A stretch of 55,702 bases of DNA from NCBI GenBank assembly GCA_024638845.1, contig JAHEJN010000013.1, positions 1,272 to 56,973 of the forward strand. Direction: 5' to 3'. The notes under the pieces were generated by a model. The model made no database searches. It saw only the letters and a list, made by a program, of their open reading frames with translations, and was not told the DNA's origin. The position numbers were made by a program, and so were the translations under genes. This DNA comes from Acidimicrobiales bacterium (lineage in GTDB: Bacteria; Actinomycetota; Acidimicrobiia; Acidimicrobiales; JAHEJN01). Within the stretch, counting starts at the first letter, position 1. Every line of letters begins with the position of its first letter. Below are positions 1 through 55,702 of this stretch, one piece after another.

Positions 1-188
1 GGTCAGATCTCGCGCGACGAGCAGCCACGAGCCGGACGTCTCGAACGCGGCGGCATCCGCCGGTGCGGAATCGACGATGTCCTGACTCACAGCCAACAGC
101 CCACCACGATCTGACTCAGAGCGGCTGCAGCCCACGCAACGATGAAGAGAATCCCCACGCTCCTGGCGGTGGCCTTGTCCGTGAGCAT
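1..188 (-). pseudogene. Frameshifted or split small membrane protein (DUF4386-like), cut by window edge
   Basis: Reading leftwards from ATG at 188-186, behind a GGGAGA ribosome site, 33 codons encode a soluble start (MLTDKATARS) and one hydrophobic helix, then hit TGA at 89-87. A second frame opens at GTG 90-88 (GTGA overlap) and runs off the edge as MSQDIVDSAPADAAAF. Adding one G to the GGG run just before the stop joins the two frames into one continuous reading (IVVGLLAVSQDIVDSAPADA). That is more natural for a multi-helix protein than a 33-residue peptide. I therefore favour a single frameshifted gene, by real mutation or sequencing error. The alternative is a translationally coupled micro-ORF plus a downstream gene. 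It lies 22 bases behind the DUF4386-like gene, so it is probably the last gene of the TetR operon. Confidence 0.4.
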
Positions 189-209
189 GATGTTCTCCCA
201 TCGGTTGGC

Positions 210-875
210 CTAAGCGGCAGACGCGCTGTCCTGGAGAAGGATGGCTCCGATCCAGACGAACCAGACGATGAGGCCGATCCCGAACACGGCACCGACGGCT
301 TCGAGCGCGGGGATCACGGTGATGAGGCCCGCTACCCCGGCCGCCAGGCCGAGGTAGTTCAGTGTCCGGGGCAGCGCTGCGGTCGTCAGCGCGGCCCAAC
401 TGACCAGCAGAACCCAGACCCCGCCGGCGATCTCGTTTCCGCCGCCCAACCCGTTCTGGACCGAGTCGAGCGCAGACCAGACGGTCTCGGCCCGGGCCGG
501 GTCGGTGTCGTACAGGTCGGCGACGGTGCCGATGGCAATGTTGGAGACCATCCCGGCGGCCACGACCAGGCCGGCCCAGATGAGCCCGAACGCGGTCGCC
601 GCCTGCGACAGAGCGGGCGCCGACTCGTGCAGTCGTTCTCGGAGAGCGAGCACCAGGGGAACGAGGGCGATCCCGAACACGATGAAGATGACCAGGTTCC
701 AGATGTACAGCGCGGCCTGATTGTCGACGAGAAACGCCACGGATTCTCCTGGCGTCGGGTCGCCGCTGGTGTAGTCCGTCAACACGGTCGCGAAGAGAGC
801 GATCCCGAAGATGAAGGTCGAGGCCGCCACGAGCGCGGCAACGCCGGCGGCCTTCTGCGCATGAGGCTCATTCAT
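210..875 (-). CDS. Multi-pass membrane protein, DUF4386-like
   Basis: The 221-residue protein starts at ATG 875 (MNEPHAQKAAGVAALV) and has about six hydrophobic helices with very short loops. The pattern resembles DUF4386 membrane proteins, in which an N-terminal helix is followed by a loop of about 30 residues and then paired helices. No catalytic motif is visible. It is the third gene of a minus-strand set headed by a TetR regulator and an SDR protein, and is followed by a second, apparently frameshifted membrane protein. Function is unknown. Membrane location is clear from composition; the DUF4386 assignment is by resemblance only. Confidence 0.65.
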   Translation of the reverse strand: MNEPHAQKAAGVAALVAASTFIFGIALFATVLTDYTSGDPTPGESVAFLVDNQAALYIWNLVIFIVFGIALVPLVLALRERLHESAPALSQAATAFGLIWAGLVVAAGMVSNIAIGTVADLYDTDPARAETVWSALDSVQNGLGGGNEIAGGVWVLLVSWAALTTAALPRTLNYLGLAAGVAGLITVIPALEAVGAVFGIGLIVWFVWIGAILLQDSASAA

Positions 876-1015
876 GGTCCGTCTCCGCGAGCTGCTGCGG
901 TTCCAGCCTGATGCCGATGGCCGGTGACGCCCAGGGCCGTTGGTCACGTCGGGGCCGACTTCCGCTGGGCCGGGCCGGGTCGCCGCGCGGCGTCGAGGGG
1001 GCGAGACAGCCCGAA

Positions 1016-1720
1016 TCAGACGGAGTGGGTGAGGCCGCCGTCGACCCGGAGATTCTGGCCGGTGACGTAGCTCGAGGCCTCGGAGACGAGGAAAGCGATC
1101 GTCTCGGAGAGCTCGCGGACTCGCGCGTAGCGGCCGATCGGGATCCGTGCGACCCGCGCCGGCGCTTCGGGGAGGCTGTCGATGAAGCCGGGCAGCACGT
1201 TGTTCATCCGCACGCCGCTGCCGGCGAACTCGGTGCTGAACAGCTTGGTGAAAGCACCCAGCCCGGCACGGAACACCGCCGAGGTCGGGAAGTCGGCGTC
1301 GGGCTCGAACGCGGCGAAGGTCGAGACGTTGACGATCGATCCGCCTCCCTGGGCGGCCATGATCGGCTGGACCAGCCGGGCGGCACGGATCACGTTCATC
1401 AAGTAGACGTCCATCCCGAGGTGCCAGTCGGAGTCGGAGATCTCGAGCACAGGCCCCTTGGGTCCGTGGCCGGTGCAGTTGACCAGTCCGTCGATACGAC
1501 CGAAGCGTTCCATCGACGCCTGCACGAACGCTTCCAGATCGGCAGGGTTCAGGTTGGAGCCGGTGAAGCCGAGGCCGCCGAGGTCGATGCCGAGGGCCTC
1601 GCCCTTGCCCGACGACGACATGACCGCGATGTCGTAGCCACGTCCACCGAGCGTCTTCGCGGCGTCGGCACCGATGCCGCTTCCACCGCCGACGACGAGT
1701 GCTACCGGCTTGTCGGTCAT
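1016..1720 (-). CDS. SDR-family oxidoreductase with non-canonical active site
   Basis: The 234-residue protein is a Rossmann-fold short-chain dehydrogenase/reductase. The cofactor loop GGGSGIG is at residues 11-17 and the catalytic-type serine is at about 133 (IVNVST). The start ATG at 1720 has a perfect GAGGAGG ribosome site. In the usual YxxxK position, the stretch FPTSAVFRAGL places Ser147 and Arg151 where Tyr and Lys normally sit, and the NNAG motif reads NCTG (81-84). Either the family uses another proton relay or the protein is not a conventional dehydrogenase. The flanking fold, including PGFIDS and the C-terminal GQNLRVDGG, is intact, so this is not a decaying gene. It lies 73 bases behind tetR and is probably under its control. 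Confidence 0.85.
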   Translation of the reverse strand: MTDKPVALVVGGGSGIGADAAKTLGGRGYDIAVMSSSGKGEALGIDLGGLGFTGSNLNPADLEAFVQASMERFGRIDGLVNCTGHGPKGPVLEISDSDWHLGMDVYLMNVIRAARLVQPIMAAQGGGSIVNVSTFAAFEPDADFPTSAVFRAGLGAFTKLFSTEFAGSGVRMNNVLPGFIDSLPEAPARVARIPIGRYARVRELSETIAFLVSEASSYVTGQNLRVDGGLTHSV

Positions 1721-1793
1721 TCGACCTCCTCGAAGCGGACGAGAGTATCCCACCAAAACGCCGTTCGAGCATGCTGGTTGCTCGACCAGGCCG

Positions 1794-2393
1794 TCAGCGA
1801 GCGACGAGTGACCGGCCGAGAAGCTGCGTCATGGCCTCGACGTAGCGGTCGTCGGTCCAGGCGAGCTCGCGGATGAGCAAACGCCACGTGTCGACGTGGG
1901 CCACGGCATAGAGGAGCTCTGCTGCGTCGCCCACCGTCCATTCCTCGGCCAGGAAACCGTGATCGGAGATCTGCTGGATCATCGCCGCAAATGCCATCTG
2001 GCGGGCCTGCATTCGGTCACGCCAGGCGACGCCGAGCGCCTCGTCGTCGTACTGCGCAGCCTCGAGCACCTGAGCCACGGGGTACGCCGCGGCCCAGAAC
2101 TCGGTATTGAGACGCATGGCCCGTCGGAGCAACTCAAACGCAGTCGGCGCAGCACGAACATGGGCCAGTGACTGACCGAGGTCGAATGTCTCGTCCATGT
2201 GATCGACGAGCGCGAGCAGCAGGCCGGTACGGTCACCGAAGTGCAGGTAGAGAGCCTGGCGCGACACACCGGCTCGCTTGGCCACCTCGGTGAGCTTGAG
2301 GTTCGACCCTCGCTCGGCGACCAGCTCCCAGGCGGAAGCGAGAATGCGGGCACGAGTGGCGGGATCACCATAGGACCGTCGACCGGTTGACAT
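1794..2393 (-). CDS. TetR-family transcriptional regulator
   Basis: The 199-residue protein has an N-terminal helix-turn-helix typical of TetR repressors at about residues 12-60 (RARILASAWELVAERG, KRAGVSRQALYLHF). A helical ligand-binding domain follows, with a WEE/WR-rich C-terminus. The start ATG at 2393 follows a GGAG eight bases upstream. The gene diverges from the VOC protein at 2511 and heads the SDR/membrane-protein set, so by family habit it probably represses its own operon and possibly the VOC gene. The inverted repeat at 2409-2426 in the shared intergenic region is a candidate operator. The ligand is unknown. Confidence 0.88.
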   Translation of the reverse strand: MSTGRRSYGDPATRARILASAWELVAERGSNLKLTEVAKRAGVSRQALYLHFGDRTGLLLALVDHMDETFDLGQSLAHVRAAPTAFELLRRAMRLNTEFWAAAYPVAQVLEAAQYDDEALGVAWRDRMQARQMAFAAMIQQISDHGFLAEEWTVGDAAELLYAVAHVDTWRLLIRELAWTDDRYVEAMTQLLGRSLVAR

Positions 2394-2408
2394 TGCGGTA
2401 ACTCCGTT

Positions 2409-2426
2409 CTGCGCTACTTGACGCAG
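2409..2426. promoter_or_regulatory. Candidate TetR operator (inverted repeat)
   Basis: CTGCG and CGCAG arms are separated by eight bases in the 117-bp region between tetR and the VOC gene. A TTGACG -35-like hexamer overlaps the right half. This suits an autoregulatory TetR site, but the arms are short and a chance match is possible. Confidence 0.3.
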
Positions 2427-2510
2427 CGTAAATGCCCCAGTCCATGGCGTCACGGATGCTCGGACGCGCCATGACTGGTTTGAGGCAGGCATCAGCGGCA
2501 CACTGACTCG

Positions 2511-2897
2511 ATGGCGATCGAGCTCAATCACACGATCATCCCGGCTCGGCACGGCGACGTGTCCGCGAAGTGGTTCTCGCGCATCCTCGGGCTCACCGAG
2601 CCCACCACGTTCGGGCATTTCTGGCAGGTCCGAACGGCCAACGGCGTCGATCTCGACTTCGACACCTATGGCGAAGGCAACGATCTGTTCACGACCGGGC
2701 ACTACGCCTTCCTCGTGACCGAGGCCGAGTTCGACGCAATCTACGCGCGGATCCTCGATGAGGGAGTTCCGCACTGGGCCGACCCCGGTCGGAGGACAGC
2801 CGGCGAGATCAACCGCCGCGACGGCGGGCGGGGCGTCTACTTCGCGAGCAACGACGACCATCTGCTCGAGATCATCACCCGACCATACGGCGGCTGA
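2511..2897 (+). CDS. VOC-family (glyoxalase/dioxygenase-fold) protein
   Basis: The 128-residue single-domain protein begins MAIELNHTIIPARHGD, the typical first strand of vicinal-oxygen-chelate proteins, and ends with the metal-ligand strand HLLEIITRPYG. One such unit contains two beta-alpha-beta-beta-beta modules, so it probably dimerises around its active sites. The substrate cannot be told. No clear ribosome site precedes the ATG at 2511. The gene diverges from tetR across a 117-bp region and may answer to it. Confidence 0.82.
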   Translation: MAIELNHTIIPARHGDVSAKWFSRILGLTEPTTFGHFWQVRTANGVDLDFDTYGEGNDLFTTGHYAFLVTEAEFDAIYARILDEGVPHWADPGRRTAGEINRRDGGRGVYFASNDDHLLEIITRPYGG

Positions 2898-2966
2898 GGT
2901 CACTCCCCCGCCCCGTCAGCGGCCGGCGCCACCCGCAACCCAACCGACGTCAGCAGGCCACGAACG

Positions 2967-4235
2967 ATGACAACCGATGCCAGCGGAAGCCTTCGGCTGG
3001 GGCTGAAGGAGAACCTGGCCCAGTTCTCGTTGTTGGTCGGCGTCAACGCCCTCGTCGGCGGGATGATCGGCCAGGAACGCACCGTTCTGCCCCTGCTGGC
3101 CGAGGAGGAATTCGGTCTCACCAGATTCACCGCCACCCTCACCTTCATCGCCGCCTTCGGCATCGTGAAAGCGGCAACCAACTTCTTCGCCGGCACGTTG
3201 TCGGACCGGTATGGCCGCAAGCCGGTGCTGGTTGCAGGTTGGGTCGTCGGAATCCCCGTGCCGTTGCTGTTGATGTGGGCGCCGAGCTGGGGGTGGGTGA
3301 TCTTCGCCAACGTGCTCTTGGGCATCAACCAGGGGCTCACGTGGTCGACCACGGTGATCATGAAGATCGACCTCGTCGGGCCCAGGCGCCGCGGGTTCGC
3401 GATGGGCCTCAACGAAGCGGCAGGGTACGGGGCCGTGGCCGTCACCGCCTTGGCCACCGGCTACATCGCCGAGCAGTGGGGCCTGCGCCCCGAGCCCTTC
3501 TTCCTGGGCCTGGCCTACGCCGGCCTCGGACTCAGTCTCTCGGTGCTCTTCGTCCGTGAAACCCACGCCCACGTCCACCACGAAGCCAAGAGTCACACTC
3601 CGACCAGTGACGGCCTCCACCATGAGCTCACCACCGGCGAGATCTTCCGGATCACCAGCTTCCGGGAGAAGGCGCTGTCGGCCGCATCGCAGGCCGGGAT
3701 GGTCAACAACCTCAACGACGGTCTCGCCTGGGGGCTGTTCCCCATCTTCTTCGCGGCCGACGGGCTGTCGGTCGGCCGCATCGGCGCCCTCGCCGCCATC
3801 TATCCGGGCGTGTGGGGACTCGGCCAGCTCTACACCGGCGGCCTCTCGGATCGCGTCGGCCGCAAGCCGCTCATCGCCGGCGGCATGTTCACCCAAGCCG
3901 CGGCGATCGCTTGGATGGCCGCCGTAACGGGATTCTGGCCCTGGGCCATCGGAGCTGCGGTGCTCGGAACCGGAACGGCCATGGTCTACCCCACCCTGCT
4001 CGCCACGATCGGCGACGTCGCCCACCCCACGTGGCGAGGCCGATCCGTGGGGATCTATCGGCTCTGGCGCGACGCCGGCTTCGCCGTCGGCGCCCTGCTC
4101 GCCGGCGTCATCGCCGACCTCGTCTCCATCGAGGCCGCCATCTACGCCGTCGCCGCCCTCACCGCGGCCTCGGGCCTGGTCGTCGTCGGCCGCATGTACG
4201 AAACCCATCCGCGGTCAACCTCGCTCGGCGCCTAG
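2967..4235 (+). CDS. MFS transporter with histidine-rich central loop
   Basis: The 422-residue protein has twelve predicted helices and the MFS motif A in both halves (SDRYGRKPVLVAGW near residue 75; SDRVGRKPLIAGG near 295). The cytoplasmic loop between helices 6 and 7 is histidine-rich (ETHAHVHHEAKSH, then DGLHHE), which could bind a metal, though this is only inference. The start at 2967 lacks a strong ribosome site. Its TAG stop overlaps the stop of the converging permease gene within one CTAG (4232-4235). The substrate is unknown. Confidence 0.88.
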   Translation: MTTDASGSLRLGLKENLAQFSLLVGVNALVGGMIGQERTVLPLLAEEEFGLTRFTATLTFIAAFGIVKAATNFFAGTLSDRYGRKPVLVAGWVVGIPVPLLLMWAPSWGWVIFANVLLGINQGLTWSTTVIMKIDLVGPRRRGFAMGLNEAAGYGAVAVTALATGYIAEQWGLRPEPFFLGLAYAGLGLSLSVLFVRETHAHVHHEAKSHTPTSDGLHHELTTGEIFRITSFREKALSAASQAGMVNNLNDGLAWGLFPIFFAADGLSVGRIGALAAIYPGVWGLGQLYTGGLSDRVGRKPLIAGGMFTQAAAIAWMAAVTGFWPWAIGAAVLGTGTAMVYPTLLATIGDVAHPTWRGRSVGIYRLWRDAGFAVGALLAGVIADLVSIEAAIYAVAALTAASGLVVVGRMYETHPRSTSLGA

Positions 4236-6796
4236 TCTGCCCTCATCGACGAGCTCCGCCAGATGTCGGGGTCGGCGATCGCGGCTGAGCGGGCCGGGTC
4301 GAGTGCGGCCACGCGATCGTGCAGCGCGGCGCTTCTCGCCCGGGCATCGACATAGGTTCGGTACGCCTTCGTCGCGGCCCGTTCGGCGTCGTGGACCCGC
4401 CGTTGCAGCTCGGCGCGGCCGTCGGTGTCCTCGGGGGCCACCGCATCCAGCTCCAGGCGCAGCGTCTCGGCGGCGACCAACAGCCCCGCAGCGACGGCGT
4501 CGAGCTCATCGACCCACTTCTTGGCCTCCCGCGCCTGGTCGGTCGCGGCGGCAAGCTCGGCGAGCGCACCTTCGTCGGGTTCGGCGTCGAGATCGAGGGT
4601 CTCGGTGGCCAGCACCATCACGGCCAAGGGCAGGCTCTCGACGAGCATGCCGAGCGGCGCCCCGAACGGTCCTGTCGCGGCTGCGCGCCGGACTCGAAGG
4701 GGGGCGAAGGCCAGGGTCGCCCGGGCCAGCGCATCGACGAAGGCCGCCGGCGTACGGTCGACCTCGATGACCGAGGCCTTGATCCGGGCGTCCTCGAGCA
4801 CACCCTCGATGCGAGTGGTCTCCTCGGCATCATCGGCCCGGGGCACATACACGGTGATCGACGAGCTCTCCCAGTCTTGGTGGCGCCGACACAACCAGCC
4901 GAGAAGTGTGATCAGGTGCCCGGCCTGATCGTCGGACCACCACAGCGCGATCGACCGATCGGCGACCGGCGTCTGTTCGAACCGTCGCCATGCATCCTCG
5001 CGGACGTTCACGACCGCCACGTTGGTCCCGAAGCGCACGCACGTCTGCAAAAGGCGTCCGTAGGTCTCCCGGTCCTCGTCGGAGCCCCTGAGGTCGCGCA
5101 CGCCGAAAAGTGACATGTTCGCCCTGACGCTGCCCAGACCGTGCGCCTGGACCAGGCCCTGCACGCCCGACTCGGCGTTGCGCACGAGCAGCACCCTGGC
5201 GTAGGTCCCCGGCGCGACCCGCTCGACCTCAGCGGCCAGGTCCTCCTCGATCTCGGCGGCCTGGCGACGCAGACGCGGCCCCGACCCCTCCAACATGCGG
5301 ACGGCGGTGATGAAACCCGAGGTGCCCTCGAGCCAACTGGCGACGGTGATCATCCGGCTGCGGGTGGTCGGATCGCGGGGCACGAACGCCAACATGCACG
5401 GCCGCCAGTCACGGTCGCCGGTCGGCTCCTGGGCCAGTGCGGCCAGATGTACTCGAGCGCGTGTGTAGTGGTGTGAGCCCGAACTGTCGACCCAACGGTC
5501 CGGAACGTCGCGGCGCCGCAGGTAGTTGTACAGCCCGACGAAGACCAACGCCGCCAGCGCGCCGGCAAGGGGGTTGATCGCCACGATCGCCCCACCGCAC
5601 GCGAGCGTGCCGGCGAGGCTGGCCCGCTTGTCGTACCACCGGAAACGAGGCCGGAACGACGTGCTTCCGGCCCGGATCTCGAAGTAGGTCGCGTAGTTGA
5701 TCAGGCCGTAACTCGCGAGGAAGAACATCGAGATCACTGGGGCGATTGCGTTGAGGTCGCCAGCCGCGACGGTCAGCAGCGCGATGGCGGTCGACAACAC
5801 GATGGCCCGCCGAGGGTTGTTCGACGCACCCGCGCCAACGGCGAAGACCTCCAACCGTGGCAGGACGCGGTCCTCACCGAGGCGCTGCAGAACCCGAGGT
5901 CCGCCGAGTGCCGACGCCAGCGCCGACGACAGGGTCGCGGCGAGCACGCCGACCAGAATGGTCCACTCCACCAGGGAGATCTCGCCCATGATCGTCGTGG
6001 TCTCCCCGGCGAGCACCGCAGCCGGCGCAGCGCCCGCGAGGAGGACGATCACGGCGACATAGACGACCGTCGACAGTCCCACGGCCGCGAACGTGCCGCG
6101 GGTGATGGAACGGCTCGGCGTCCGTAGATCGCCCGACATCGCCACGCCCTGGCTGAACCCGGTGACGGCAGGAAAGAAGATCGCGAACGCCTCCCAGAAG
6201 CCGACGTCGGAGTCCGGGGAGCCGACGTTGTCGCTGAAGACGGCTCCGTCGAAGTCGCCGATGCCGCCGACGAAGAACGACGCGAGCGCCAGTACCAGCA
6301 GCGTCATCACCAGGTACTGGAGTCGGGTGGCGAGATCCGAGCCGACGGCTCCGATTCCGGCGAGGACGATCACCACACCCGCGGCGACGAGCTGGATCAA
6401 CCTCTCGCTGTCGCGGTCGAAGGCGGCCACGACGGCCTCGGCGAAGCCAATCGCATAGAACGCGATCGAGACCGAGATGGCGAGATACAGCACGACCCCG
6501 ACCGCACCCCCGAACTCGATGCCGAGGGTGCGCGAGATGAGGAAGTACTCACCGCCCCCACGGACGCGCATGTTCGTCGCGACAACGGCCAGCGAAATAC
6601 TCGTGAGCACCGAGACCGAGGTGGCCAGCGCCAGGATCGCCAGCGCCTGAACCAGTCCGACCGACCCGACCACGTACGCCACGCGGAGGAACAGGACGAG
6701 GCCGAGGATGGTGAGGATGCTCGGCGTGAAGACGCCGCCGAAGGTGCCGAGGGTGCCGCCCTCGGCGACCGGTTGTCGTCTCTTCGACGAGCTCAT
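4232..6796 (-). CDS. Cation-chloride cotransporter (SLC12/CCC)-type permease
   Basis: The 854-residue protein opens with GTFGGVFTPSILTILG (about residues 16-31), the signature of the first helix of Na-K-Cl/K-Cl cotransporters within the APC superfamily. About twelve helices run to residue 430. A cytosolic C-terminal domain of about 420 residues follows, rich in beta strands up to 700 and with a probable coiled coil near 760-840. That large soluble tail is what separates CCC proteins from ordinary amino-acid permeases. Start ATG 6796 has GAGGGG upstream. The likely role is coupled movement of cations and chloride across the inner membrane; ion preference cannot be read. It faces the MFS gene tail to tail. 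Confidence 0.82.
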   Translation of the reverse strand: MSSSKRRQPVAEGGTLGTFGGVFTPSILTILGLVLFLRVAYVVGSVGLVQALAILALATSVSVLTSISLAVVATNMRVRGGGEYFLISRTLGIEFGGAVGVVLYLAISVSIAFYAIGFAEAVVAAFDRDSERLIQLVAAGVVIVLAGIGAVGSDLATRLQYLVMTLLVLALASFFVGGIGDFDGAVFSDNVGSPDSDVGFWEAFAIFFPAVTGFSQGVAMSGDLRTPSRSITRGTFAAVGLSTVVYVAVIVLLAGAAPAAVLAGETTTIMGEISLVEWTILVGVLAATLSSALASALGGPRVLQRLGEDRVLPRLEVFAVGAGASNNPRRAIVLSTAIALLTVAAGDLNAIAPVISMFFLASYGLINYATYFEIRAGSTSFRPRFRWYDKRASLAGTLACGGAIVAINPLAGALAALVFVGLYNYLRRRDVPDRWVDSSGSHHYTRARVHLAALAQEPTGDRDWRPCMLAFVPRDPTTRSRMITVASWLEGTSGFITAVRMLEGSGPRLRRQAAEIEEDLAAEVERVAPGTYARVLLVRNAESGVQGLVQAHGLGSVRANMSLFGVRDLRGSDEDRETYGRLLQTCVRFGTNVAVVNVREDAWRRFEQTPVADRSIALWWSDDQAGHLITLLGWLCRRHQDWESSSITVYVPRADDAEETTRIEGVLEDARIKASVIEVDRTPAAFVDALARATLAFAPLRVRRAAATGPFGAPLGMLVESLPLAVMVLATETLDLDAEPDEGALAELAAATDQAREAKKWVDELDAVAAGLLVAAETLRLELDAVAPEDTDGRAELQRRVHDAERAATKAYRTYVDARARSAALHDRVAALDPARSAAIADPDIWRSSSMRAD

Positions 6797-6865
6797 CCGG
6801 CCCCTCGGGCGGTGTCGGGATCCAGCATGACCTCGATCGACATTCGCGCACTGTAAGCGCGATCG

Positions 6866-6900
6866 GTCCTCTCGTGAGAGGACCTTGTCCTCTCACGAGA
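6866..6900. promoter_or_regulatory. Nested palindrome and 14-bp hairpin between divergent genes
   Basis: GTCCTCTC-GT-GAGAGGAC (6866-6883) is a palindrome with 8-bp arms. Its right part also forms a perfect 14-bp stem with 6887-6900 around a 3-base loop (6884-6886). The motif CTCTC(GT/AC)GAGA is thus present twice. It sits between the divergent permease gene (start 6796) and the small membrane-protein gene (start 6928), where an operator or RNA switch would lie. There is no U-tract, so a terminator is less likely. Confidence 0.5.
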
Positions 6901-6927
6901 TCGGCCGGAGCGCCGGATGATGTCGGT

Positions 6928-7164
6928 GTGGCTTCGAAGAGGCATTCACTGCCGCCGGGGCTGGAACCTTGGGACCCAGCCAACGGTCTGCGCGTCGGCG
7001 CACTGGTCGGCGGACTGGTCGGTGCCGCCGTGATCGCCGTCACCGGCTTCGCCCACTTCTGGGTCATCGCCGCCACCGGAGCGATCGGCGGGGCCATCGG
7101 TTTCTGGACCGAGAAACGCAAGCAGCGGCATGACCCGGGCAACGGCCCGTCGAGGTCCGGTTAG
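6928..7164 (+). CDS. Small glycine-zipper membrane protein
   Basis: This predicted protein of 78 residues starts at GTG 6928 (MASKRHSLPPGLEPWD). Two hydrophobic helices are rich in spaced glycines (VGALVGGLVGAAVIAV, ATGAIGGAIGFWTE), followed by a basic tail. A GTG at 6874 in the same frame would start inside the hairpin and is less likely; a GGATGA site precedes 6928. The shape recalls AtpZ/AtpI-like or other small helical-hairpin proteins, but no family is certain. It lies 23 bases upstream of the DUF2254 gene and is probably co-transcribed with it. Confidence 0.55.
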   Translation: MASKRHSLPPGLEPWDPANGLRVGALVGGLVGAAVIAVTGFAHFWVIAATGAIGGAIGFWTEKRKQRHDPGNGPSRSG

Positions 7165-7187
7165 TCTTCCGGAATGGGCGACGACGC

Positions 7188-8483
7188 ATGAGAAAGCCGC
7201 GTGCCATGACCAGGCTACGCGGACTGCAACCAGCCGCCGTTGCCGAAGCGTTGCGCCAGAGCCTGGTGGCCATTCCCGGGCTCTGCGTCGCCCTCGCCAT
7301 CGTTCTTTCCGAGGTCACGGTGCGGATCGATCGGTCCGATGTCCGCTCTTGGTTGCCCGACGACTACGAGACCACGTCGGAGAACGCCCGAGTGGTCCTG
7401 GGCGCCATCGCCACCGGCACGATCACCGTCGTCACGCTCGTGCTCACCCTCACGCTCGTAGCCATCCAGCTCGCGGCGGGTCAGCTGTCGCCCCGCACGA
7501 TCGCCAACTTCCTTGGCGACCGGTTTCAACAGGTGACAGTGGGCATCGTGCTCGGTACTGCGACGTTCAGCCTGCTGGCACTCCGTGCCGTCAGGGTCGT
7601 GGGTGACGGCGAGGTGGCGTCGCATCCCGACCTCACGGTGCTCGCGGCAGTAACCCTGACGGTGACGTCGCTCGTGATGCTGGTACTGAGTGTCGACCGC
7701 ACGGCGAGCAGATTGGCCGTTGGCGCGTTGTTGACCGATCTGGCCGACGAGACGTGCGCTCTCGTCGACGCCAAGTACGACGGCGACGCCGCTCGTGGCC
7801 TCGAGCTGGAACAGCCGGGCCGGCTCCTGGAGACCTCACGGCATGACGAACGGCAACTGATCTCCACCGTGGCGACCGACCGGGCAGGTTGGATTCAGTA
7901 CATCGACGAGGACGCTGTGCTCTCCGCGCAACCGGAGAACAGCTGCACCCGCATCCGGCACCCGGTCGGCACATTCGTCTTCGCCGGCATGACGCTGATC
8001 GAGGTCGACACCGCCGACATCGACGACGACACGGCAGCCGCTCTGAGAGCCGCCGCGGTGGTCGGCGATCAGCGGACGCTCCAGCAGGACGTCGGCTACG
8101 GGTTGGTTCGCTTGAGCGACATCGGACTGCGGGCACTGTCGCCGGGCGTGAACGACCCGAACACCGCGAGGGAAGTCGTCCTGCGACTGGGCCAGGTCAT
8201 CCTGCAGCTCCAGCGTCATTCACTCCCTGGTGACGAGCGGAGCCAGGACGGCAAGTCACTTCGTCGCATCGGAGCACCGACTCATGACGACTTCGTTGAA
8301 GAGGCCTTTCAGCAGATCTCCGACGCCGCAAGAGATGATCGGGCGACGCTGCGGACCATGCGGCAGACACTGAAGACCATCATCGATGAGTGCGAGAGCC
8401 AGGATCTCCCCGGCTCGACCGACGCGCTCCACCGCCACCTGGAGTCGGTGACTTCGCGGCTCACCACTCTCGACCGCCGTTGA
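7188..8483 (+). CDS. DUF2254 predicted membrane protein
   Basis: The 431-residue protein has the DUF2254 layout. A short basic start is followed by paired helices near residues 24-45 and 70-100 (VVTLVLTLTLVAIQLAAGQ is characteristic) and two further helices to about 170. A soluble domain follows, containing the conserved SPGVNDPNTA-type loop near residue 320. The function of the family is unknown. A second in-frame ATG at 7206 is a possible start; GGAATGGG lies before the first. The gene ends just before the PadR promoter. Confidence 0.85.
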   Translation: MRKPRAMTRLRGLQPAAVAEALRQSLVAIPGLCVALAIVLSEVTVRIDRSDVRSWLPDDYETTSENARVVLGAIATGTITVVTLVLTLTLVAIQLAAGQLSPRTIANFLGDRFQQVTVGIVLGTATFSLLALRAVRVVGDGEVASHPDLTVLAAVTLTVTSLVMLVLSVDRTASRLAVGALLTDLADETCALVDAKYDGDAARGLELEQPGRLLETSRHDERQLISTVATDRAGWIQYIDEDAVLSAQPENSCTRIRHPVGTFVFAGMTLIEVDTADIDDDTAAALRAAAVVGDQRTLQQDVGYGLVRLSDIGLRALSPGVNDPNTAREVVLRLGQVILQLQRHSLPGDERSQDGKSLRRIGAPTHDDFVEEAFQQISDAARDDRATLRTMRQTLKTIIDECESQDLPGSTDALHRHLESVTSRLTTLDRR

Positions 8484-8509
8484 CTTATTTTCAGATATCT
8501 GATCATAAT
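8480..8509 (+). promoter_or_regulatory. Leaderless sigma70-type promoter with PadR operator
   Basis: A -35 TTGACT (8480-8485) and a -10 CATAAT (8504-8509) are 18 bases apart. The ATG of the PadR gene is only five bases beyond the -10, so the transcript should begin at or next to the start codon. The spacer holds a perfect 12-bp palindrome, TCAGATATCTGA (8491-8502), the natural place for PadR autorepression. Confidence 0.7.
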
Positions 8510-8514
8510 CGGAC

Positions 8515-8871
8515 ATGCCTCGTCGTCGACCCGGATCACTGCTCCCGCTGGAGGTCTCGATCCTCTCCGCGTGTCTCGACGCCGGCGAGGCCGGCTCGCA
8601 CGGTTTCGCGTTGGCCAGAGCCATCGCCGATGCGGGCGACACCCGTGAGCTGACCGCGACCGGAACTCTGTATCGAGCCCTCCATCGCCTCGATGAGGCC
8701 GGGCTGGTGGAGAACTGGTGGGAGGATCCCGACCGCGCGGCCGAGGCTGGCCGACCACGCCGACGCTGCTACCGCATCACCGGCGCCGGCACGACCGCGC
8801 TGGCGAACGCCCGCGCCGAGGCACCCGACACCGACGCGTTGACCGGCCTGGACTCGGGGTTCGCGACATGA
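8515..8871 (+). CDS. PadR-family transcriptional regulator (copy 1)
   Basis: The 118-residue protein has a winged helix with the PadR signature (TGTLYRALHRLDEAGLVENWWED near residues 43-65), then a basic wing (GRPRRRCYRIT) and a short C-terminal helix. It begins SLLPLEVSILSACLDAG. The ATG follows a leaderless promoter carrying a 12-bp palindrome. It overlaps the downstream membrane-protein gene by ATGA. A second PadR of exactly the same length, with the same promoter layout and partner type, lies at 23708-24064. It probably represses its own two-gene operon; the ligand is unknown. Confidence 0.9.
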   Translation: MPRRRPGSLLPLEVSILSACLDAGEAGSHGFALARAIADAGDTRELTATGTLYRALHRLDEAGLVENWWEDPDRAAEAGRPRRRCYRITGAGTTALANARAEAPDTDALTGLDSGFAT

Positions 8872-9515
8872 GCGAGGCTCCCGACGATCGCTCGACCCGG
8901 TTCACGCGCTGGTGGGTCTGCCGCTACACCTCGGGTCTCGGGCTCGGCCAGGTCGCCATGCGGCGGGCCGAGATCGACAGTGACCTCGCCGAACACCGAC
9001 GGGCCCGCGAGATCGACGGCTGGACACCCACCCAGATCGCCCGAGAGCGCCGGAAGCGACTGGTTCGGGGCATGGCCGCGGATGTGGGCTGGCGCCACGA
9101 CCTTCTCCGACCGCACACGAGGCGGGTTTGGCATGTGGCGATCACGTCCTTGACCGGCCTTGCTTCGTTCTTCCTTGCTGCGTTCCACTTTGCGTTTGCG
9201 GCGTTTCTGCTGGGCTCCACCTCGGTTGCGGACCAACGGTTCCTCGGTGGCCTCGCCGGCTACGAGGAGGAGGTCGGCCGGCCGATCGCCAGTCCTGTGG
9301 CCGCCACCGTCGTGGCCCTGCTCGGCGTTGTCCTGGTCTTCGCCGCCTTGGCCCGGCCGATCTCGCCCGTCGTGGCCAACATCGCCACCATCGGTATCGC
9401 TGCTTGGGCCGTGCTGTGGTTCTGGCTCGGCATGTGGCTCATCGGCCTCGTCGTCATCGTCGGCTCCACCGCCGACCTGATCACGCGAATGCCGGTAACG
9501 ACTCCACGGCAATGA
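8868..9515 (+). CDS. PadR-coupled integral membrane protein (copy 1)
   Basis: The 215-residue protein starts at ATG 8868 within the PadR stop (ATGA). The N-terminal 75 residues are soluble and charged (MRRAEIDSDLAEHRRAREI; RKRLVRGMAADVGWR), followed by about four helices from residue 80 on. The N-terminal 'EIDSDL... R(L/G)...ADxGWR' pattern is shared with the membrane protein partnered to the second PadR (22836-23711). The two are therefore related operons and not chance neighbours. I do not recognise a named function. A PadR-regulated efflux or membrane-stress role is a guess based on what PadR proteins usually control. Confidence 0.75.
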   Translation: MSEAPDDRSTRFTRWWVCRYTSGLGLGQVAMRRAEIDSDLAEHRRAREIDGWTPTQIARERRKRLVRGMAADVGWRHDLLRPHTRRVWHVAITSLTGLASFFLAAFHFAFAAFLLGSTSVADQRFLGGLAGYEEEVGRPIASPVAATVVALLGVVLVFAALARPISPVVANIATIGIAAWAVLWFWLGMWLIGLVVIVGSTADLITRMPVTTPRQ

Positions 9516-9775
9516 CATCCCCGTGGCCGCGTGCGGTCGCTGCGTTCATGCGCGTGCACGCCGGATCGCCTCGTATCCGCCAATCGTCGACCGGGCCATC
9601 CGGACCAGCGGCGCGGAATGGCTCACGACCCGTCGTCGGGTGCCATCCGGACTCCGAACCGGCGTGGCAACCCGGCAAAGAGCGCGTCCGGGCTCGCGGC
9701 CGCACTTCACAGCCCACGCTGTCGGGTTCGGCCCCGCGCGGGCTGCGTCGCGTCTTCGCGCCGACTATCGGCTGT

Positions 9776-10435
9776 TCATGACCTCCGACCGAACAGGTCG
9801 CCTTCTCTCGGGTGCTCGACCGTCGGCTCGAGCGGCGGCATCTCGTCGACCGCAGTGGTGGTGCCCTTCGGCGTCACCGTGCCCACGGGCAAGAGGGTGC
9901 GACCGGCGGAATCGTTCAGCACCTCGGCGGCAGCCAGGTAGATCGCCGACGATCCGCAGAAGATACCGAGGTAGCCGGCGACGTTGGTGATCGTCTCGGC
10001 GGTGAACCAGTCACCGACCGCCAGCAGCCAGAACGTCAGGGCCAGGCTTCCGAACACCACCTGCAGCGCCCGGTTCTTGTAGAGCGTTCCCACGAACATG
10101 TAGGCGGTGAAAAGCCCCCACATGAACAGGTACCAGCCCATGAAGGTGGTGTCGTGGCCGACGGTGAGGGTCTCGCTGCCGCCGGCAAGGATGATGTACA
10201 CGAGGGTGAGCCAGAACATGCCGTAGCTGACGAAAGCCGTCATACCGAAGGTGTTGCCCTTGCGGTACTCCAGGATTCCGGCAATCACCTGTGCGAGGCC
10301 GCCGTAGAAGATCGCCATGGCGATGATGAGGTCGTCGGTTTCGAAGAAGCCGGCGTTGTGGAAGCTGAGCAGCACGGTCGTCATACCGAAGCCCATCAGA
10401 CCCAGAGGCGCCGGGTTCGCTCGCGGGTCGGTCAT
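9776..10435 (-). CDS. satP: Acetate uptake transporter, SatP/GPR1-FUN34-YaaH family
   Basis: The 219-residue protein carries the family signature NPAPLGLMGFGMTT at residues 7-20 and six helices. Several loops are typical (FYGGLAQVIAGILEYRKGNTFG; GLFTAYMFVGTLYKNRALQ). The family moves acetate or succinate, with protons, as hexameric channels. A C-terminal tail of about 40 hydrophilic residues is extra. The start ATG at 10435 has GGAAGG/AAAGG upstream. It lies behind the GNAT gene on the same strand, with a 75-bp gap that may hold its own promoter. The 260 bases downstream (9516-9775) contain no convincing gene or RNA. Confidence 0.9.
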   Translation of the reverse strand: MTDPRANPAPLGLMGFGMTTVLLSFHNAGFFETDDLIIAMAIFYGGLAQVIAGILEYRKGNTFGMTAFVSYGMFWLTLVYIILAGGSETLTVGHDTTFMGWYLFMWGLFTAYMFVGTLYKNRALQVVFGSLALTFWLLAVGDWFTAETITNVAGYLGIFCGSSAIYLAAAEVLNDSAGRTLLPVGTVTPKGTTTAVDEMPPLEPTVEHPREGDLFGRRS

Positions 10436-10510
10436 GGCACCTTTCCTTCCATCCGCTTGTGCGTGCTTTCACAATGGACGCAACCTACCCACCACCGCCA
10501 GAGAACAAGG

Positions 10511-11338
10511 TCACTCCCGCGCGGTAGGGGTGAGGTTCATCCGGAAGATCCGATGTCGCGAGCGGAAGCCGGCCCGGCGGATCACCTTCTGTGCCGCGTG
10601 ATTGTCGGGTTCGGTCGAACAGAGCGGCGTGAGAGTATCGCGCTCGCACAGCCCGACGAGGGTGTTCATCAGCAGAGAACCCAGGCCCTGGTTCCGATGC
10701 GAGAGGCCGACGATGATGCCGAGGTGGCCATGCCCGGGCGACCGCCGATCGATCCGGCGTTCGCCGATGCCGACGATCTGGCCATTGTCCTCGTGCAGGA
10801 AGAGCTCGTTGCGATCGATGCGCTCGGCGACGTAGCCGTCGAGCCACTGTGCCGGTGCCTCGGTAGCAGAACGGGTGAAGGCCACGGCCGCGTCATGATC
10901 GGTGTCGACGCCTCGTCGAAGATCCGAGAGCGAGCCCCCCTCCGGTCCGGTCTCGTGCTGGTAGACGAACGCGACCGTGTTGGCACTCCGGCACCGGGGC
11001 ACTGCCACGGATAGGAGTCCAGGATCGGCCGTGGCGACGACGACGGTGTTGATGCCACGTTGCTCGATCAGAGCCCGGAAACACCGGTCGGCCCGATCAT
11101 CGAACTCGCTGCGGACAAAGAAACGGTGGAGCTCGCCCGCCTGGTCGATCGAGGCACAGCCCACCGCAGGACCATCACCGATCACGATGGCCAATGGTTC
11201 GGCGTCGTCGGCGAACGCAGACCACATGTCGTCGAGGGGCGCAGACAGCGTGTGGTGATAGGCAGCAGAGAGCTCGTCGTAGGCCTGCCGACCATCGGCT
11301 CCGGCGACGAAGTGAACCGGTGGTTCGTTGTCGGTCAT
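10511..11338 (-). CDS. GNAT-family N-acetyltransferase
   Basis: The 275-residue protein has its acetyl-CoA motif at GIIVGLSHRNQGLGSLLM (about residues 215-232, Q/R-x-x-G-x-G/A), followed by ERDTLTPLCSTEPDNHAAQ, the usual motif B with an Asn before an alpha helix. The N-terminal ~130 residues are less conserved and may be a second, degenerate GNAT-like half. ATG 11338 (MTDNEPPVHF) is chosen over an upstream in-frame extension that looks non-coding. The substrate is unknown. Confidence 0.8.
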   Translation of the reverse strand: MTDNEPPVHFVAGADGRQAYDELSAAYHHTLSAPLDDMWSAFADDAEPLAIVIGDGPAVGCASIDQAGELHRFFVRSEFDDRADRCFRALIEQRGINTVVVATADPGLLSVAVPRCRSANTVAFVYQHETGPEGGSLSDLRRGVDTDHDAAVAFTRSATEAPAQWLDGYVAERIDRNELFLHEDNGQIVGIGERRIDRRSPGHGHLGIIVGLSHRNQGLGSLLMNTLVGLCERDTLTPLCSTEPDNHAAQKVIRRAGFRSRHRIFRMNLTPTARE

Positions 11339-11384
11339 GGTCCCAGTGTGGGGTCCATGTCGGTCAGGTGGCACCACCGACTCG

Positions 11385-12461
11385 CTACGGCGCAGCCTCG
11401 TCGAGAACCGACCGATACACCTCGAGGTATCGATCAACCATCCCCGACAGACTGAACCGGTTGACGGCCGATGCGCGGATCAGTTCGCGGTCGATGGCGC
11501 CGGCGAGTGCAACAGCGCCGGTGGCCTCGTCCGGGTCGGCGACCAGGAACCCGGTCGTTGCGTGGTCGATGAGCTCGGCCATGGATCCTCGGTCGTAGGC
11601 GATGACCGGTGTCCCGCAGGCCATGGCCTCGACCACGCTGTAGCCGAAGGGCTCATCGAAGTCGATCAGATGCAGGAGGGCATGTGCGGCTCCGAGGACC
11701 TCAGCCCGGCTACTCGCATCCACTGGCCCAACGAAGCGGACGAGCTCATCGTCGATGTGCGGCTCGACTTCTTCGCGGTAGTAGGTCTCGTCCTGGATGA
11801 TGCCGGCGATCACCAGACGCCGGCCCGCTCGACGTGCGACCTCGATGGCGTGGGCCGTGCCCTTGTCGGGGTGGATCCGCCCGAAGAAGAGCAGATGATC
11901 ACCAGGATCAGGGTGCACCGCGAAGGAATCCACATCGATGCCATGGTGAATCGTGGCGGCGTACCGCAACGCAGGATGCCGGTCGGCCTTGCTGATGGCC
12001 ACGTAGGTGTTGGTCGCGTTGTAACGCTCGTACACGGGAACGATGCTCGGTGAAGAAAACCCGTGGATGGTCGTCACGACGGGAGTTCGGACCAGGCGGC
12101 TGTAGGTGAGGGGTAGGAAGTCGAAGCCGTTGTGGATGATGTCGAATTCCTCGGCATGCTCGAAGACCTCGGCGATGTGGGTGCACTCGGCGACCTTCGG
12201 CTCGATCTCGTCGCCTTCGGACCACCCGTGCAACGCGGTTGCCACGAGCTTCGCGGTGGTGACGGAGTCCGCCGTGGCGAACAACGTCACGTCATGGCCG
12301 CGATCCACGAGGCCCTCGGTCAGCAGCGACGCGAAGAGCTCCCACGGGCCGTAGTGGCGCGGCGGCGTCCGCCATGCGATCGGCGCGAGGACCGCGATGC
12401 GAAGCGGGCGAGGCGCAACCTGAGACTGTCCGGAAGGAGCGACGATCGCAACGGTACCCAT
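11385..12461 (-). CDS. GT4-type glycosyltransferase
   Basis: The 358-residue two-Rossmann (GT-B) protein begins MGTVAIVAPSGQSQ and then has the donor-lobe start IAVLAPIAWRTPPRHYGPWE. The C-lobe has LLFFGRIHPDKGTAHAIEVARRAG and the GT4 signature DFDEPFGYSVVEAMACGTPVIAYDRGSMAE (E-x7-E type, about residues 285-315). It should move a sugar from a nucleotide donor with retention. There is no signal peptide. It diverges from a second glycosyltransferase at 12599 and belongs to the glycan cluster with GH130 and GH-A enzymes. An in-frame upstream region to 12596 looks non-coding. Confidence 0.88.
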   Translation of the reverse strand: MGTVAIVAPSGQSQVAPRPLRIAVLAPIAWRTPPRHYGPWELFASLLTEGLVDRGHDVTLFATADSVTTAKLVATALHGWSEGDEIEPKVAECTHIAEVFEHAEEFDIIHNGFDFLPLTYSRLVRTPVVTTIHGFSSPSIVPVYERYNATNTYVAISKADRHPALRYAATIHHGIDVDSFAVHPDPGDHLLFFGRIHPDKGTAHAIEVARRAGRRLVIAGIIQDETYYREEVEPHIDDELVRFVGPVDASSRAEVLGAAHALLHLIDFDEPFGYSVVEAMACGTPVIAYDRGSMAELIDHATTGFLVADPDEATGAVALAGAIDRELIRASAVNRFSLSGMVDRYLEVYRSVLDEAAP

Positions 12462-12598
12462 GGCCGATCCGGAATCGTTCGCGGTACGATGAAGGTCGTA
12501 CTCGGCAGAGAGCGCCTCGCCTGGGCTGGACGCCCACCACGGCTTGTCACCCTGGCACAGGTCCGACGCCTCGACCGAGCCGAACTCGGAGTTCACAC

Positions 12599-13777
12599 AT
12601 GCCCAGCTCTGCCCCCGCCCTCCCGACTCGCGACGCAGCTGACCGCGTCACCCGCCGATTCGGCATCTTGTCGACATTCCCGCCGACCGAATGCGGGATC
12701 GCCACGTTCTCCGCCGCGCTGGCTGCTGGCATCATCGCCAACGGCGGCAGTGTCGACGTGGTGCGCTGCGATGTCGCGCCGAAGCTGGAGGATGCTTCAG
12801 TGGCCGGCACGCTCGAGGACGACCTCCGGGGTCGTCTTCCCGAGGGCGTCGATGTCCTCAACGGCACCGATGTAGCGATCGTTCAACACGAGTACGGCCT
12901 CTATGACGGAGCCGACGGTGCTGCGATCCTCGACATCCTCGACGATGTCGTCGTACCAATGGTGGTGGTCGCCCACACCGTGGTCAGCGAGCCAACTGTC
13001 AACCAGACGCTCGTACTCGAAGGCGTCTGCGACGCAGCAGACATCGTTGTCGTGATGACGGAAACCGCCCGGAGCCGACTCGTGACCGGATTCGATGTCG
13101 ACGCTTCGAAAGTGGTCGTCATCCCCCATGGCGCGGCGACGCCAGCCGCCGGGCGGCCGACCGCCGGCGAACGAGCGCGACGGCAAGAGCCGCGACTACT
13201 CACCTGGGGCCTCCTCGGCCCGGGGAAGGGCATCGAGTGGGCCATCGACGCCATGAGCCAGCTGACCGATCTGCGTCCGCGATACATCGTTGCCGGCGCC
13301 ACTCACCCGAAGGTTCTGACCCACTCCGGTGAGTCCTACCGCCAGATGTTGATCCAACGGGCCGCGACCTCAGCCGCTGCGCCCTTGGTGTCCTTCGACG
13401 ACACCTATCGAGACCTCGCCTCGCTCACTGACCTGATTCGCGCCGCTGACCTCATCGTCCTCCCCTACGACTCCAAGGACCAGGTCACCTCAGGGGTTCT
13501 GGTCGACGCAGTGGCTGCCGGCCGTCCGGTCGTTTCTACCGCATTTCCGCACGCCGTCGAACTGCTTCGCAGCGGCGCCGGGTTGGTCGTCCCGCAACGA
13601 GACCCCGTGGCCCTGGCCGCGGCAATCCGGTCGGTGCTCACGGACCCGGAGCGGCTTGCATCAATGGCCGCTGAGGCCCGACGGCTGGCGCCCGACCTGT
13701 CCTGGACTGCGGTGGCCCGCCGATACGACACGCTCGCAGAGCAGCTCATCGCAAGGCGACAATCGGCCCGAGCGTGA
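12599..13777 (+). CDS. Glycosyltransferase (GT4-like), first gene of glycan operon
   Basis: The 392-residue GT-B protein has an N-lobe opening RFGILSTFPPTECGIATFSAALA. QHEYGLYDGADG (about residues 98-109) and VVAHTV fit the acceptor lobe. In the C-lobe, LLTWGLLGPGKGIEWAI is the donor loop and VTSGVLVDAVAAGRPVVSTAFPH the helix usually holding the phosphate-binding residues. The canonical EGFG glutamate motif is replaced by the KDQVTSGVLVDAV stretch, as in a subgroup found with mannoside genes. Start ATG 12599. Its stop overlaps the next gene by GTGA. Confidence 0.8.
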   Translation: MPSSAPALPTRDAADRVTRRFGILSTFPPTECGIATFSAALAAGIIANGGSVDVVRCDVAPKLEDASVAGTLEDDLRGRLPEGVDVLNGTDVAIVQHEYGLYDGADGAAILDILDDVVVPMVVVAHTVVSEPTVNQTLVLEGVCDAADIVVVMTETARSRLVTGFDVDASKVVVIPHGAATPAAGRPTAGERARRQEPRLLTWGLLGPGKGIEWAIDAMSQLTDLRPRYIVAGATHPKVLTHSGESYRQMLIQRAATSAAAPLVSFDDTYRDLASLTDLIRAADLIVLPYDSKDQVTSGVLVDAVAAGRPVVSTAFPHAVELLRSGAGLVVPQRDPVALAAAIRSVLTDPERLASMAAEARRLAPDLSWTAVARRYDTLAEQLIARRQSARA

Positions 13778-14784
13778 ATGCACCGTCGTTCGACCACCTC
13801 CTCGCCCTCAGTGACCAGATCGGCATCTTCGAACATGCCGATCACACCAACCCCCGCCGAGAACACGGCTACTGCACTGACGATGTAGCCCGTCTGCTGA
13901 TCGTGATCGCCCGCGAGCCGGAGCCCAGTCCAGTGGTACGCGAGCTCGGGCGGGCGGCCTTCCGGTTCCTCGCCGAGGCGCAGGGCGCCGACGGCAAGAT
14001 ACGCAACCGGCGGACCGCGAGCGGCCGTTGGCAAGGCGAGCGCACGGTCGAGGACTGTTGGGGTCGCAGCCTTTGGGCCTTCGGAACCGCGGCGCGTCGC
14101 TTCCCGGAGCCCTGGTTGCGAGAGAGTGCCTTGGCCTACTTCGAGCGCAGCGCGCATCCGCGATCCCCCTGGGCGCGATCGATGGCGTTCGCCGCGCTCG
14201 GAGCCGTTGAGATGCTAAGGGTCGACCCCGGTCACCGTCGCGCCCGGCTGCTGCTCTTCGACACTGTCGCCGCGATCGGTCCGCCGGCTCAGGACCCGCG
14301 GTGGCCGTGGCCCGAGCCTCGACTCAGCTACGCCAACGCGGCTCTCGCCGAGGCCAAGCTCGCGGCCGGTCATCTCCTCGGGCTCTCCGACGTCACTGCC
14401 GATGGGCTCACCATGCTGAGATGGCTCCTCGACCGCGAGACGGTCGACGGACACCTCTCCCCTACGCCGGTCGGGGGCGCCGGCCCCGATCAGCGTGCGC
14501 CGGCCTTCGACCAACAACCGATCGAAGTTGCCGCCATGGCCGATGCCTGCCAACGGGCCTTCGAGGTGACCGGCGACGAAGACTGGCTGTCCGGCGTCGC
14601 CATGGCCGCGAACTGGTTCGCCGGCGACAACGATGCAGGTGCCCCGATGTGGGATCCCGAGTCGGGCGGCGGCTACGACGGGTTGCACGCTTGGGGTCCC
14701 AACCTCAACCAGGGGGCCGAGTCGACGCTTGCCCTCGTCTCGACCCTCCAGCACGGCCGCCATCTCACATCAGTGACCCGATGA
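13774..14784 (+). CDS. (alpha/alpha)-barrel glycosidase-like protein of the glycan operon
   Basis: The 336-residue protein starts at GTG 13774 inside the previous stop. It shows alternating helix pairs with aromatic and acidic turns (YCTDDVARLLIV, EDCWGRSLWAFG, PWPEPRLSYANAALAEA, AFDQQPIEVAAMADAC, GYDGLHAWGPNLNQGAEST), as in six-hairpin glycoside hydrolases and related lyases. Conserved pairs such as CTDD and FDQQPIE are plausible catalytic acids, but I cannot assign a GH family. No signal peptide is seen, so it is cytoplasmic. It is usually annotated as a glycosyltransferase partner. It overlaps the GH-A gene by ATGA. Confidence 0.65.
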   Translation: MNAPSFDHLLALSDQIGIFEHADHTNPRREHGYCTDDVARLLIVIAREPEPSPVVRELGRAAFRFLAEAQGADGKIRNRRTASGRWQGERTVEDCWGRSLWAFGTAARRFPEPWLRESALAYFERSAHPRSPWARSMAFAALGAVEMLRVDPGHRRARLLLFDTVAAIGPPAQDPRWPWPEPRLSYANAALAEAKLAAGHLLGLSDVTADGLTMLRWLLDRETVDGHLSPTPVGGAGPDQRAPAFDQQPIEVAAMADACQRAFEVTGDEDWLSGVAMAANWFAGDNDAGAPMWDPESGGGYDGLHAWGPNLNQGAESTLALVSTLQHGRHLTSVTR

Positions 14785-16043
14785 CGACGGAGCGATCCGG
14801 CCAGTCGCTCCCCTCACCGGTGAAATCCCATGGAAGCAGGGGCGCTGAGGGCTTTCGCGTCGGGGTGAACTACTGGCCGGCTCGCACCGCGATGCGGTGG
14901 TGGACCGACTTCGACGCGGTGGAGGTAGCCGACGATCTCGCCCGAATAGCCGGGGCGGGACTCGACTCGATCAGGATCTTCCTGACCTGGGAGGACTTCC
15001 AGCCGACGCCCGACACCGTGAGCACCGGAATGCTCGACAAGCTGATCACGGTCGCAGATCTGACCGCGGACGTGGGTTTGAGGCTGATGCCCACGCTCTT
15101 CACGGGGCACATGAGCGGCGTGAACTGGATTCCGGACTGGGCGCTCGGTTCGCTCGCGTCGGGACCGCGTTTTCGGGTGGTGTCGGCCGGCTCGGTCTCT
15201 CGGCGGGACGTGCGCAGTTGGTTCGACGACTCCGAGATCGCCGCCGCCCAGGGGCGGCTGGCCCGCAGCAGCGCCGAAGCGTTGGCCGGACATCCGGCTT
15301 TGTGGGCGTGGGATCTCGGGAACGAGAACTCGAACTGCGTCATCCCGACCGGGCGAACCGCGGGCCTGAGTTGGCTCGACCGGATGACGGGCGCGATTCG
15401 TGAAGCTGACCCTTCCGTCGCGGTCACCATTGGACTCCACATGGAGGATCTCGAAGAGGATCGCAAGCTCGGTCCAGCCGAAGCGGCGACCGTGTGCGAC
15501 TTCTTGACGATGCACGGCTATCCGATCTATGCGCCCTGGGCGGCCGGTCCCACCGACGAACATCTCCTGGGTTTCTTGACCGCAGTCACCAGTTGGCTCG
15601 GCAATGGAGCCGATGTGTTGTTCTCCGAGTTCGGCCTGCCGACCTCGATCGAATCGAGCCACCGCGATGGCGAATCCATGTTGGTGGACGAACAGACCGC
15701 GGCTGACTACACGGATCGCGCCTTGCGGGGCTTGCGTCTCGCCGGTGCGACTGGAGCGATGCTGTGGTGCGCCAACGACTACATTCCCGCCATCTGGAAC
15801 GATCCGCCCCTCGATGAGGCAACCCATGAACGGTCCTTCGGGCTGTGGCGCTCCGACGGCTCACCGAAGCCGTCCGTCGATGTCGTTGCGGCCCACCGTG
15901 GGCTAGAGGTCCTGGCCGCCCTCACAGATCGCCCGTGGATCGACATCGAACCCCGAGAGTTCTACACCGGCCGCCGATCCCACCTTCCCCGCCTGTACCA
16001 GCAGTACCGTGTCGGGCTTGCTCTCACGCCGTCAGACGATTGA
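14781..16043 (+). CDS. Clan GH-A (GH5-like) glycoside hydrolase, cytoplasmic
   Basis: The 420-residue TIM barrel has both clan GH-A acids: the acid/base in WAWDLGNENSN (about residues 174-184) and the nucleophile in VLFSEFGLPTS (about 281-291). The sequence also has GVNYWPARTAMRWW and IRIFLTWEDFQP typical of beta-mannanase/GH5-like enzymes. It has no secretion signal, so any substrate must be inside the cell. The ATG overlaps the preceding stop. Its 3' end runs 20 bases past the stop of the opposing GH130 gene. The enzyme probably hydrolyses a mannose-containing oligosaccharide; specificity is inferred from the neighbours only. Confidence 0.82.
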   Translation: MTTERSGQSLPSPVKSHGSRGAEGFRVGVNYWPARTAMRWWTDFDAVEVADDLARIAGAGLDSIRIFLTWEDFQPTPDTVSTGMLDKLITVADLTADVGLRLMPTLFTGHMSGVNWIPDWALGSLASGPRFRVVSAGSVSRRDVRSWFDDSEIAAAQGRLARSSAEALAGHPALWAWDLGNENSNCVIPTGRTAGLSWLDRMTGAIREADPSVAVTIGLHMEDLEEDRKLGPAEAATVCDFLTMHGYPIYAPWAAGPTDEHLLGFLTAVTSWLGNGADVLFSEFGLPTSIESSHRDGESMLVDEQTAADYTDRALRGLRLAGATGAMLWCANDYIPAIWNDPPLDEATHERSFGLWRSDGSPKPSVDVVAAHRGLEVLAALTDRPWIDIEPREFYTGRRSHLPRLYQQYRVGLALTPSDD

Positions 16044-17496
16044 GGAGGTCCTCCATCTTGACCGTGGCGATGCTGGCACCCATATCGGCGAATCCGTAGG
16101 GCAGAACCAGGTGATCGCCATGGATGATGCTGCCGCACGAATAGACCACGTTGGGCACGTACCCCTCGCGTTCGTGGGTGGCCGGTTCGAGGAGCGGCTC
16201 CTTCAGGTGACCGATCACGCGACACGGGTCATCGAGGTCGAGCAACAACGCACCGAGGGTGTAGCGGCGGAAGGGGCCGACCCCATGGGTGATCACCAGC
16301 CAGCCGGCCTCGGTCTCGATCGGCGAACCGCAATTGCCCAGCTGCATGAGCTCCCAAGGACGCTCTGGCTCCTGGATCTTCTCGGTCTCGCTCCAGACCC
16401 GGACATCGGACGACGTCATCAGGAAGTTGTTCACATTGTCGTGCCGACCCAGCGCCATGAACTGGCCGTCGAGCTTCCTCGGGAACAAGGCGATGCCCTT
16501 GTTCTGCGCGCACTCCCCGCTCAGCGTGGCGACCCGGAACGAGAGAAAATCGGTGGTCTCCAACAGCTGCGGAAGGATCTTGTAGCCGTCGAACGCCGTG
16601 TAGGTGGCGTAGTACACGACCCGGCCGTCGTCGTGCACGAAACGCACGAGACGGGCATCCTCCATACCGTGGCTCTCCGTTGGTCCGCGCGGGAAGATCA
16701 CCCGCTCCGAGAGCTCCGTGGAGTCTGCGAACGACAGCCGGTAATTGGACGACGCCAACCAGTGCAGAATGCGGGTGGTCTCGAAGGCAATCGTGCGCTC
16801 GACGCCTTGTGCGTCGAGCGCCAGGATCGCCGCCTCCAGGTCCGGCATCGTGAACTGCGGGCCGAGGGCGCCGAGTACCTGGTGGACAATGTCGTTGAAC
16901 GCATCGAGATCGCCGAGCTTCGACGCGAAGAACCCCTTGTCGTACGTGGCCTCGGTGCGACGACCGGTCACCGCGTGACGACTCGGCTCGTCGAGCACGA
17001 TCTCGTGGTCGACGTCGATGACACCCGACCGGAACTCGATCGAGGAGATGTGACCCTCGCCAACGGCCCGCAGGCTCATGATGAACCGGCTCTCGCCATC
17101 TCGCAGGCCCGACTGATCCGGGGCCAGGACCATCGAAGGATTCCCGAGCGCCGCAGCCTCGATCGAGTACTCATGGGTGAAGTACGCACCGATCAGGAGT
17201 CGCCGGGCGGGCGAGAGACCCTCGGGGTGCTCCAGCCGACCGACCAGCAGAGCAACGCTGGTCTCGAGCGCCGCCTCGAGATCGCGGTGCCGGCCCGCGA
17301 ACTCCTCGAGAGCCGCCTCCAGCGTCGTCGTGACCTGGGCCTCCGGCATGGCCAGAATGCGCTGCAATACGACCTCGATGCGCGAGGATCCGTCAGGGAA
17401 GACCTCCTCACCCGGCAGGAACGGCTTGGTTATCACCCGGGTCGGATCGGGCGCCAGCCTCACGGCGTCGCAGCGTGTCACAGGAAGCGCACTCAA
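16024..17496 (-). CDS. Long GH130-type glycoside phosphorylase
   Basis: The C-terminal ~330 residues form a five-bladed propeller of GH130 type. Motifs are GMEDARLVRF (the Asp-bearing blade), YYATYTAFDG, NVNNFLMTSSD, GNCGSPIETEAGWLVITHGVG and LPYGFADMG near the end. The N-terminal ~150 residues are helical and extra. There is no ATG near the front. I choose TTG 17496, preceded by GGGGGA eight bases upstream; GTG 17481 (MTRCDAV) is the alternative. GH130 enzymes phosphorolyse beta-mannosides to mannose-1-phosphate. Cytoplasmic, and paired divergently with the shorter GH130 gene at 17651. Confidence 0.8.
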   Translation of the reverse strand: MSALPVTRCDAVRLAPDPTRVITKPFLPGEEVFPDGSSRIEVVLQRILAMPEAQVTTTLEAALEEFAGRHRDLEAALETSVALLVGRLEHPEGLSPARRLLIGAYFTHEYSIEAAALGNPSMVLAPDQSGLRDGESRFIMSLRAVGEGHISSIEFRSGVIDVDHEIVLDEPSRHAVTGRRTEATYDKGFFASKLGDLDAFNDIVHQVLGALGPQFTMPDLEAAILALDAQGVERTIAFETTRILHWLASSNYRLSFADSTELSERVIFPRGPTESHGMEDARLVRFVHDDGRVVYYATYTAFDGYKILPQLLETTDFLSFRVATLSGECAQNKGIALFPRKLDGQFMALGRHDNVNNFLMTSSDVRVWSETEKIQEPERPWELMQLGNCGSPIETEAGWLVITHGVGPFRRYTLGALLLDLDDPCRVIGHLKEPLLEPATHEREGYVPNVVYSCGSIIHGDHLVLPYGFADMGASIATVKMEDLLNRLTA

Positions 17497-17544
17497 TTGG
17501 ATGGTCCCCCGGTCGAAGGTCGGCTTTCGTTCCGATCGGACACA

Positions 17545-17563
17545 ACGGTGATTTCTTAACCGT
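17545..17563. promoter_or_regulatory. Inverted repeat between the two GH130 genes
   Basis: ACGGT and ACCGT arms flank nine AT-rich bases in the 154-bp region separating the divergent GH130 genes. It could be a shared operator. The arms are short, so support is weak. Confidence 0.25.
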
Positions 17564-17650
17564 ATCGGTGAGGCGAAGTGCTGTGGGTGATGCCGAGAAG
17601 CGTGCGCAGTGCCCACTGCCGTACTGTGGTGAGTGAGGGAAGGAGCGACG

Positions 17651-18664
17651 ATGGCCGATGCCCATGGTGACCCGCGTGAGATGTTCACGCGGTCGGTTCA
17701 CAATCCGATCCTGACCGCTGAGGCCTTTCCCCGGATGGTGAACGCCGTATTCAACCCCGGGGTGGTTTCCTTCGAGGGCAAGACGCTGCTGCTGGTTCGA
17801 GTCGAGGCCCGGACTGGACTGTCGAGCCTCGCCGTGGCCATCAGCGCCAACGGCGTCGACGGGTGGCAGATCGACCGGGGCCGTGGCATGGAACCCGAAC
17901 GAGACTCCCCCACCGAGCATTGGGGTATCGAGGACCCACGGATCACGCTCGTCGGCGACACGTACCACATCGTGTACACGGGGTATGGCGTCGGGGGCCC
18001 CATGGTGTGCCTGGCTTCGACTAGGGACTTCGAGACCTTCGATCGCCAGGGTGTGCTTCAGACACCCGAAGACAAGGATGCGGCACTCATGCCGCGGTTG
18101 TTCGACGGGAGGTGGGCCCTCATCCACCGGCCGGCACCGGCGTCAGCAGGCCTTGGCTCCCACATCTGGTTGTCGTGGAGCCCCGATCTGCGCCATTGGG
18201 GGGACGCCCGCATCCTGATGCACGCCCGCCGGGGCGGATGGTGGGACGCCAACAAGATCGGCTTGGGTCCACCCCCGCTGGAGACCGAGCGCGGTTGGCT
18301 GGTCTGCTACCACAGCGTTCGGGCGACTGCCTCGGGGTCGCTGTACCGCCTCGGGCTGGCGATGCTGGATCTGGAGGATCCGAGCCGGGTGATCATGCGA
18401 GGTGACGAGTGGGTGTTCGGACCGAACGCCCCCTACGAGCGGGCGGGTGACGTGCCCGCCGTCGTCTTCCCATGCGGCTGGTTGATCGACGACGACGGCG
18501 ACACGGTCCGGATGTACTACGGAGCCGCCGACAGCACTGTCTGCTTGGCGACGGCCAGCCTGTCCAACCTGATCGATCATCTCGAGAGCCATCCATATTC
18601 TCCGCCGGGCTACGCGAACTCGGATGGAATCCCATCACCGGGTCACACTGTCGAAGACGATTGA
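17651..18664 (+). CDS. GH130 family beta-mannoside phosphorylase-like protein
   Basis: The 337-residue single-domain propeller is close to the normal GH130 size. Motifs in order are NPILTAEAFPRMVNAVFNPG, HWGIEDPRIT (with the catalytic-type Asp), YHIVYTGYG, DKDAALMPRLFDGRWALIHRP, WWDANKIGLGPPP and YYGAADSTVCLATA. The start ATG at 17651 has GAAGGAG. Family members convert beta-mannosides plus phosphate to mannose-1-phosphate. The short linker before GIEDPR suits oligosaccharide-specific members. No signal peptide. With the second GH130, the GH-A hydrolase and the two glycosyltransferases it suggests an intracellular mannoside cycle. Confidence 0.87.
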   Translation: MADAHGDPREMFTRSVHNPILTAEAFPRMVNAVFNPGVVSFEGKTLLLVRVEARTGLSSLAVAISANGVDGWQIDRGRGMEPERDSPTEHWGIEDPRITLVGDTYHIVYTGYGVGGPMVCLASTRDFETFDRQGVLQTPEDKDAALMPRLFDGRWALIHRPAPASAGLGSHIWLSWSPDLRHWGDARILMHARRGGWWDANKIGLGPPPLETERGWLVCYHSVRATASGSLYRLGLAMLDLEDPSRVIMRGDEWVFGPNAPYERAGDVPAVVFPCGWLIDDDGDTVRMYYGAADSTVCLATASLSNLIDHLESHPYSPPGYANSDGIPSPGHTVEDD

Positions 18665-18673
18665 GCGCCAGCA

Positions 18674-18688
18674 GCCGAACCGCTCGGC
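18674..18688. terminator. Weak hairpin between converging genes
   Basis: A GCCGA/TCGGC stem with a 5-base loop lies in the 30-base gap between the GH130 gene and the WS/DGAT gene. It may end transcription from both sides. There is no U-tract and the stem is only 5 bp. Confidence 0.25.
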
Positions 18689-18694
18689 CGGAGC

Positions 18695-20068
18695 TCAGCT
18701 AGCAGCCAGAAGGTCGGCGTAGGCAGCATCGAGACACGAGGCCAACCGCTCGGGCTCGGTCACTGCCGCCGGGTCGATGTTGACGCCGAGGTCGAGCGAA
18801 CCGGCCATCGAGATCATGGTGAGGTTGAACGCCGTACCGGCCACCGGGCCGAACGGGTACGAGTGCAGCGTCTTGGCACCGGCGACGTACGAGTCGCCGA
18901 CGAAGCCGAGCAGGTTGCTCGTGGCGAAGTCGATGTGGCTGGCCTGGTCGCGGGCGATGCCGGTGACCACCGGGGTGGGCAACACGCTGGCCACGGCCGC
19001 CATCGAAGCCAGGGGGCCACCACCGTGGACCTCGCCGCGCTTCGCGCTGGCGAGGCTGCGCACGGTGGCGAACCGTTCGGCGAGCGGCATCGGTCCGGCG
19101 GGCACGTCGACCGGCACCGGGCTGAACGCGTTCGCCGAGTCGTCGTTCTCCGTATGGGTGCTGACCACGAACGTGACGTGGAACTTCTCGGGCTCGACGC
19201 CGAGCTCGATGTGGTAGCGGCGAGCGGCCTCGACCGCACCGGTGAGGAAGAAGTCGTTGATCGTGCCGCCCAGGGCATGGGCCGCAGCTCGCGCTTCGTC
19301 GAACGGGAGGCTCAGGGCCTCGGCGTGGCGGCGACGCGAACGGTTGCGCCAGAGGTCGGACCCCGCCGGGTGACGCTGCTCGTCAGCCGTCTTCAACAGA
19401 TCGACTGCGTCGGACCCCGCCTCGCCGAACCCTCTCGGCCTCATGACTGCCTTCAGTGCCCGGCGGGCGAGATCGACCGGCACCCTGACGCCCTGCTCGA
19501 CGGCGTCCCTCGCGGTCGAGACGAGCCCCACGTCCACCTCAGGCTCGGCGTCGATGATCGCATCGAGGTCGACATCGGAAGCCGGCGCCCCATCTCGTTC
19601 CCTATCCGTGTAGGCGAGGACCAGCTTGAGCAGGCTCTGGCCGTCGCCGACCGTGTGGTGGATCTTGGTCAGCAGAGCACCCCGCCCGTCGGCCACGCCA
19701 TCGACGATCACGTACATCCACAGCGGTCGTGTCCGATCGTAGGGATCTTGGAGCCACGGGGTGAAGTAGTCGAGTAGAGCGCGCAGCGAACCGTCGCCCG
19801 GGGCGCCGACGCGGCGAAGGTGCCAGCTCAGGTCGAACTCGTGATCGGGCACCCACCGTGGCGTGGACAGCCCTCCGAGCCCGCCGGCCACCCGTTGCCG
19901 CAGGCGAGGCACTTCGGCCACCGCTCCGGCGATGCTGCGCCGGAACCGATCGACATCGAGCGGGCGATCGTAGATCGTCACCGAGCCGCCGTTCGGGTCG
20001 AGCCACGGGTCGCTCTCGACGTTCCACATCATGGCTTCCAAGCGGCTCATGTGTTGCTCGTCGCTCAT
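18695..20068 (-). CDS. Wax ester synthase / diacylglycerol O-acyltransferase (WS/DGAT)
   Basis: The 457-residue protein carries the acyltransferase motif HHTVGDG at about residues 137-143 (HHxxxDG). It also has the substrate-channel features of WS/DGAT enzymes: PLWMYVIVDG, GTINDFFLTGAVEAARRYH and, near the C-terminus, HSYPFGPVAGTAFNLTMISMAGSLDLGVNID. It should esterify diacylglycerol or fatty alcohols with acyl-CoA at the membrane face and so make storage lipid. The start ATG at 20068 follows GGAGGGGAC. An open frame reaches far upstream but does not look coding. It diverges from the Na/Pi transporter. Confidence 0.9.
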   Translation of the reverse strand: MSDEQHMSRLEAMMWNVESDPWLDPNGGSVTIYDRPLDVDRFRRSIAGAVAEVPRLRQRVAGGLGGLSTPRWVPDHEFDLSWHLRRVGAPGDGSLRALLDYFTPWLQDPYDRTRPLWMYVIVDGVADGRGALLTKIHHTVGDGQSLLKLVLAYTDRERDGAPASDVDLDAIIDAEPEVDVGLVSTARDAVEQGVRVPVDLARRALKAVMRPRGFGEAGSDAVDLLKTADEQRHPAGSDLWRNRSRRRHAEALSLPFDEARAAAHALGGTINDFFLTGAVEAARRYHIELGVEPEKFHVTFVVSTHTENDDSANAFSPVPVDVPAGPMPLAERFATVRSLASAKRGEVHGGGPLASMAAVASVLPTPVVTGIARDQASHIDFATSNLLGFVGDSYVAGAKTLHSYPFGPVAGTAFNLTMISMAGSLDLGVNIDPAAVTEPERLASCLDAAYADLLAAS

Positions 20069-20215
20069 GTCCCCTCCCCCCTCACTCGGCCGGCCTACCG
20101 GTCCGGACGCAAACCTACCCCGCTCGCCGCGCCGAAGCCCTCGGGATGAAGCCCATACGCCAGCGGCCGCGGAGCTTTCGAGTTCTCGGGCGCCCGATTC
20201 CGATACTGTCTGGTC

Positions 20216-21349
20216 TTGACCGACCTGCGCTCCGTCTCCTCTCGAATCCCCCCTTGGCTCCGCTCGGTGATCGTGGTCGCCCTGATCTACCTGTTCCTCG
20301 TCGGCGTCTCGTCGCTCGAGGCCGGCATCAAGATCATGGGAGAGGACACCCAGGAGCGATTGTTCGCGGCAGCGAGCAACCCGATCGCTGCGCTGTGCAT
20401 CGGCATCCTCGGAACGGTGCTCGTTCAGTCGTCGTCGGCTTCCACCTCGATCATCGTCGGTCTGGTGGCCTCTGGCGCGCTCAGTGTCGACGCCGCCGTG
20501 CCCATGGTCATGGGGGCCAACATCGGCACGACCGTCACCAACACCCTCGTATCGCTCGGCCATATTCGGCACTCGAACGAGTTCCGCCGGGCGTTTGCCG
20601 CGGCCACCGTGCACGACTTCTTCAACGTGCTCGCGGTGTTGGTCCTGCTCCCTCTCCAGCTGCTCTTCGGGGTGATCAGCGGCATTGCCGAATGGCTCAG
20701 TGAGCAGCTCGTCGGCGCGTCGGGGAGCGAGTGGAAGAGTCCGGTGAAGGCATGGGTGAAGGAGCCTGTCTCGTGGATCCGCGAGTTCTGGGAGGCAGTT
20801 GGCGCGTCCGGGAACTTCCTGGGCGTGCTCATGGTTGCCACCGGTCTGGTGATCATTCTCAGCGCCCTCACGTTGATCACCACCAACATGCGGTCGCTCG
20901 TCGCCGACCGAGTGGAACGATCGGTCAACGCCCTTCTCGGCCGAGGAGGAGGCGCGGTTGCACTCATGCTCGGGCTCGTGATCACGATCACCGTGCAGTC
21001 GTCGAGCATCACCACGTCGATCCTCATCCCGATGGCCGGCGCAGGGGTGATCAGGCTGCGCAACGCCTACCCGGTGACGCTCGGCGCGAATGTCGGCACG
21101 ACGATCACTGCGCTGCTCGCCTCGCTGGCCACGTCGAGCCCAGCAGCTCTCACCGTCGCGTTGGCCCACACCACGTTCAACGTCGCGGGTATCGTGTTGT
21201 TGTACGTGCTCCCGTTCGCCCGGAACGCTCCGGTTCGGGCAGCCGAAGGGCTGGCTGACGTGGCCGTCGAGCATCGTAGCGCTGTGGTCGCTTACGTCGG
21301 ATTCGTATTCATCGTTCTGCCACTTATAGGCGTGGCAGTCCTCGGCTGA
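20216..21349 (+). CDS. Na+/phosphate cotransporter family protein (NptA/PNaS-type)
   Basis: The 377-residue protein has the inverted duplicate QSSS motifs that define Na/Pi cotransporters (QSSSASTS at 71-78 and QSSSITTS at 261-268). Each is followed by the paired GANIGTTVTN and GANVGTTITA signatures. About eight helices are seen. It starts at TTG 20216; GATACT at 20202-20207 suggests that the transcript begins almost at the start codon. It is followed 11 bases later by a PhoU-like gene, matching the common Na/Pi-PhoU pairing. Expected role: sodium-driven phosphate uptake or efflux. Confidence 0.88.
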   Translation: MTDLRSVSSRIPPWLRSVIVVALIYLFLVGVSSLEAGIKIMGEDTQERLFAAASNPIAALCIGILGTVLVQSSSASTSIIVGLVASGALSVDAAVPMVMGANIGTTVTNTLVSLGHIRHSNEFRRAFAAATVHDFFNVLAVLVLLPLQLLFGVISGIAEWLSEQLVGASGSEWKSPVKAWVKEPVSWIREFWEAVGASGNFLGVLMVATGLVIILSALTLITTNMRSLVADRVERSVNALLGRGGGAVALMLGLVITITVQSSSITTSILIPMAGAGVIRLRNAYPVTLGANVGTTITALLASLATSSPAALTVALAHTTFNVAGIVLLYVLPFARNAPVRAAEGLADVAVEHRSAVVAYVGFVFIVLPLIGVAVLG

Positions 21350-21360
21350 AAGGTGCCGCT

Positions 21361-22044
21361 GTGGTTCTTGCATTCTTCAGAAAAGGCGCAGGCGAGGGGA
21401 ACTTCGACCACATCGTGGCGAAGTCGATCGCCATGCTCGGCGACGCCCGTCACTCGTTCGATCTCGCGACACTGGCGCTGCTCAGCGACACCGATCCGCA
21501 CGCCGTCGCCCAGGACATCCGCGCCACCGATCAGCGGATCAACGAAGCCGAACAGGAACTTCGCTCCGAGCTGATCGTCCACGTGAGCGTGCAGGGCAGC
21601 GCCGACATCGGGTCGGTCCTCGCCTTCACACTGCTGCTCAAGAAGATCGAGCGCATCGGCGACCAGGCGAAGAACATCCTCGACCTGGCCGAGAACGGCG
21701 TCAACCTTGCCGGCACCCCCGAGATCGACGAGCTGCTCGAAGGCCGGGAGATCGTGTCGGCCCTGTTCGCCGAGGCGAGTGAGCTCCTGAGCGACGCAGA
21801 CGCCGCCGATGACGCCATTCAGGCTTACACCGTTCGACTGATCGCCATCACGGCCGATCTCCAAGCCAAGATCGACGGCTGCATGATCTCCGAACGGCCG
21901 GCCCGAGAGGTCGTTCCGCTTGCGATCTACTATCGATATCTCCGGCGCATCGTGGCCAATCTCCTCGGGGTTGCTCGCACCTCAGCCGAGCCTCTGCCCC
22001 ACATCGACTACCTCGAGGGCGGAACGGTCGACACCGACGACTGA
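21361..22044 (+). CDS. PhoU-domain-like protein
   Basis: The 227-residue all-helical protein has the PhoU/DUF47 type pattern: acidic pairs in helices (DIRATDQRINEAEQELR) and LLLKKIERIGDQAKNILDLAENG, the metal-binding E/DxxxD-like helix of PhoU. A second three-helix set follows (PLAIYYRYLRRIVANLLGVARTS). It starts at GTG 21361 with AAAGG upstream, directly behind the Na/Pi transporter, which it probably regulates. It ends six bases before the converging CYTH-like gene; a small hairpin (22037-22050) spans the stop. Confidence 0.8.
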   Translation: MVLAFFRKGAGEGNFDHIVAKSIAMLGDARHSFDLATLALLSDTDPHAVAQDIRATDQRINEAEQELRSELIVHVSVQGSADIGSVLAFTLLLKKIERIGDQAKNILDLAENGVNLAGTPEIDELLEGREIVSALFAEASELLSDADAADDAIQAYTVRLIAITADLQAKIDGCMISERPAREVVPLAIYYRYLRRIVANLLGVARTSAEPLPHIDYLEGGTVDTDD

Positions 22045-22050
22045 AGTCGT
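22037..22050. terminator. Short hairpin at convergent gene ends
   Basis: ACGAC-TGAA-GTCGT, spanning the stop of the PhoU-like gene and the 6-base gap to the CYTH-like gene, could act on both converging transcripts. The stem is short and has no U-tract. Confidence 0.25.
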
Positions 22051-22647
22051 TCAACCCTCGGCGTCGATGGCGACGTGGACTGCCACGTTCGCGGAACCCT
22101 TCACACCGAGCTTCTTGCGCAACGCGACGAGATCATCGAGATCGTCGCCTTCGATGGCCAGCGTGTGCAGAACCTCGCCGGTGTCGGCGATGGTGACGTC
22201 GGTGGCTTCGCCCCGCATCGACCCGACGCGATACCGCCTCCGCTGCTTGCTGACGAAGACCGCCGTCGCAGCGGTGTCCAGATCGAGCCGGCCGACGGCT
22301 TTCGACAGATCGAAGGACTTGCCCCGTCGGGGACGGTCGAGACGAAGATCCTCGAACAACTCGTCGAACGGAGACGGCGTCGTGTCCGCCGCCCGGTGCC
22401 AGTTCGAGGTCCAGCGCTCGAAGCCTCGCTCTTCCGCGATGAGCTTCTTGACCTTCAGGGTGCTGTCGCGGACCTTTGCGTTCCAGCCCGGATCATCGAC
22501 GAGTAAGTAGCAGTCGGAGATCTGTTCGGTGATCTCCTCGCTGGCAAGGGACGACAGGATCTTGCGTGCCTTGCGATGCTTCCCCCAGACCCGGTACTCA
22601 TAGCGCGCGTCACTCGACTCGCCATCAAGTTCTGTTTGCTTCGACAT
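22051..22647 (-). CDS. Hypothetical protein, possible CYTH/triphosphate-tunnel fold
   Basis: The 198-residue protein starts at ATG 22647 (AGGGA upstream), MSKQTELDGESSDARYEYRVWG. Charged alternating strands (YEYRVWGK, DCYLLVDDPGWNAKVRDSTLKVKKL, AVFVSKQRRRYRVGSMRGEATDVTIADTG) resemble the ExExK-like and basic strands of CYTH triphosphate-tunnel enzymes, which act on polyphosphate, ATP or thiamine triphosphate. The match is by eye and the N-terminal ExExK is not exact (YEYRVW). Its position tail to tail with a Na/Pi-PhoU pair supports a phosphate role. The C-terminus reads as an alpha/beta element ending in VAVHVAIDAEG. Confidence 0.5.
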   Translation of the reverse strand: MSKQTELDGESSDARYEYRVWGKHRKARKILSSLASEEITEQISDCYLLVDDPGWNAKVRDSTLKVKKLIAEERGFERWTSNWHRAADTTPSPFDELFEDLRLDRPRRGKSFDLSKAVGRLDLDTAATAVFVSKQRRRYRVGSMRGEATDVTIADTGEVLHTLAIEGDDLDDLVALRKKLGVKGSANVAVHVAIDAEG

Positions 22648-22835
22648 ATCGTTCCCTGCTCGTTCTCGAGCTGTCCCAACACCATAGGTGCTATCGGCAG
22701 CCCTGGATCGTAACGGGAACGCTGCGAAGATCGAGACGACGCCCACGGACCGCCACGCTCGAAGCGGGAGATGCACAGCACCCACACCGCCACGGGGAGA
22801 ACCCGCCGATCACCATTCGAGGTTGCACGGTGTGA

Positions 22836-23711
22836 TCAGGCGGGCGTCGCGCGGTGATGGACAACGCCACGGAGCACTCCGAGGACGAGGCCGACTCCCG
22901 CGCACACCGCTGCTGCAAGCCAGCTGCCCCACCAGGTCATCCAGGCGACGATGTCGACGATGGCGGCGAGGCCCTCGGAATGGCCGTCGGTCGGCCCAGT
23001 GGTGTCGGAGTAGACGAACAGCGGAAACAGCAGGCCGAAACCGAACAGCAGCGGCGCCGCCGCCAGCCACACGTACCAGCGTCGAGTCAGGCTGAGTTGT
23101 TGACGGTAGGCAACGTGGAGCCTGGGCTCGTCTTCGACGGTCTCGCTGAATTGCAGATCGGCGCTCCACACGCCTCCGATCACGACCAATGCGGTGAACG
23201 GCAGCAGGATCGGGTCGAAACCGGCGACACTGCCGGCGACGATCAGCCACGAACCGTTCACGAGGTTCCGATGGCGGACGACGAGCCCAGCCAACACCAA
23301 GCCTCCGGTGAGCGACCCCAATGTCGCCGCAATGACGGGGCCGATGACCGCGCCGTCGTTGGCAAACACCGAAGCACCCACGCTCATGACGATCTTCGCC
23401 ACCCCCAACAGCGCAGTCGCGACAACCCACCAGCCCCGACCGCCGACGCGTGCATCCCCGGGAGTCGTAAGACGGGCCCGGCGTGCATCGACAAGGGTGC
23501 GATACCGCCACCCCAGGTCCGCGGGGACCCCGCGTAGCCACCGGCCGAGAACCAGCCGGCTCGCGTGGCTCTCGGTGGGGTCATGGAGCTGCTCCCACAA
23601 GTCGGACTCGAGCTCCAAGCGGCGGCGCTCGCCCAACGCGGACGGCAAGCCGGCCGTGTACAAACGCGTCCACGCAGCCACCAGCCGGCTCGACCGAGGA
23701 CCGGCGCTCAT
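22836..23711 (-). CDS. PadR-coupled integral membrane protein (copy 2)
   Basis: The 291-residue protein starts at ATG 23711 within the PadR stop (ATGA). The first ~75 residues are soluble (GERRRLELESDLWEQLHD, then WLRGVPADLGWRYRTLVDARR). About six to seven helices follow. The 'LESDLWEQ... RLVLGRWLRGVPADLGWR' region matches the N-terminus of the partner of the first PadR (8868-9515). The middle soluble loop (EDEPRLHVAYRQQLSLTRRWY) is specific to this copy. Function unknown; the coupling to PadR suggests tight stoichiometry or co-regulation. Confidence 0.75.
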   Translation of the reverse strand: MSAGPRSSRLVAAWTRLYTAGLPSALGERRRLELESDLWEQLHDPTESHASRLVLGRWLRGVPADLGWRYRTLVDARRARLTTPGDARVGGRGWWVVATALLGVAKIVMSVGASVFANDGAVIGPVIAATLGSLTGGLVLAGLVVRHRNLVNGSWLIVAGSVAGFDPILLPFTALVVIGGVWSADLQFSETVEDEPRLHVAYRQQLSLTRRWYVWLAAAPLLFGFGLLFPLFVYSDTTGPTDGHSEGLAAIVDIVAWMTWWGSWLAAAVCAGVGLVLGVLRGVVHHRATPA

Positions 23712-24064
23712 GACGGGCTCCAGCCCGGATCGAGCCTCGTCACTGCCGCGGCTTCGGCCAGCACGCGGGCCAGCACGACACGCCCCTCAGCCGTGACCGA
23801 GTACAGCCGGCGCCGGGGCCGACCCTCATCAGTGGCCGCGTCGGGGTCCTCCCATTGCGACGTCAGCCATCCCGCCTTCTCCATCCGGCTCAGCGCCTTG
23901 TACAGCGTCCCGTGCGCGGTCAGCCTTCGGCCCCCGTCATCGTCGCGCAGCCGCTTGGCCAGCTCGAAGCCGTGGAACTCCGAGATCCCGGACTTCGACA
24001 GCTGCACACCAGCGGCCAGGATCGACACCTCGATCGGCAGAACAGCACCAGGCTTTCGTCTCAT
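23708..24064 (-). CDS. PadR-family transcriptional regulator (copy 2)
   Basis: The 118-residue protein has the PadR winged helix (TAHGTLYKALSRMEKAGWLTSQWED) and the basic wing GRPRRRLYSVT. It begins MRRKPGAVLPIEVSILAAG, parallel to the first PadR (RRRPGSLLPLEVSILSAC), and is exactly as long. ATG 24064 lies six bases from a -10 TATTAT, so its mRNA is probably leaderless. It probably autoregulates its two-gene operon. Confidence 0.9.
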   Translation of the reverse strand: MRRKPGAVLPIEVSILAAGVQLSKSGISEFHGFELAKRLRDDDGGRRLTAHGTLYKALSRMEKAGWLTSQWEDPDAATDEGRPRRRLYSVTAEGRVVLARVLAEAAAVTRLDPGWSPS

Positions 24065-24070
24065 GGCTGG

Positions 24071-24100
24071 ATAATAGGAAGATATAGTCCGATTCGTCAA
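24071..24100 (-). promoter_or_regulatory. Leaderless promoter of the second PadR operon
   Basis: On the minus strand TTGACG (24100-24095) and TATTAT (24076-24071) are 18 bases apart, with the ATG six bases after the -10. The spacer holds an imperfect palindrome GGACTATATCTTCC (24077-24090; 5 of 7 pairs). Layout and spacing match the first PadR promoter. Confidence 0.65.
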
Positions 24101-24375
24101 GTCTGCATCGGATCTGGACGACGACGCTACGGCTGCACTGGTCGCGGCAGTTCGAGCATCGGCGATCCGCGCAACATCGGCTTCACTGGAAGAGCTCGCC
24201 ACCGAAATGCCTGCACCGATCGTGTCGATGTCACTGCGAGGCTGGCCAGACGGCTTCCCCATCGGCATCGCTGCCCAACGTCGTGCACCCTATGAAGCCG
24301 GTGCCGACTCCATCATGCACTGCGAAGTGCTCGCTCAGTGCGCTCGCCGCGACGATCGCCGGCTGATCGTCGCTC
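24101..24375 (+). other. Intergenic stretch with an uncertain small open frame
   Basis: This stretch of about 275 bases between the PadR promoter and the end of the amidohydrolase gene carries no convincing gene. One plus-strand frame is open from 24078 and includes a peptide that reads naturally (ASLEELATEMPAPIVSMSLR, then WPDGFPIGIAAQRRAPYEAG). Its only ATG is at 24207, no ribosome site precedes it, and the frame continues to 24539 through the opposing gene, where it looks like noise. It could be a remnant of a small gene. Confidence 0.2.
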
Positions 24376-25155
24376 TCAGCGACTCGCGAGCTCTTTCCGG
24401 ACGGTTTCAGCCGCCGAGTCGAGGATATTGCCCAGTGATGCGGCGATTCCTTCTTCGAGCACGCCGGTCCACTCGTCGATGTAGATCTTCTTCATCTCCA
24501 CCGCTATCGAGCAGCCGACGTCTTGGTACCGGGCGTTGATCCATCGGGACATGGCGCCGCCTCGGAACTTGACGTTGGTTCGCACGTCCAGCGTGTCGTC
24601 GTAGAACGGCAGCTCGCTCATCGTCTTGGTGAAAGCTGCGACAACCGGGCTCCAACTGCTCGCAATCGACTCGGTGCCGAGATTCACCTCGGGGTTCAAC
24701 TCTGGATCATCGACCGCGGCATCAGGACCGCCGCGACGATGGTTGTACGAGTGGATGTCGAGCACGACGACGTGACCATGGGTTTCGACCACTCGGTCGC
24801 ACAGTCGACCCAGATCGTCATAGAACCGGTCGTAGATCTCGAGTGAGCGCTCGACCAAGTCGGCGCTCGGCTCGGACTTCCAGAGATCGAGGCCCCAGGC
24901 ATCCTCGGGGGTGACATAGACCGCCCGCTCTCGCGGCCGGTTGATGTCCAGCTCGAACCGGGACAGATCGACGACCACCGAGTTCCCGGCCACACGGGTC
25001 CATTGATCGGTGAACGGATCTTCTTCCCGGAGGCGTTCGGCGTCGGACAACTTGGTGAGCGCCTCGACCTCGGGTCTCAGACTGTGACCGGCGTGAATGG
25101 CCGTCGCGACGATCGAATCGTCGCCGGTGGTGACGATCCACGGCGCCTCGGTCAC
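24376..25155 (-). CDS. N-formylglutamate amidohydrolase-like Zn hydrolase
   Basis: The 259-residue protein has the family's three marks in order: ATAIHAGHSLRPE near residues 17-29 (metal His), DLSRFELDINRPRERAVY near 63-80 and VVLDIHSYNHRRGG near 130-143 (metal DxHS). The family hydrolyses N-formylglutamate and related amides. The GTG start at 25155 overlaps the stop of the ATP-grasp gene (GTGA), so the two are translated together. The upstream neighbour is a ligase that makes amide bonds and the divergent gene encodes a DUF1704 peptidase. A role in removing or recycling an amide-linked tag is therefore more likely than histidine degradation, as no hut gene is nearby. Confidence 0.88.
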   Translation of the reverse strand: MTEAPWIVTTGDDSIVATAIHAGHSLRPEVEALTKLSDAERLREEDPFTDQWTRVAGNSVVVDLSRFELDINRPRERAVYVTPEDAWGLDLWKSEPSADLVERSLEIYDRFYDDLGRLCDRVVETHGHVVVLDIHSYNHRRGGPDAAVDDPELNPEVNLGTESIASSWSPVVAAFTKTMSELPFYDDTLDVRTNVKFRGGAMSRWINARYQDVGCSIAVEMKKIYIDEWTGVLEEGIAASLGNILDSAAETVRKELASR

Positions 25156-26195
25156 AGGGTGGCCATTTCGATGTTGTTGAAGTTGCGCTTGTAGTACCCC
25201 ATGTAGCCGACCTTGCGCTCCAGACTGTCGATCACAGCATCGTTGAAGTTGACGCCTTCGAGCTTCTGGGACGACCCCAACCCGCCGGGGCTGAACACGT
25301 TGATCTCCATCAGCTTGTCGCCGACGATGTCGATTCCGACGAGGAACATCCCGTCTTGCACCAACTTCGGTCGCACGATCTCCGCCAGGGTGAAATCGAC
25401 ATCGGTCAGGGTGGCCTTGGCCAGCGTGCCTCCCGCGTGGAGGTTCGACCGCATGTCGCCCCCGGCGCGGACGCGTCGGAACGCGGCATAGCGTCCCTTG
25501 TGGCGGAGCGGTTCGCCGTTCATCAGGAACAAGCGGGTGTCTCCGGCTTCGGCCTGGGGGAGGTACTCCTGGGCGATGATGTAGCCGTCCCTGGCCACCG
25601 CATCGATCATCTGGTTCAGGTTGGCCGGATCATCGGCTCTCACCAGGAAGACGCTCTCGCCACCGGATCCGTGGAGCGGCTTCAAGACCGCTCGGCCTTG
25701 ATCTCTGACGAACTCGCGGATCAGGGCACGGTCTCGACTGATGAGGGTGGTGGGCCTGACCTCTTCCGGGAAGAGCTGGAAGTACATCTTGTTCTCGGCC
25801 TTCGCCAGTCCGTTGGGATCGTTGAGCACGATCACGCCGTGGCGCATCGCGACCCGACCGAAGTCCAGCGCTGCGGTCTTGGCCCACTCGCGCTTTCCCT
25901 TCTCGTCGGACGGCACGTTCCGGAGGAACAGGACGTCCAGGTCGTCGACCGTGAGTCGTTCGTGGATCGCCGCCTTGCCGTGGAGGTCACGCATGTAGGC
26001 GACGCCGTCTTTGTAGCGGGTCTTCGGTACCCGAACGGCGTTGGCACGTATCTTCTCGTCGGGGTCATAGGCGAGATCACCGACGCTTATCACCCAGGCT
26101 TCGTGGCCACGGTTGGTGAGTGCGACGCCGAGGCGAGTCGTCGTGTACCCGGTCTCCTCGGTCTTGATGTCGTTGACGACGAAACCTACACGCAC
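25152..26195 (-). CDS. ATP-grasp ligase, glutathione synthetase/RimK-like
   Basis: The 347-residue protein starts at GTG 26195 with GGGAG five bases upstream (MRVGFVVNDIKTEETGYTT). Residues 150-347 form the ATP-grasp fold. ENKMYFQLFPE opens it, RAVLKPLHGSGGESVFLV is the ATP-binding lysine and glycine loop, and DGMFLVGIDIVGDKLMEINVFSPGGLGSS ends with the Mg-binding EINV and the substrate loop typical of glutathione synthetase-like enzymes. It should join a carboxylate to an amine using ATP through an acyl phosphate. With no gamma-glutamylcysteine ligase in sight, a glutathione role is unproven. It is head to head with the DUF1704 gene and coupled to the amidohydrolase. Confidence 0.88.
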   Translation of the reverse strand: MRVGFVVNDIKTEETGYTTTRLGVALTNRGHEAWVISVGDLAYDPDEKIRANAVRVPKTRYKDGVAYMRDLHGKAAIHERLTVDDLDVLFLRNVPSDEKGKREWAKTAALDFGRVAMRHGVIVLNDPNGLAKAENKMYFQLFPEEVRPTTLISRDRALIREFVRDQGRAVLKPLHGSGGESVFLVRADDPANLNQMIDAVARDGYIIAQEYLPQAEAGDTRLFLMNGEPLRHKGRYAAFRRVRAGGDMRSNLHAGGTLAKATLTDVDFTLAEIVRPKLVQDGMFLVGIDIVGDKLMEINVFSPGGLGSSQKLEGVNFNDAVIDSLERKVGYMGYYKRNFNNIEMATL

Positions 26196-26348
26196 TCTGA
26201 CTCCCTGGTTCTTGTTCCTCACGAAGCCCTGGAGCCACCGAGTCGAGCCACGGCGGCCCGGGCCTAGAGTATGCGACGTGCCCTGGGACCACAATGAACC
26301 GCTGGGTCGGGAATAGTCTGTGGACCGCGGCGGCACACGGGAGAGGGC

Positions 26349-28250
26349 ATGACGAACTCAGCGGCTCCGAGGTTGGACGAGGAGCTCATCAAATCGGTGA
26401 TCGATCGACTGCGTCAGGATCGACCGATCCGAGAGACGTTGCCGGGCGACGGCTTGTTGAACATCGATCGGCGACTCCCGTTCCTGCTCGTGTATCGGCC
26501 CGCGCCAGAGGAGTCGAGCTCTCTGTTCTCCAGGATCCTGACCGGCGGGGCCTCGTACTTGGTCGCCCCGACGCCGAAGCGGTCGAGAGCATGGACGAGC
26601 CGACTGGTCGCCGCGGTCGCGAAGGAGTTGTCAGAGGGCTTCGGCGCGTTCCTGGTCATCGAGCTCTGGCCCAGCGCCGAGCTCGATGAAGAACACAAGT
26701 CGGCGGCAGCGGTGGCCAAACCCGGGTTCAAGCTGCACCTCGGCCCGGCGGTTCGAAGCTCCGGCACGGTCGAGAGGCTCGCATCGTCGCTCGAGCGCAT
26801 ATCGATCATGAAGCAACGGGCGGTCGTCGAGCGGGTGCAGGGATCCAAGATCTCTGCTCCGGGACTGCCTCAGCTGCTTCCAAAAAAGGCGAGGGACGAC
26901 CTGAACATCACCGTGGTCGGAGTCGAAGTCGCTCCGATCTACATCGATCCCGACACCGGGGACGAACTACCCCTGGTTGCACGCACGTTGGCTCGGCTGA
27001 TGGCTCGTTCTCTGCAACAGGGCGCATTCCAGTTCGCCCAGACCAAGACGAATGATCGCTCGCTGCATTACCACGCGCTCGGTCGCCGGACCTTCGTCGC
27101 GGCGGTCAAGAGGGTCGATCAACAGCTCACCGCGGTCGCCGAGTCGTTCGATCTCCTCATGGCGGTCACCCCGGTGAACTCCGAGGCCGCCTACCGGACG
27201 TTCAAACGATCGAAGTTCGAGCGTGCACCCAGATTCCACTATCGCCCGATAGCAGTCGATCCTGACCTCTTGAAGCGACAGCTCTGGGACATCAAGATCG
27301 AACGCGTGGAGGACCCTGTCCTCGATCACTTGTTCCGGGACAAGCGACGAGAGCTCGACCTGAAGCTCACACTCCTGGCCGAGCGTGAGCGCGAACGCTT
27401 CGTCCACACCAGCATGGCGCTCTACGGTCGACTCAACGACGACCTGCGGACGTCGGCGATCGACATTCTCGAGAACGTGCCGGCTCGAAATGGTGCCAGG
27501 ACCCAACGGACCGTCAGCGCACGAGAGTTCATCGCTCGGGCACAAGAGGAGTTCGAGCGGCTACGTCACACACCGGCACAGATGGACGGACAGATAATCG
27601 TCGACAAGGACGTCTCGTCGCTGATGGTCTCGTCGGGCAACCTGATCATCGGCGCCAACATGTCCTTTCCATCCAATCGCGTCGAGCCGCTCATTCAGCA
27701 CGAGGTCGGAACGCATGTCTTGACCTACTGGAACGGGCGGGCTCAGCCGTTCAAGCTCCTTGCCACCGGGCTGGCCGGCCACGATGAGCTGCAGGAGGGT
27801 CTGGCGGTGTTCGTGGAGTACCTGGTCGGCGGGCTCACCGCGAGCCGACTGCGGACGCTTGCTGCCAGGGTCGAGGCCGTCGGCGCGCTCGTCGGCGGTG
27901 CCACGTTCGTCGAGACGTTCCGGCTTCTCCGGGACGACTTCGGCCTATCGGAGCGCATGGCGTTCCTGATCACCATGCGGGTCTTTCGCGGCGGAGGGCT
28001 CACGAAGGACGCCGTCTATCTGCGCGGCCTCCAGGCGGTGATCCAGTACCTGGCCAAAGGTGGACGCCTCGACACCCTGTTCGTGGGCAAGATCGCCACC
28101 GTGCACGCGTCGGTGATCGAGGAGCTCCAGCGTCGCCAAGTGCTCGAGCCGCCCCCGTTTCGTCCGTCTTACCTCGACCAGCCGGACTCCCACTACCGGA
28201 TCGAGGCCATCAAGGCGAACCCCAGCCCGGCAGATCTCGTCGATGCGTAA
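26349..28250 (+). CDS. DUF1704 (QEGLA motif) zinc metallopeptidase
   Basis: The 633-residue protein has HEVGTH at residues 451-456 (HExxxH zinc site) and QEGLAVFVEYL from 482, whose glutamate is the third ligand. This pair defines DUF1704, sometimes labelled 'flavohemoglobin expression-modulating QEGLA protein'. Its eukaryotic relatives (KIAA0895/MATCAP) remove the C-terminal tyrosine from tubulin. The N-terminal ~230 residues are the family's conserved domain. The ATG at 26349 has GGAGAGGG upstream. The gene is divergent from an ATP-grasp ligase/amidohydrolase pair, a linkage that suggests trimming of a peptide or small molecule made by the ligase. No signal peptide. Confidence 0.88.
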   Translation: MTNSAAPRLDEELIKSVIDRLRQDRPIRETLPGDGLLNIDRRLPFLLVYRPAPEESSSLFSRILTGGASYLVAPTPKRSRAWTSRLVAAVAKELSEGFGAFLVIELWPSAELDEEHKSAAAVAKPGFKLHLGPAVRSSGTVERLASSLERISIMKQRAVVERVQGSKISAPGLPQLLPKKARDDLNITVVGVEVAPIYIDPDTGDELPLVARTLARLMARSLQQGAFQFAQTKTNDRSLHYHALGRRTFVAAVKRVDQQLTAVAESFDLLMAVTPVNSEAAYRTFKRSKFERAPRFHYRPIAVDPDLLKRQLWDIKIERVEDPVLDHLFRDKRRELDLKLTLLAERERERFVHTSMALYGRLNDDLRTSAIDILENVPARNGARTQRTVSAREFIARAQEEFERLRHTPAQMDGQIIVDKDVSSLMVSSGNLIIGANMSFPSNRVEPLIQHEVGTHVLTYWNGRAQPFKLLATGLAGHDELQEGLAVFVEYLVGGLTASRLRTLAARVEAVGALVGGATFVETFRLLRDDFGLSERMAFLITMRVFRGGGLTKDAVYLRGLQAVIQYLAKGGRLDTLFVGKIATVHASVIEELQRRQVLEPPPFRPSYLDQPDSHYRIEAIKANPSPADLVDA

Positions 28251-28265
28251 CCGATCGGGGTTGCG

Positions 28266-28841
28266 GTGAACGCCGAGGTCGAGGCCTACATCAGGCGGTC
28301 GGAGAAGTGGCCGCAGGAGATGACCGACCTGCGGCCGACCCTGCTCGGCTGTGGGTTGACCGAGGAGATCAAATGGGGCAAGCCCTGCTACCGCCACCAG
28401 GGCAAGAACATCGTCATCGTTCAGGAGATGAACGAGTTCCTCGCGCTCATGTTCTTCAAGGGCGCCTTGTTGAGCGATCCTGAAGGCGTGCTCGAGGAGC
28501 AGGGGCCGAACTCACGATCGGCTCGCCGCATGCGGTTCACCTCGACCGACGACGTGGCCCGGCTGACCGACACCGTCAGGGCCTACATCGACGAGGCCAT
28601 CCACGTCGAGGAGGCGGGGTTGGAGGTGGGCCCGGCACCCGAGCTCGTCTTGGTCGCGGAGCTCGAGGAGCGCCTCGACCGAGACCCGGCCTTGAACGCT
28701 GCCTTCGAGGCCCTGACCCCCGGTCGACGGCGGGAGTACAACCTCTACTTCTCCGATGCCAAGCAAGCCAAGACCCGTCAGGCGCGAGTCGAGAAGTACG
28801 CCCGGAAGATCCTGGATGGCAAGGGCTTCCGCGACCGCTGA
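28266..28841 (+). CDS. YdeI/OmpD-associated family protein (DUF1801 plus YdeI tail)
   Basis: The 191-residue protein has a DUF1801-type domain at about residues 14-105 (LTEEIKWGKPCYRHQGKNIVIVQ, FLALMFFKGALL), which is the signature of the family. The C-terminal YdeI module (ALTPGRRREYNLYFSDAKQAKTR, then RVEKYARKILDGKG) is also present. It starts at GTG 28266, 15 bases behind the DUF1704 stop, and may be co-transcribed. Biochemical function is unsettled in the family. A hairpin (28882-28908) follows 41 bases after the stop. Confidence 0.85.
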   Translation: MNAEVEAYIRRSEKWPQEMTDLRPTLLGCGLTEEIKWGKPCYRHQGKNIVIVQEMNEFLALMFFKGALLSDPEGVLEEQGPNSRSARRMRFTSTDDVARLTDTVRAYIDEAIHVEEAGLEVGPAPELVLVAELEERLDRDPALNAAFEALTPGRRREYNLYFSDAKQAKTRQARVEKYARKILDGKGFRDR

Positions 28842-28881
28842 TCCTCGGCCCGCATGGCCCGACCGGTTTTGACCCCACGAG

Positions 28882-28908
28882 GAGGCGCCGCCATGATTGA
28901 AGCGCCTC
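28882..28908 (+). terminator. Hairpin downstream of the YdeI-family gene
   Basis: GAGGCGC and GCGCCTC pair over a 13-base loop, 41 bases after the YdeI-family stop and before the SHOCT gene at 28951. No clear U-tract follows. It could end the upstream transcript or lie in the leader of the next gene. Confidence 0.35.
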
Positions 28909-28950
28909 TAATCGCGGCACCTAATTCTCTATGTGCGAAGGTGTAATCCA

Positions 28951-29349
28951 ATGTTGCTAGCTGCAGAGTTCGGATCTGGCCAGGTGTTGTGGTCGTTCGT
29001 TTGGTTCTTCCTGTTCTTCGTCTGGATCATGTTGCTGTTCACGGTGTTGGGCGACATCTTCCGTAGTGATGACCTCTCGGGTATATCGAAGGCGATCTGG
29101 CTGCTGTTCGTGATCTTCCTGCCCTATCTCGGGATCTTCGTGTACCTCATTGCCCGTGGTGACAAGATGGCGAAGCGGCGGGCCGAGATGATCCAAGACC
29201 AGGATGAAGCTACCCGCGCCTACATCCGATCCGCCGCCGGCTCTTCGAGCACAGCTGATCAACTGGCGTCACTTGCCGAGCTCCACAGCAGCGGCAAACT
29301 GTCCGATGAAGAGTACGCCTCGGCCAAGGCCAGCGTGATCGGTAGCTGA
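28951..29349 (+). CDS. PLDc_N/SHOCT membrane protein (copy 1)
   Basis: The 132-residue protein has two helices of PLDc_N type (SFVWFFLFFVWIMLLFTVLG and AIWLLFVIFLPYLGIFVYLI). A basic stretch and a C-terminal SHOCT segment (TADQLASLAELHSSGKLSDE, EYASAKASVIG) follow. A second copy of exactly the same length is at 30697-31095. SHOCT tails are short oligomerisation or binding modules found at the ends of bacterial envelope proteins; the function here is unknown. ATG 28951 has GAAGGTG upstream. Confidence 0.85.
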   Translation: MLLAAEFGSGQVLWSFVWFFLFFVWIMLLFTVLGDIFRSDDLSGISKAIWLLFVIFLPYLGIFVYLIARGDKMAKRRAEMIQDQDEATRAYIRSAAGSSSTADQLASLAELHSSGKLSDEEYASAKASVIGS

Positions 29350-29389
29350 TTCCGGCCGTCGGAGCGGCCCGCCCACGGATCGCTCGCGG

Positions 29390-29791
29390 TCAGGTACCGG
29401 CCACTTCATCGCCGTGTACGGCCAGACCGTAGATGATCAGACCGTCGATGATGATGATGAGCCACGACCAGGCCGGATAGACCGACATGAACGACATCTG
29501 CGCCAGAACGTTCATGGCGGCGCCGGTCATGCCCAGCACTCGGGCCCACAGATCGCCGTGGAATATCCCCATGGCCACGAAGAGCTGAAACGCGGCGAAC
29601 ACCAGATAGATCACGCCGACCGTGGTGAGGTCGAATCTGATCAACGCCTCAGGGGTGATGACGATCCAGTCGTCTTTCAGCAGCAGGGTCAGAGCGAAGA
29701 TCAGGTTCGCCAGGCCGGCGATCACCGTCATCGTGCCCGCGAACACGACCCATCCGCTCGTCGTCAACCGTTCGTAGCTGTACGTTGCCAT
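29390..29791 (-). CDS. DUF7144 membrane protein
   Basis: The 133-residue four-helix protein starts SYERLTTSGWVVFAGTMTVIAGLAN, the typical start of actinobacterial DUF7144 proteins. It continues LVFAAFQLFVAMGIFHGDLWARVLGM and ends after a last helix with VHGDEVAGT. The family has no known activity. Start ATG 29791 with a GGAG eleven bases upstream. It sits among SHOCT proteins and a lipoprotein, suggesting an envelope or stress group. Confidence 0.75.
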   Translation of the reverse strand: MATYSYERLTTSGWVVFAGTMTVIAGLANLIFALTLLLKDDWIVITPEALIRFDLTTVGVIYLVFAAFQLFVAMGIFHGDLWARVLGMTGAAMNVLAQMSFMSVYPAWSWLIIIIDGLIIYGLAVHGDEVAGT

Positions 29792-29867
29792 TTGGGCGTC
29801 TACTCCTTGGATCTCATGTGACCGGGTCTGGGCGTAGCTCCGACTCCTGCACCTGCCGCGCGAGCGA

Positions 29868-30647
29868 TCAGCGCATCGCCGCCTCGACCGGAGCGACGGC
29901 GCCGTTCACCTGCTGGCGCCGCTGACTCATGGTCTGCACGGCGGCATCGACGAGGGCCATGTTGTTGGCCGACTGAGGGTCGCTGCGCACCGAAACGTAG
30001 GACTGCATGGCGTTACGCAACGACGAGATCGACTGCCCGAGATAGGTCAGCGCCTGTTGAGTCGAGGCGTCGCTGCTGGTTCCGGCCGTGGCCGCGATCT
30101 GGCTCTCGAGGTCGATGGTGCGCTCGCGAATGGCGAACCATGCGTGGCCGAGCTGCTGAGGATCGGTTATGCGCAGAAGATCGCTGCTACCCGAGTCGAC
30201 GAGCCACCTGGCCGCACCGACGAGCTGGCCCAGTCGGCGATTCCGATCGGCTCTGGCTGCCGCCTTCGAGTCGGAATGGCTGGTAGCGGCAGACGCGGCG
30301 AACAGAATGATTGCCAGCGCTCCGAGGCCGAGGAGGACGATGATGAGCCAATCCTCGTCCGAGAGCTCGTCGTCGGCCCCGGGGGTCGGCTCGGTGGGAG
30401 CCGGTGTCTGTTCGGGAGCCGGCGTTTCCTGAGGAGGTGGTGTTTCTTCGGGAGGTGGTGTTTCTTCGGGAGGTGGTGTTTCTTCGGGAGCCGGCGCCTC
30501 TCCGGAAGGTGGCTGAGTGTCGGAACTACATGCGCTCAGCACGGCGACCAGGCCCAGACCGAGCAACATGACCAACACGAGGCGCACCAGCGCAGCCGGC
30601 TCGGGGCGTCGAGCGTCGGCGGGTCGATTGTGGGTGGGCGATCTCAT
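29868..30647 (-). CDS. Lipoprotein with Pro/Glu/Thr-rich repeats and one helix
   Basis: The 259-residue protein has a signal peptide with lipobox LSAC (Cys40). Residues 47-90 are a PET-rich linker with a three-fold PPPEET repeat. A transmembrane helix then appears at about 100-120 (DWLIIVLLGLGALAIILFAASAA), and a helical domain runs to the end. A lipid-anchored N-terminus followed by a second helix would put the repeat outside the membrane and the C-terminal domain inside. It is 49 bases behind the SHOCT gene at 30697-31095 on the same strand. Confidence 0.7.
   Translation of the reverse strand: MRSPTHNRPADARRPEPAALVRLVLVMLLGLGLVAVLSACSSDTQPPSGEAPAPEETPPPEETPPPEETPPPQETPAPEQTPAPTEPTPGADDELSDEDWLIIVLLGLGALAIILFAASAATSHSDSKAAARADRNRRLGQLVGAARWLVDSGSSDLLRITDPQQLGHAWFAIRERTIDLESQIAATAGTSSDASTQQALTYLGQSISSLRNAMQSYVSVRSDPQSANNMALVDAAVQTMSQRRQQVNGAVAPVEAAMR
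30433..30486. repeat. Three 18-bp tandem repeats
   Basis: The unit GGAGGTGGTGTTTCTTCG is present three times in a row with no differences, inside the lipoprotein gene. It codes for the PPPEET repeats on the minus strand. Identical copies suggest recent slippage, and the copy number is likely to vary between strains. Confidence 0.85.
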
Positions 30648-30696
30648 TTCGGCGTTGCCTTTCGAGGGTGCAGGGGAGAGTACGTGACGCGAAGAG

Positions 30697-31095
30697 TCAG
30701 CCGTTGACCGCGCGGTTCTTGGCTTGGGCGTACTCCGCGTCGGACAGCGCCCCCGACTCGTGCAGCGCAGCCAGCTTCGAGAGCTCGTCGGCCGCAGACT
30801 GGGTTCCGGCCGCGTCTCGAATGTAGGCCTGGACCGCCTCCTCGGAGGCTCGAGCTGCCTCCTCGTCGCGGCGGCTCATGTCGCTGCCGTTCACGATGAG
30901 ATAGAGGAACACGCCGAGGTACGGCAAGAAGATGATACCCACGGTCCACAGCGCCTTGCCCCAGCCCGAGAGGCTCTTCGCTCGGACGATGTCGCCGAAC
31001 ACCGTGAAGAGCAGCCAGATCCAAATGAAGAACAGGAAGAACCACAACATCGACCACAGCACCTGGCCGCTGCCGAACTCCGCTGCTACCGCCAT
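30697..31095 (-). CDS. PLDc_N/SHOCT membrane protein (copy 2)
   Basis: The 132-residue protein is paralogous to 28951-29349. They share AEFGSGQVLWS, two PLDc_N helices (MLWFFLFFIWIWLLFTVFGD, IIFLPYLGVFLYLIV), YIRDAAG and the SHOCT end (ELSKLAALHESGALSDAEYA). Start ATG 31095 is behind a strong CAGGAGGT site. It is followed by the lipoprotein gene, so the two are likely one transcript. Confidence 0.85.
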   Translation of the reverse strand: MAVAAEFGSGQVLWSMLWFFLFFIWIWLLFTVFGDIVRAKSLSGWGKALWTVGIIFLPYLGVFLYLIVNGSDMSRRDEEAARASEEAVQAYIRDAAGTQSAADELSKLAALHESGALSDAEYAQAKNRAVNG

Positions 31096-31221
31096 GAAAC
31101 CGACCTCCTGAGACTGTGAGTTACCGACGGCACGGTAGTGCTCGAGCCTCTCGACGTCTACAAGCGCGAGGAATTCACCCCAGGTGATCGAGAAGGTCCC
31201 CGTGTTCACGCTGACGGCGTC

Positions 31222-31230
31222 TGCTATAAC
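31222..31230 (+). promoter_or_regulatory. Extended -10 of a leaderless promoter
   Basis: TGCTATAAC matches the extended -10 (TGn plus TATAAC), six bases before the ATG at 31237. No good -35 is present, as is usual with an extended -10. It implies a leaderless mRNA for the DUF6325-like gene. Confidence 0.55.
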
Positions 31231-31236
31231 TCTTCG

Positions 31237-31968
31237 ATGCTTGGACCCGTACAGCTGATCGTCTTCCAGTTCGACACCCTCGATCGCTTCCGAGGCGACA
31301 TCCTCGATCGCCTCGAGGAGTTAGCTCCCATAAATGCCGTGCGCGTGCTCGACGCGCTCTTCGTGGCCAAGGAGGAGAATGGCGACCTGGTCGCCCTCGA
31401 GCTGGGTGACCTCGGCGAGGAGGAGGGCGACGACGTTCTCGGCGCCATCATCGGCGAGCTGCTCGGTTTCTCCTTCGACGGCGAGGATCCCAGTGCACCT
31501 CCGGCCGAGATCACCGAAGCTTCTGCGATCGGCGTCACCGTGGCCGACGTTCGTCGCATCGCGCGAGACCTCGCACCAGGGACCGCAGCTGCGTTGTTGC
31601 TGATCGAGCATCACTGGGCCGCCGGTCTCCGAGACGCAATCGCCGATGCGGGTGGATCGGTCATCCTTCAGGGCTTCCTCACGCTCGAGGGCCTGGCCAT
31701 GGTGGGTGCCGAGATCGCGGCGACCGCCGAGGCCATCGCTGCCATCGAGCTCGCCGATGCACTCGAGGCCGAAGCCACGGTGCGCTCACTCGAGGCACTG
31801 GCCACCATCGAGATAGCCGACGAGATCAGAGCCGCCGTGGTGGCGAACACCATCCTCGGCCTGGTCGAGGCCGGTTACATCGAAGGCGCCGACGCCGAGG
31901 AGGCCGTCGCCGCAGTGCTCGGTGATGACATACTCGAAGCCGTATCCGCCAGCGAAGGGACCTCGTAG
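31237..31968 (+). CDS. DUF6325-like protein
   Basis: The 243-residue protein opens MLGPVQLIVFQFDTLDRFRG, then NAVRVLDALFVAKEENGDLVALEL. This is the beta-alpha-beta start of DUF6325/DUF1269-like proteins found next to SHOCT proteins in actinobacteria. The middle has a helix-rich part (AAALLLIEHHWAAGLRDAIADAGG). The end is strongly acidic and alanine-rich (residues 165-240). It is probably soluble or weakly membrane-bound. ATG 31237 follows an extended -10. Its stop abuts the next ATG (TAG-ATG). Confidence 0.7.
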   Translation: MLGPVQLIVFQFDTLDRFRGDILDRLEELAPINAVRVLDALFVAKEENGDLVALELGDLGEEEGDDVLGAIIGELLGFSFDGEDPSAPPAEITEASAIGVTVADVRRIARDLAPGTAAALLLIEHHWAAGLRDAIADAGGSVILQGFLTLEGLAMVGAEIAATAEAIAAIELADALEAEATVRSLEALATIEIADEIRAAVVANTILGLVEAGYIEGADAEEAVAAVLGDDILEAVSASEGTS

Positions 31969-32253
31969 ATGCCTCCGGCCCGACGATCAATGCGCCGCAC
32001 CGCGCGCCGAACCTCACGCCGCACGAGCCGGCGAATGGACCGCCGCATGCAGGCCAGCGCGCCGGCTCCGGTCTATGAACCGGCTCCTGCTCCGGCTGCG
32101 GCGCCTGCACCGGCTGCGCCGACACCGGCGGCGCCCGCCGAACCGGTGCCGGCCTACATGGCCGAGCTCGAACAGCTCGCCAGCCTGCGCGACGCCGGAA
32201 TCCTCTCGAACGACGAGTTCGAGGCCAAGAAGCGGCAGATACTCGGTCTCTGA
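31969..32253 (+). CDS. Small Arg-rich SHOCT protein
   Basis: The 94-residue protein has three parts: an Arg-rich start (residues 4-27; RRTARRTSRRTSRRMDRRM), a Pro/Ala linker (28-58) and a C-terminal SHOCT module (ELEQLASLRDAGILSNDEFE). The ATG comes directly after the TAG of the DUF6325-like gene, with GGGA as ribosome site. The basic start could bind nucleic acid or phospholipid head groups. It is the third SHOCT gene within 3.3 kb. Confidence 0.75.
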   Translation: MPPARRSMRRTARRTSRRTSRRMDRRMQASAPAPVYEPAPAPAAAPAPAAPTPAAPAEPVPAYMAELEQLASLRDAGILSNDEFEAKKRQILGL

Positions 32254-32286
32254 CCCCGTCACCCGACCCGAAATCCCCCACGTCTG

Positions 32287-34275
32287 TCAGCGGCTTCCGC
32301 TACTGAGCGTGGGGATTTGGGCGGTTGGCGGCTCGGCACCTTGCTTCTCGGCGCGGGCGTCGCCATAGAGCAGTGTCAGCGCGACCGCACCGATGGGCAC
32401 CACGAGCGCGGAAACCAGGGTGACCAGGACCGAGAACAGCCACAGCGGCAGTTGGCTGACCAGCACGAGCAGGATCACACCGACGACCGTGGCGCTGACC
32501 AGCACCAGCCCGTTGACGATCGCCAGCACGACGGCAGTGTGCAACCAGCGGCCGCGGATCAGCTCCGAGCTCCTGGCCAGCGACGCTTTGGCGTCGAGGC
32601 CTTCGAGCACGACCACCTGAGCCACGAACTGGTAGCGCACGACCTGTCGGATGCCCCACGGGATGCCGATGATCGTCGCGAACAGCACGATGACGATGAC
32701 CGAGGCTCGCAACAGTGCCGATCCCAGGGTGCGTCGCTCACTCCACGCCAGCTTCGCCGCAGCCCCGACCGGCAGAGGCTCGTCGCCGTCGGCCCGGCCC
32801 AGATGCGCTGCCATCATTGCGTTGACGAGTACCAGCGCGACGAGGTGCGGAATGCTGCCGGCGAAGAGGGCCAACACGAGGCTCGTGCCGCTCGCCCGCC
32901 CGGCAACGCCGACAAGATCGCCGAGCAGCGGAGCGATGGACAACAGCGCACCCACCACGGCAACAACCGCGGCGGCGGGTAAGTAGACCAGGCCGAATCG
33001 GAGCATGGCCCGCGTTGTCCAGCGGTGGCCGGTTCCGGCCAGTCGAAGGATCTGCCCGACACTTCGTCGTTGCACCAGTGGCAGCGGGGCCACCGGCTCC
33101 CAGGTGGTCCGGCGCGTCGCCCACCCGGCGAGCGCGACCAACAGGCCGAACGTGATGAGCAGTGTCACTGGTGAAGTCGTGAACGAGATGAGGACTCCCG
33201 ATCCCCATTCGACGACTCCGCAGAACGCCGAGATCACGGCGGTGGCCTGCGAGTCGCCGCTGGGTACGACGACGCTGGAGGCCCGTAGCTCCTCGTGCCA
33301 GTCGATCGGCTCGAGCCAGCGACCTTTGGCCGCCGGACCCGTCGGGCCGTTGAACGGACCGTTCTGGCGCTCACCCCAACGTCCGGCATATTCCAGCCAG
33401 GCCAAGGGGCTGTCCGCATCGGCCACCGAGTCGGGCAACACCACCACCTCGGGTTCGAGCCGATTCGACGGGCCATCGGTGTTGTCGCACCCGAAACCTT
33501 CGCTGCCGGAACGTCCGAGGTACAGCGCCGAGCCGAAGTAGCTGGCATGCGAGCCGGCCGAGGAGTACACGAGCGGATGACTTCCGTCACGTTCGAGCTT
33601 CGATGAATCCCAGTCGGCGCGCTCGCCGCCCTCGTGTTGGGCGTAGCCGACACTCACCGGTTCCGAGGCCAGCGCTTCTTCGATCGTCGACGCATCGAAC
33701 AGCAGCTGGATCCCTTCCCAGTCGCTCTCGTGTTTGTTGTTCCAGTCGTTGTAGTACCAGTAGAACCAGTATTGGAGGGCGAGCTGGTCGGGGTGGCCGT
33801 CCTGTTTGACGACATGGGCGTAGACGGTCGTCGGCCGGTCACGGCTGTATTTGCGGTAGTCGGTCTCGTAGATGCACCCGGGCTGAAGCGCCCCGCCGGG
33901 AAAGTCGAGGAAGAACCCCTGACCCAGCTCGAACAGGTCGGAGGCACCCGGTGCGTTCATGATCACCGGGTTTCCGGGGCCCACTTGCCGCAAGACGACC
34001 TCGGGGTTGTCGAGCACGATGTCGATCGACGTCGGCCCGTACGGCTCACCGTCCTGATCGCACTCTGCCTCCTGTGCCTTCAGCATCATGATCGGCGCGT
34101 ACCGCTGCGCGAGCTCGAGCGCACCCTCCGGGTCCTGTTCGGCGATGTCGTCGGCTCGAGCGGCCGGGGCGAGGATCCCCACCGTCAGACCGATGATCAG
34201 CCCGATCAGCCCGAAGACCCGAGACGCCGTGCGCCAACGTGGCGTCGTGGTGTGTCGACGCTTCTGAGCGCTCAT
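32287..34275 (-). CDS. Vps62-related protein with C-terminal multi-helix domain
   Basis: The 662-residue protein has an N-terminal helix or signal (residues 15-42). A Vps62-like domain follows at about 45-340, with RYAPIMMLKAQE, YWFYWYYNDWNNKHESDWEG and YSSAGSHASYFGS being typical. The C-terminal 300 residues hold about seven helices with the 'AKASLARSSELIRGRW' pattern seen in glycerophosphodiesterase-membrane-type domains. The Vps62 part should lie outside the cell. Activity is unknown. It starts ATGA on the MFS stop and is the last gene of a three-gene operon. Confidence 0.75.
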   Translation of the reverse strand: MSAQKRRHTTTPRWRTASRVFGLIGLIIGLTVGILAPAARADDIAEQDPEGALELAQRYAPIMMLKAQEAECDQDGEPYGPTSIDIVLDNPEVVLRQVGPGNPVIMNAPGASDLFELGQGFFLDFPGGALQPGCIYETDYRKYSRDRPTTVYAHVVKQDGHPDQLALQYWFYWYYNDWNNKHESDWEGIQLLFDASTIEEALASEPVSVGYAQHEGGERADWDSSKLERDGSHPLVYSSAGSHASYFGSALYLGRSGSEGFGCDNTDGPSNRLEPEVVVLPDSVADADSPLAWLEYAGRWGERQNGPFNGPTGPAAKGRWLEPIDWHEELRASSVVVPSGDSQATAVISAFCGVVEWGSGVLISFTTSPVTLLITFGLLVALAGWATRRTTWEPVAPLPLVQRRSVGQILRLAGTGHRWTTRAMLRFGLVYLPAAAVVAVVGALLSIAPLLGDLVGVAGRASGTSLVLALFAGSIPHLVALVLVNAMMAAHLGRADGDEPLPVGAAAKLAWSERRTLGSALLRASVIVIVLFATIIGIPWGIRQVVRYQFVAQVVVLEGLDAKASLARSSELIRGRWLHTAVVLAIVNGLVLVSATVVGVILLVLVSQLPLWLFSVLVTLVSALVVPIGAVALTLLYGDARAEKQGAEPPTAQIPTLSSGSR

Positions 34276-35582
34276 TCGGCTCGAACCCGATCCTCGGTCG
34301 GGTCGCCGTCAGCGTCGCCGGGTTCTGCATACTGCCGGCGATCCATCGGCCAGATGACGAGGATCAGCAACCCGACGCCGAGCCCGGCCGAGATCGCGGC
34401 CATCCAGCTGATGGAGTTGAAGCCGACCTCATCGGCCAGCCAACCTCCGAGCAGGCTGCCGATGAACGACCCGAGCGCGCTGCCTGCGATGACCCAACCA
34501 TTCGCCTGACCAGATGGAATCGGTGCATACCGGACGGCGAGCACGTTCTGCGGAAGTCGGGCGAAGGGCGATCCCTGGTAGAGCAGCTGCATGGCGGCTG
34601 CGACCAACAGGACGGGCGCGTCGCTCACCCAGCCCAGCAGGCCGAGGCACGCGGCGCCGCCGAATCGCATCACCGTCCCGGCCAAGAACGGCGTGAGCGG
34701 CCCGTACCTCGTCAACACCTTGCCGGCCACGAAGAACAGCACGATGTTCAGCACTCCGGCGAGCGAGATCAGGCTCGACGTGGTGGTCTCGGAGATGCCG
34801 TACACATTCGGCAAGATGTTGGCGATCTGGTTGTTGACGCCGTTGTTCGCGATCGACGACAACACCAGGACCAACAGGTAGAGACCGAACAGGGAGAAGA
34901 TCACACCGCCGAACCCGGTTCGACGGGTCTGAGCGAGGTCATCGGGGTCAGCGGCATCGTCTCCGTCCGCGGTGTCGTCGTGAACCAGGGCGGCCGTCGG
35001 CTTGGCGCTGGTGAAGAACACGATGAACGTCAGCACGGCGAGCACCGCGGCGCCCAGATAGAAGCGCTGGTCGAACGTCCACTTGGCCTGCGCTGCCGCT
35101 GCCATGAGCATGCCGCCGGCCACCTGTCCCGCTGGGAACGCCACGTTGAACGCGGTCAGCCGACGGGCCTGCAGCTGGTCGGACAGTCCGGCGCTGACGA
35201 TGAAGACGGGCGCAACGGCACTGACGCCCGCGACACCGACGCCCATGATGAGGGCGTCGATCACCTGGAATTCCGAGTCGCCCGATGCGACACCGAACGC
35301 GAGCAGGGCAATCGTCATCGCGGCCAGACCACCGACAGTCACCTGGCGATGAGCGCGGTACCGGTCGGCGATTCCTCCGAGGACCGGGCCGAGGACGGCG
35401 GCGAGGCTCATCATCGCCATGACGACGCCGGCCTGCGATGCGCTTCCGGTCGCCTCGGTGATGTACGGCGGAACCAGGAGCGCGACGAACGCCGCCCAGC
35501 CGGCGCCGACGGCGACGTTGGCGGTCATCCACCACTGGAAGGCAGGCTCTCGCTGCGCCGGTTCCGCTGCTGCCGAGCTCAT
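34272..35582 (-). CDS. MFS transporter
   Basis: The 436-residue protein has twelve helices. The first-half MFS motif appears as GGIADRYRAHRQVTVGG (about residues 69-85). A soluble acidic loop (DDTADGDDAADPDDLAQTRR) separates the halves. The second-half motif (FFVAGKVLTRYGPLTPFLAG) is degenerate, and PIPSGQANGWVIAGSALGSF lines a later helix. The substrate cannot be told. The gene overlaps both neighbours by ATGA, linking it to the flippase-like and Vps62-like proteins. Confidence 0.85.
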   Translation of the reverse strand: MSSAAAEPAQREPAFQWWMTANVAVGAGWAAFVALLVPPYITEATGSASQAGVVMAMMSLAAVLGPVLGGIADRYRAHRQVTVGGLAAMTIALLAFGVASGDSEFQVIDALIMGVGVAGVSAVAPVFIVSAGLSDQLQARRLTAFNVAFPAGQVAGGMLMAAAAQAKWTFDQRFYLGAAVLAVLTFIVFFTSAKPTAALVHDDTADGDDAADPDDLAQTRRTGFGGVIFSLFGLYLLVLVLSSIANNGVNNQIANILPNVYGISETTTSSLISLAGVLNIVLFFVAGKVLTRYGPLTPFLAGTVMRFGGAACLGLLGWVSDAPVLLVAAAMQLLYQGSPFARLPQNVLAVRYAPIPSGQANGWVIAGSALGSFIGSLLGGWLADEVGFNSISWMAAISAGLGVGLLILVIWPMDRRQYAEPGDADGDPTEDRVRAE

Positions 35583-36742
35583 TGTGACGCTCCCATGTCA
35601 TCGATCTGGCCGGGTTCACTGCTGTCGGTGCCGTCTGTATCGGCCGAGTCGGTATCGGACTCGCCGCCGAACGCCTGCGAGGCGTCGCTGAGGAGGTCGC
35701 GGTGCTGCTTGCTGAATCTCGTGAGGGTGATGGTGCCCGGGAAGAACGCGAGCAGCCCGTAGAACAGCCTCCAGAGCACGACGGCCGCGACGATGACGTT
35801 GACGTTCACGTTCCCGGTCGTCGAGGCGGAGAGCGCGGAGACCATCACTACGTCGACGACACCGAGGCCGCTGCCGGTGATCGGGATCACGACGCCGGCA
35901 AAGAAGGCCACCGCGAACGAGGCGAAGATCACGGCCAAGCCGAGCTGAGATTGCTCCACTCCGACGGCACGAAGCGATGCGACGAGGATCAAGTAGGTGA
36001 GGCCCAAGTTGAGAGCAACGGCGATCGTGCCGATCGGCCAACGCTTGCGAACGATGGCGTAGGCATTGTCCCTGAACTCGACGACCTGATCCCCCAGATC
36101 GCCGACCGGATCCTTGTGGAACTTGAGCATCACCCACGACACGAAGCGACCGAGCTGGGCGCCCAGCCAACGAGCCGAGCTCTCGCTGCGGCCGACCAGC
36201 CAGATCAAGACGGAGATGACGACGACGAGTGCGACCGAGATGCCGGTGATGATCAACGCCTCGCTGTCCACGCTGTCCACCGCCAGCAGCACGAAGAAGG
36301 CGGCGATGGGCAACACGATGCGAGCCGCCTGCGGAAACACGAAGGAGCCGAGGGCACCGGTGGTCGAGGCCCGGTTGTCGAAACCATCGCTGCGGAAATA
36401 CGCGTACTGCACTACCGAGGACGCGCCGGGCGGCATGATGTTGGCCGCCACGTTCGACGAGAGGTACGCGGCCGAGCCGGTATGCAACCGCAGCCCGGGC
36501 AGCATGGCCCGATAGATGAGTGCCTCGGTCGGAACCCGGGCGATGCTCAGGATCGACAACACGAGGAGGTCGCGCAACGTGAGATTGGTGAGCGCCTCCC
36601 AGATCAGGTCGTAGTCGATGAACTGCGGGAGAAGCCAGCCGAAGATCACAACGAGGACGGCGACCACCACCAGAACGCGGATGACCCGCTTCTTGGTGCT
36701 CGGTTTCTCGGACGGAGTAGTCGTGGCGCCGTCGTTCGTCAT
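35579..36742 (-). CDS. UPF0104/lysylphosphatidylglycerol synthase-type flippase domain protein
   Basis: The 387-residue protein has about eight helices and the UPF0104 signatures (SILSIARVPTEALIYRAMLPG; SSNVAANIMPPGASSVVQYAYFRSDG; PITGSGLGVVDVVMVSAL; VLWRLFYGLLAFFPGTI). It lacks the catalytic LPG-synthase domain. Proteins of this group are flippase-like and often sit with lipid or glycan export genes. The ATG at 36742 has no clear ribosome site and lies 156 bases from the divergent sulfatase gene. First gene of the operon with the MFS and Vps62-like genes. Confidence 0.82.
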   Translation of the reverse strand: MTNDGATTTPSEKPSTKKRVIRVLVVVAVLVVIFGWLLPQFIDYDLIWEALTNLTLRDLLVLSILSIARVPTEALIYRAMLPGLRLHTGSAAYLSSNVAANIMPPGASSVVQYAYFRSDGFDNRASTTGALGSFVFPQAARIVLPIAAFFVLLAVDSVDSEALIITGISVALVVVISVLIWLVGRSESSARWLGAQLGRFVSWVMLKFHKDPVGDLGDQVVEFRDNAYAIVRKRWPIGTIAVALNLGLTYLILVASLRAVGVEQSQLGLAVIFASFAVAFFAGVVIPITGSGLGVVDVVMVSALSASTTGNVNVNVIVAAVVLWRLFYGLLAFFPGTITLTRFSKQHRDLLSDASQAFGGESDTDSADTDGTDSSEPGQIDDMGASQ

Positions 36743-36898
36743 CACGGCGCAATCACCGAACCAGCGAGAGACCTCATGCTCGTGACCACTGCCCAAGTCT
36801 CGGCGAATCCGAGGCGTCGGCGCTTCACCCGGCTGGGGTGAAGCGAGCCACCGGCCTTGTACTACGGTCTGCTCGCCGACCGAACAAGGAGTACATCG

Positions 36899-38389
36899 AT
36901 GCCCAACGGCAAGCCGAACATCCTCGTCATGTGGGGCGACGACATCGGAATCAGCAACCTCAGCTGTTACAGCGACGGCCTGATGGGATATCGGACACCC
37001 AACATCGACCGCATCGCCGACGAGGGGGCGAGGTTCACCGACTACTACGGCGAACAGTCGTGCACGGCCGGCCGCGCTGCGTTCATATGCGGTCAGAACC
37101 CGTACCGCACCGGACTGACCAAGGTCGGCATGCCGGGCGCCGACGTCGGGATGCAGGACAAGGATCCGACGATCGCCCGTGCGCTCAAGGAGCAGGGCTA
37201 CGTCACCGGCCAGTTCGGTAAGAACCACCTCGGTGACCAGGACAAGTTCCTTCCGACGAACCACGGGTTCGACGAGTTCTTCGGCAACCTGTACCACCTC
37301 AACGCCGAAGAAGAGCCCGAGCATCGCGACTATCCACCGGCGGATGAATTCCCGGACTTCCGCGAGAACTTCGGTCCCCGCGGCGTGATCCACAGCTACG
37401 CCGACGGGCGCATCGAGGACACAGGGCCGCTCACCAGGGAGCGGATGAAGACCATCGACGACGAGCTGATTCCCGAAGCGAAGCGATTCATCAGGGACGC
37501 CCACGAGGCGGGGATCCCGTTCTTCGTGTGGTTCAACACGACCCACATGCACTGCTACACCCACGCCAAGGACGAGAGCCAGGGCCAGGCCGGCCGCTGG
37601 CAGTCCGAATACCACGATGTGATGATCGACCACGACGGCAACATCGGCGAGCTGCTCGACTTCCTCGACGACCTGGGGATCACCGACGACACCATCGTCG
37701 TCTACAGCACCGACAACGGTCCGCACATGAACACCTGGCCCGACGGCGGCATGACGCCGTTCCGCAGCGAGAAGAACTCGAACTGGGAGGGCGCGTTCCG
37801 TGTCCCCGCCATGGTGCGCTGGCCCGGCCACATCGAGGCCGGAACCGTTCTCAACGGCATCGTCAGCCACGCCGACTGGTTCGTCACGCTCCTCTCGGCC
37901 GCCGGGGCACCCGACATCGCCGCGCAGCTCCGCGCGGGCGCCGAGCTCGACGGCAAGGAGTACAAGGTTCACCTCGACGGCCACGACCAGCTCGCCTACC
38001 TGACCGGGGCAGTCGACGAGAGTCCCAGGAACTACTTCTTCTACATGTCCGACGACGGCGACCTGACCGCGATGCGCTTCGACAACTGGAAGTTCATCTT
38101 CCTCGAGCAACGCGTGAGAGGCACGATGGGGATCTGGATGGAACCCTTCGTCGAGCTCCGCATGCCCAAGGTCTTCAACCTTCGCACCGACCCCTATGAA
38201 CGGGCCGAAGAGACGTCGAACTCGTACTTCGACTGGGTGCTCGAGCGGGCCTTCCTGTTCGTGCCGGCCCAGAGCTTCGTGGCCGAACATCTCCAGACCC
38301 TCGCCGAGTTCCCGGTCAGCCAGAAGCCGGCGGCCTTCAACCTCGAGAACGTGATGGCCAAGCTCGAGGCCGGCATCACCAGCTCGTGA
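36899..38389 (+). CDS. Type I (Cys) arylsulfatase
   Basis: The 496-residue sulfatase of the alkaline phosphatase fold starts NGKPNILVMWGDDIGISNL with the metal-binding Asp pair at 14-15. The FGly motif C55-T-A-G-R59 is of the CxAxR form, a known variant of CxPxR. STDNGPHMNTWPDGGMTP carries the second metal site, and K in FGKNHLGD binds sulfate. No signal peptide is seen, so it should act in the cytoplasm. The start ATG at 36899 has AAGGAG. It overlaps the gene for its activating enzyme (GTGA). Confidence 0.92.
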   Translation: MPNGKPNILVMWGDDIGISNLSCYSDGLMGYRTPNIDRIADEGARFTDYYGEQSCTAGRAAFICGQNPYRTGLTKVGMPGADVGMQDKDPTIARALKEQGYVTGQFGKNHLGDQDKFLPTNHGFDEFFGNLYHLNAEEEPEHRDYPPADEFPDFRENFGPRGVIHSYADGRIEDTGPLTRERMKTIDDELIPEAKRFIRDAHEAGIPFFVWFNTTHMHCYTHAKDESQGQAGRWQSEYHDVMIDHDGNIGELLDFLDDLGITDDTIVVYSTDNGPHMNTWPDGGMTPFRSEKNSNWEGAFRVPAMVRWPGHIEAGTVLNGIVSHADWFVTLLSAAGAPDIAAQLRAGAELDGKEYKVHLDGHDQLAYLTGAVDESPRNYFFYMSDDGDLTAMRFDNWKFIFLEQRVRGTMGIWMEPFVELRMPKVFNLRTDPYERAEETSNSYFDWVLERAFLFVPAQSFVAEHLQTLAEFPVSQKPAAFNLENVMAKLEAGITSS

Positions 38390-39366
38390 ACAACGCCGCA
38401 CAACGGGGACCACACTCAGTCCAGCGCCCCGCTGGCCTGGTGTGGATCCCCGGCGGCAGGTTCGCCATGGGCTCCGACGCCCACTACCCGGAAGAATCAC
38501 CCGTCCACACCGTCGCCGTCGACGGGTTCTGGATACGGGCGACGACGGTCACGAACCGGGAGTTCGCCGACTTCGTCGACGCAACCGGCTACGTGACGAT
38601 CGCCGAGCGCCCGCTCGACCCCGCCGACTACCCGGGTGCACCACCGGAGAACCTCGTACCGGGGTCGCTGGTGTTCACGATGACGTCGGGTCCGGTCGAC
38701 CTCACCCACATCAGCCAATGGTGGACCTGGACCCCGGGCGCCTGTTGGCGTCACCCCGAAGGACCACAGAGCGACCTCGGCGGACGATTCGACCACCCCG
38801 TGGTGCATGTCGCCCACGAGGACGCGATCGCGTTCGCCGACTGGGCTGGTGAATCATTGCCGACCGAGGCGGAGTGGGAGTACGCGGCCCGAGGCGGACA
38901 CGAGAGACGTCCGTTCATCTGGGGGAACGACGCGGTGCCCGACGGCAGCTACCTCGCGAACTTCTGGCAGGGTGACTTCCCGTACCGAAACAGCGAGGCG
39001 GACGGCTTCGCGGGCACGGCACCGGTGGGGTCGTTCCCACCGAACGACTTCGGGTTGTTCGACATGGCGGGAAACGTGTGGGAGTGGACCGACGACTGGT
39101 ACGGAGACCGTCACCCACCCGAGGCCGACAAGCCCTGCTGCGTACCGAACAACCCACGAGGCCCGAGCATGGGCGCTAGCTACGATCCGGCTCAGCCGCA
39201 GTTCAGCATTCCCCGGAAGGTGGTGAAGGGCGGATCGTTCCTCTGTGCCGACAACTACTGCCAGCGATACCGGCCGGCAGCGCGACGGCCGCAGATGATC
39301 GACACAGGGATGAGCCACCAGGGGTTCCGAACCGTACGAAGAACCCGAGACGGCGCCTTCGCGTGA
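38386..39366 (+). CDS. Formylglycine-generating enzyme (FGE/SUMF1 family)
   Basis: The 326-residue protein of the FGE-sulfatase fold opens GLVWIPGGRFAMGS and has SLPTEAEWEYAARGG, FGLFDMAGNVWEWTDDW and KGGSFLCADNYCQRYRPAARR. The two copper-binding cysteines of true aerobic FGE are present (Cys287 and Cys292), so it can oxidise the sulfatase Cys55 to formylglycine. A GTG start inside the sulfatase stop couples the two. C-terminal codons may be covered by a small gene on the opposite strand (39203-39436). Confidence 0.92.
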   Translation: MNNAAQRGPHSVQRPAGLVWIPGGRFAMGSDAHYPEESPVHTVAVDGFWIRATTVTNREFADFVDATGYVTIAERPLDPADYPGAPPENLVPGSLVFTMTSGPVDLTHISQWWTWTPGACWRHPEGPQSDLGGRFDHPVVHVAHEDAIAFADWAGESLPTEAEWEYAARGGHERRPFIWGNDAVPDGSYLANFWQGDFPYRNSEADGFAGTAPVGSFPPNDFGLFDMAGNVWEWTDDWYGDRHPPEADKPCCVPNNPRGPSMGASYDPAQPQFSIPRKVVKGGSFLCADNYCQRYRPAARRPQMIDTGMSHQGFRTVRRTRDGAFA

Positions 39367-39436
39367 CTTTCTCGCGGGTGCGGTTCATGCGCATGAGCTT
39401 CACCACCGCCTCGTCAACCGAGACGAACTCGCTCAC
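39203..39436 (-). CDS. Possible small gene coupled to the LuxR-type regulator
   Basis: The GTG at 39436 overlaps the stop of the LuxR-type gene (GTGA) and opens a 77-codon frame. Its first ~27 residues, in free intergenic space, read like a protein (MSEFVSVDEAVVKLMRMN, then RTREKVTRR). The rest runs antisense through the end of the FGE gene and looks less natural. A 12-bp palindrome TCATGCGCATGA (39385-39396) lies inside. It may be a small coupled peptide, or a chance frame. Confidence 0.3.
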   Translation of the reverse strand: MSEFVSVDEAVVKLMRMNRTREKVTRRRRLGFFVRFGTPGGSSLCRSSAAVALPAGIAGSSCRHRGTIRPSPPSGEC

Positions 39437-39876
39437 GCGCTGATTGCCGAGAAGTCGTCATCGCGCACAGGCGCTGTGACGAGGGCGAGGGGTCGGGGCA
39501 GCAGGCCGATCTCGCGGGAGCGGTTGATCGCCTCCGAACGGCAGTGCACGCCGAGTTTCAGGTACAACGATTTCAGGTGGGTCTTCAACGTGTTGAGGGT
39601 GACCCCCATGGCACGAGCGATGTCCTTCTGGCTCAGTGAGCCGTCCGGGAGCAGGCGCAGCGAGGCGATCTCCTGACCGGTGAGAGCGACCCCGCCCACC
39701 ATCGCGCCGGGCACCTGCTTGGCCGATTCGTCGAGAAGGGAGAGCCGCACCAATCGAAGGTGTCGCTGCGCGGCGCAAACGTCACCGTTGTCGAGCGCGA
39801 TCTCGATCACCTCGAGATGCCGATCGACGGATTCGCTGACAGGTGCTTCGGCGGACAGAACCTGTTGATCCCACAT
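39433..39876 (-). CDS. LuxR-type (GerE) DNA-binding regulator
   Basis: The 147-residue protein has an N-terminal helical part (AQRHLRLVRLSLLDES) and a C-terminal HTH of LuxR/GerE type (LTGQEIASLRLLPDGSLSQK, DIARAMGVTLNTLKTHLKSLYLKLG, about residues 70-130). It lacks receiver or ligand domains, and the N-terminal part resembles the end of MalT/LAL-type repeats. The start ATG at 39876 has GGTGAGGGT upstream. It stands between the sulfatase pair and the two-component genes, transcribed away from the latter. Confidence 0.75.
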   Translation of the reverse strand: MWDQQVLSAEAPVSESVDRHLEVIEIALDNGDVCAAQRHLRLVRLSLLDESAKQVPGAMVGGVALTGQEIASLRLLPDGSLSQKDIARAMGVTLNTLKTHLKSLYLKLGVHCRSEAINRSREIGLLPRPLALVTAPVRDDDFSAISA

Positions 39877-39935
39877 ACCCTCACCTTCGCCCCTGTGCCC
39901 GGGTTGCACCAGTGATGCCGGGCAGAGGAAGGACA

Positions 39936-39949
39936 CTGACAATCGTCAG
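39936..39949. promoter_or_regulatory. Small palindrome between regulator and kinase genes
   Basis: CTGAC-AATC-GTCAG lies in the 175-bp region between the LuxR-type gene and the sensor kinase. It is a candidate operator for the neighbouring LuxR-type or NarL-type regulators, which bind short inverted repeats. Support is weak. Confidence 0.3.
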
Positions 39950-40051
39950 GGTCGTTCCGGAAATCCATCGGTTTGCGCCGACATCACCCATCCGTGAGAA
40001 CATCTTGGTTGCGGTCGCTCGCCGGGTAGATCTGCGACCCGGGAGAGCGAG

Positions 40052-41956
40052 ATGGAAACGATCGGCTGGGGAACCATCGCCTACGGGACTGCCGCCGGCA
40101 TGTGCGCCGGCCTGGCGACGGTGTTCCTGTTGATCGGCGCTCGCAATCGTCGCTTCGATGCAGTAGCGGTGTCGTTCGGCATCTTCGCAACGGTGTCCGC
40201 GGTCAACGCCATCATGACGGTTCGTCTGCACCTGTCGTCGTCGATCGGCGGCTACGAGGATTGGTTCAAGTTCTTCGGTCTCGCCAATCTCGCCACGATC
40301 CTGGCGATGGTGCTGCTCGTTGCCGCGTGGACAAGTTCCGTGCCTCGGTGGGCGGTGATGGCGTTGGTCATCGCCAGCGGTCCGATCGTGATCCTCCAGA
40401 TCGCCTTACCCAACGGCCTCTTCGTCGGCGATGTGACGAGTCTGCGAAACGTGAGCATGTTCGGAGAGTCGTTCGTGGTGCACGAGGGCACGACGTCGCC
40501 GTGGCGCCCTGCCTTCGACCTGTACGCTTTCGCCGGCGCTGCGATCTCCATCACCGCTCTGATCCGCGGTTTCCGCAGCGGACGTCGGTCGTACGCCCTC
40601 CTCGTCACCGGTGCGGTTCTGGTCGCGTATGCCGTGGGCGCCTATGACAGCGGCGTCGATTTCGGCGTGTTCTCCACGCCGTACCTCACCCCGTTCGGGT
40701 TGCTGGGGACATCGATCGCCGGTGCAGTGTTCCTCGCCGAGCGCAGTGTGCGCACCGATGAGCAGCTGCACGAGCAGACGACACGATTGGAAGAGGTCGT
40801 CATCGAACGCACCGCCGCTTTGATCGACGCGAACCGCCGTCTCGAAGACCAACTGACCCGCCAACGACGATCGACCCGCAGTCTGGCCGCACTCACCGAC
40901 CAGTTCGAGCGATCCAACATCATGGTGGACCCGACCCCCGCCACCATCGAGACAAGACTCCGCGCGCTCCTCGAGCAACTCGCCACGATCCTCCCGGCCG
41001 CAACGATCGAGCTCCGCATCGACACCGACCGGCTCGACGGCCTCCTCCCCGGATCTCTCGCATGGCACCACGGCGCCATGCCCCACGACCCCGACCCCGA
41101 CCCCGATCCCGATCCCGATTTTGCCGCCGAAACGGCCACGGCGTCCGAGCCGATCACCATCGGCACCCGAACCGTCGGAGCACTCACCGCGCGATTGATC
41201 GACCAACCCAGCCTCACCACCGACGGCACCCACTACCTCGAGCTCGTGGCCGAACACCTGTCGGGGCTGATCCACCGACTCGATCTCGTCGCCCAGATCG
41301 CTGACTCGGCGGTCGAGGGTGAGCGACAACGCATTGCGATGGACCTCCACGACTCGGTCACTCAACGCATGTACTCGGTCTCGTTGCTCGCCGACGCCGC
41401 CGTGCACCAGGCGGCGGACGATCCGACCGAGATCGGTGAACTGGTGCAGCGAATTCGCAAACTGGTGCTGTCGTCTCTGGCAGAGCTCCGCGTCCTGCTG
41501 CTCGAGCTCAGGCCACATGCGTTCGCCGAGGTGGACCTGCACGTGCTCCTCGAGCAGCTCGCTGACAGTTTCGCTTCCACGTATGAACTCGAGGTCATCG
41601 CCGACGTGTCGCCCGTGGCCTTCATCCCCGTCAAGGTCAAGACGGCCCTCTACCGCATCAGCCAGGAGGCGGTCAGCAACGCTTGCCGCCACGGCCACGC
41701 CGACGAGATCACCATCGGGCTCGTCGACCGCGCCGGCGCCACCACACTCGTGATCCACGACGACGGCATCGGTTTCGATCCTGCGGCAATCGCCGTGGGC
41801 GCCGGCCTCGACAACCTCCGTGCCCGCGCTCGCTCGGTCGACGCCACAATCGACATCTCGAGCCGTCCGGGAGCAGGCACCACGATCACCGTTCGAGTCG
41901 CCCGACCCGTCGCCCCGATCCAGGTCCCGTTGGCGGCTCGGCCGGCAGGCGTATGA
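40052..41956 (+). CDS. NarL-type sensor histidine kinase with seven-helix N-terminus
   Basis: The 634-residue protein has about seven helices in residues 5-230, a coiled segment (EVVIERTAALIDANRRLEDQ) and a GAF-like region (295-415). HisKA_3 follows with the phospho-acceptor His433 (AMDLHDSVTQRMYSVSLL), then a HATPase domain (QEAVSNACRHG, DDGIGFDP, GLDNLRARA). A DP repeat of five units sits in the GAF-like part. Ligand sensing within the membrane is likely but the signal is unknown. The ATG at 40052 has GGGAGAGCGAG. It overlaps the response-regulator gene by ATGA. Confidence 0.88.
   Translation: METIGWGTIAYGTAAGMCAGLATVFLLIGARNRRFDAVAVSFGIFATVSAVNAIMTVRLHLSSSIGGYEDWFKFFGLANLATILAMVLLVAAWTSSVPRWAVMALVIASGPIVILQIALPNGLFVGDVTSLRNVSMFGESFVVHEGTTSPWRPAFDLYAFAGAAISITALIRGFRSGRRSYALLVTGAVLVAYAVGAYDSGVDFGVFSTPYLTPFGLLGTSIAGAVFLAERSVRTDEQLHEQTTRLEEVVIERTAALIDANRRLEDQLTRQRRSTRSLAALTDQFERSNIMVDPTPATIETRLRALLEQLATILPAATIELRIDTDRLDGLLPGSLAWHHGAMPHDPDPDPDPDPDFAAETATASEPITIGTRTVGALTARLIDQPSLTTDGTHYLELVAEHLSGLIHRLDLVAQIADSAVEGERQRIAMDLHDSVTQRMYSVSLLADAAVHQAADDPTEIGELVQRIRKLVLSSLAELRVLLLELRPHAFAEVDLHVLLEQLADSFASTYELEVIADVSPVAFIPVKVKTALYRISQEAVSNACRHGHADEITIGLVDRAGATTLVIHDDGIGFDPAAIAVGAGLDNLRARARSVDATIDISSRPGAGTTITVRVARPVAPIQVPLAARPAGV
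41087..41119. repeat. GAYCCC hexanucleotide repeat
   Basis: Six GAC/GAT codons alternate with CCC inside the kinase gene and encode a DP run (residues ~346-356). Codons shift from GAC to GAT halfway. Slippage could change its length in steps of two residues without breaking the frame. Confidence 0.8.
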
Positions 41957-42630
41957 ACACATCCGTACCCATCCGTCTCGTACTGGCCGACGATCATCTC
42001 GTTGTGCTCGAGGGACTCGAGATGGTCTTGTCCCGGTTCGCCGACCTCGAGATCGTCGGCACGGCACTCGGCGGTGCCGAAGCCATCAGCCGTGTTGCCG
42101 AGACCGACCCGGACGTCGTCCTCATCGACCTCTCGATGCCGGAGATCGATGGTGTGGAGGCGATTCGCCGCATATGCGCCGCTCAGCCGCACGTGAACGT
42201 GCTCGCGCTCACGGCGTTCCTCGAGCACCGGCTCGTGACGCAAGCGATCGACGCCGGCGCCCGGGGGTACCTGCTCAAGAGCGCCAGCGGCGACGAGCTG
42301 GCGGCAGCAATTCGAACCGTTGCGTCCGGAGGCTCGACCCTCGCACCCGAGGCACTCCCCCTGCTTGCGGGCGCTCCCGAGACCATCGGGCACGACCTCA
42401 CGCCGCGCGAGCATGACGTGCTCGAACACCTGGCCGCTGGGCTGTCCAACAAGCACATTGCGGCTGAGCTGGGGCTTCGTCCCGGCACCGTTCGCATTCA
42501 TGTGAGCAACATCCTGGTCAAGCTGCAGGTCGAGAATCGAACAGCAGCCGCGGTGGCAGCCCGCAACGCCGGTCTCGTCGCGGCAGAGCGCTTCGCAAAC
42601 GACCGACCTCAGCCCGACGCTCGAGACTGA
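41953..42630 (+). CDS. NarL/FixJ-family response regulator
   Basis: The 225-residue protein has a receiver domain with the acidic pair D13-D14, phospho-acceptor Asp59 (VVLIDLSMPEIDG), Thr of LALTAF and Lys of YLLKSA. A LuxR-type HTH follows (LTPREHDVLEHLAAGLSNKH, IAAELGLRPGTVRIHVSNIL). It is the partner of the kinase whose stop it overlaps. A hairpin follows directly after the stop. Confidence 0.92.
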   Translation: MNTSVPIRLVLADDHLVVLEGLEMVLSRFADLEIVGTALGGAEAISRVAETDPDVVLIDLSMPEIDGVEAIRRICAAQPHVNVLALTAFLEHRLVTQAIDAGARGYLLKSASGDELAAAIRTVASGGSTLAPEALPLLAGAPETIGHDLTPREHDVLEHLAAGLSNKHIAAELGLRPGTVRIHVSNILVKLQVENRTAAAVAARNAGLVAAERFANDRPQPDARD

Positions 42631-42647
42631 TCGCCCGCCGGGGCGAT
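42630..42647 (+). terminator. Hairpin right after the response-regulator stop
   Basis: ATCGCCC-GCCG-GGGCGAT is a perfect 7-bp GC-rich stem with a 4-base loop that begins at the last base of the stop codon. It lacks a U-tract, as is common for actinobacterial terminators. It is the likely end of the two-component operon. Confidence 0.5.
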
Positions 42648-42752
42648 TCGCGCCCACCGAGCACAGTCGTCGGATCGATGAATCACAGAGAATCACGGAT
42701 CACTCACGCCGTCCCACCTCCGTTGCCGTCAGGCAGACGGCGGTGCCGCCGG

Positions 42753-43250
42753 TCAGAGGAGATTGACTTGCTGTTCGAGGTCGCGCAACGCGATCACGAG
42801 CTCGGCATGGCGGCCGGCGATGGCGCGCTGGTTCTCGTTGGCCTGATCCGAGGTGACCTCGACGTCATCCCACCGTTCTCGGAGCGCGTCGCTGAGCGCG
42901 CAAGATCGTACGGCGACGCTTCGGCAGACCCGCACGTCCATCTCAGTCGGAGCGCTGGCCGACAACGAGGCCAGTTGGTGGGTGAGGTCATCGAGCTCGC
43001 CAACCGGATCGGTCGCCGGCGATCCGCTCGGAGCCGCCGGCGTGGCGGGTTCGACGACGGTTTCGAGTCGTCGGGCGAGACACCGACCTTCGGCCACGAC
43101 GATGCGCGCTTGCGCCAGCCACGACTCGGCCGGGGCATGAACGACCCGCAGCCCGCTCGGTGCCCCACCACGGCGGAACCAGCGCATCGAGCTGACCACC
43201 GCAACGACGACGAGCGCAGCGGCAGCGGCGACGAGCGCCGCTTCGGTCAT
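42753..43250 (-). CDS. Hypothetical membrane-anchored protein
   Basis: This 165-residue protein starts at ATG 43250 (MTEAALVAAAAALVVVAVVS), giving one N-terminal helix followed by basic residues. A soluble region has probable helices (ESWLAQARIVVAEGRCLARR, DLTHQLASLSASAP, QRAIAGRHAELVIALRDLEQ) that could form a coiled coil. No family recognised. It may act in the cytoplasm tethered to the membrane. An in-frame ATG at 43298 would add 16 residues. It is divergent from the MscS-type gene. Confidence 0.6.
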   Translation of the reverse strand: MTEAALVAAAAALVVVAVVSSMRWFRRGGAPSGLRVVHAPAESWLAQARIVVAEGRCLARRLETVVEPATPAAPSGSPATDPVGELDDLTHQLASLSASAPTEMDVRVCRSVAVRSCALSDALRERWDDVEVTSDQANENQRAIAGRHAELVIALRDLEQQVNLL

Positions 43251-43414
43251 GTCCACGGGATGCAATCGCTCAGCACTCCTCAATCGTGCGGCCAGCAAGA
43301 TGCCGAATGCCTCACCCGCTCTGGGCGATCCTTCGGGATCCCCGGAGCTGAACCATCACCTCACCCATCCTGGGCGATGAGCCGACATCGGCACCTGCGC
43401 TTCGATGACATGTG

Positions 43415-44395
43415 ATGTCCGTCTGCCTCCCTGAGCTCTCCGTTTCTGCAATCCGAGCAATCCAGGCATTTCAGAGTCCGACTGGCGACCCGTCGAGCGA
43501 GGATTCCGGTGGCGATCTCGTCTCCGATGTCGGCACCGAGATCAAGGTGACTCTTGACCGATGGTCAGTGGGCCAGCTCGGCGTCAGCGACTTTCTCGCC
43601 GCCGCGGCGGTCGTCGCGACCGGCTTCGTCGTGGCCTGGGTGCTCAGAAGGCTGATCCAGCGAGGCGCTCGCCGCATGACTGGCGCCGCGCGCACCGCAA
43701 TCGGCACCCTCGGCAAGCTCGTCGGAGTGTCGGTGCACCTGCTCGCCGCCGCGCTGGCATTGGAGATTCTGGGATTCAGCCTCGGCCCGATCCTCATCCT
43801 CATCCTGATCGCGATCTTGGCCATCCTTCTGCTCCGACCGATGATCACGAATCTCAGCAGCGGCCTGCTCCTCCAACTCCGGGGAGCACTCGACGCCGGC
43901 GACCTCGTGCTGACCACCCGTGACGGATTGGGTGTCGTGCAGGAGATCACCGCGAGAACCACGGTCATCGACACCTCCGACGGGCGCCGGATCCACGTCC
44001 CGAACTCCAGTGTGCTGAACGATGTGATCGTGAACTACACGTCGCTCGGCCGGCGGCGCTCGTCATTCGAGGTCATGGTGAGGTACGACGAGAATCTCGA
44101 TCGGGTGATGTCGACGATGCGACTCGCCCTCGCTCGGACCGACGAGGTCCACACCGACCCTGAGCCGGAGGTGCAAGTCGTCCGAGTCGTCGGGAAACTG
44201 GTCGTGATTCGTGCCCTGGTGTGGCACCCGCCGTCGCAAGAAGCACAGCGGGCAGCTCTCGACGCGGGCATTCGCAACGTGCTGACCGACCTCGCTTCGT
44301 CCGGTATCGCCCTGGAAGGGCCGACCTTGGTCGAGGTCGACTCCGGCGCATCGGCATCGCCGACATCGGCACGCGAGGACACCGGCACGATCTGA
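43415..44395 (+). CDS. MscS-family small-conductance mechanosensitive channel
   Basis: The protein of about 327 residues has three or four helices in residues 55-150. The pore-lining helix and MscS domain signature read NLSSGLLLQLRGALDAGDLV, then RTTVIDTSDGRRIHVPNSSVLNDVIVNYTS, with a C-terminal alpha/beta region. It should open under membrane tension and release solutes. ATG 43415 follows a GTG at 43412, and either could start it. The CBS gene begins 69 bases later. Confidence 0.87.
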   Translation: MSVCLPELSVSAIRAIQAFQSPTGDPSSEDSGGDLVSDVGTEIKVTLDRWSVGQLGVSDFLAAAAVVATGFVVAWVLRRLIQRGARRMTGAARTAIGTLGKLVGVSVHLLAAALALEILGFSLGPILILILIAILAILLLRPMITNLSSGLLLQLRGALDAGDLVLTTRDGLGVVQEITARTTVIDTSDGRRIHVPNSSVLNDVIVNYTSLGRRRSSFEVMVRYDENLDRVMSTMRLALARTDEVHTDPEPEVQVVRVVGKLVVIRALVWHPPSQEAQRAALDAGIRNVLTDLASSGIALEGPTLVEVDSGASASPTSAREDTGTI

Positions 44396-44463
44396 CCGAG
44401 CACACCCGAACGGAGTTGCCCACCGATACCCCTCGCCGGTCGGCCGGACTGGCGCTGGAGCCC

Positions 44464-44901
44464 ATGGCCCCGCTGGGCCACACTGTTGCCGTGACGTCAC
44501 AGCAGGGTGCTTCGATCGCGACCGTCGGCGACATCATGACCCGATCACCCATGGCGCTCGCGGTCGATGCAACCGTCGGGGATGCCCGTCGAGCCATGCT
44601 CGATCACCAAGTGTCCGCGCTCCCCATCATCGACTCCCGGACCCGGCCGGTCGGGATCCTCACCAACACCGACCTGGTGTCCTCGGTGACCGACAACGTC
44701 CCCGTGGCGGTTCTGATGGCAAATCAGGTGCTCACCTGTTCGGGTGATACATCGGTCCGCGACGCCGCCCGCACGATGCGCACCAACCGGGTCCACCACC
44801 TCGTCGTGGTCGACGGCGAGGCACTGGTGGGAATGCTGAGTGTCTTCGACCTGCTGGAGGTGTTCGAATCACCGGTGTCTCCCGAGCTCGACCAGGATTG
44901 A
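44464..44901 (+). CDS. Tandem CBS-domain protein
   Basis: The 145-residue protein consists of two CBS motifs (VGDIMTRSPMALAVDATVGDAR, ALPIIDSRTRPVGILTNTD; VLMANQVLTCSGDTSVRDAA, HLVVVDGEALVGMLSVFDLLE). Such stand-alone pairs bind adenine nucleotides. The start is uncertain: ATG 44464 has a GGAG very close, and GTG 44491 is nearer the first motif. It is placed behind the MscS gene and may regulate it or another channel. Confidence 0.8.
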   Translation: MAPLGHTVAVTSQQGASIATVGDIMTRSPMALAVDATVGDARRAMLDHQVSALPIIDSRTRPVGILTNTDLVSSVTDNVPVAVLMANQVLTCSGDTSVRDAARTMRTNRVHHLVVVDGEALVGMLSVFDLLEVFESPVSPELDQD

Positions 44902-44930
44902 CGCTGCCCGTCCCGGCGGTTGCCTCCGAG

Positions 44931-45845
44931 TCAATCCCGGAACTTGCCGGCTTGGATCCGTTCCGCCTCCATGAGCTCGACCTCGCGGGCGCCGGACACC
45001 ACGATGGCGGGGTCTGGGACGAAGTCGAGCGACGGATCGCGATTCTCGTAGTCGACGACGTCGAGGATGGTGCGGAGCGCGTTGAGCCTCGCCTGGTGCT
45101 TGTTCTCCGAGCGGATCACTGTCCAGGGCGTCACGCTGGTGTGGGTTCGGCGCAGCATCTCGTACTTGCGTTTCGTGAACTCGTCCCAGAGATCCTGGGC
45201 TTCGACATCGACTTCACTCAGTTTCCACTGTCGCAGCGGGTCGTGACGCCGCCGATCGAAGCGCCGTTGCTGTTCTTCCTTGGTGACCGAGAAGTACATC
45301 TTCACCAGGATGGTTCCCTGTCGTACGAGGTCCTTCTCGAATCCGACGACACCACGAAGGAAGTCCTCGTGTTCCTTCTCGGTGCAGAAGCCGAACACCG
45401 GCTCGACCATGGCCCGGTTGTACCAACTCCGGTCGAAGAGGACCATCTCTCCCGCTCGGGGAAACTGGGTCACATACTTCTGCAGGAACCACTGCCCCCG
45501 TTGCTCATCGGTGGGCCGGCCGAGCGCCACGACTCGGTAGTGCTTTTCGTTCATGTAGCGCGTGACCCGACGGATGGTTCCGCCCTTTCCTGCGGCGTCT
45601 CGTCCCTCGAAGAGCACGATCATCTTCTGTCGCTGCGCCTCGAGGTGGGCCTGGAGCTTCAGCAGTTCGACCTGGTACGGCTCCAGCTCCTTTTCCCGCT
45701 GATTCTTGGCGCGAAGTCGCCGAGTGTTCTTGCGCTCGGCCTCGAGTTGGGCGCGCAGCTGCTGGATCCCCTGGTCGTCCCCGGCCCGAGCCTCCTCGAG
45801 CGAGTCTGAACCGACTGCCGCTGGCTCAGATGGGTCGTCGTTCAT
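44931..45845 (-). CDS. ppk2: Polyphosphate kinase 2 (PPK2)
   Basis: The 304-residue protein has the PPK2 Walker A (FEGRDAAGKGGTIRRV, about residues 79-94), the lid arginines and Walker B in MVLFDRSWYNRAMVEPVFGF, and NKHQARLNALRTILDVVDY near the end. PPK2 enzymes transfer phosphate between polyphosphate and nucleotides; class I is most likely from the length and the acidic N-terminal extension (residues 1-45). It is divergent from the esterase gene. It links to the phosphate genes at 20.2-22.6 kb in theme only. Confidence 0.9.
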   Translation of the reverse strand: MNDDPSEPAAVGSDSLEEARAGDDQGIQQLRAQLEAERKNTRRLRAKNQREKELEPYQVELLKLQAHLEAQRQKMIVLFEGRDAAGKGGTIRRVTRYMNEKHYRVVALGRPTDEQRGQWFLQKYVTQFPRAGEMVLFDRSWYNRAMVEPVFGFCTEKEHEDFLRGVVGFEKDLVRQGTILVKMYFSVTKEEQQRRFDRRRHDPLRQWKLSEVDVEAQDLWDEFTKRKYEMLRRTHTSVTPWTVIRSENKHQARLNALRTILDVVDYENRDPSLDFVPDPAIVVSGAREVELMEAERIQAGKFRD

Positions 45846-46007
45846 GCACAGTCCGCGCTTCCTCGGTTGTCGTCACCGACCGCATCCGCGATCACGTCTC
45901 GCTCAGAATGGCGTTCCATTCGCTTGCTCGATAGGGCTGAAGGTCCCGGATGCCGAGAGCGGCGAGGGGTTCGGCAGGTTCGAGGGCCCGCACATAGCCT
46001 GAGCGGT

Positions 46008-47264
46008 GTGGCCAGTTGGGTGTTGTTGATCGTCGGACTGCTGAGCGGGTGGGCGACCTTCGTTGCGCTCGTTCGGGTGAAGCGACCGGCGGCTCTGGGC
46101 TTCGCGATCATGCTGACGAGTTGGTTCACGGGGGAATGGCCGTTGTTTCACCTCGTCTGGCAACTGGTCCTCGCCGGCGTGCTCGCCGGCACAGGTGGGC
46201 TCGACGCCGAGATCGGCGTCGTGGGCCTGGCGGCGTTTGCCATCTCCTGGGCCGGGCTCGTCGCCATCCGCCTCGTGCAGAACCGGGCTCGCCCGACCGC
46301 CGAGGTTGCACTGCGCCGTGGACTGGGCGACGACTACCTCGACCGCCTTCCGGTTGACCGCCGAGCCGCGCTGCGCACCCGGCCGGGAGCAGCCATCACC
46401 TTGCTGCCGTTCCGCAACGACTCGACCGGCATCGTCACCGAGTGCAACCTGTCCTACGGCGATCACCCCAAGCGGCACCTTCTCGATGTGTACCGGCCCG
46501 AGTCGAGCGACATGCCGTGCCCGGTGATCCTCCAGATCCACGGCGGCGGTTGGGTGATCGGCAACAAGCGCCAACAGGGCATGCCGCTCGTTCACCGCCT
46601 CGTCCGCAACGGTTACGTCGCCGTCTCGATCAACTACCGGCTCGGACCGAGGTACCGCTTTCCCGAGCAGCTGATCGATGTCAAGCGGGCGATTGCCTGG
46701 ACCCGTGAACACATCGGTGACCACGGCGGTGACCCGACCGCGATCATCCTCACGGGTGGATCCGCCGGTGGTCATCTCAGCGCGCTCGCCGCGTTGACGC
46801 CGAACGATCCGCAATTCCAACCCGGCTTCGAATCGGCCGACACGAGCGTCGCCGCCTGTATGCCGCTCTACGGCCCGACCGACTTCACCGACGCGGAGGG
46901 CATTCGCGGCCGGATGGATGCCTTCGAGGTCTTCCTCAAGCGGACGGTCATGCCGGGTTCGATGCAGGAGGTACCCGACTTGTACCGGGCGATGTCGCCG
47001 ATCACCCATGTCCGTCCTGACGCGCCTCCGTTCCTCATCATCCAGGGAACCCTCGACGTGCTCGTGTGGCGGGAGGAGAACCGGCGCTTCGCCGACCAAC
47101 TCGCGTCCGTGTCCCAGTCGCCGGTCGTCTACTGGGAGGTGCCGGGGGCCCAGCATGCGTTCGACATGTTCAACTCGCGGCGGAGTGCGGCCGCGGTCGA
47201 CGCCTGTGAGCGGTTCGCCGGCTGGGTCAGTTCCGACACTTCCGCCTCCTGCACCGGAAGATGA
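46008..47264 (+). CDS. Membrane-anchored alpha/beta hydrolase (LipO/BD-FAE-like esterase)
   Basis: The 418-residue protein has three helices in the first ~95 residues. An esterase domain follows with the oxyanion motif ILQIHGGGWVIGNK, nucleophile in TGGSAGGHLSAL, Asp in QGTLDVLVW and His in PGAQHAFDMF. It resembles actinobacterial membrane-bound esterases active on lipids. GTG 46008 (MASWVLLIVGLL) is chosen; no strong ribosome site is seen. Orientation of the domain is not certain. It is 24 bases upstream of the SRPBCC gene. Confidence 0.85.
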   Translation: MASWVLLIVGLLSGWATFVALVRVKRPAALGFAIMLTSWFTGEWPLFHLVWQLVLAGVLAGTGGLDAEIGVVGLAAFAISWAGLVAIRLVQNRARPTAEVALRRGLGDDYLDRLPVDRRAALRTRPGAAITLLPFRNDSTGIVTECNLSYGDHPKRHLLDVYRPESSDMPCPVILQIHGGGWVIGNKRQQGMPLVHRLVRNGYVAVSINYRLGPRYRFPEQLIDVKRAIAWTREHIGDHGGDPTAIILTGGSAGGHLSALAALTPNDPQFQPGFESADTSVAACMPLYGPTDFTDAEGIRGRMDAFEVFLKRTVMPGSMQEVPDLYRAMSPITHVRPDAPPFLIIQGTLDVLVWREENRRFADQLASVSQSPVVYWEVPGAQHAFDMFNSRRSAAAVDACERFAGWVSSDTSASCTGR

Positions 47265-47288
47265 CGGCGGAGATGAGAGTCTTACGAC

Positions 47289-47753
47289 ATGGCAATGATC
47301 GACTTCACCGTCTCCCATCGGTTCAGCGCGTCCTCCCGAGTCGTCTGGGAGGAGATGATCGACTGGCCGAGCCACGCCGACTGGATTCCCGCGACGCGAG
47401 TCGAGGTGGACCCCGGGAATGCCCAGGTGGAGGGCGCGACCTTCACCGGCTACACGGGATACGGGCCGCTGACCCTTGTCGACCGTATGCGGATTTCCTC
47501 GATCGAATGGGACGAGGCGACCGCGCAAGGGTCCTGCGAAGTCGAGAAGCTGGGACCGGTTCTCCGAGGTCGAGCAGGCTTTGTCGTCAGCGCCGATGGT
47601 GCCGGATCTCGGGTCGAATGGTCCGAACAGGTCACCGTTCCGTACCTGCCCGAGCTTCTCGCACCGATTGTCGGCAAGATGAGCGCTCTCGGCTTCTCCA
47701 TAGGGATGCGTCGGCTGGCCAAGGTGATCGCAAGGAAGTACTCGGACCTCTAG
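47289..47753 (+). CDS. SRPBCC (START/polyketide-cyclase fold) protein
   Basis: The 154-residue protein has the helix-grip fold beginning FTVSHRFSASSRVVWEEMIDWPSHADWIP. Central strands (SCEVEKLGPVLRGRAGFVV, GSRVEWSEQVTVPYLP) and a long C-terminal helix follow. Such proteins bind a hydrophobic ligand. It lies behind the esterase, which may supply that ligand. Its stop and the stop of the converging Rpf-like gene share one CTAG. Confidence 0.82.
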   Translation: MAMIDFTVSHRFSASSRVVWEEMIDWPSHADWIPATRVEVDPGNAQVEGATFTGYTGYGPLTLVDRMRISSIEWDEATAQGSCEVEKLGPVLRGRAGFVVSADGAGSRVEWSEQVTVPYLPELLAPIVGKMSALGFSIGMRRLAKVIARKYSDL

Positions 47754-48277
47754 AGACCGACCTGCGATGAACAGGCAGGCCACGCGCCCCAGCCTTGAGC
47801 TGCCTGAACCCGTTCCGCGATCATGATCTGAACCTCGCGCGTCGTCTCGTGCGGCGATCCCGCGCCCCCGAACTCGATCCACGTCGCCTGGGTGAACTGC
47901 AGGCCGCCGTAGAGCCCGTTCCCGGTGGCCTTTCCCCAGTCGCCTTCGGACTCGCACTCGGCCAACGCGTCCCATGCCTCAACCCGTTCCGCCGGCAGGC
48001 TCGCCACGAACGGCTCCGCCTCACGGCGTTGCTCCTCCATCGTCTGTGTCTCGGCCGCCTCGGGCTCGCCGGAGGACGAAAGAGCCACGACGACCAGGCC
48101 GACGACTCCCCCGACGAACAAGGCGACGACGACTCCGAAGATGATGCGACGGGTGCGAACGGTCTGGTCCCACCACCACTGTGGAAGCGGAGCCCGCTTC
48201 GTACCAGAAACCCCAGCCGTGCGCGCATGCGTTGGCGCGGGGACACCCCCGTCTTGTTCGTCATCGCTCGCCGCCAT
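47750..48277 (-). CDS. Resuscitation-promoting-factor-like transglycosylase, membrane-anchored
   Basis: The 175-residue protein has a cytoplasmic start (residues 1-42), one helix (43-65) and an outside linker. The Rpf/transglycosylase domain (WDALAECESEGDWGKATGNG, LYGGLQFTQATWIEF) has catalytic Glu109 in CES. It should cut peptidoglycan glycan strands. ATG 48277 with GGACGGTGAG is chosen over an in-frame ATG at 48343. The N-terminal cytosolic tail with a membrane anchor replaces the cleaved signal of secreted Rpf proteins. Confidence 0.85.
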   Translation of the reverse strand: MAASDDEQDGGVPAPTHARTAGVSGTKRAPLPQWWWDQTVRTRRIIFGVVVALFVGGVVGLVVVALSSSGEPEAAETQTMEEQRREAEPFVASLPAERVEAWDALAECESEGDWGKATGNGLYGGLQFTQATWIEFGGAGSPHETTREVQIMIAERVQAAQGWGAWPACSSQVGL

Positions 48278-48370
48278 CTCACCGTCCTGCACACCTCGAG
48301 TCTTGCGAGAAGCGACGAAGCAAGCCAATCGACTCGCTGTCACCGCGTCGCGTCGGGGCGTCGCTGCGGG

Positions 48371-48823
48371 CTATGCGGGAGGTGTCGGCCGGGCGCCAGT
48401 TGCGGGATAGCCGGCTAGGCCCTCGGTCGTCGCGCGCGCAGCTGCCGTCTCGGCCTCCGCTTGCGCCTCTTCGAGCAGCCGCTTCCTCGCCAGGCGGTCG
48501 AGTCGGTAGGTGAGCCAGTCGAGCAGTGAGCGAACAACAATGGCCGCAATGCCGTAGATGACCATCGCAAAGATGATCGAGGTGTCGAGAACCGAGTTCC
48601 CGTCGAGCTCGACCGACTCGAAGATCCCGCGGAAGGGGGCCATGACCCGTTCGAGGCTCCGATACGCCCAATCGACATACGAGGACCCGGTGTTGGCCCC
48701 GAAGAGCTTCAGCAGAAAGCCCTGGACCAGGATGATCTCGGTGATGACGAGATAGGCGTACGCCAGGTACGCAACGGCCCGGGCCATCCACACGGTCACC
48801 TGTTTGGGATCGGAGCTGTCCAT
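48371..48823 (-). CDS. YggT-like membrane protein
   Basis: The 150-residue protein has two or three helices (VAYLAYAYLVITEIILVQGF; IIFAMVIYGIAAIVVRSLLDW) and the YggT-like segment YVDWAYRSLERVMAPFRGIF between them. The C-terminal tail is charged and probably helical. ATG 48823 follows AAAGG. It is the gene upstream of the Rpf-like gene on the same strand (93-base gap). Function unknown. Confidence 0.7.
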   Translation of the reverse strand: MDSSDPKQVTVWMARAVAYLAYAYLVITEIILVQGFLLKLFGANTGSSYVDWAYRSLERVMAPFRGIFESVELDGNSVLDTSIIFAMVIYGIAAIVVRSLLDWLTYRLDRLARKRLLEEAQAEAETAAARATTEGLAGYPATGARPTPPA

Positions 48824-48947
48824 GATTGCCTTTCGATCGAGCCGACAGTCACGATCGTAGGCGTCGGCCGTCGCTGGGCCACCGCAGGACAGCTTGTTCA
48901 CGGAGCCCGGCGGCCGATGAGTCTGAATCGCATCCGAATCGCCCGAG

Positions 48948-51900
48948 TCATGTCGGGCAGTTCCCGGTGGCAAAGAAGCGGAGGCACTCCGTCTCGGTGA
49001 AGTCGCGCTGGACGCGAGATCGGGCGAGACCGACCAGGTCGTCCGGATCGGTGAGGTAACGCCTGAGCACCCCCTTCGCGTCCGCGTAGAAGAGCGTCTT
49101 TCCGTCCGGAAGCGCGAAGAGCTGCACGAACTCCCCGAGGTTCGTCGAGACGTCCACGAGCAGATCCCCGGTGGCTGCGTCCCACTGGCGGACCTGGGTG
49201 CCGGCTCCGGTCGTGACGATCGAATCGCCGACGGGAATGGCGCGCTGGGTGGGGCCGGGGTGCATCTCCGGGAAGACCCTCACTGCTTCGTCCGCGTCCG
49301 CTCCGGCCAGGATCGCGTCGACGTCGAACACGATGCCCTGCCGGCTCTGCGACGACACGGCAAGCACCGAGCCGTCAGGTGAGAACTCGGGAACGAAGGT
49401 GATCACGTCCTCCGGTATCGACCACTCGGCCAGGACCTCGAGGGTCGAGGCCCGCCTGAAGACCACATGGTCCCAGGTCGTATAGGCGACGACGTCTGCC
49501 GCGACCGAGCCAGGTGGCCCGAGCGCCGCGAAGAAGACGCGATCTGTGTCGGCGCTCGCAATGGACTCGCCAGTGGTGAGCTCCACAAACCCGGGGGACG
49601 GCGACCGATCGGGACAGAAGCTGTCGACGTCGACCAGGATCCACTGGTTGGTGCGGTCGATGGCACGGGGGGTCTCGCACGGCTCCAACGTCGCCACCTG
49701 CCTGACCGTTTCGACATCGATAACCGTCGGTATCTGCTCGTCTCGTGAGAGGCCGGCCACGAGTCCACCGTCCGGCGAATAGACGGGCCATCGGAAGTCG
49801 ACGAACGAGAACTCGGCGACCACCTCACTCGTGCCGTTCGTGATGTCCAGCATCTCGATGTGACCCTCGTCAGTACCGGTCTGGACGGACGCAAGCATCT
49901 CTGATTTGCTGCGCGTCTGCCCTCCCCGTGCGAAGCCACCGATGCTGAGGTTCCCGAGGCTCCGAGGACCTGCGGGGGTCAGGTTCCAGACCCGCGTCCC
50001 GCCCTCGCGCATCGGGACCAACAGCTGGCCCTCGGGGGTGTACGCCTGCCGCAGTACCCCGGTTCCGTGCCCCCGCAGCTCGATGACGTCGCCGTGTTCC
50101 AGGGAGACCACGCGGACGACGTCGGCGTTCCCGGCAATCGACAGTGATGCGCCGTCGGGCGTGAACCGGATGCTCTCGGGGCTGGGGAAGTCGATCGAGC
50201 CGAATGGCTCGCCGGAGTCGAGGTCGAGGACCTCGACGACCCCGGCTGCGGCGTCGATGAACGCCGCACGGTCACCGGCAGGCGAGACTCGGAGGGCCCG
50301 CACCTCGAACGGAACCTGATGACGGACGAGTGTCTCGCCGGTATCGACGTCGATGACGTCGAGCGTCCCTACGGAAGCGACGGCAATCGTGTTCGACCCG
50401 GGGACGAACACGGCGGTGGAACTGACGTCGGTGTCCGGGATGGTCTGCTCGACGTCGGGGTTGCCGACGCGCCAAACTCGGACACCGGTCCAACCGAGAT
50501 TGAGTACCCTCCTACCGTCTGTGCTCCAGGACGGGCTCGAAGCTTCCACACCACCATTGAGCGCTTCGACGGTCTCGAGGCTCGCAGGGTCGAGCAGCAG
50601 CATCGCCGGAAGATCATCGGCCCGGATCTCGTCGGTGCAGCAGAACGACATGGCGAGCAGCGAGCCATCCGGGCTGTAGGCAAGCCCGCCGACGGGGTCG
50701 TCGAAGGTCCGCTCGGCGATGAGGTCGCCGGTCTCGATGTCGTAGGTGGCCAGCCGATTCTTCTCCGGGAGATGGTCGAGTGCCACGGTACGGCCGTCGG
50801 GGCTGACGGCAATCTCGGTGGAACCGCCGGCGATGACCCGCTCGAGGCGCGACGCCTGAACCGCTTCGTGCAGCGCGGCGACGACGCCCGGCTGTGGCGT
50901 GTCGGAGATCTCGCTCGACACGTCGTGGGCGGCGAGCGCCAGGAGAATTGCCAGATCCGGGTCGCTCTCGACCAGGGCGAGCGAGGACTCGCTCACCAAC
51001 TGTGAGGTGCGATTCTCGACTGCCCGTTGTTCGGCCTCGGCCGCATTGTCGTCGGCGATCCGACTCTGCCGCAGCGCCAGGAGCCCGGCGCCGATCGCCA
51101 CGACGGCCACGACGCCGAGGCTGGTGACCAGGACTCGAAGTCGACGGACCCGACGCCACTCGCGCTCTTCTGCTGCGTCTCGCGCCCGGACGCTGGCGTC
51201 GAGGAACGCTTGCTCGGTCGGATTGAGCTCGCCCGGGTGACTTGACGCCCACTCCTCGGCTGCGGCCAGTCGGCCGCCGCGATACAGCTCGCCGGGATCT
51301 CGCCGGTTGGCCTCCCAGGCCGCCGCCGTCGTTGTCAGATGTCGAAGCGTCCGTAGTCCCTCACGATCGGCATCGACCCAGAGCCGCAGTCGGGGCCACT
51401 CGTGGATCAGCGCCTCGTGAGCGATCTCGACCGTCGTCTCCCGGGTGAGCGGATCACGATCCACGGTGAGCAGGCGCGCGTTCGTGTACGCGTCGATCAG
51501 GCTCGCCGGGATCGTTGCGAGCTCCGAGAGGCGTACCCGACGCCGCGTGTCGTCGCCGCGGTCGCCGGTGGCGACGAGGCGGCCGAAGAGCCGACGCACG
51601 TCTTCGCGACCGCCGTCGTCGTAACCGTCGAAGATCTCATCGGCCCGGCGCGCAATCACGCCGCCGAGGCCGCCGTGCCGGCTGTAGGCCGACATCGTGA
51701 GCGTGTCACCATCGCGGCCGTCGAAGAGGGTCGTCAGCTCGTACTGGACGAGCGGCAGCGACATCGAGGCGCCGGTCGCGTCGGCGACCAGGGCGGCCAC
51801 CAGTGCGGGCTCGACGGTCACACCGACGCCCGCGGCCGGTGAGGTGATGGCGCGCTCGAGGTCGGCTGGGCCCAGCGGGGTCACGGCCACGGTGTTGGCC

Positions 51901-54059
51901 TGGACGAGCTCGCGGATGACGTCGTTGCTCAGCGGCCGATCGTAGAAGTCGGCGCGGATCGTTGCGATCACCCGGATCCTCGGCCGCTGATCGCGCACAG
52001 CCGTCGAGATCGCGCGAAGGAACTCGTCTCGGGCCGCATCGTCGGCCATGGTGAACAGCTCCTCGAACTGATCGAGGATCAGCACCAGTTCTGCGGACGG
52101 ATCCGGAAGGCAGTGGTCGAGCGCCCGGATCAGGCCGTCGTCAGGGGCTCGGAGGGCAGCCCGGGTTGCGCCGGCCTCGGCCGCCGAGGCGATCTGCAAC
52201 AGTGCCCGTGCCAGCTCGTCCATCGGCTGCGCGCCAGGCACCATCGCAACCACGTAGGCGCCGCGCTCATGGAGGTGTGGTGCCAGGCCGGCCCGGACGA
52301 CCGACGACTTGCCAGATCCCGAAGGTCCGACAACGGCGACGAAGCGGGATCGAGTGATTGCTCCATGCAGCTGCTCGACCAGCTTCTCGCGACCGAAGAA
52401 GTCGCGGGTGTCGGCCTCGTCGAATGCGGCGAGACCCTTGTACGGGTTGCGCACCGCCCACCCGAGCGTGCTGCTCGGGCGACTGCCCGTGGCTTCCGTC
52501 GCGGCCCGGAAGGCCACGACCAGATCGCCCACGGTGGCGAACCGTCGAGCGGGATCCGGTGCCGTTGCCCGTTGGATCACCGCATCCAGCTCGCCCGGCA
52601 GATCCGGACGCAGCGTTGTGAGCTTCGGCATTGCACCGAGGCGCTTGCGTTCCGTCAGCTCGGGCAAGGGGGTCTCGACCCGAAACGGGGTCTGACCCGT
52701 CAGCAGTTCGAAGAGCACGGCACCGAAGGCGTAGATGTCCGATCTCGCCGTCGCCTGCCCCTGGCCGGCTTGCTCCGGACTCACATACATCGCGCTGCCG
52801 GTGAATTCGGTCTCGAATTCGGGCTCCGAGCCGGTGGCCAGGGCGATGCCGAAGTCGCCGAGGTAGGAGTTGCCCTGGTCGTCGAACAGGATGTTTGCCG
52901 GCTTCACGTCGCGATGTGTCACACCGGCCGCATGGGCGGTCGCCAGGGCGCTGCCGATCTCCTCGACGAGCCGGGCCACGCGCTCCACCGATTGCGGACC
53001 CTGGGTCTCGATGAGTTGTCGTGCATTTCCGCCGTTCAGATAGCGCATGACGAGATAGGCGCCGCCGGGTTCGCGCCAGTAGTCGAACAAGGGGACGATG
53101 TGCGGGTGTTCGAGGCGCGCGACGAGCCGCGCTTCGCCGTCGAAGCGACGGACGAACTCGGGGTCATCGGCGAGCTCGGGGCGAACCACCTTGACCGCCA
53201 CCTCGCGCCCCAGCATGGGCTGCGCCGCCCGATAGATCCGGCCGAACGCTCCTTGCCCGATCGCGGCGCCGAGCTGGTAGCCGCGAAGCCGGCGACCGTC
53301 AGGCGCAAGCTGTTGCAGCGACGGGTCGCGCTCGACGATGCGCTGCTCCAACGAGCGCAGCTCATCGGACGGTTCGACGCCGATCTCGTGCTGGAGATAC
53401 CGCCGATAGTCCTGGTAGGCGCGAACCGCGTCGACCTGTCGACCGGCGCGATACAGCGCCACCATGTGCTGTCCCCGCGACCGATCACGCAGGGGGTGGC
53501 GGTCGGTGAACCGCTGGAGGTCGCCGATCGCGTCGTCGTACAGGCCGCAACCGAGCATGGCCTCGAACCGTTCCTCTTCGGCGGCGAGCCGGAGCTCATC
53601 GAGGCGAACGGCCTCGCCTGCGCACCAGTCCTCGTCCCTGAACTCCACGAATGCGTCGTCGCGCCACAGTGACAACGCGTCTTCGATCGACGTCAGCGCG
53701 GCCATGGGATCTGCCGCCATCGCTCTGGCCCCCGAGAGCAGCGATTCGAACCGGGCGCTGTCGACAGCATCCGCCGGCCGCTCGAGACGCCAACCATTCT
53801 GATCGGTGAGCAACGGTGCTTCACCGTCGACCTCCAATGCTCGACGCGCCCGTGCGATGTATGTCCGGAGCGTGTTGCGGGCCCGGTCAGACGGGTCCCC
53901 CACCCACACGATGTCCAGCAGACGGTCGGCGCTCACGGGACGCCCGCCCGCGAGGATCAGCGCTCCGAGCAGGCGACGTTGCCGGGCACCTCCGATGTCG
54001 AGCCTGCGCCCCTCGGCCCACACCTCAATCGGCCCGAGGACTCGGTACTCGAGGCTCAT
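48948..54059 (-). CDS. BTAD regulator - Ser/Thr kinase - STAND NTPase - beta-propeller giant protein
   Basis: The 1703-residue protein has these parts in order. A SARP-type DNA-binding domain (LGPIEVWAEGRRLDIGGARQ) and BTAD span residues 1-250. A kinase at about 255-530 has GQGAFGRIYRA, VAVKVV, THRDVKPANILFDD and LGDFGIA. A STAND NTPase from about 545 has NPYKGLAAFDEADTRDFFGR, Walker A VGPSGSGKSSVVRAG and Walker B LVLILDQFEELFTM. A helix lies near 975-995, and WD40-like blades extend to the end (about 1040-1690). All kinase residues are present. It may sense through the propeller and act both on DNA and by phosphorylation. Start ATG 54059 with GGGGGAGAG upstream. Confidence 0.88.
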   Translation of the reverse strand: MSLEYRVLGPIEVWAEGRRLDIGGARQRRLLGALILAGGRPVSADRLLDIVWVGDPSDRARNTLRTYIARARRALEVDGEAPLLTDQNGWRLERPADAVDSARFESLLSGARAMAADPMAALTSIEDALSLWRDDAFVEFRDEDWCAGEAVRLDELRLAAEEERFEAMLGCGLYDDAIGDLQRFTDRHPLRDRSRGQHMVALYRAGRQVDAVRAYQDYRRYLQHEIGVEPSDELRSLEQRIVERDPSLQQLAPDGRRLRGYQLGAAIGQGAFGRIYRAAQPMLGREVAVKVVRPELADDPEFVRRFDGEARLVARLEHPHIVPLFDYWREPGGAYLVMRYLNGGNARQLIETQGPQSVERVARLVEEIGSALATAHAAGVTHRDVKPANILFDDQGNSYLGDFGIALATGSEPEFETEFTGSAMYVSPEQAGQGQATARSDIYAFGAVLFELLTGQTPFRVETPLPELTERKRLGAMPKLTTLRPDLPGELDAVIQRATAPDPARRFATVGDLVVAFRAATEATGSRPSSTLGWAVRNPYKGLAAFDEADTRDFFGREKLVEQLHGAITRSRFVAVVGPSGSGKSSVVRAGLAPHLHERGAYVVAMVPGAQPMDELARALLQIASAAEAGATRAALRAPDDGLIRALDHCLPDPSAELVLILDQFEELFTMADDAARDEFLRAISTAVRDQRPRIRVIATIRADFYDRPLSNDVIRELVQANTVAVTPLGPADLERAITSPAAGVGVTVEPALVAALVADATGASMSLPLVQYELTTLFDGRDGDTLTMSAYSRHGGLGGVIARRADEIFDGYDDGGREDVRRLFGRLVATGDRGDDTRRRVRLSELATIPASLIDAYTNARLLTVDRDPLTRETTVEIAHEALIHEWPRLRLWVDADREGLRTLRHLTTTAAAWEANRRDPGELYRGGRLAAAEEWASSHPGELNPTEQAFLDASVRARDAAEEREWRRVRRLRVLVTSLGVVAVVAIGAGLLALRQSRIADDNAAEAEQRAVENRTSQLVSESSLALVESDPDLAILLALAAHDVSSEISDTPQPGVVAALHEAVQASRLERVIAGGSTEIAVSPDGRTVALDHLPEKNRLATYDIETGDLIAERTFDDPVGGLAYSPDGSLLAMSFCCTDEIRADDLPAMLLLDPASLETVEALNGGVEASSPSWSTDGRRVLNLGWTGVRVWRVGNPDVEQTIPDTDVSSTAVFVPGSNTIAVASVGTLDVIDVDTGETLVRHQVPFEVRALRVSPAGDRAAFIDAAAGVVEVLDLDSGEPFGSIDFPSPESIRFTPDGASLSIAGNADVVRVVSLEHGDVIELRGHGTGVLRQAYTPEGQLLVPMREGGTRVWNLTPAGPRSLGNLSIGGFARGGQTRSKSEMLASVQTGTDEGHIEMLDITNGTSEVVAEFSFVDFRWPVYSPDGGLVAGLSRDEQIPTVIDVETVRQVATLEPCETPRAIDRTNQWILVDVDSFCPDRSPSPGFVELTTGESIASADTDRVFFAALGPPGSVAADVVAYTTWDHVVFRRASTLEVLAEWSIPEDVITFVPEFSPDGSVLAVSSQSRQGIVFDVDAILAGADADEAVRVFPEMHPGPTQRAIPVGDSIVTTGAGTQVRQWDAATGDLLVDVSTNLGEFVQLFALPDGKTLFYADAKGVLRRYLTDPDDLVGLARSRVQRDFTETECLRFFATGNCPT

Positions 54060-54075
54060 CGACTCTCCCCCGATC

Positions 54076-54209
54076 GTTCGCGTGCAACTGATGCTGGCGA
54101 TGCGGCGTTGCATCATCGTTGCAATTCGCGAACCCGCAGGTCAAGGGTGATTCCCAGACGCTCGGGCCCCGCGATCACTGCATGGCCGCCGCAATGGATG
54201 CAACGCCGC
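54076..54209. promoter_or_regulatory. Structured divergent region with two inverted repeats
   Basis: In the 178 bases between the giant regulator gene and the zincin gene, GTTCGCG-TGCAAC (54076-54088) pairs with GTTGCA-ATT-CGCGAAC (54118-54133). A perfect 13-bp repeat, GCGGCGTTGCATC (54102-54114), pairs with 54197-54209 over 82 bases. The two repeats interleave, so they exclude or pseudoknot each other. This suggests protein binding sites or an RNA switch; no classical -10 stands out. Confidence 0.45.
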
Positions 54210-54237
54210 GTGAACGCCATCCACGAACCGTCCGGGC

Positions 54238-54852
54238 ATGCGCAACGCTCGACTCGTCCTCGTCACCGCGGGGAATCTGCTCATCCCTCTCATGCTCTGG
54301 GGCGCCCTGACCGTTCTCCCGTCGGTCACAGCCCCAGTGAGCGGGCCGCTGACCCCCGCCGAGAAGGATCTGGTGGACTGGGCCGAGTCGCGCTTCGCCA
54401 TCGTTGGCCTCGACCTCCCAGACGTCGAGGTCTCGTTCCACGACCACACCGACCCATGCCGCGGCCACGACGGCATCTATGTGGGTTCCCGTGACGGCGC
54501 ACGGGTCGCGGTCTGTGTTCCCGACCGAGGGACCTACGCCTTCGACCTGGAGCGCCGGCGCACCCTCATCCACGAGCTCGCCCACGCCTGGGAACAGGCG
54601 AACCTAGGGGAGGCGGACCGCATCCGGCTGCTCGAGATCGTCGACGCGGACAGCTGGTACGCACCCGAGTCGGACTGGGACCAACGAGGTACCGAGCGGT
54701 TCGCCGAGACCATCGTCTGGGGCCTCTACGACCAGCGGCGCCGCCCGACCCTCATCGACGTCCCGTGCAAGGAGCTGCACGCCGACTTCATATCGATCAC
54801 CGGCTCGACCGCGCCCGGACCGATCGAGCCGATCTGTGACCCAAAGGTCTGA
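54238..54852 (+). CDS. Secreted or membrane-anchored zincin-like metalloprotease
   Basis: The 204-residue protein has one N-terminal helix (LVLVTAGNLLIPLMLWGALT), a signal or anchor without a lipobox. A single HExxH motif lies at 112-116 (LIHELAHAWEQ), and RFAETIVWGL (about 155-164) supplies a possible third-ligand Glu. Two Cys pairs could form disulfides outside the cell. The domain is small for a peptidase. No named family recognised. It is divergent from the giant regulator and 30 bases upstream of a lipoprotein gene. Confidence 0.65.
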   Translation: MRNARLVLVTAGNLLIPLMLWGALTVLPSVTAPVSGPLTPAEKDLVDWAESRFAIVGLDLPDVEVSFHDHTDPCRGHDGIYVGSRDGARVAVCVPDRGTYAFDLERRRTLIHELAHAWEQANLGEADRIRLLEIVDADSWYAPESDWDQRGTERFAETIVWGLYDQRRRPTLIDVPCKELHADFISITGSTAPGPIEPICDPKV

Positions 54853-54882
54853 CCATCAAACGAAAATCGGAAAGAGGAAATG

Positions 54883-55377
54883 ATGTTGACCAAACCCGGA
54901 ATCGACCAATCTGCGCACACCCGTCGGATGCCGACACGCTTGTCCATCGCGGCCGTTTGGCTGTTGGCTGCCGTCGTCGTTCTGTCCGGATGTGGCGACG
55001 ATAACCGCGCTGACACCGCCGATCCCGATCCGGCAGGAGTCATCGAGGACTACCGAATCGCGTACAACGGTGGTGACATCGACGCGGTGATGGCGTTGTT
55101 CTCCGAGGAGTCGGTGGTGGCCGGTCATCCATTTGCTCCGGAGTCGGCGGGCTTGGTGGCCATTCGGGACCTTCAGCTCGAAGACATGGGAGTTGCAGCC
55201 CCAGCCGATGCCTATGAGTTCTCCGACGTCGAGGTTGCGGGCGACACGGTGACCTGGAATCACGTCTGGACCGCCGACGACGGCACCGACTGGTGCGGCG
55301 AGGGAAACAGCGCCGTCACCGCCGACAGCCAGATCCTGACCTGGACCTTCGCCCCCGCTCGCCAACCATGCGCCTAG
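54883..55377 (+). CDS. Lipoprotein with SnoaL/NTF2-like domain
   Basis: The 164-residue protein has a signal peptide and lipobox LSGC (Cys37). A small alpha+beta domain follows (AGVIEDYRIAYNGGDIDAVM, ALFSEESVVAGHPFAP, DTVTWNHVWTADDG) typical of SnoaL/NTF2-like cones. The second of two tandem ATGs (54883) suits the AGAGGA site best. It is probably co-transcribed with the zincin gene. Its TAG stop shares a CTAG with a tiny ORF on the other strand. Confidence 0.75.
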   Translation: MLTKPGIDQSAHTRRMPTRLSIAAVWLLAAVVVLSGCGDDNRADTADPDPAGVIEDYRIAYNGGDIDAVMALFSEESVVAGHPFAPESAGLVAIRDLQLEDMGVAAPADAYEFSDVEVAGDTVTWNHVWTADDGTDWCGEGNSAVTADSQILTWTFAPARQPCA

Positions 55378-55472
55378 CCGTGACGAGCGGGCAGCTTGTC
55401 TCGTATCGAGCGCAGCAGGCGCGCCCGAAGCCGCGGCCCTGTCGCCTCGGACGTGGGCGGGTCGTTCGTCAT
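55374..55472 (-). CDS. Possible 32-residue peptide gene
   Basis: The ATG at 55472 overlaps the stop of the preceding small frame (ATGA). The peptide reads MTNDPPTSEATGPRLRARLL and ends RSIRDKLPARHG, with high third-position GC like real genes nearby. Its TAG shares a CTAG with the lipoprotein stop, the same arrangement as two well-supported gene pairs in this window. It is basic, soluble and of unknown function. Support is circumstantial. Confidence 0.35.
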   Translation of the reverse strand: MTNDPPTSEATGPRLRARLLRSIRDKLPARHG

Positions 55473-55585
55473 GCCATCAACTCGTCTTTGTTGCGGTTCA
55501 TGAAGGTTCCTCGTGCCGATCCAACTACGGGACCGGTCGGGAGCGCGTCGTCCACACTGGGCGATCCGCCACGCAACGGCGTCAC
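55469..55585 (-). CDS. Possible 38-residue ORF, or end of a larger frame
   Basis: GTG 55585 overlaps an upstream TGA (GTGA) and opens MTPLRGGSPSVDDALPTGPV, ending MNRNKDELMA. The same frame is open to the window edge, so this may instead be the C-terminus of a longer gene. Third-position GC is modest. No family recognised. Confidence 0.3.
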   Translation of the reverse strand: MTPLRGGSPSVDDALPTGPVVGSARGTFMNRNKDELMA

Positions 55586-55702
55586 GGCAACGTCATCGGC
55601 CTCGGCGCGAACCCGTTGATCCTCTCGCCGTTGCGCGCAAGGCTGGAGCTGGCAGCCGACGCGGCTCGGCGCACGTTTCGGCGGCCGAATGTTGCATCCT
55701 CC
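55582..55702 (-). CDS. Possible gene end entering from the right edge
   Basis: A minus-strand frame enters from the edge (EDATFGRRNVRRAASAASSS) and stops at TGA 55582-55584, overlapping the next GTG. Only 39 residues are visible. It is in a different frame from the 38-residue ORF, and only one of the two upstream readings may be real. Confidence 0.25.
   Translation of the reverse strand, partial: EDATFGRRNVRRAASAASSSLARNGERINGFAPRPMTLP

Follow-up and report, generated by a model that had tools for sequence, protein, structure and literature searches.

The SHOCT domain (PF09851) and its architectures were described by Eberhardt et al. (2013; PMC3581485) as a short C-terminal two-helix domain (~28 residues) carried, as in the locus reported here, by otherwise unrelated proteins. 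In the sections of that paper available to us, one SHOCT domain failed to multimerise a carrier protein, leaving oligomerisation unsupported, and no module uniting DUF6325 and DUF7144 with PLDc_N-SHOCT genes is named. PSP and PSP-like systems also combine membrane proteins with SHOCT-tagged partners, in a proposed assembly at the inner membrane face (PMC11237479, in the part available); the present locus shares this arrangement but differs in that PspA, PspC and Toastrack were unmatched by Pfam in its ten block and flanking proteins.

The families DUF6325 (PF19850) and DUF1269 (PF06897) offer a further comparison: one protein of the locus joins DUF6325 by profile, but bears an Ala/Glu-rich C-terminal extension and has no Pfam match of its own. 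The remaining likeness is to glutamate-dependent acid resistance (gad, HdeD/DUF308), where we take DUF308 to be linked to HdeD. At six loci, relatives of the genes studied here have a glutamate decarboxylase gene next to them (a post hoc count, made after about ten families had been inspected), and relatives also occur near genes encoding DUF308 proteins; neither gene was detected in the stretch of DNA analysed here.

An original prediction had regarded this grouping as undescribed as a unit. Consistent with that view, DUF6325 is nowhere mentioned in the literature searched and DUF7144 is absent from a narrower set of it; among titles and abstract beginnings of papers on stress links, none treats the SHOCT, DUF6325 and DUF7144 families as a group.

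Results

Layout of the gene block

The window, 55,702 nucleotides from an Acidimicrobiales bacterium, had been predicted to hold a cluster of six genes at 28951–32253; open reading frames and a Pfam scan found all six at these positions, with the expected families assigned by Pfam or profile matches. On the forward strand, PLDSH1 (28951..29349, 132 aa) has two hydrophobic segments (PLDc_N) and a C-terminal SHOCT tail, as judged by Pfam, paralogue alignment and hydropathy. The reverse strand then carries genes for a DUF7144 membrane protein (29390..29791, 133 aa), a lipoprotein-like protein (29868..30647, 259 aa) and the PLDc_N-SHOCT paralogue PLDSH2 (30697..31095, 132 aa), so that, as anticipated, two 132-residue paralogues flank DUF7144 and the lipoprotein. 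PLDSH2 diverges from the forward-strand gene for a DUF6325-like protein (31237..31968, 243 aa) across an intergenic region (31096..31236) that may be a shared control region; a promoter scan of it returned no site. Directly after the TAG stop of the DUF6325-like gene comes the ATG of SHOCT3 (31969..32253, forward strand), which encodes 94 aa with an Arg-rich head, an Ala/Pro linker and a C-terminal SHOCT domain. The block is a convergent/divergent array rather than a single operon, and three of the four SHOCT matches in the 3.7 Mb assembly fall within its 3.3 kb.

The block is best read as two separable modules: PLDSH2, lipoprotein, DUF7144 and PLDSH1 on one side, DUF6325 and SHOCT3 on the other; the relative G024 carries them apart. 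The order of the four-gene PLDSH-lipoprotein-DUF7144-PLDSH block is kept in G024. The convergent neighbour of SHOCT3, a gene for a Vps62-like membrane protein (32287..34275, reverse strand; PF06101, E 1.7e-5), adjoins SHOCT3 in G024 too; its membership of the unit is uncertain.

Proteins of the block

Both PLDSH proteins, which are 59% identical, pass the PLDc_N (PF13396) cut-off of 23.3 bits (PLDSH1, E 6.2e-6, 26.5 bits; PLDSH2, E 1.4e-6, 28.6 bits). The SHOCT match exceeds the cut-off of 27 in PLDSH2 (E 8.3e-7, 29.0 bits); that of PLDSH1 (E 4.9e-5, 23.4 bits) lies below it, and PLDSH1 aligns end to end with its paralogue. The two genes form an inverted duplication with 113 nt arms that are 81% complementary, and PLDSH2 groups with a copy in G024 and with a G267 copy divergent from DUF6325. 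Family scans found no catalytic phospholipase D domain (HKD) in either 132-aa protein; as this domain would be expected after PLDc_N in a phospholipase D or cardiolipin synthase, the PLDSH proteins are probably not such enzymes.

The DUF7144 protein (PF23636, E 9.3e-28) covers profile positions 1–114 of 115, and its membrane character was read from hydropathy. On inspection of sequence and hydropathy, the lipoprotein-like protein shows a signal-like hydrophobic segment followed by a cysteine (VLSAC), a possible lipobox-type site, then a second hydrophobic segment and a helical-looking tail; an 18-base repeat of five steps in its gene codes for Pro/Glu units. The G024 copy has a cysteine (LLAGC) nearby. 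Only the window and G024 have this gene inside the block; G052 and G006 carry weaker relatives at other places.

No Pfam family matched the DUF6325-like protein at E ≤ 0.1, so that the PF19850 cut-off was not reached. A profile built from 13 relatives, with the window sequence excluded, matched it at E 7.3e-25, and three of these relatives (L060, L064 and L037), scanned in longer form, exceed the PF19850 cut-off; by homology to family members, the protein at 31237–31968 can be placed with DUF6325. SHOCT3 matches SHOCT at E 9.6e-10 (38.3 bits, cut-off 27), which bears out the predicted succession of a DUF6325-like gene and an Arg-rich SHOCT protein. An AlphaFold model of the DUF6325-like protein, from three sequences, reached a mean pLDDT of only 55.8 and returned nothing from Foldseek at E ≤ 0.001, so no fold is claimed; the DUF6325 profile had no match at E ≤ 1 among solved structures. 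A model of a read-through DUF6325-SHOCT fusion (pTM 0.20, pLDDT 42.2) had no confident interface. By eye, the Ala/Glu-rich extension that ends the DUF6325-like protein resembled SHOCT, but profiles gave no support and the idea was dropped.

Co-inheritance and adjacency

Co-occurrence was counted in 296 sampled genomes of the Actinomycetota, a phylum assigned here from named relatives; 34 of the genomes have DUF6325. PLDSH accompanies DUF6325 in 32 of the 34 (4.7 expected), where PLDSH counts rest on 53 matches of at least 100 bits, one of them (G109) with two internal stops. An unnamed membrane family, MF, is present in 33 (5.7 expected) and DUF7144 in 26 (6.0 expected); all four families occur together in 23 genomes, against 0.1 expected. 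Two DUF6325 pieces in G364 were joined for these and the adjacency counts. The link between PLDSH and DUF6325 persists within families (z 6.2, in a table of the listed genomes that includes few single-genome families); kinship between genomes inflates the Fisher p values, which were not relied on. The unrelated control family Dyp also exceeds chance (15/34, 5.1 expected), and lifestyle therefore explains part of the co-occurrence.

Pairs lying within 5 kb of each other, counted outside the window genome, were likewise more frequent than expected: 8 against 0.16 for PLDSH-DUF6325, 9 against 0.18 for PLDSH-DUF7144 and 8 against 0.17 for DUF6325-DUF7144. Linkage is often absent, with no PLDSH-DUF6325 pair at this distance in 24 of the 31 genomes having both. 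A SHOCT gene stands within 1 kb of DUF6325 in 24 of 33 cases, and three-gene DUF6325-SHOCT-PLDSH runs occur on Rhodococcus plasmids; the SHOCT search covered 40 of the 52 DUF7144 genomes, the window genome and 11 others, most of them with weak matches, being set aside. MF is fused to SHOCT in three genomes (G052, G053 and G368), and no MF gene was found in the window. DUF1269 genes also lie near modules.

PLDSH, DUF6325-SHOCT pairs, DUF7144 and MF are inherited together, often side by side. One part of what would have refuted the original prediction was an absence of co-occurrence elsewhere; the check was run, and the grouping recurs across genomes as a unit.

Discussion

These counts support the gene grouping as a unit, for which a role in envelope assembly or stress, as first proposed, is plausible. 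Of these two, stress is favoured by the genes for glutamate decarboxylase and DUF308 proteins that neighbour relatives, and glutamate decarboxylase hints at acid stress. As assigned from sequence, the SHOCT tail sits on membrane proteins (PLDSH, and MF in its three fusions) and on the small partner of a soluble-looking DUF6325 protein. We put at about an even chance the reading that the block represents, in this genome, a conserved module of membrane-associated genes of Actinomycetota, forming a SHOCT-tagged complex for membrane or pH stress. The SHOCT helical hairpin would act as a shared tag that recruits DUF6325, and the Arg-rich SHOCT protein paired with it, to PLDSH and MF at the inner membrane face. 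The complex would sense or buffer the stress and may have further membrane subunits in DUF7144 and, for this lineage, the lipoprotein.

A less probable reading, though one to be taken seriously, is that these are separate small genes of a stress regulon, with lifestyle and regulation in common but forming no physical complex, with SHOCT as a generic membrane-anchoring or stability tail. The excess of the Dyp control is in keeping with this, as is the fact that most pairs are unlinked in any given genome; many other proteins carry SHOCT (PMC3581485), and SHOCT-like tails have been predicted to serve as anchors in the membrane (PMC11237479), each according to the available text. However, PLDSH and MF stand far above the control, the PLDSH-DUF6325 link is kept within families, and both the proximity of SHOCT genes to DUF6325 and the MF-SHOCT fusions speak against it. 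A purely local accident, in which gene shuffling and the duplication of paralogues happened to produce the grouping, is very unlikely, and the recurrence counts have by now refuted most of it. The inverted duplication of PLDSH, the separation of the modules in G024 and the restricted occurrence of the lipoprotein would fit such an accident, but members of these families are neighbours in many independent genomes and G024 keeps the four-gene block.

PLDSH might instead regulate the metabolism of cardiolipin-type phospholipids from the membrane, being akin to the N-terminus of cardiolipin synthase, with the other genes tuning lipid composition. PLDSH1 does weakly match that N-terminus (TIGR04265, E 2.7e-5), two plasmids have genes of the diacylglycerol or acylglycerol kinase family close to PLDSH, with a similar gene in L059, and the G024 block has in its vicinity a gene encoding PLDc_N alone and another whose product includes an LPG-synthase membrane region. 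Such lipid neighbours occur at few loci, however, and PLDSH lacks the catalytic domain, making this account improbable. The stress-module reading has a bolder form, which we consider doubtful: an undescribed membrane stress system of Actinomycetota with SHOCT hairpins as its common plug, in which soluble DUF6325-SHOCT pairs would dock reversibly on the membrane proteins PLDc_N-SHOCT and MF, DUF7144 would be a further subunit, and the system would act together with glutamate decarboxylase in pH homeostasis.

Proteins with SHOCT, DUF6325, DUF7144 or PLDc_N alone are common, and no function has been assigned to them. Their shared inheritance, gene proximity and domain fusions link them with MF as one unit that can be put to the test. 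For SHOCT, whose role the available text of the 2013 paper (PMC3581485) left unsettled, this gives a defined set of possible partners in Streptomyces and Rhodococcus, which can be cultured.

Gene content and layout

All six genes of the block (28951-32253) lie where the original prediction had placed them. Pfam assigns PLDc_N and SHOCT domains to two paralogous membrane proteins, PLDSH1 (28951-29349, + strand) and PLDSH2 (30697-31095, - strand), DUF7144 to the product of 29390-29791 (- strand) and SHOCT to the Arg-headed SHOCT3 (31969-32253, + strand); three of the four SHOCT matches in the 3.7 Mb assembly fall inside the block. The lipoprotein-like gene, which contains an 18-base repeat of five steps encoding Pro/Glu units, had no Pfam match above cut-off. 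Although the protein encoded at 31237-31968 had no Pfam matches, its predicted DUF6325-like identity was confirmed by a profile built from 13 relatives, window excluded (E 7.3e-25), three of which (at loci L060, L064 and L037) pass the Pfam DUF6325 cut-off. Hydrophobic regions number two in the PLDSH proteins, several in the DUF7144 protein and two in the lipoprotein-like protein, with none in the window's DUF6325 and SHOCT3 proteins.

PLDSH1 (+) converges on the DUF7144 gene, the lipoprotein-like gene and PLDSH2 (all -), and PLDSH2 and the DUF6325 gene (+) are divergent. In the window, the DUF6325-like gene ends in a TAG stop that abuts the in-frame ATG of SHOCT3 (31966-31971, + strand), an arrangement shared with a 78% identical relative (L111:3654-3659) and suggestive of translational coupling. 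Inspection of 31215-31236 by eye found TATAAC about 6 bases 5' of the DUF6325 start codon, with no evident ribosome-binding site. The transcript is perhaps leaderless, judging only by eye; this TATAAC is not among the sites that the promoter scan listed.

In a genome of a different family (G024), PLDSH2, lipoprotein, DUF7144 and PLDSH1 genes share one contig with order and orientation kept, and DUF6325, SHOCT3 and a Vps62-like gene sit together on a separate contig. In G267, a genome of a third family, a PLDSH gene is divergent from DUF6325-SHOCT, and its protein forms a cluster with PLDSH2 of the window and one of the G024 copies (support 98/91). Two modules side by side are the best reading of the window. 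Outside the block, the window also carries a QEGLA/MATCAP-family gene (26349-28250), adjoined by a gene of ATP-grasp (glutathione synthetase-like) appearance by eye (25152-26336).

Recurrence and co-inheritance

The co-occurrence check proposed with the original prediction came out in its favour: by neighbourhood and co-inheritance counts, SHOCT, DUF6325 and DUF7144 genes recur together elsewhere. Among 77 DUF7144 genes from 40 genomes, 10 had a SHOCT gene within 1.5 kb (0.2 expected) and 17 within 5 kb (0.65 expected). With DUF7144 itself and overlapping-frame groups set aside, the top neighbour group at 60 DUF7144 loci was PLDSH/SHOCT (14 loci), in which single linkage fuses both SHOCT types; a large LuxR-type regulator occurred in 10 and DUF6325 in 8. 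SHOCT lay within 1 kb of 24 of 33 DUF6325 genes, one of the other nine being at a contig end. Annotated plasmids carry the runs DUF6325-SHOCT-SHOCT (Rhodococcus koreensis, R. opacus) and SHOCT-DUF6325-SHOCT (R. qingshengii), their longer SHOCT proteins matching the PLDSH profile, and SHOCT, DUF7144 and DUF6325 genes adjoin on the chromosome of Streptomyces sp. ms191.

Of the 53 PLDSH neighbourhoods, 10 held SHOCT3-type genes, and DUF7144 and MF, a membrane family lacking an assigned name, occurred in 8 each; a dehydrogenase-like family was recurrent there too (9/53), so neighbour recurrence by itself is no proof. Close to one PLDSH gene, a DUF1269 domain is fused to a sulfatase (L122:9207-12236), and related ORFs occur in four more PLDSH loci.

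Across 296 genomes of the phylum, taken to be Actinomycetota on the strength of named relatives, PLDSH (counted at a score of at least 100 bits) was present in 41, DUF6325 in 34, DUF7144 in 52 and MF in 50. Shared genomes exceeded expectation for PLDSH with DUF6325 (32 vs 4.7), DUF6325 with DUF7144 (26 vs 6.0), PLDSH with DUF7144 (27 vs 7.2) and DUF6325 with MF (33 vs 5.7), and 23 genomes carried all four (0.1 under independence). Lifestyle accounts for part, not most, of this co-inheritance, since an unrelated control of like frequency, Dyp_perox_N (44/296 genomes), reaches 15 of the 34 DUF6325 genomes (5.1 expected). The PLDSH-DUF6325 link persists within families (28 observed, 15.55 expected, z 6.2). 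With the window genome excluded, pairs at most 5 kb apart numbered 8 for PLDSH-DUF6325 (0.16 expected), 9 for PLDSH-DUF7144 (0.18) and 8 for DUF6325-DUF7144 (0.17); the families are mostly apart, the majority of genomes with two of them having no such pair.

MF has no Pfam or NCBIfam name, except SHOCT on one member, and adjoins module genes at many loci. Three genomes, G052, G053 and G368, encode MF with a C-terminal SHOCT (L034:247-1821, L165:1024-2370, L166:789-2153); in G052, from the window's own family, the fusion is 2.1 kb from DUF6325-SHOCT3. No MF gene lies in the window, and the one in its genome is on a different contig. The lipoprotein-like gene also has a relative in G052 (L168:5699-6481), which neighbours a YGGT-like gene and is distant from the SHOCT genes of that genome.

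Interpretation

The genes are co-inherited and adjacent, with a common SHOCT tail and a fusion, and very probably form a real unit. DUF6325 is not mentioned in the open-licence PMC articles searched, nor DUF7144 in a set of 14 of them, which does not prove absence. In the proposed mechanism, SHOCT hairpins would bring DUF6325 and SHOCT3 together at the membrane, where PLDSH and MF also sit. This mechanism fits a PSP survey that predicts SHOCT-like domains to be membrane anchors (PMC11237479). Counting against hairpin gathering are a published SHOCT domain that did not multimerise a carrier protein (PMC3581485) and the low confidence of all our structure models. We consider the membrane-complex reading as a whole evenly balanced.

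Neither glutamate decarboxylase nor DUF308 was found in the window. DUF308 proteins recur near module relatives, and glutamate decarboxylase relatives occur at six loci in six genomes (L034:2368-3795, L036:5767-7137, L077:2379-3770, L038:128-2194, L051:7328-8707, L035:11818-14523), the distance to the closest DUF6325, DUF7144 or PLDSH gene ranging from 79 to 2617 bases; the copy in G052 has matches to solved structures named glutamate decarboxylase, the best at E 4.8e-160. These neighbours of its relatives, a lead found after the fact, suggest a role for the module in acid or membrane stress.
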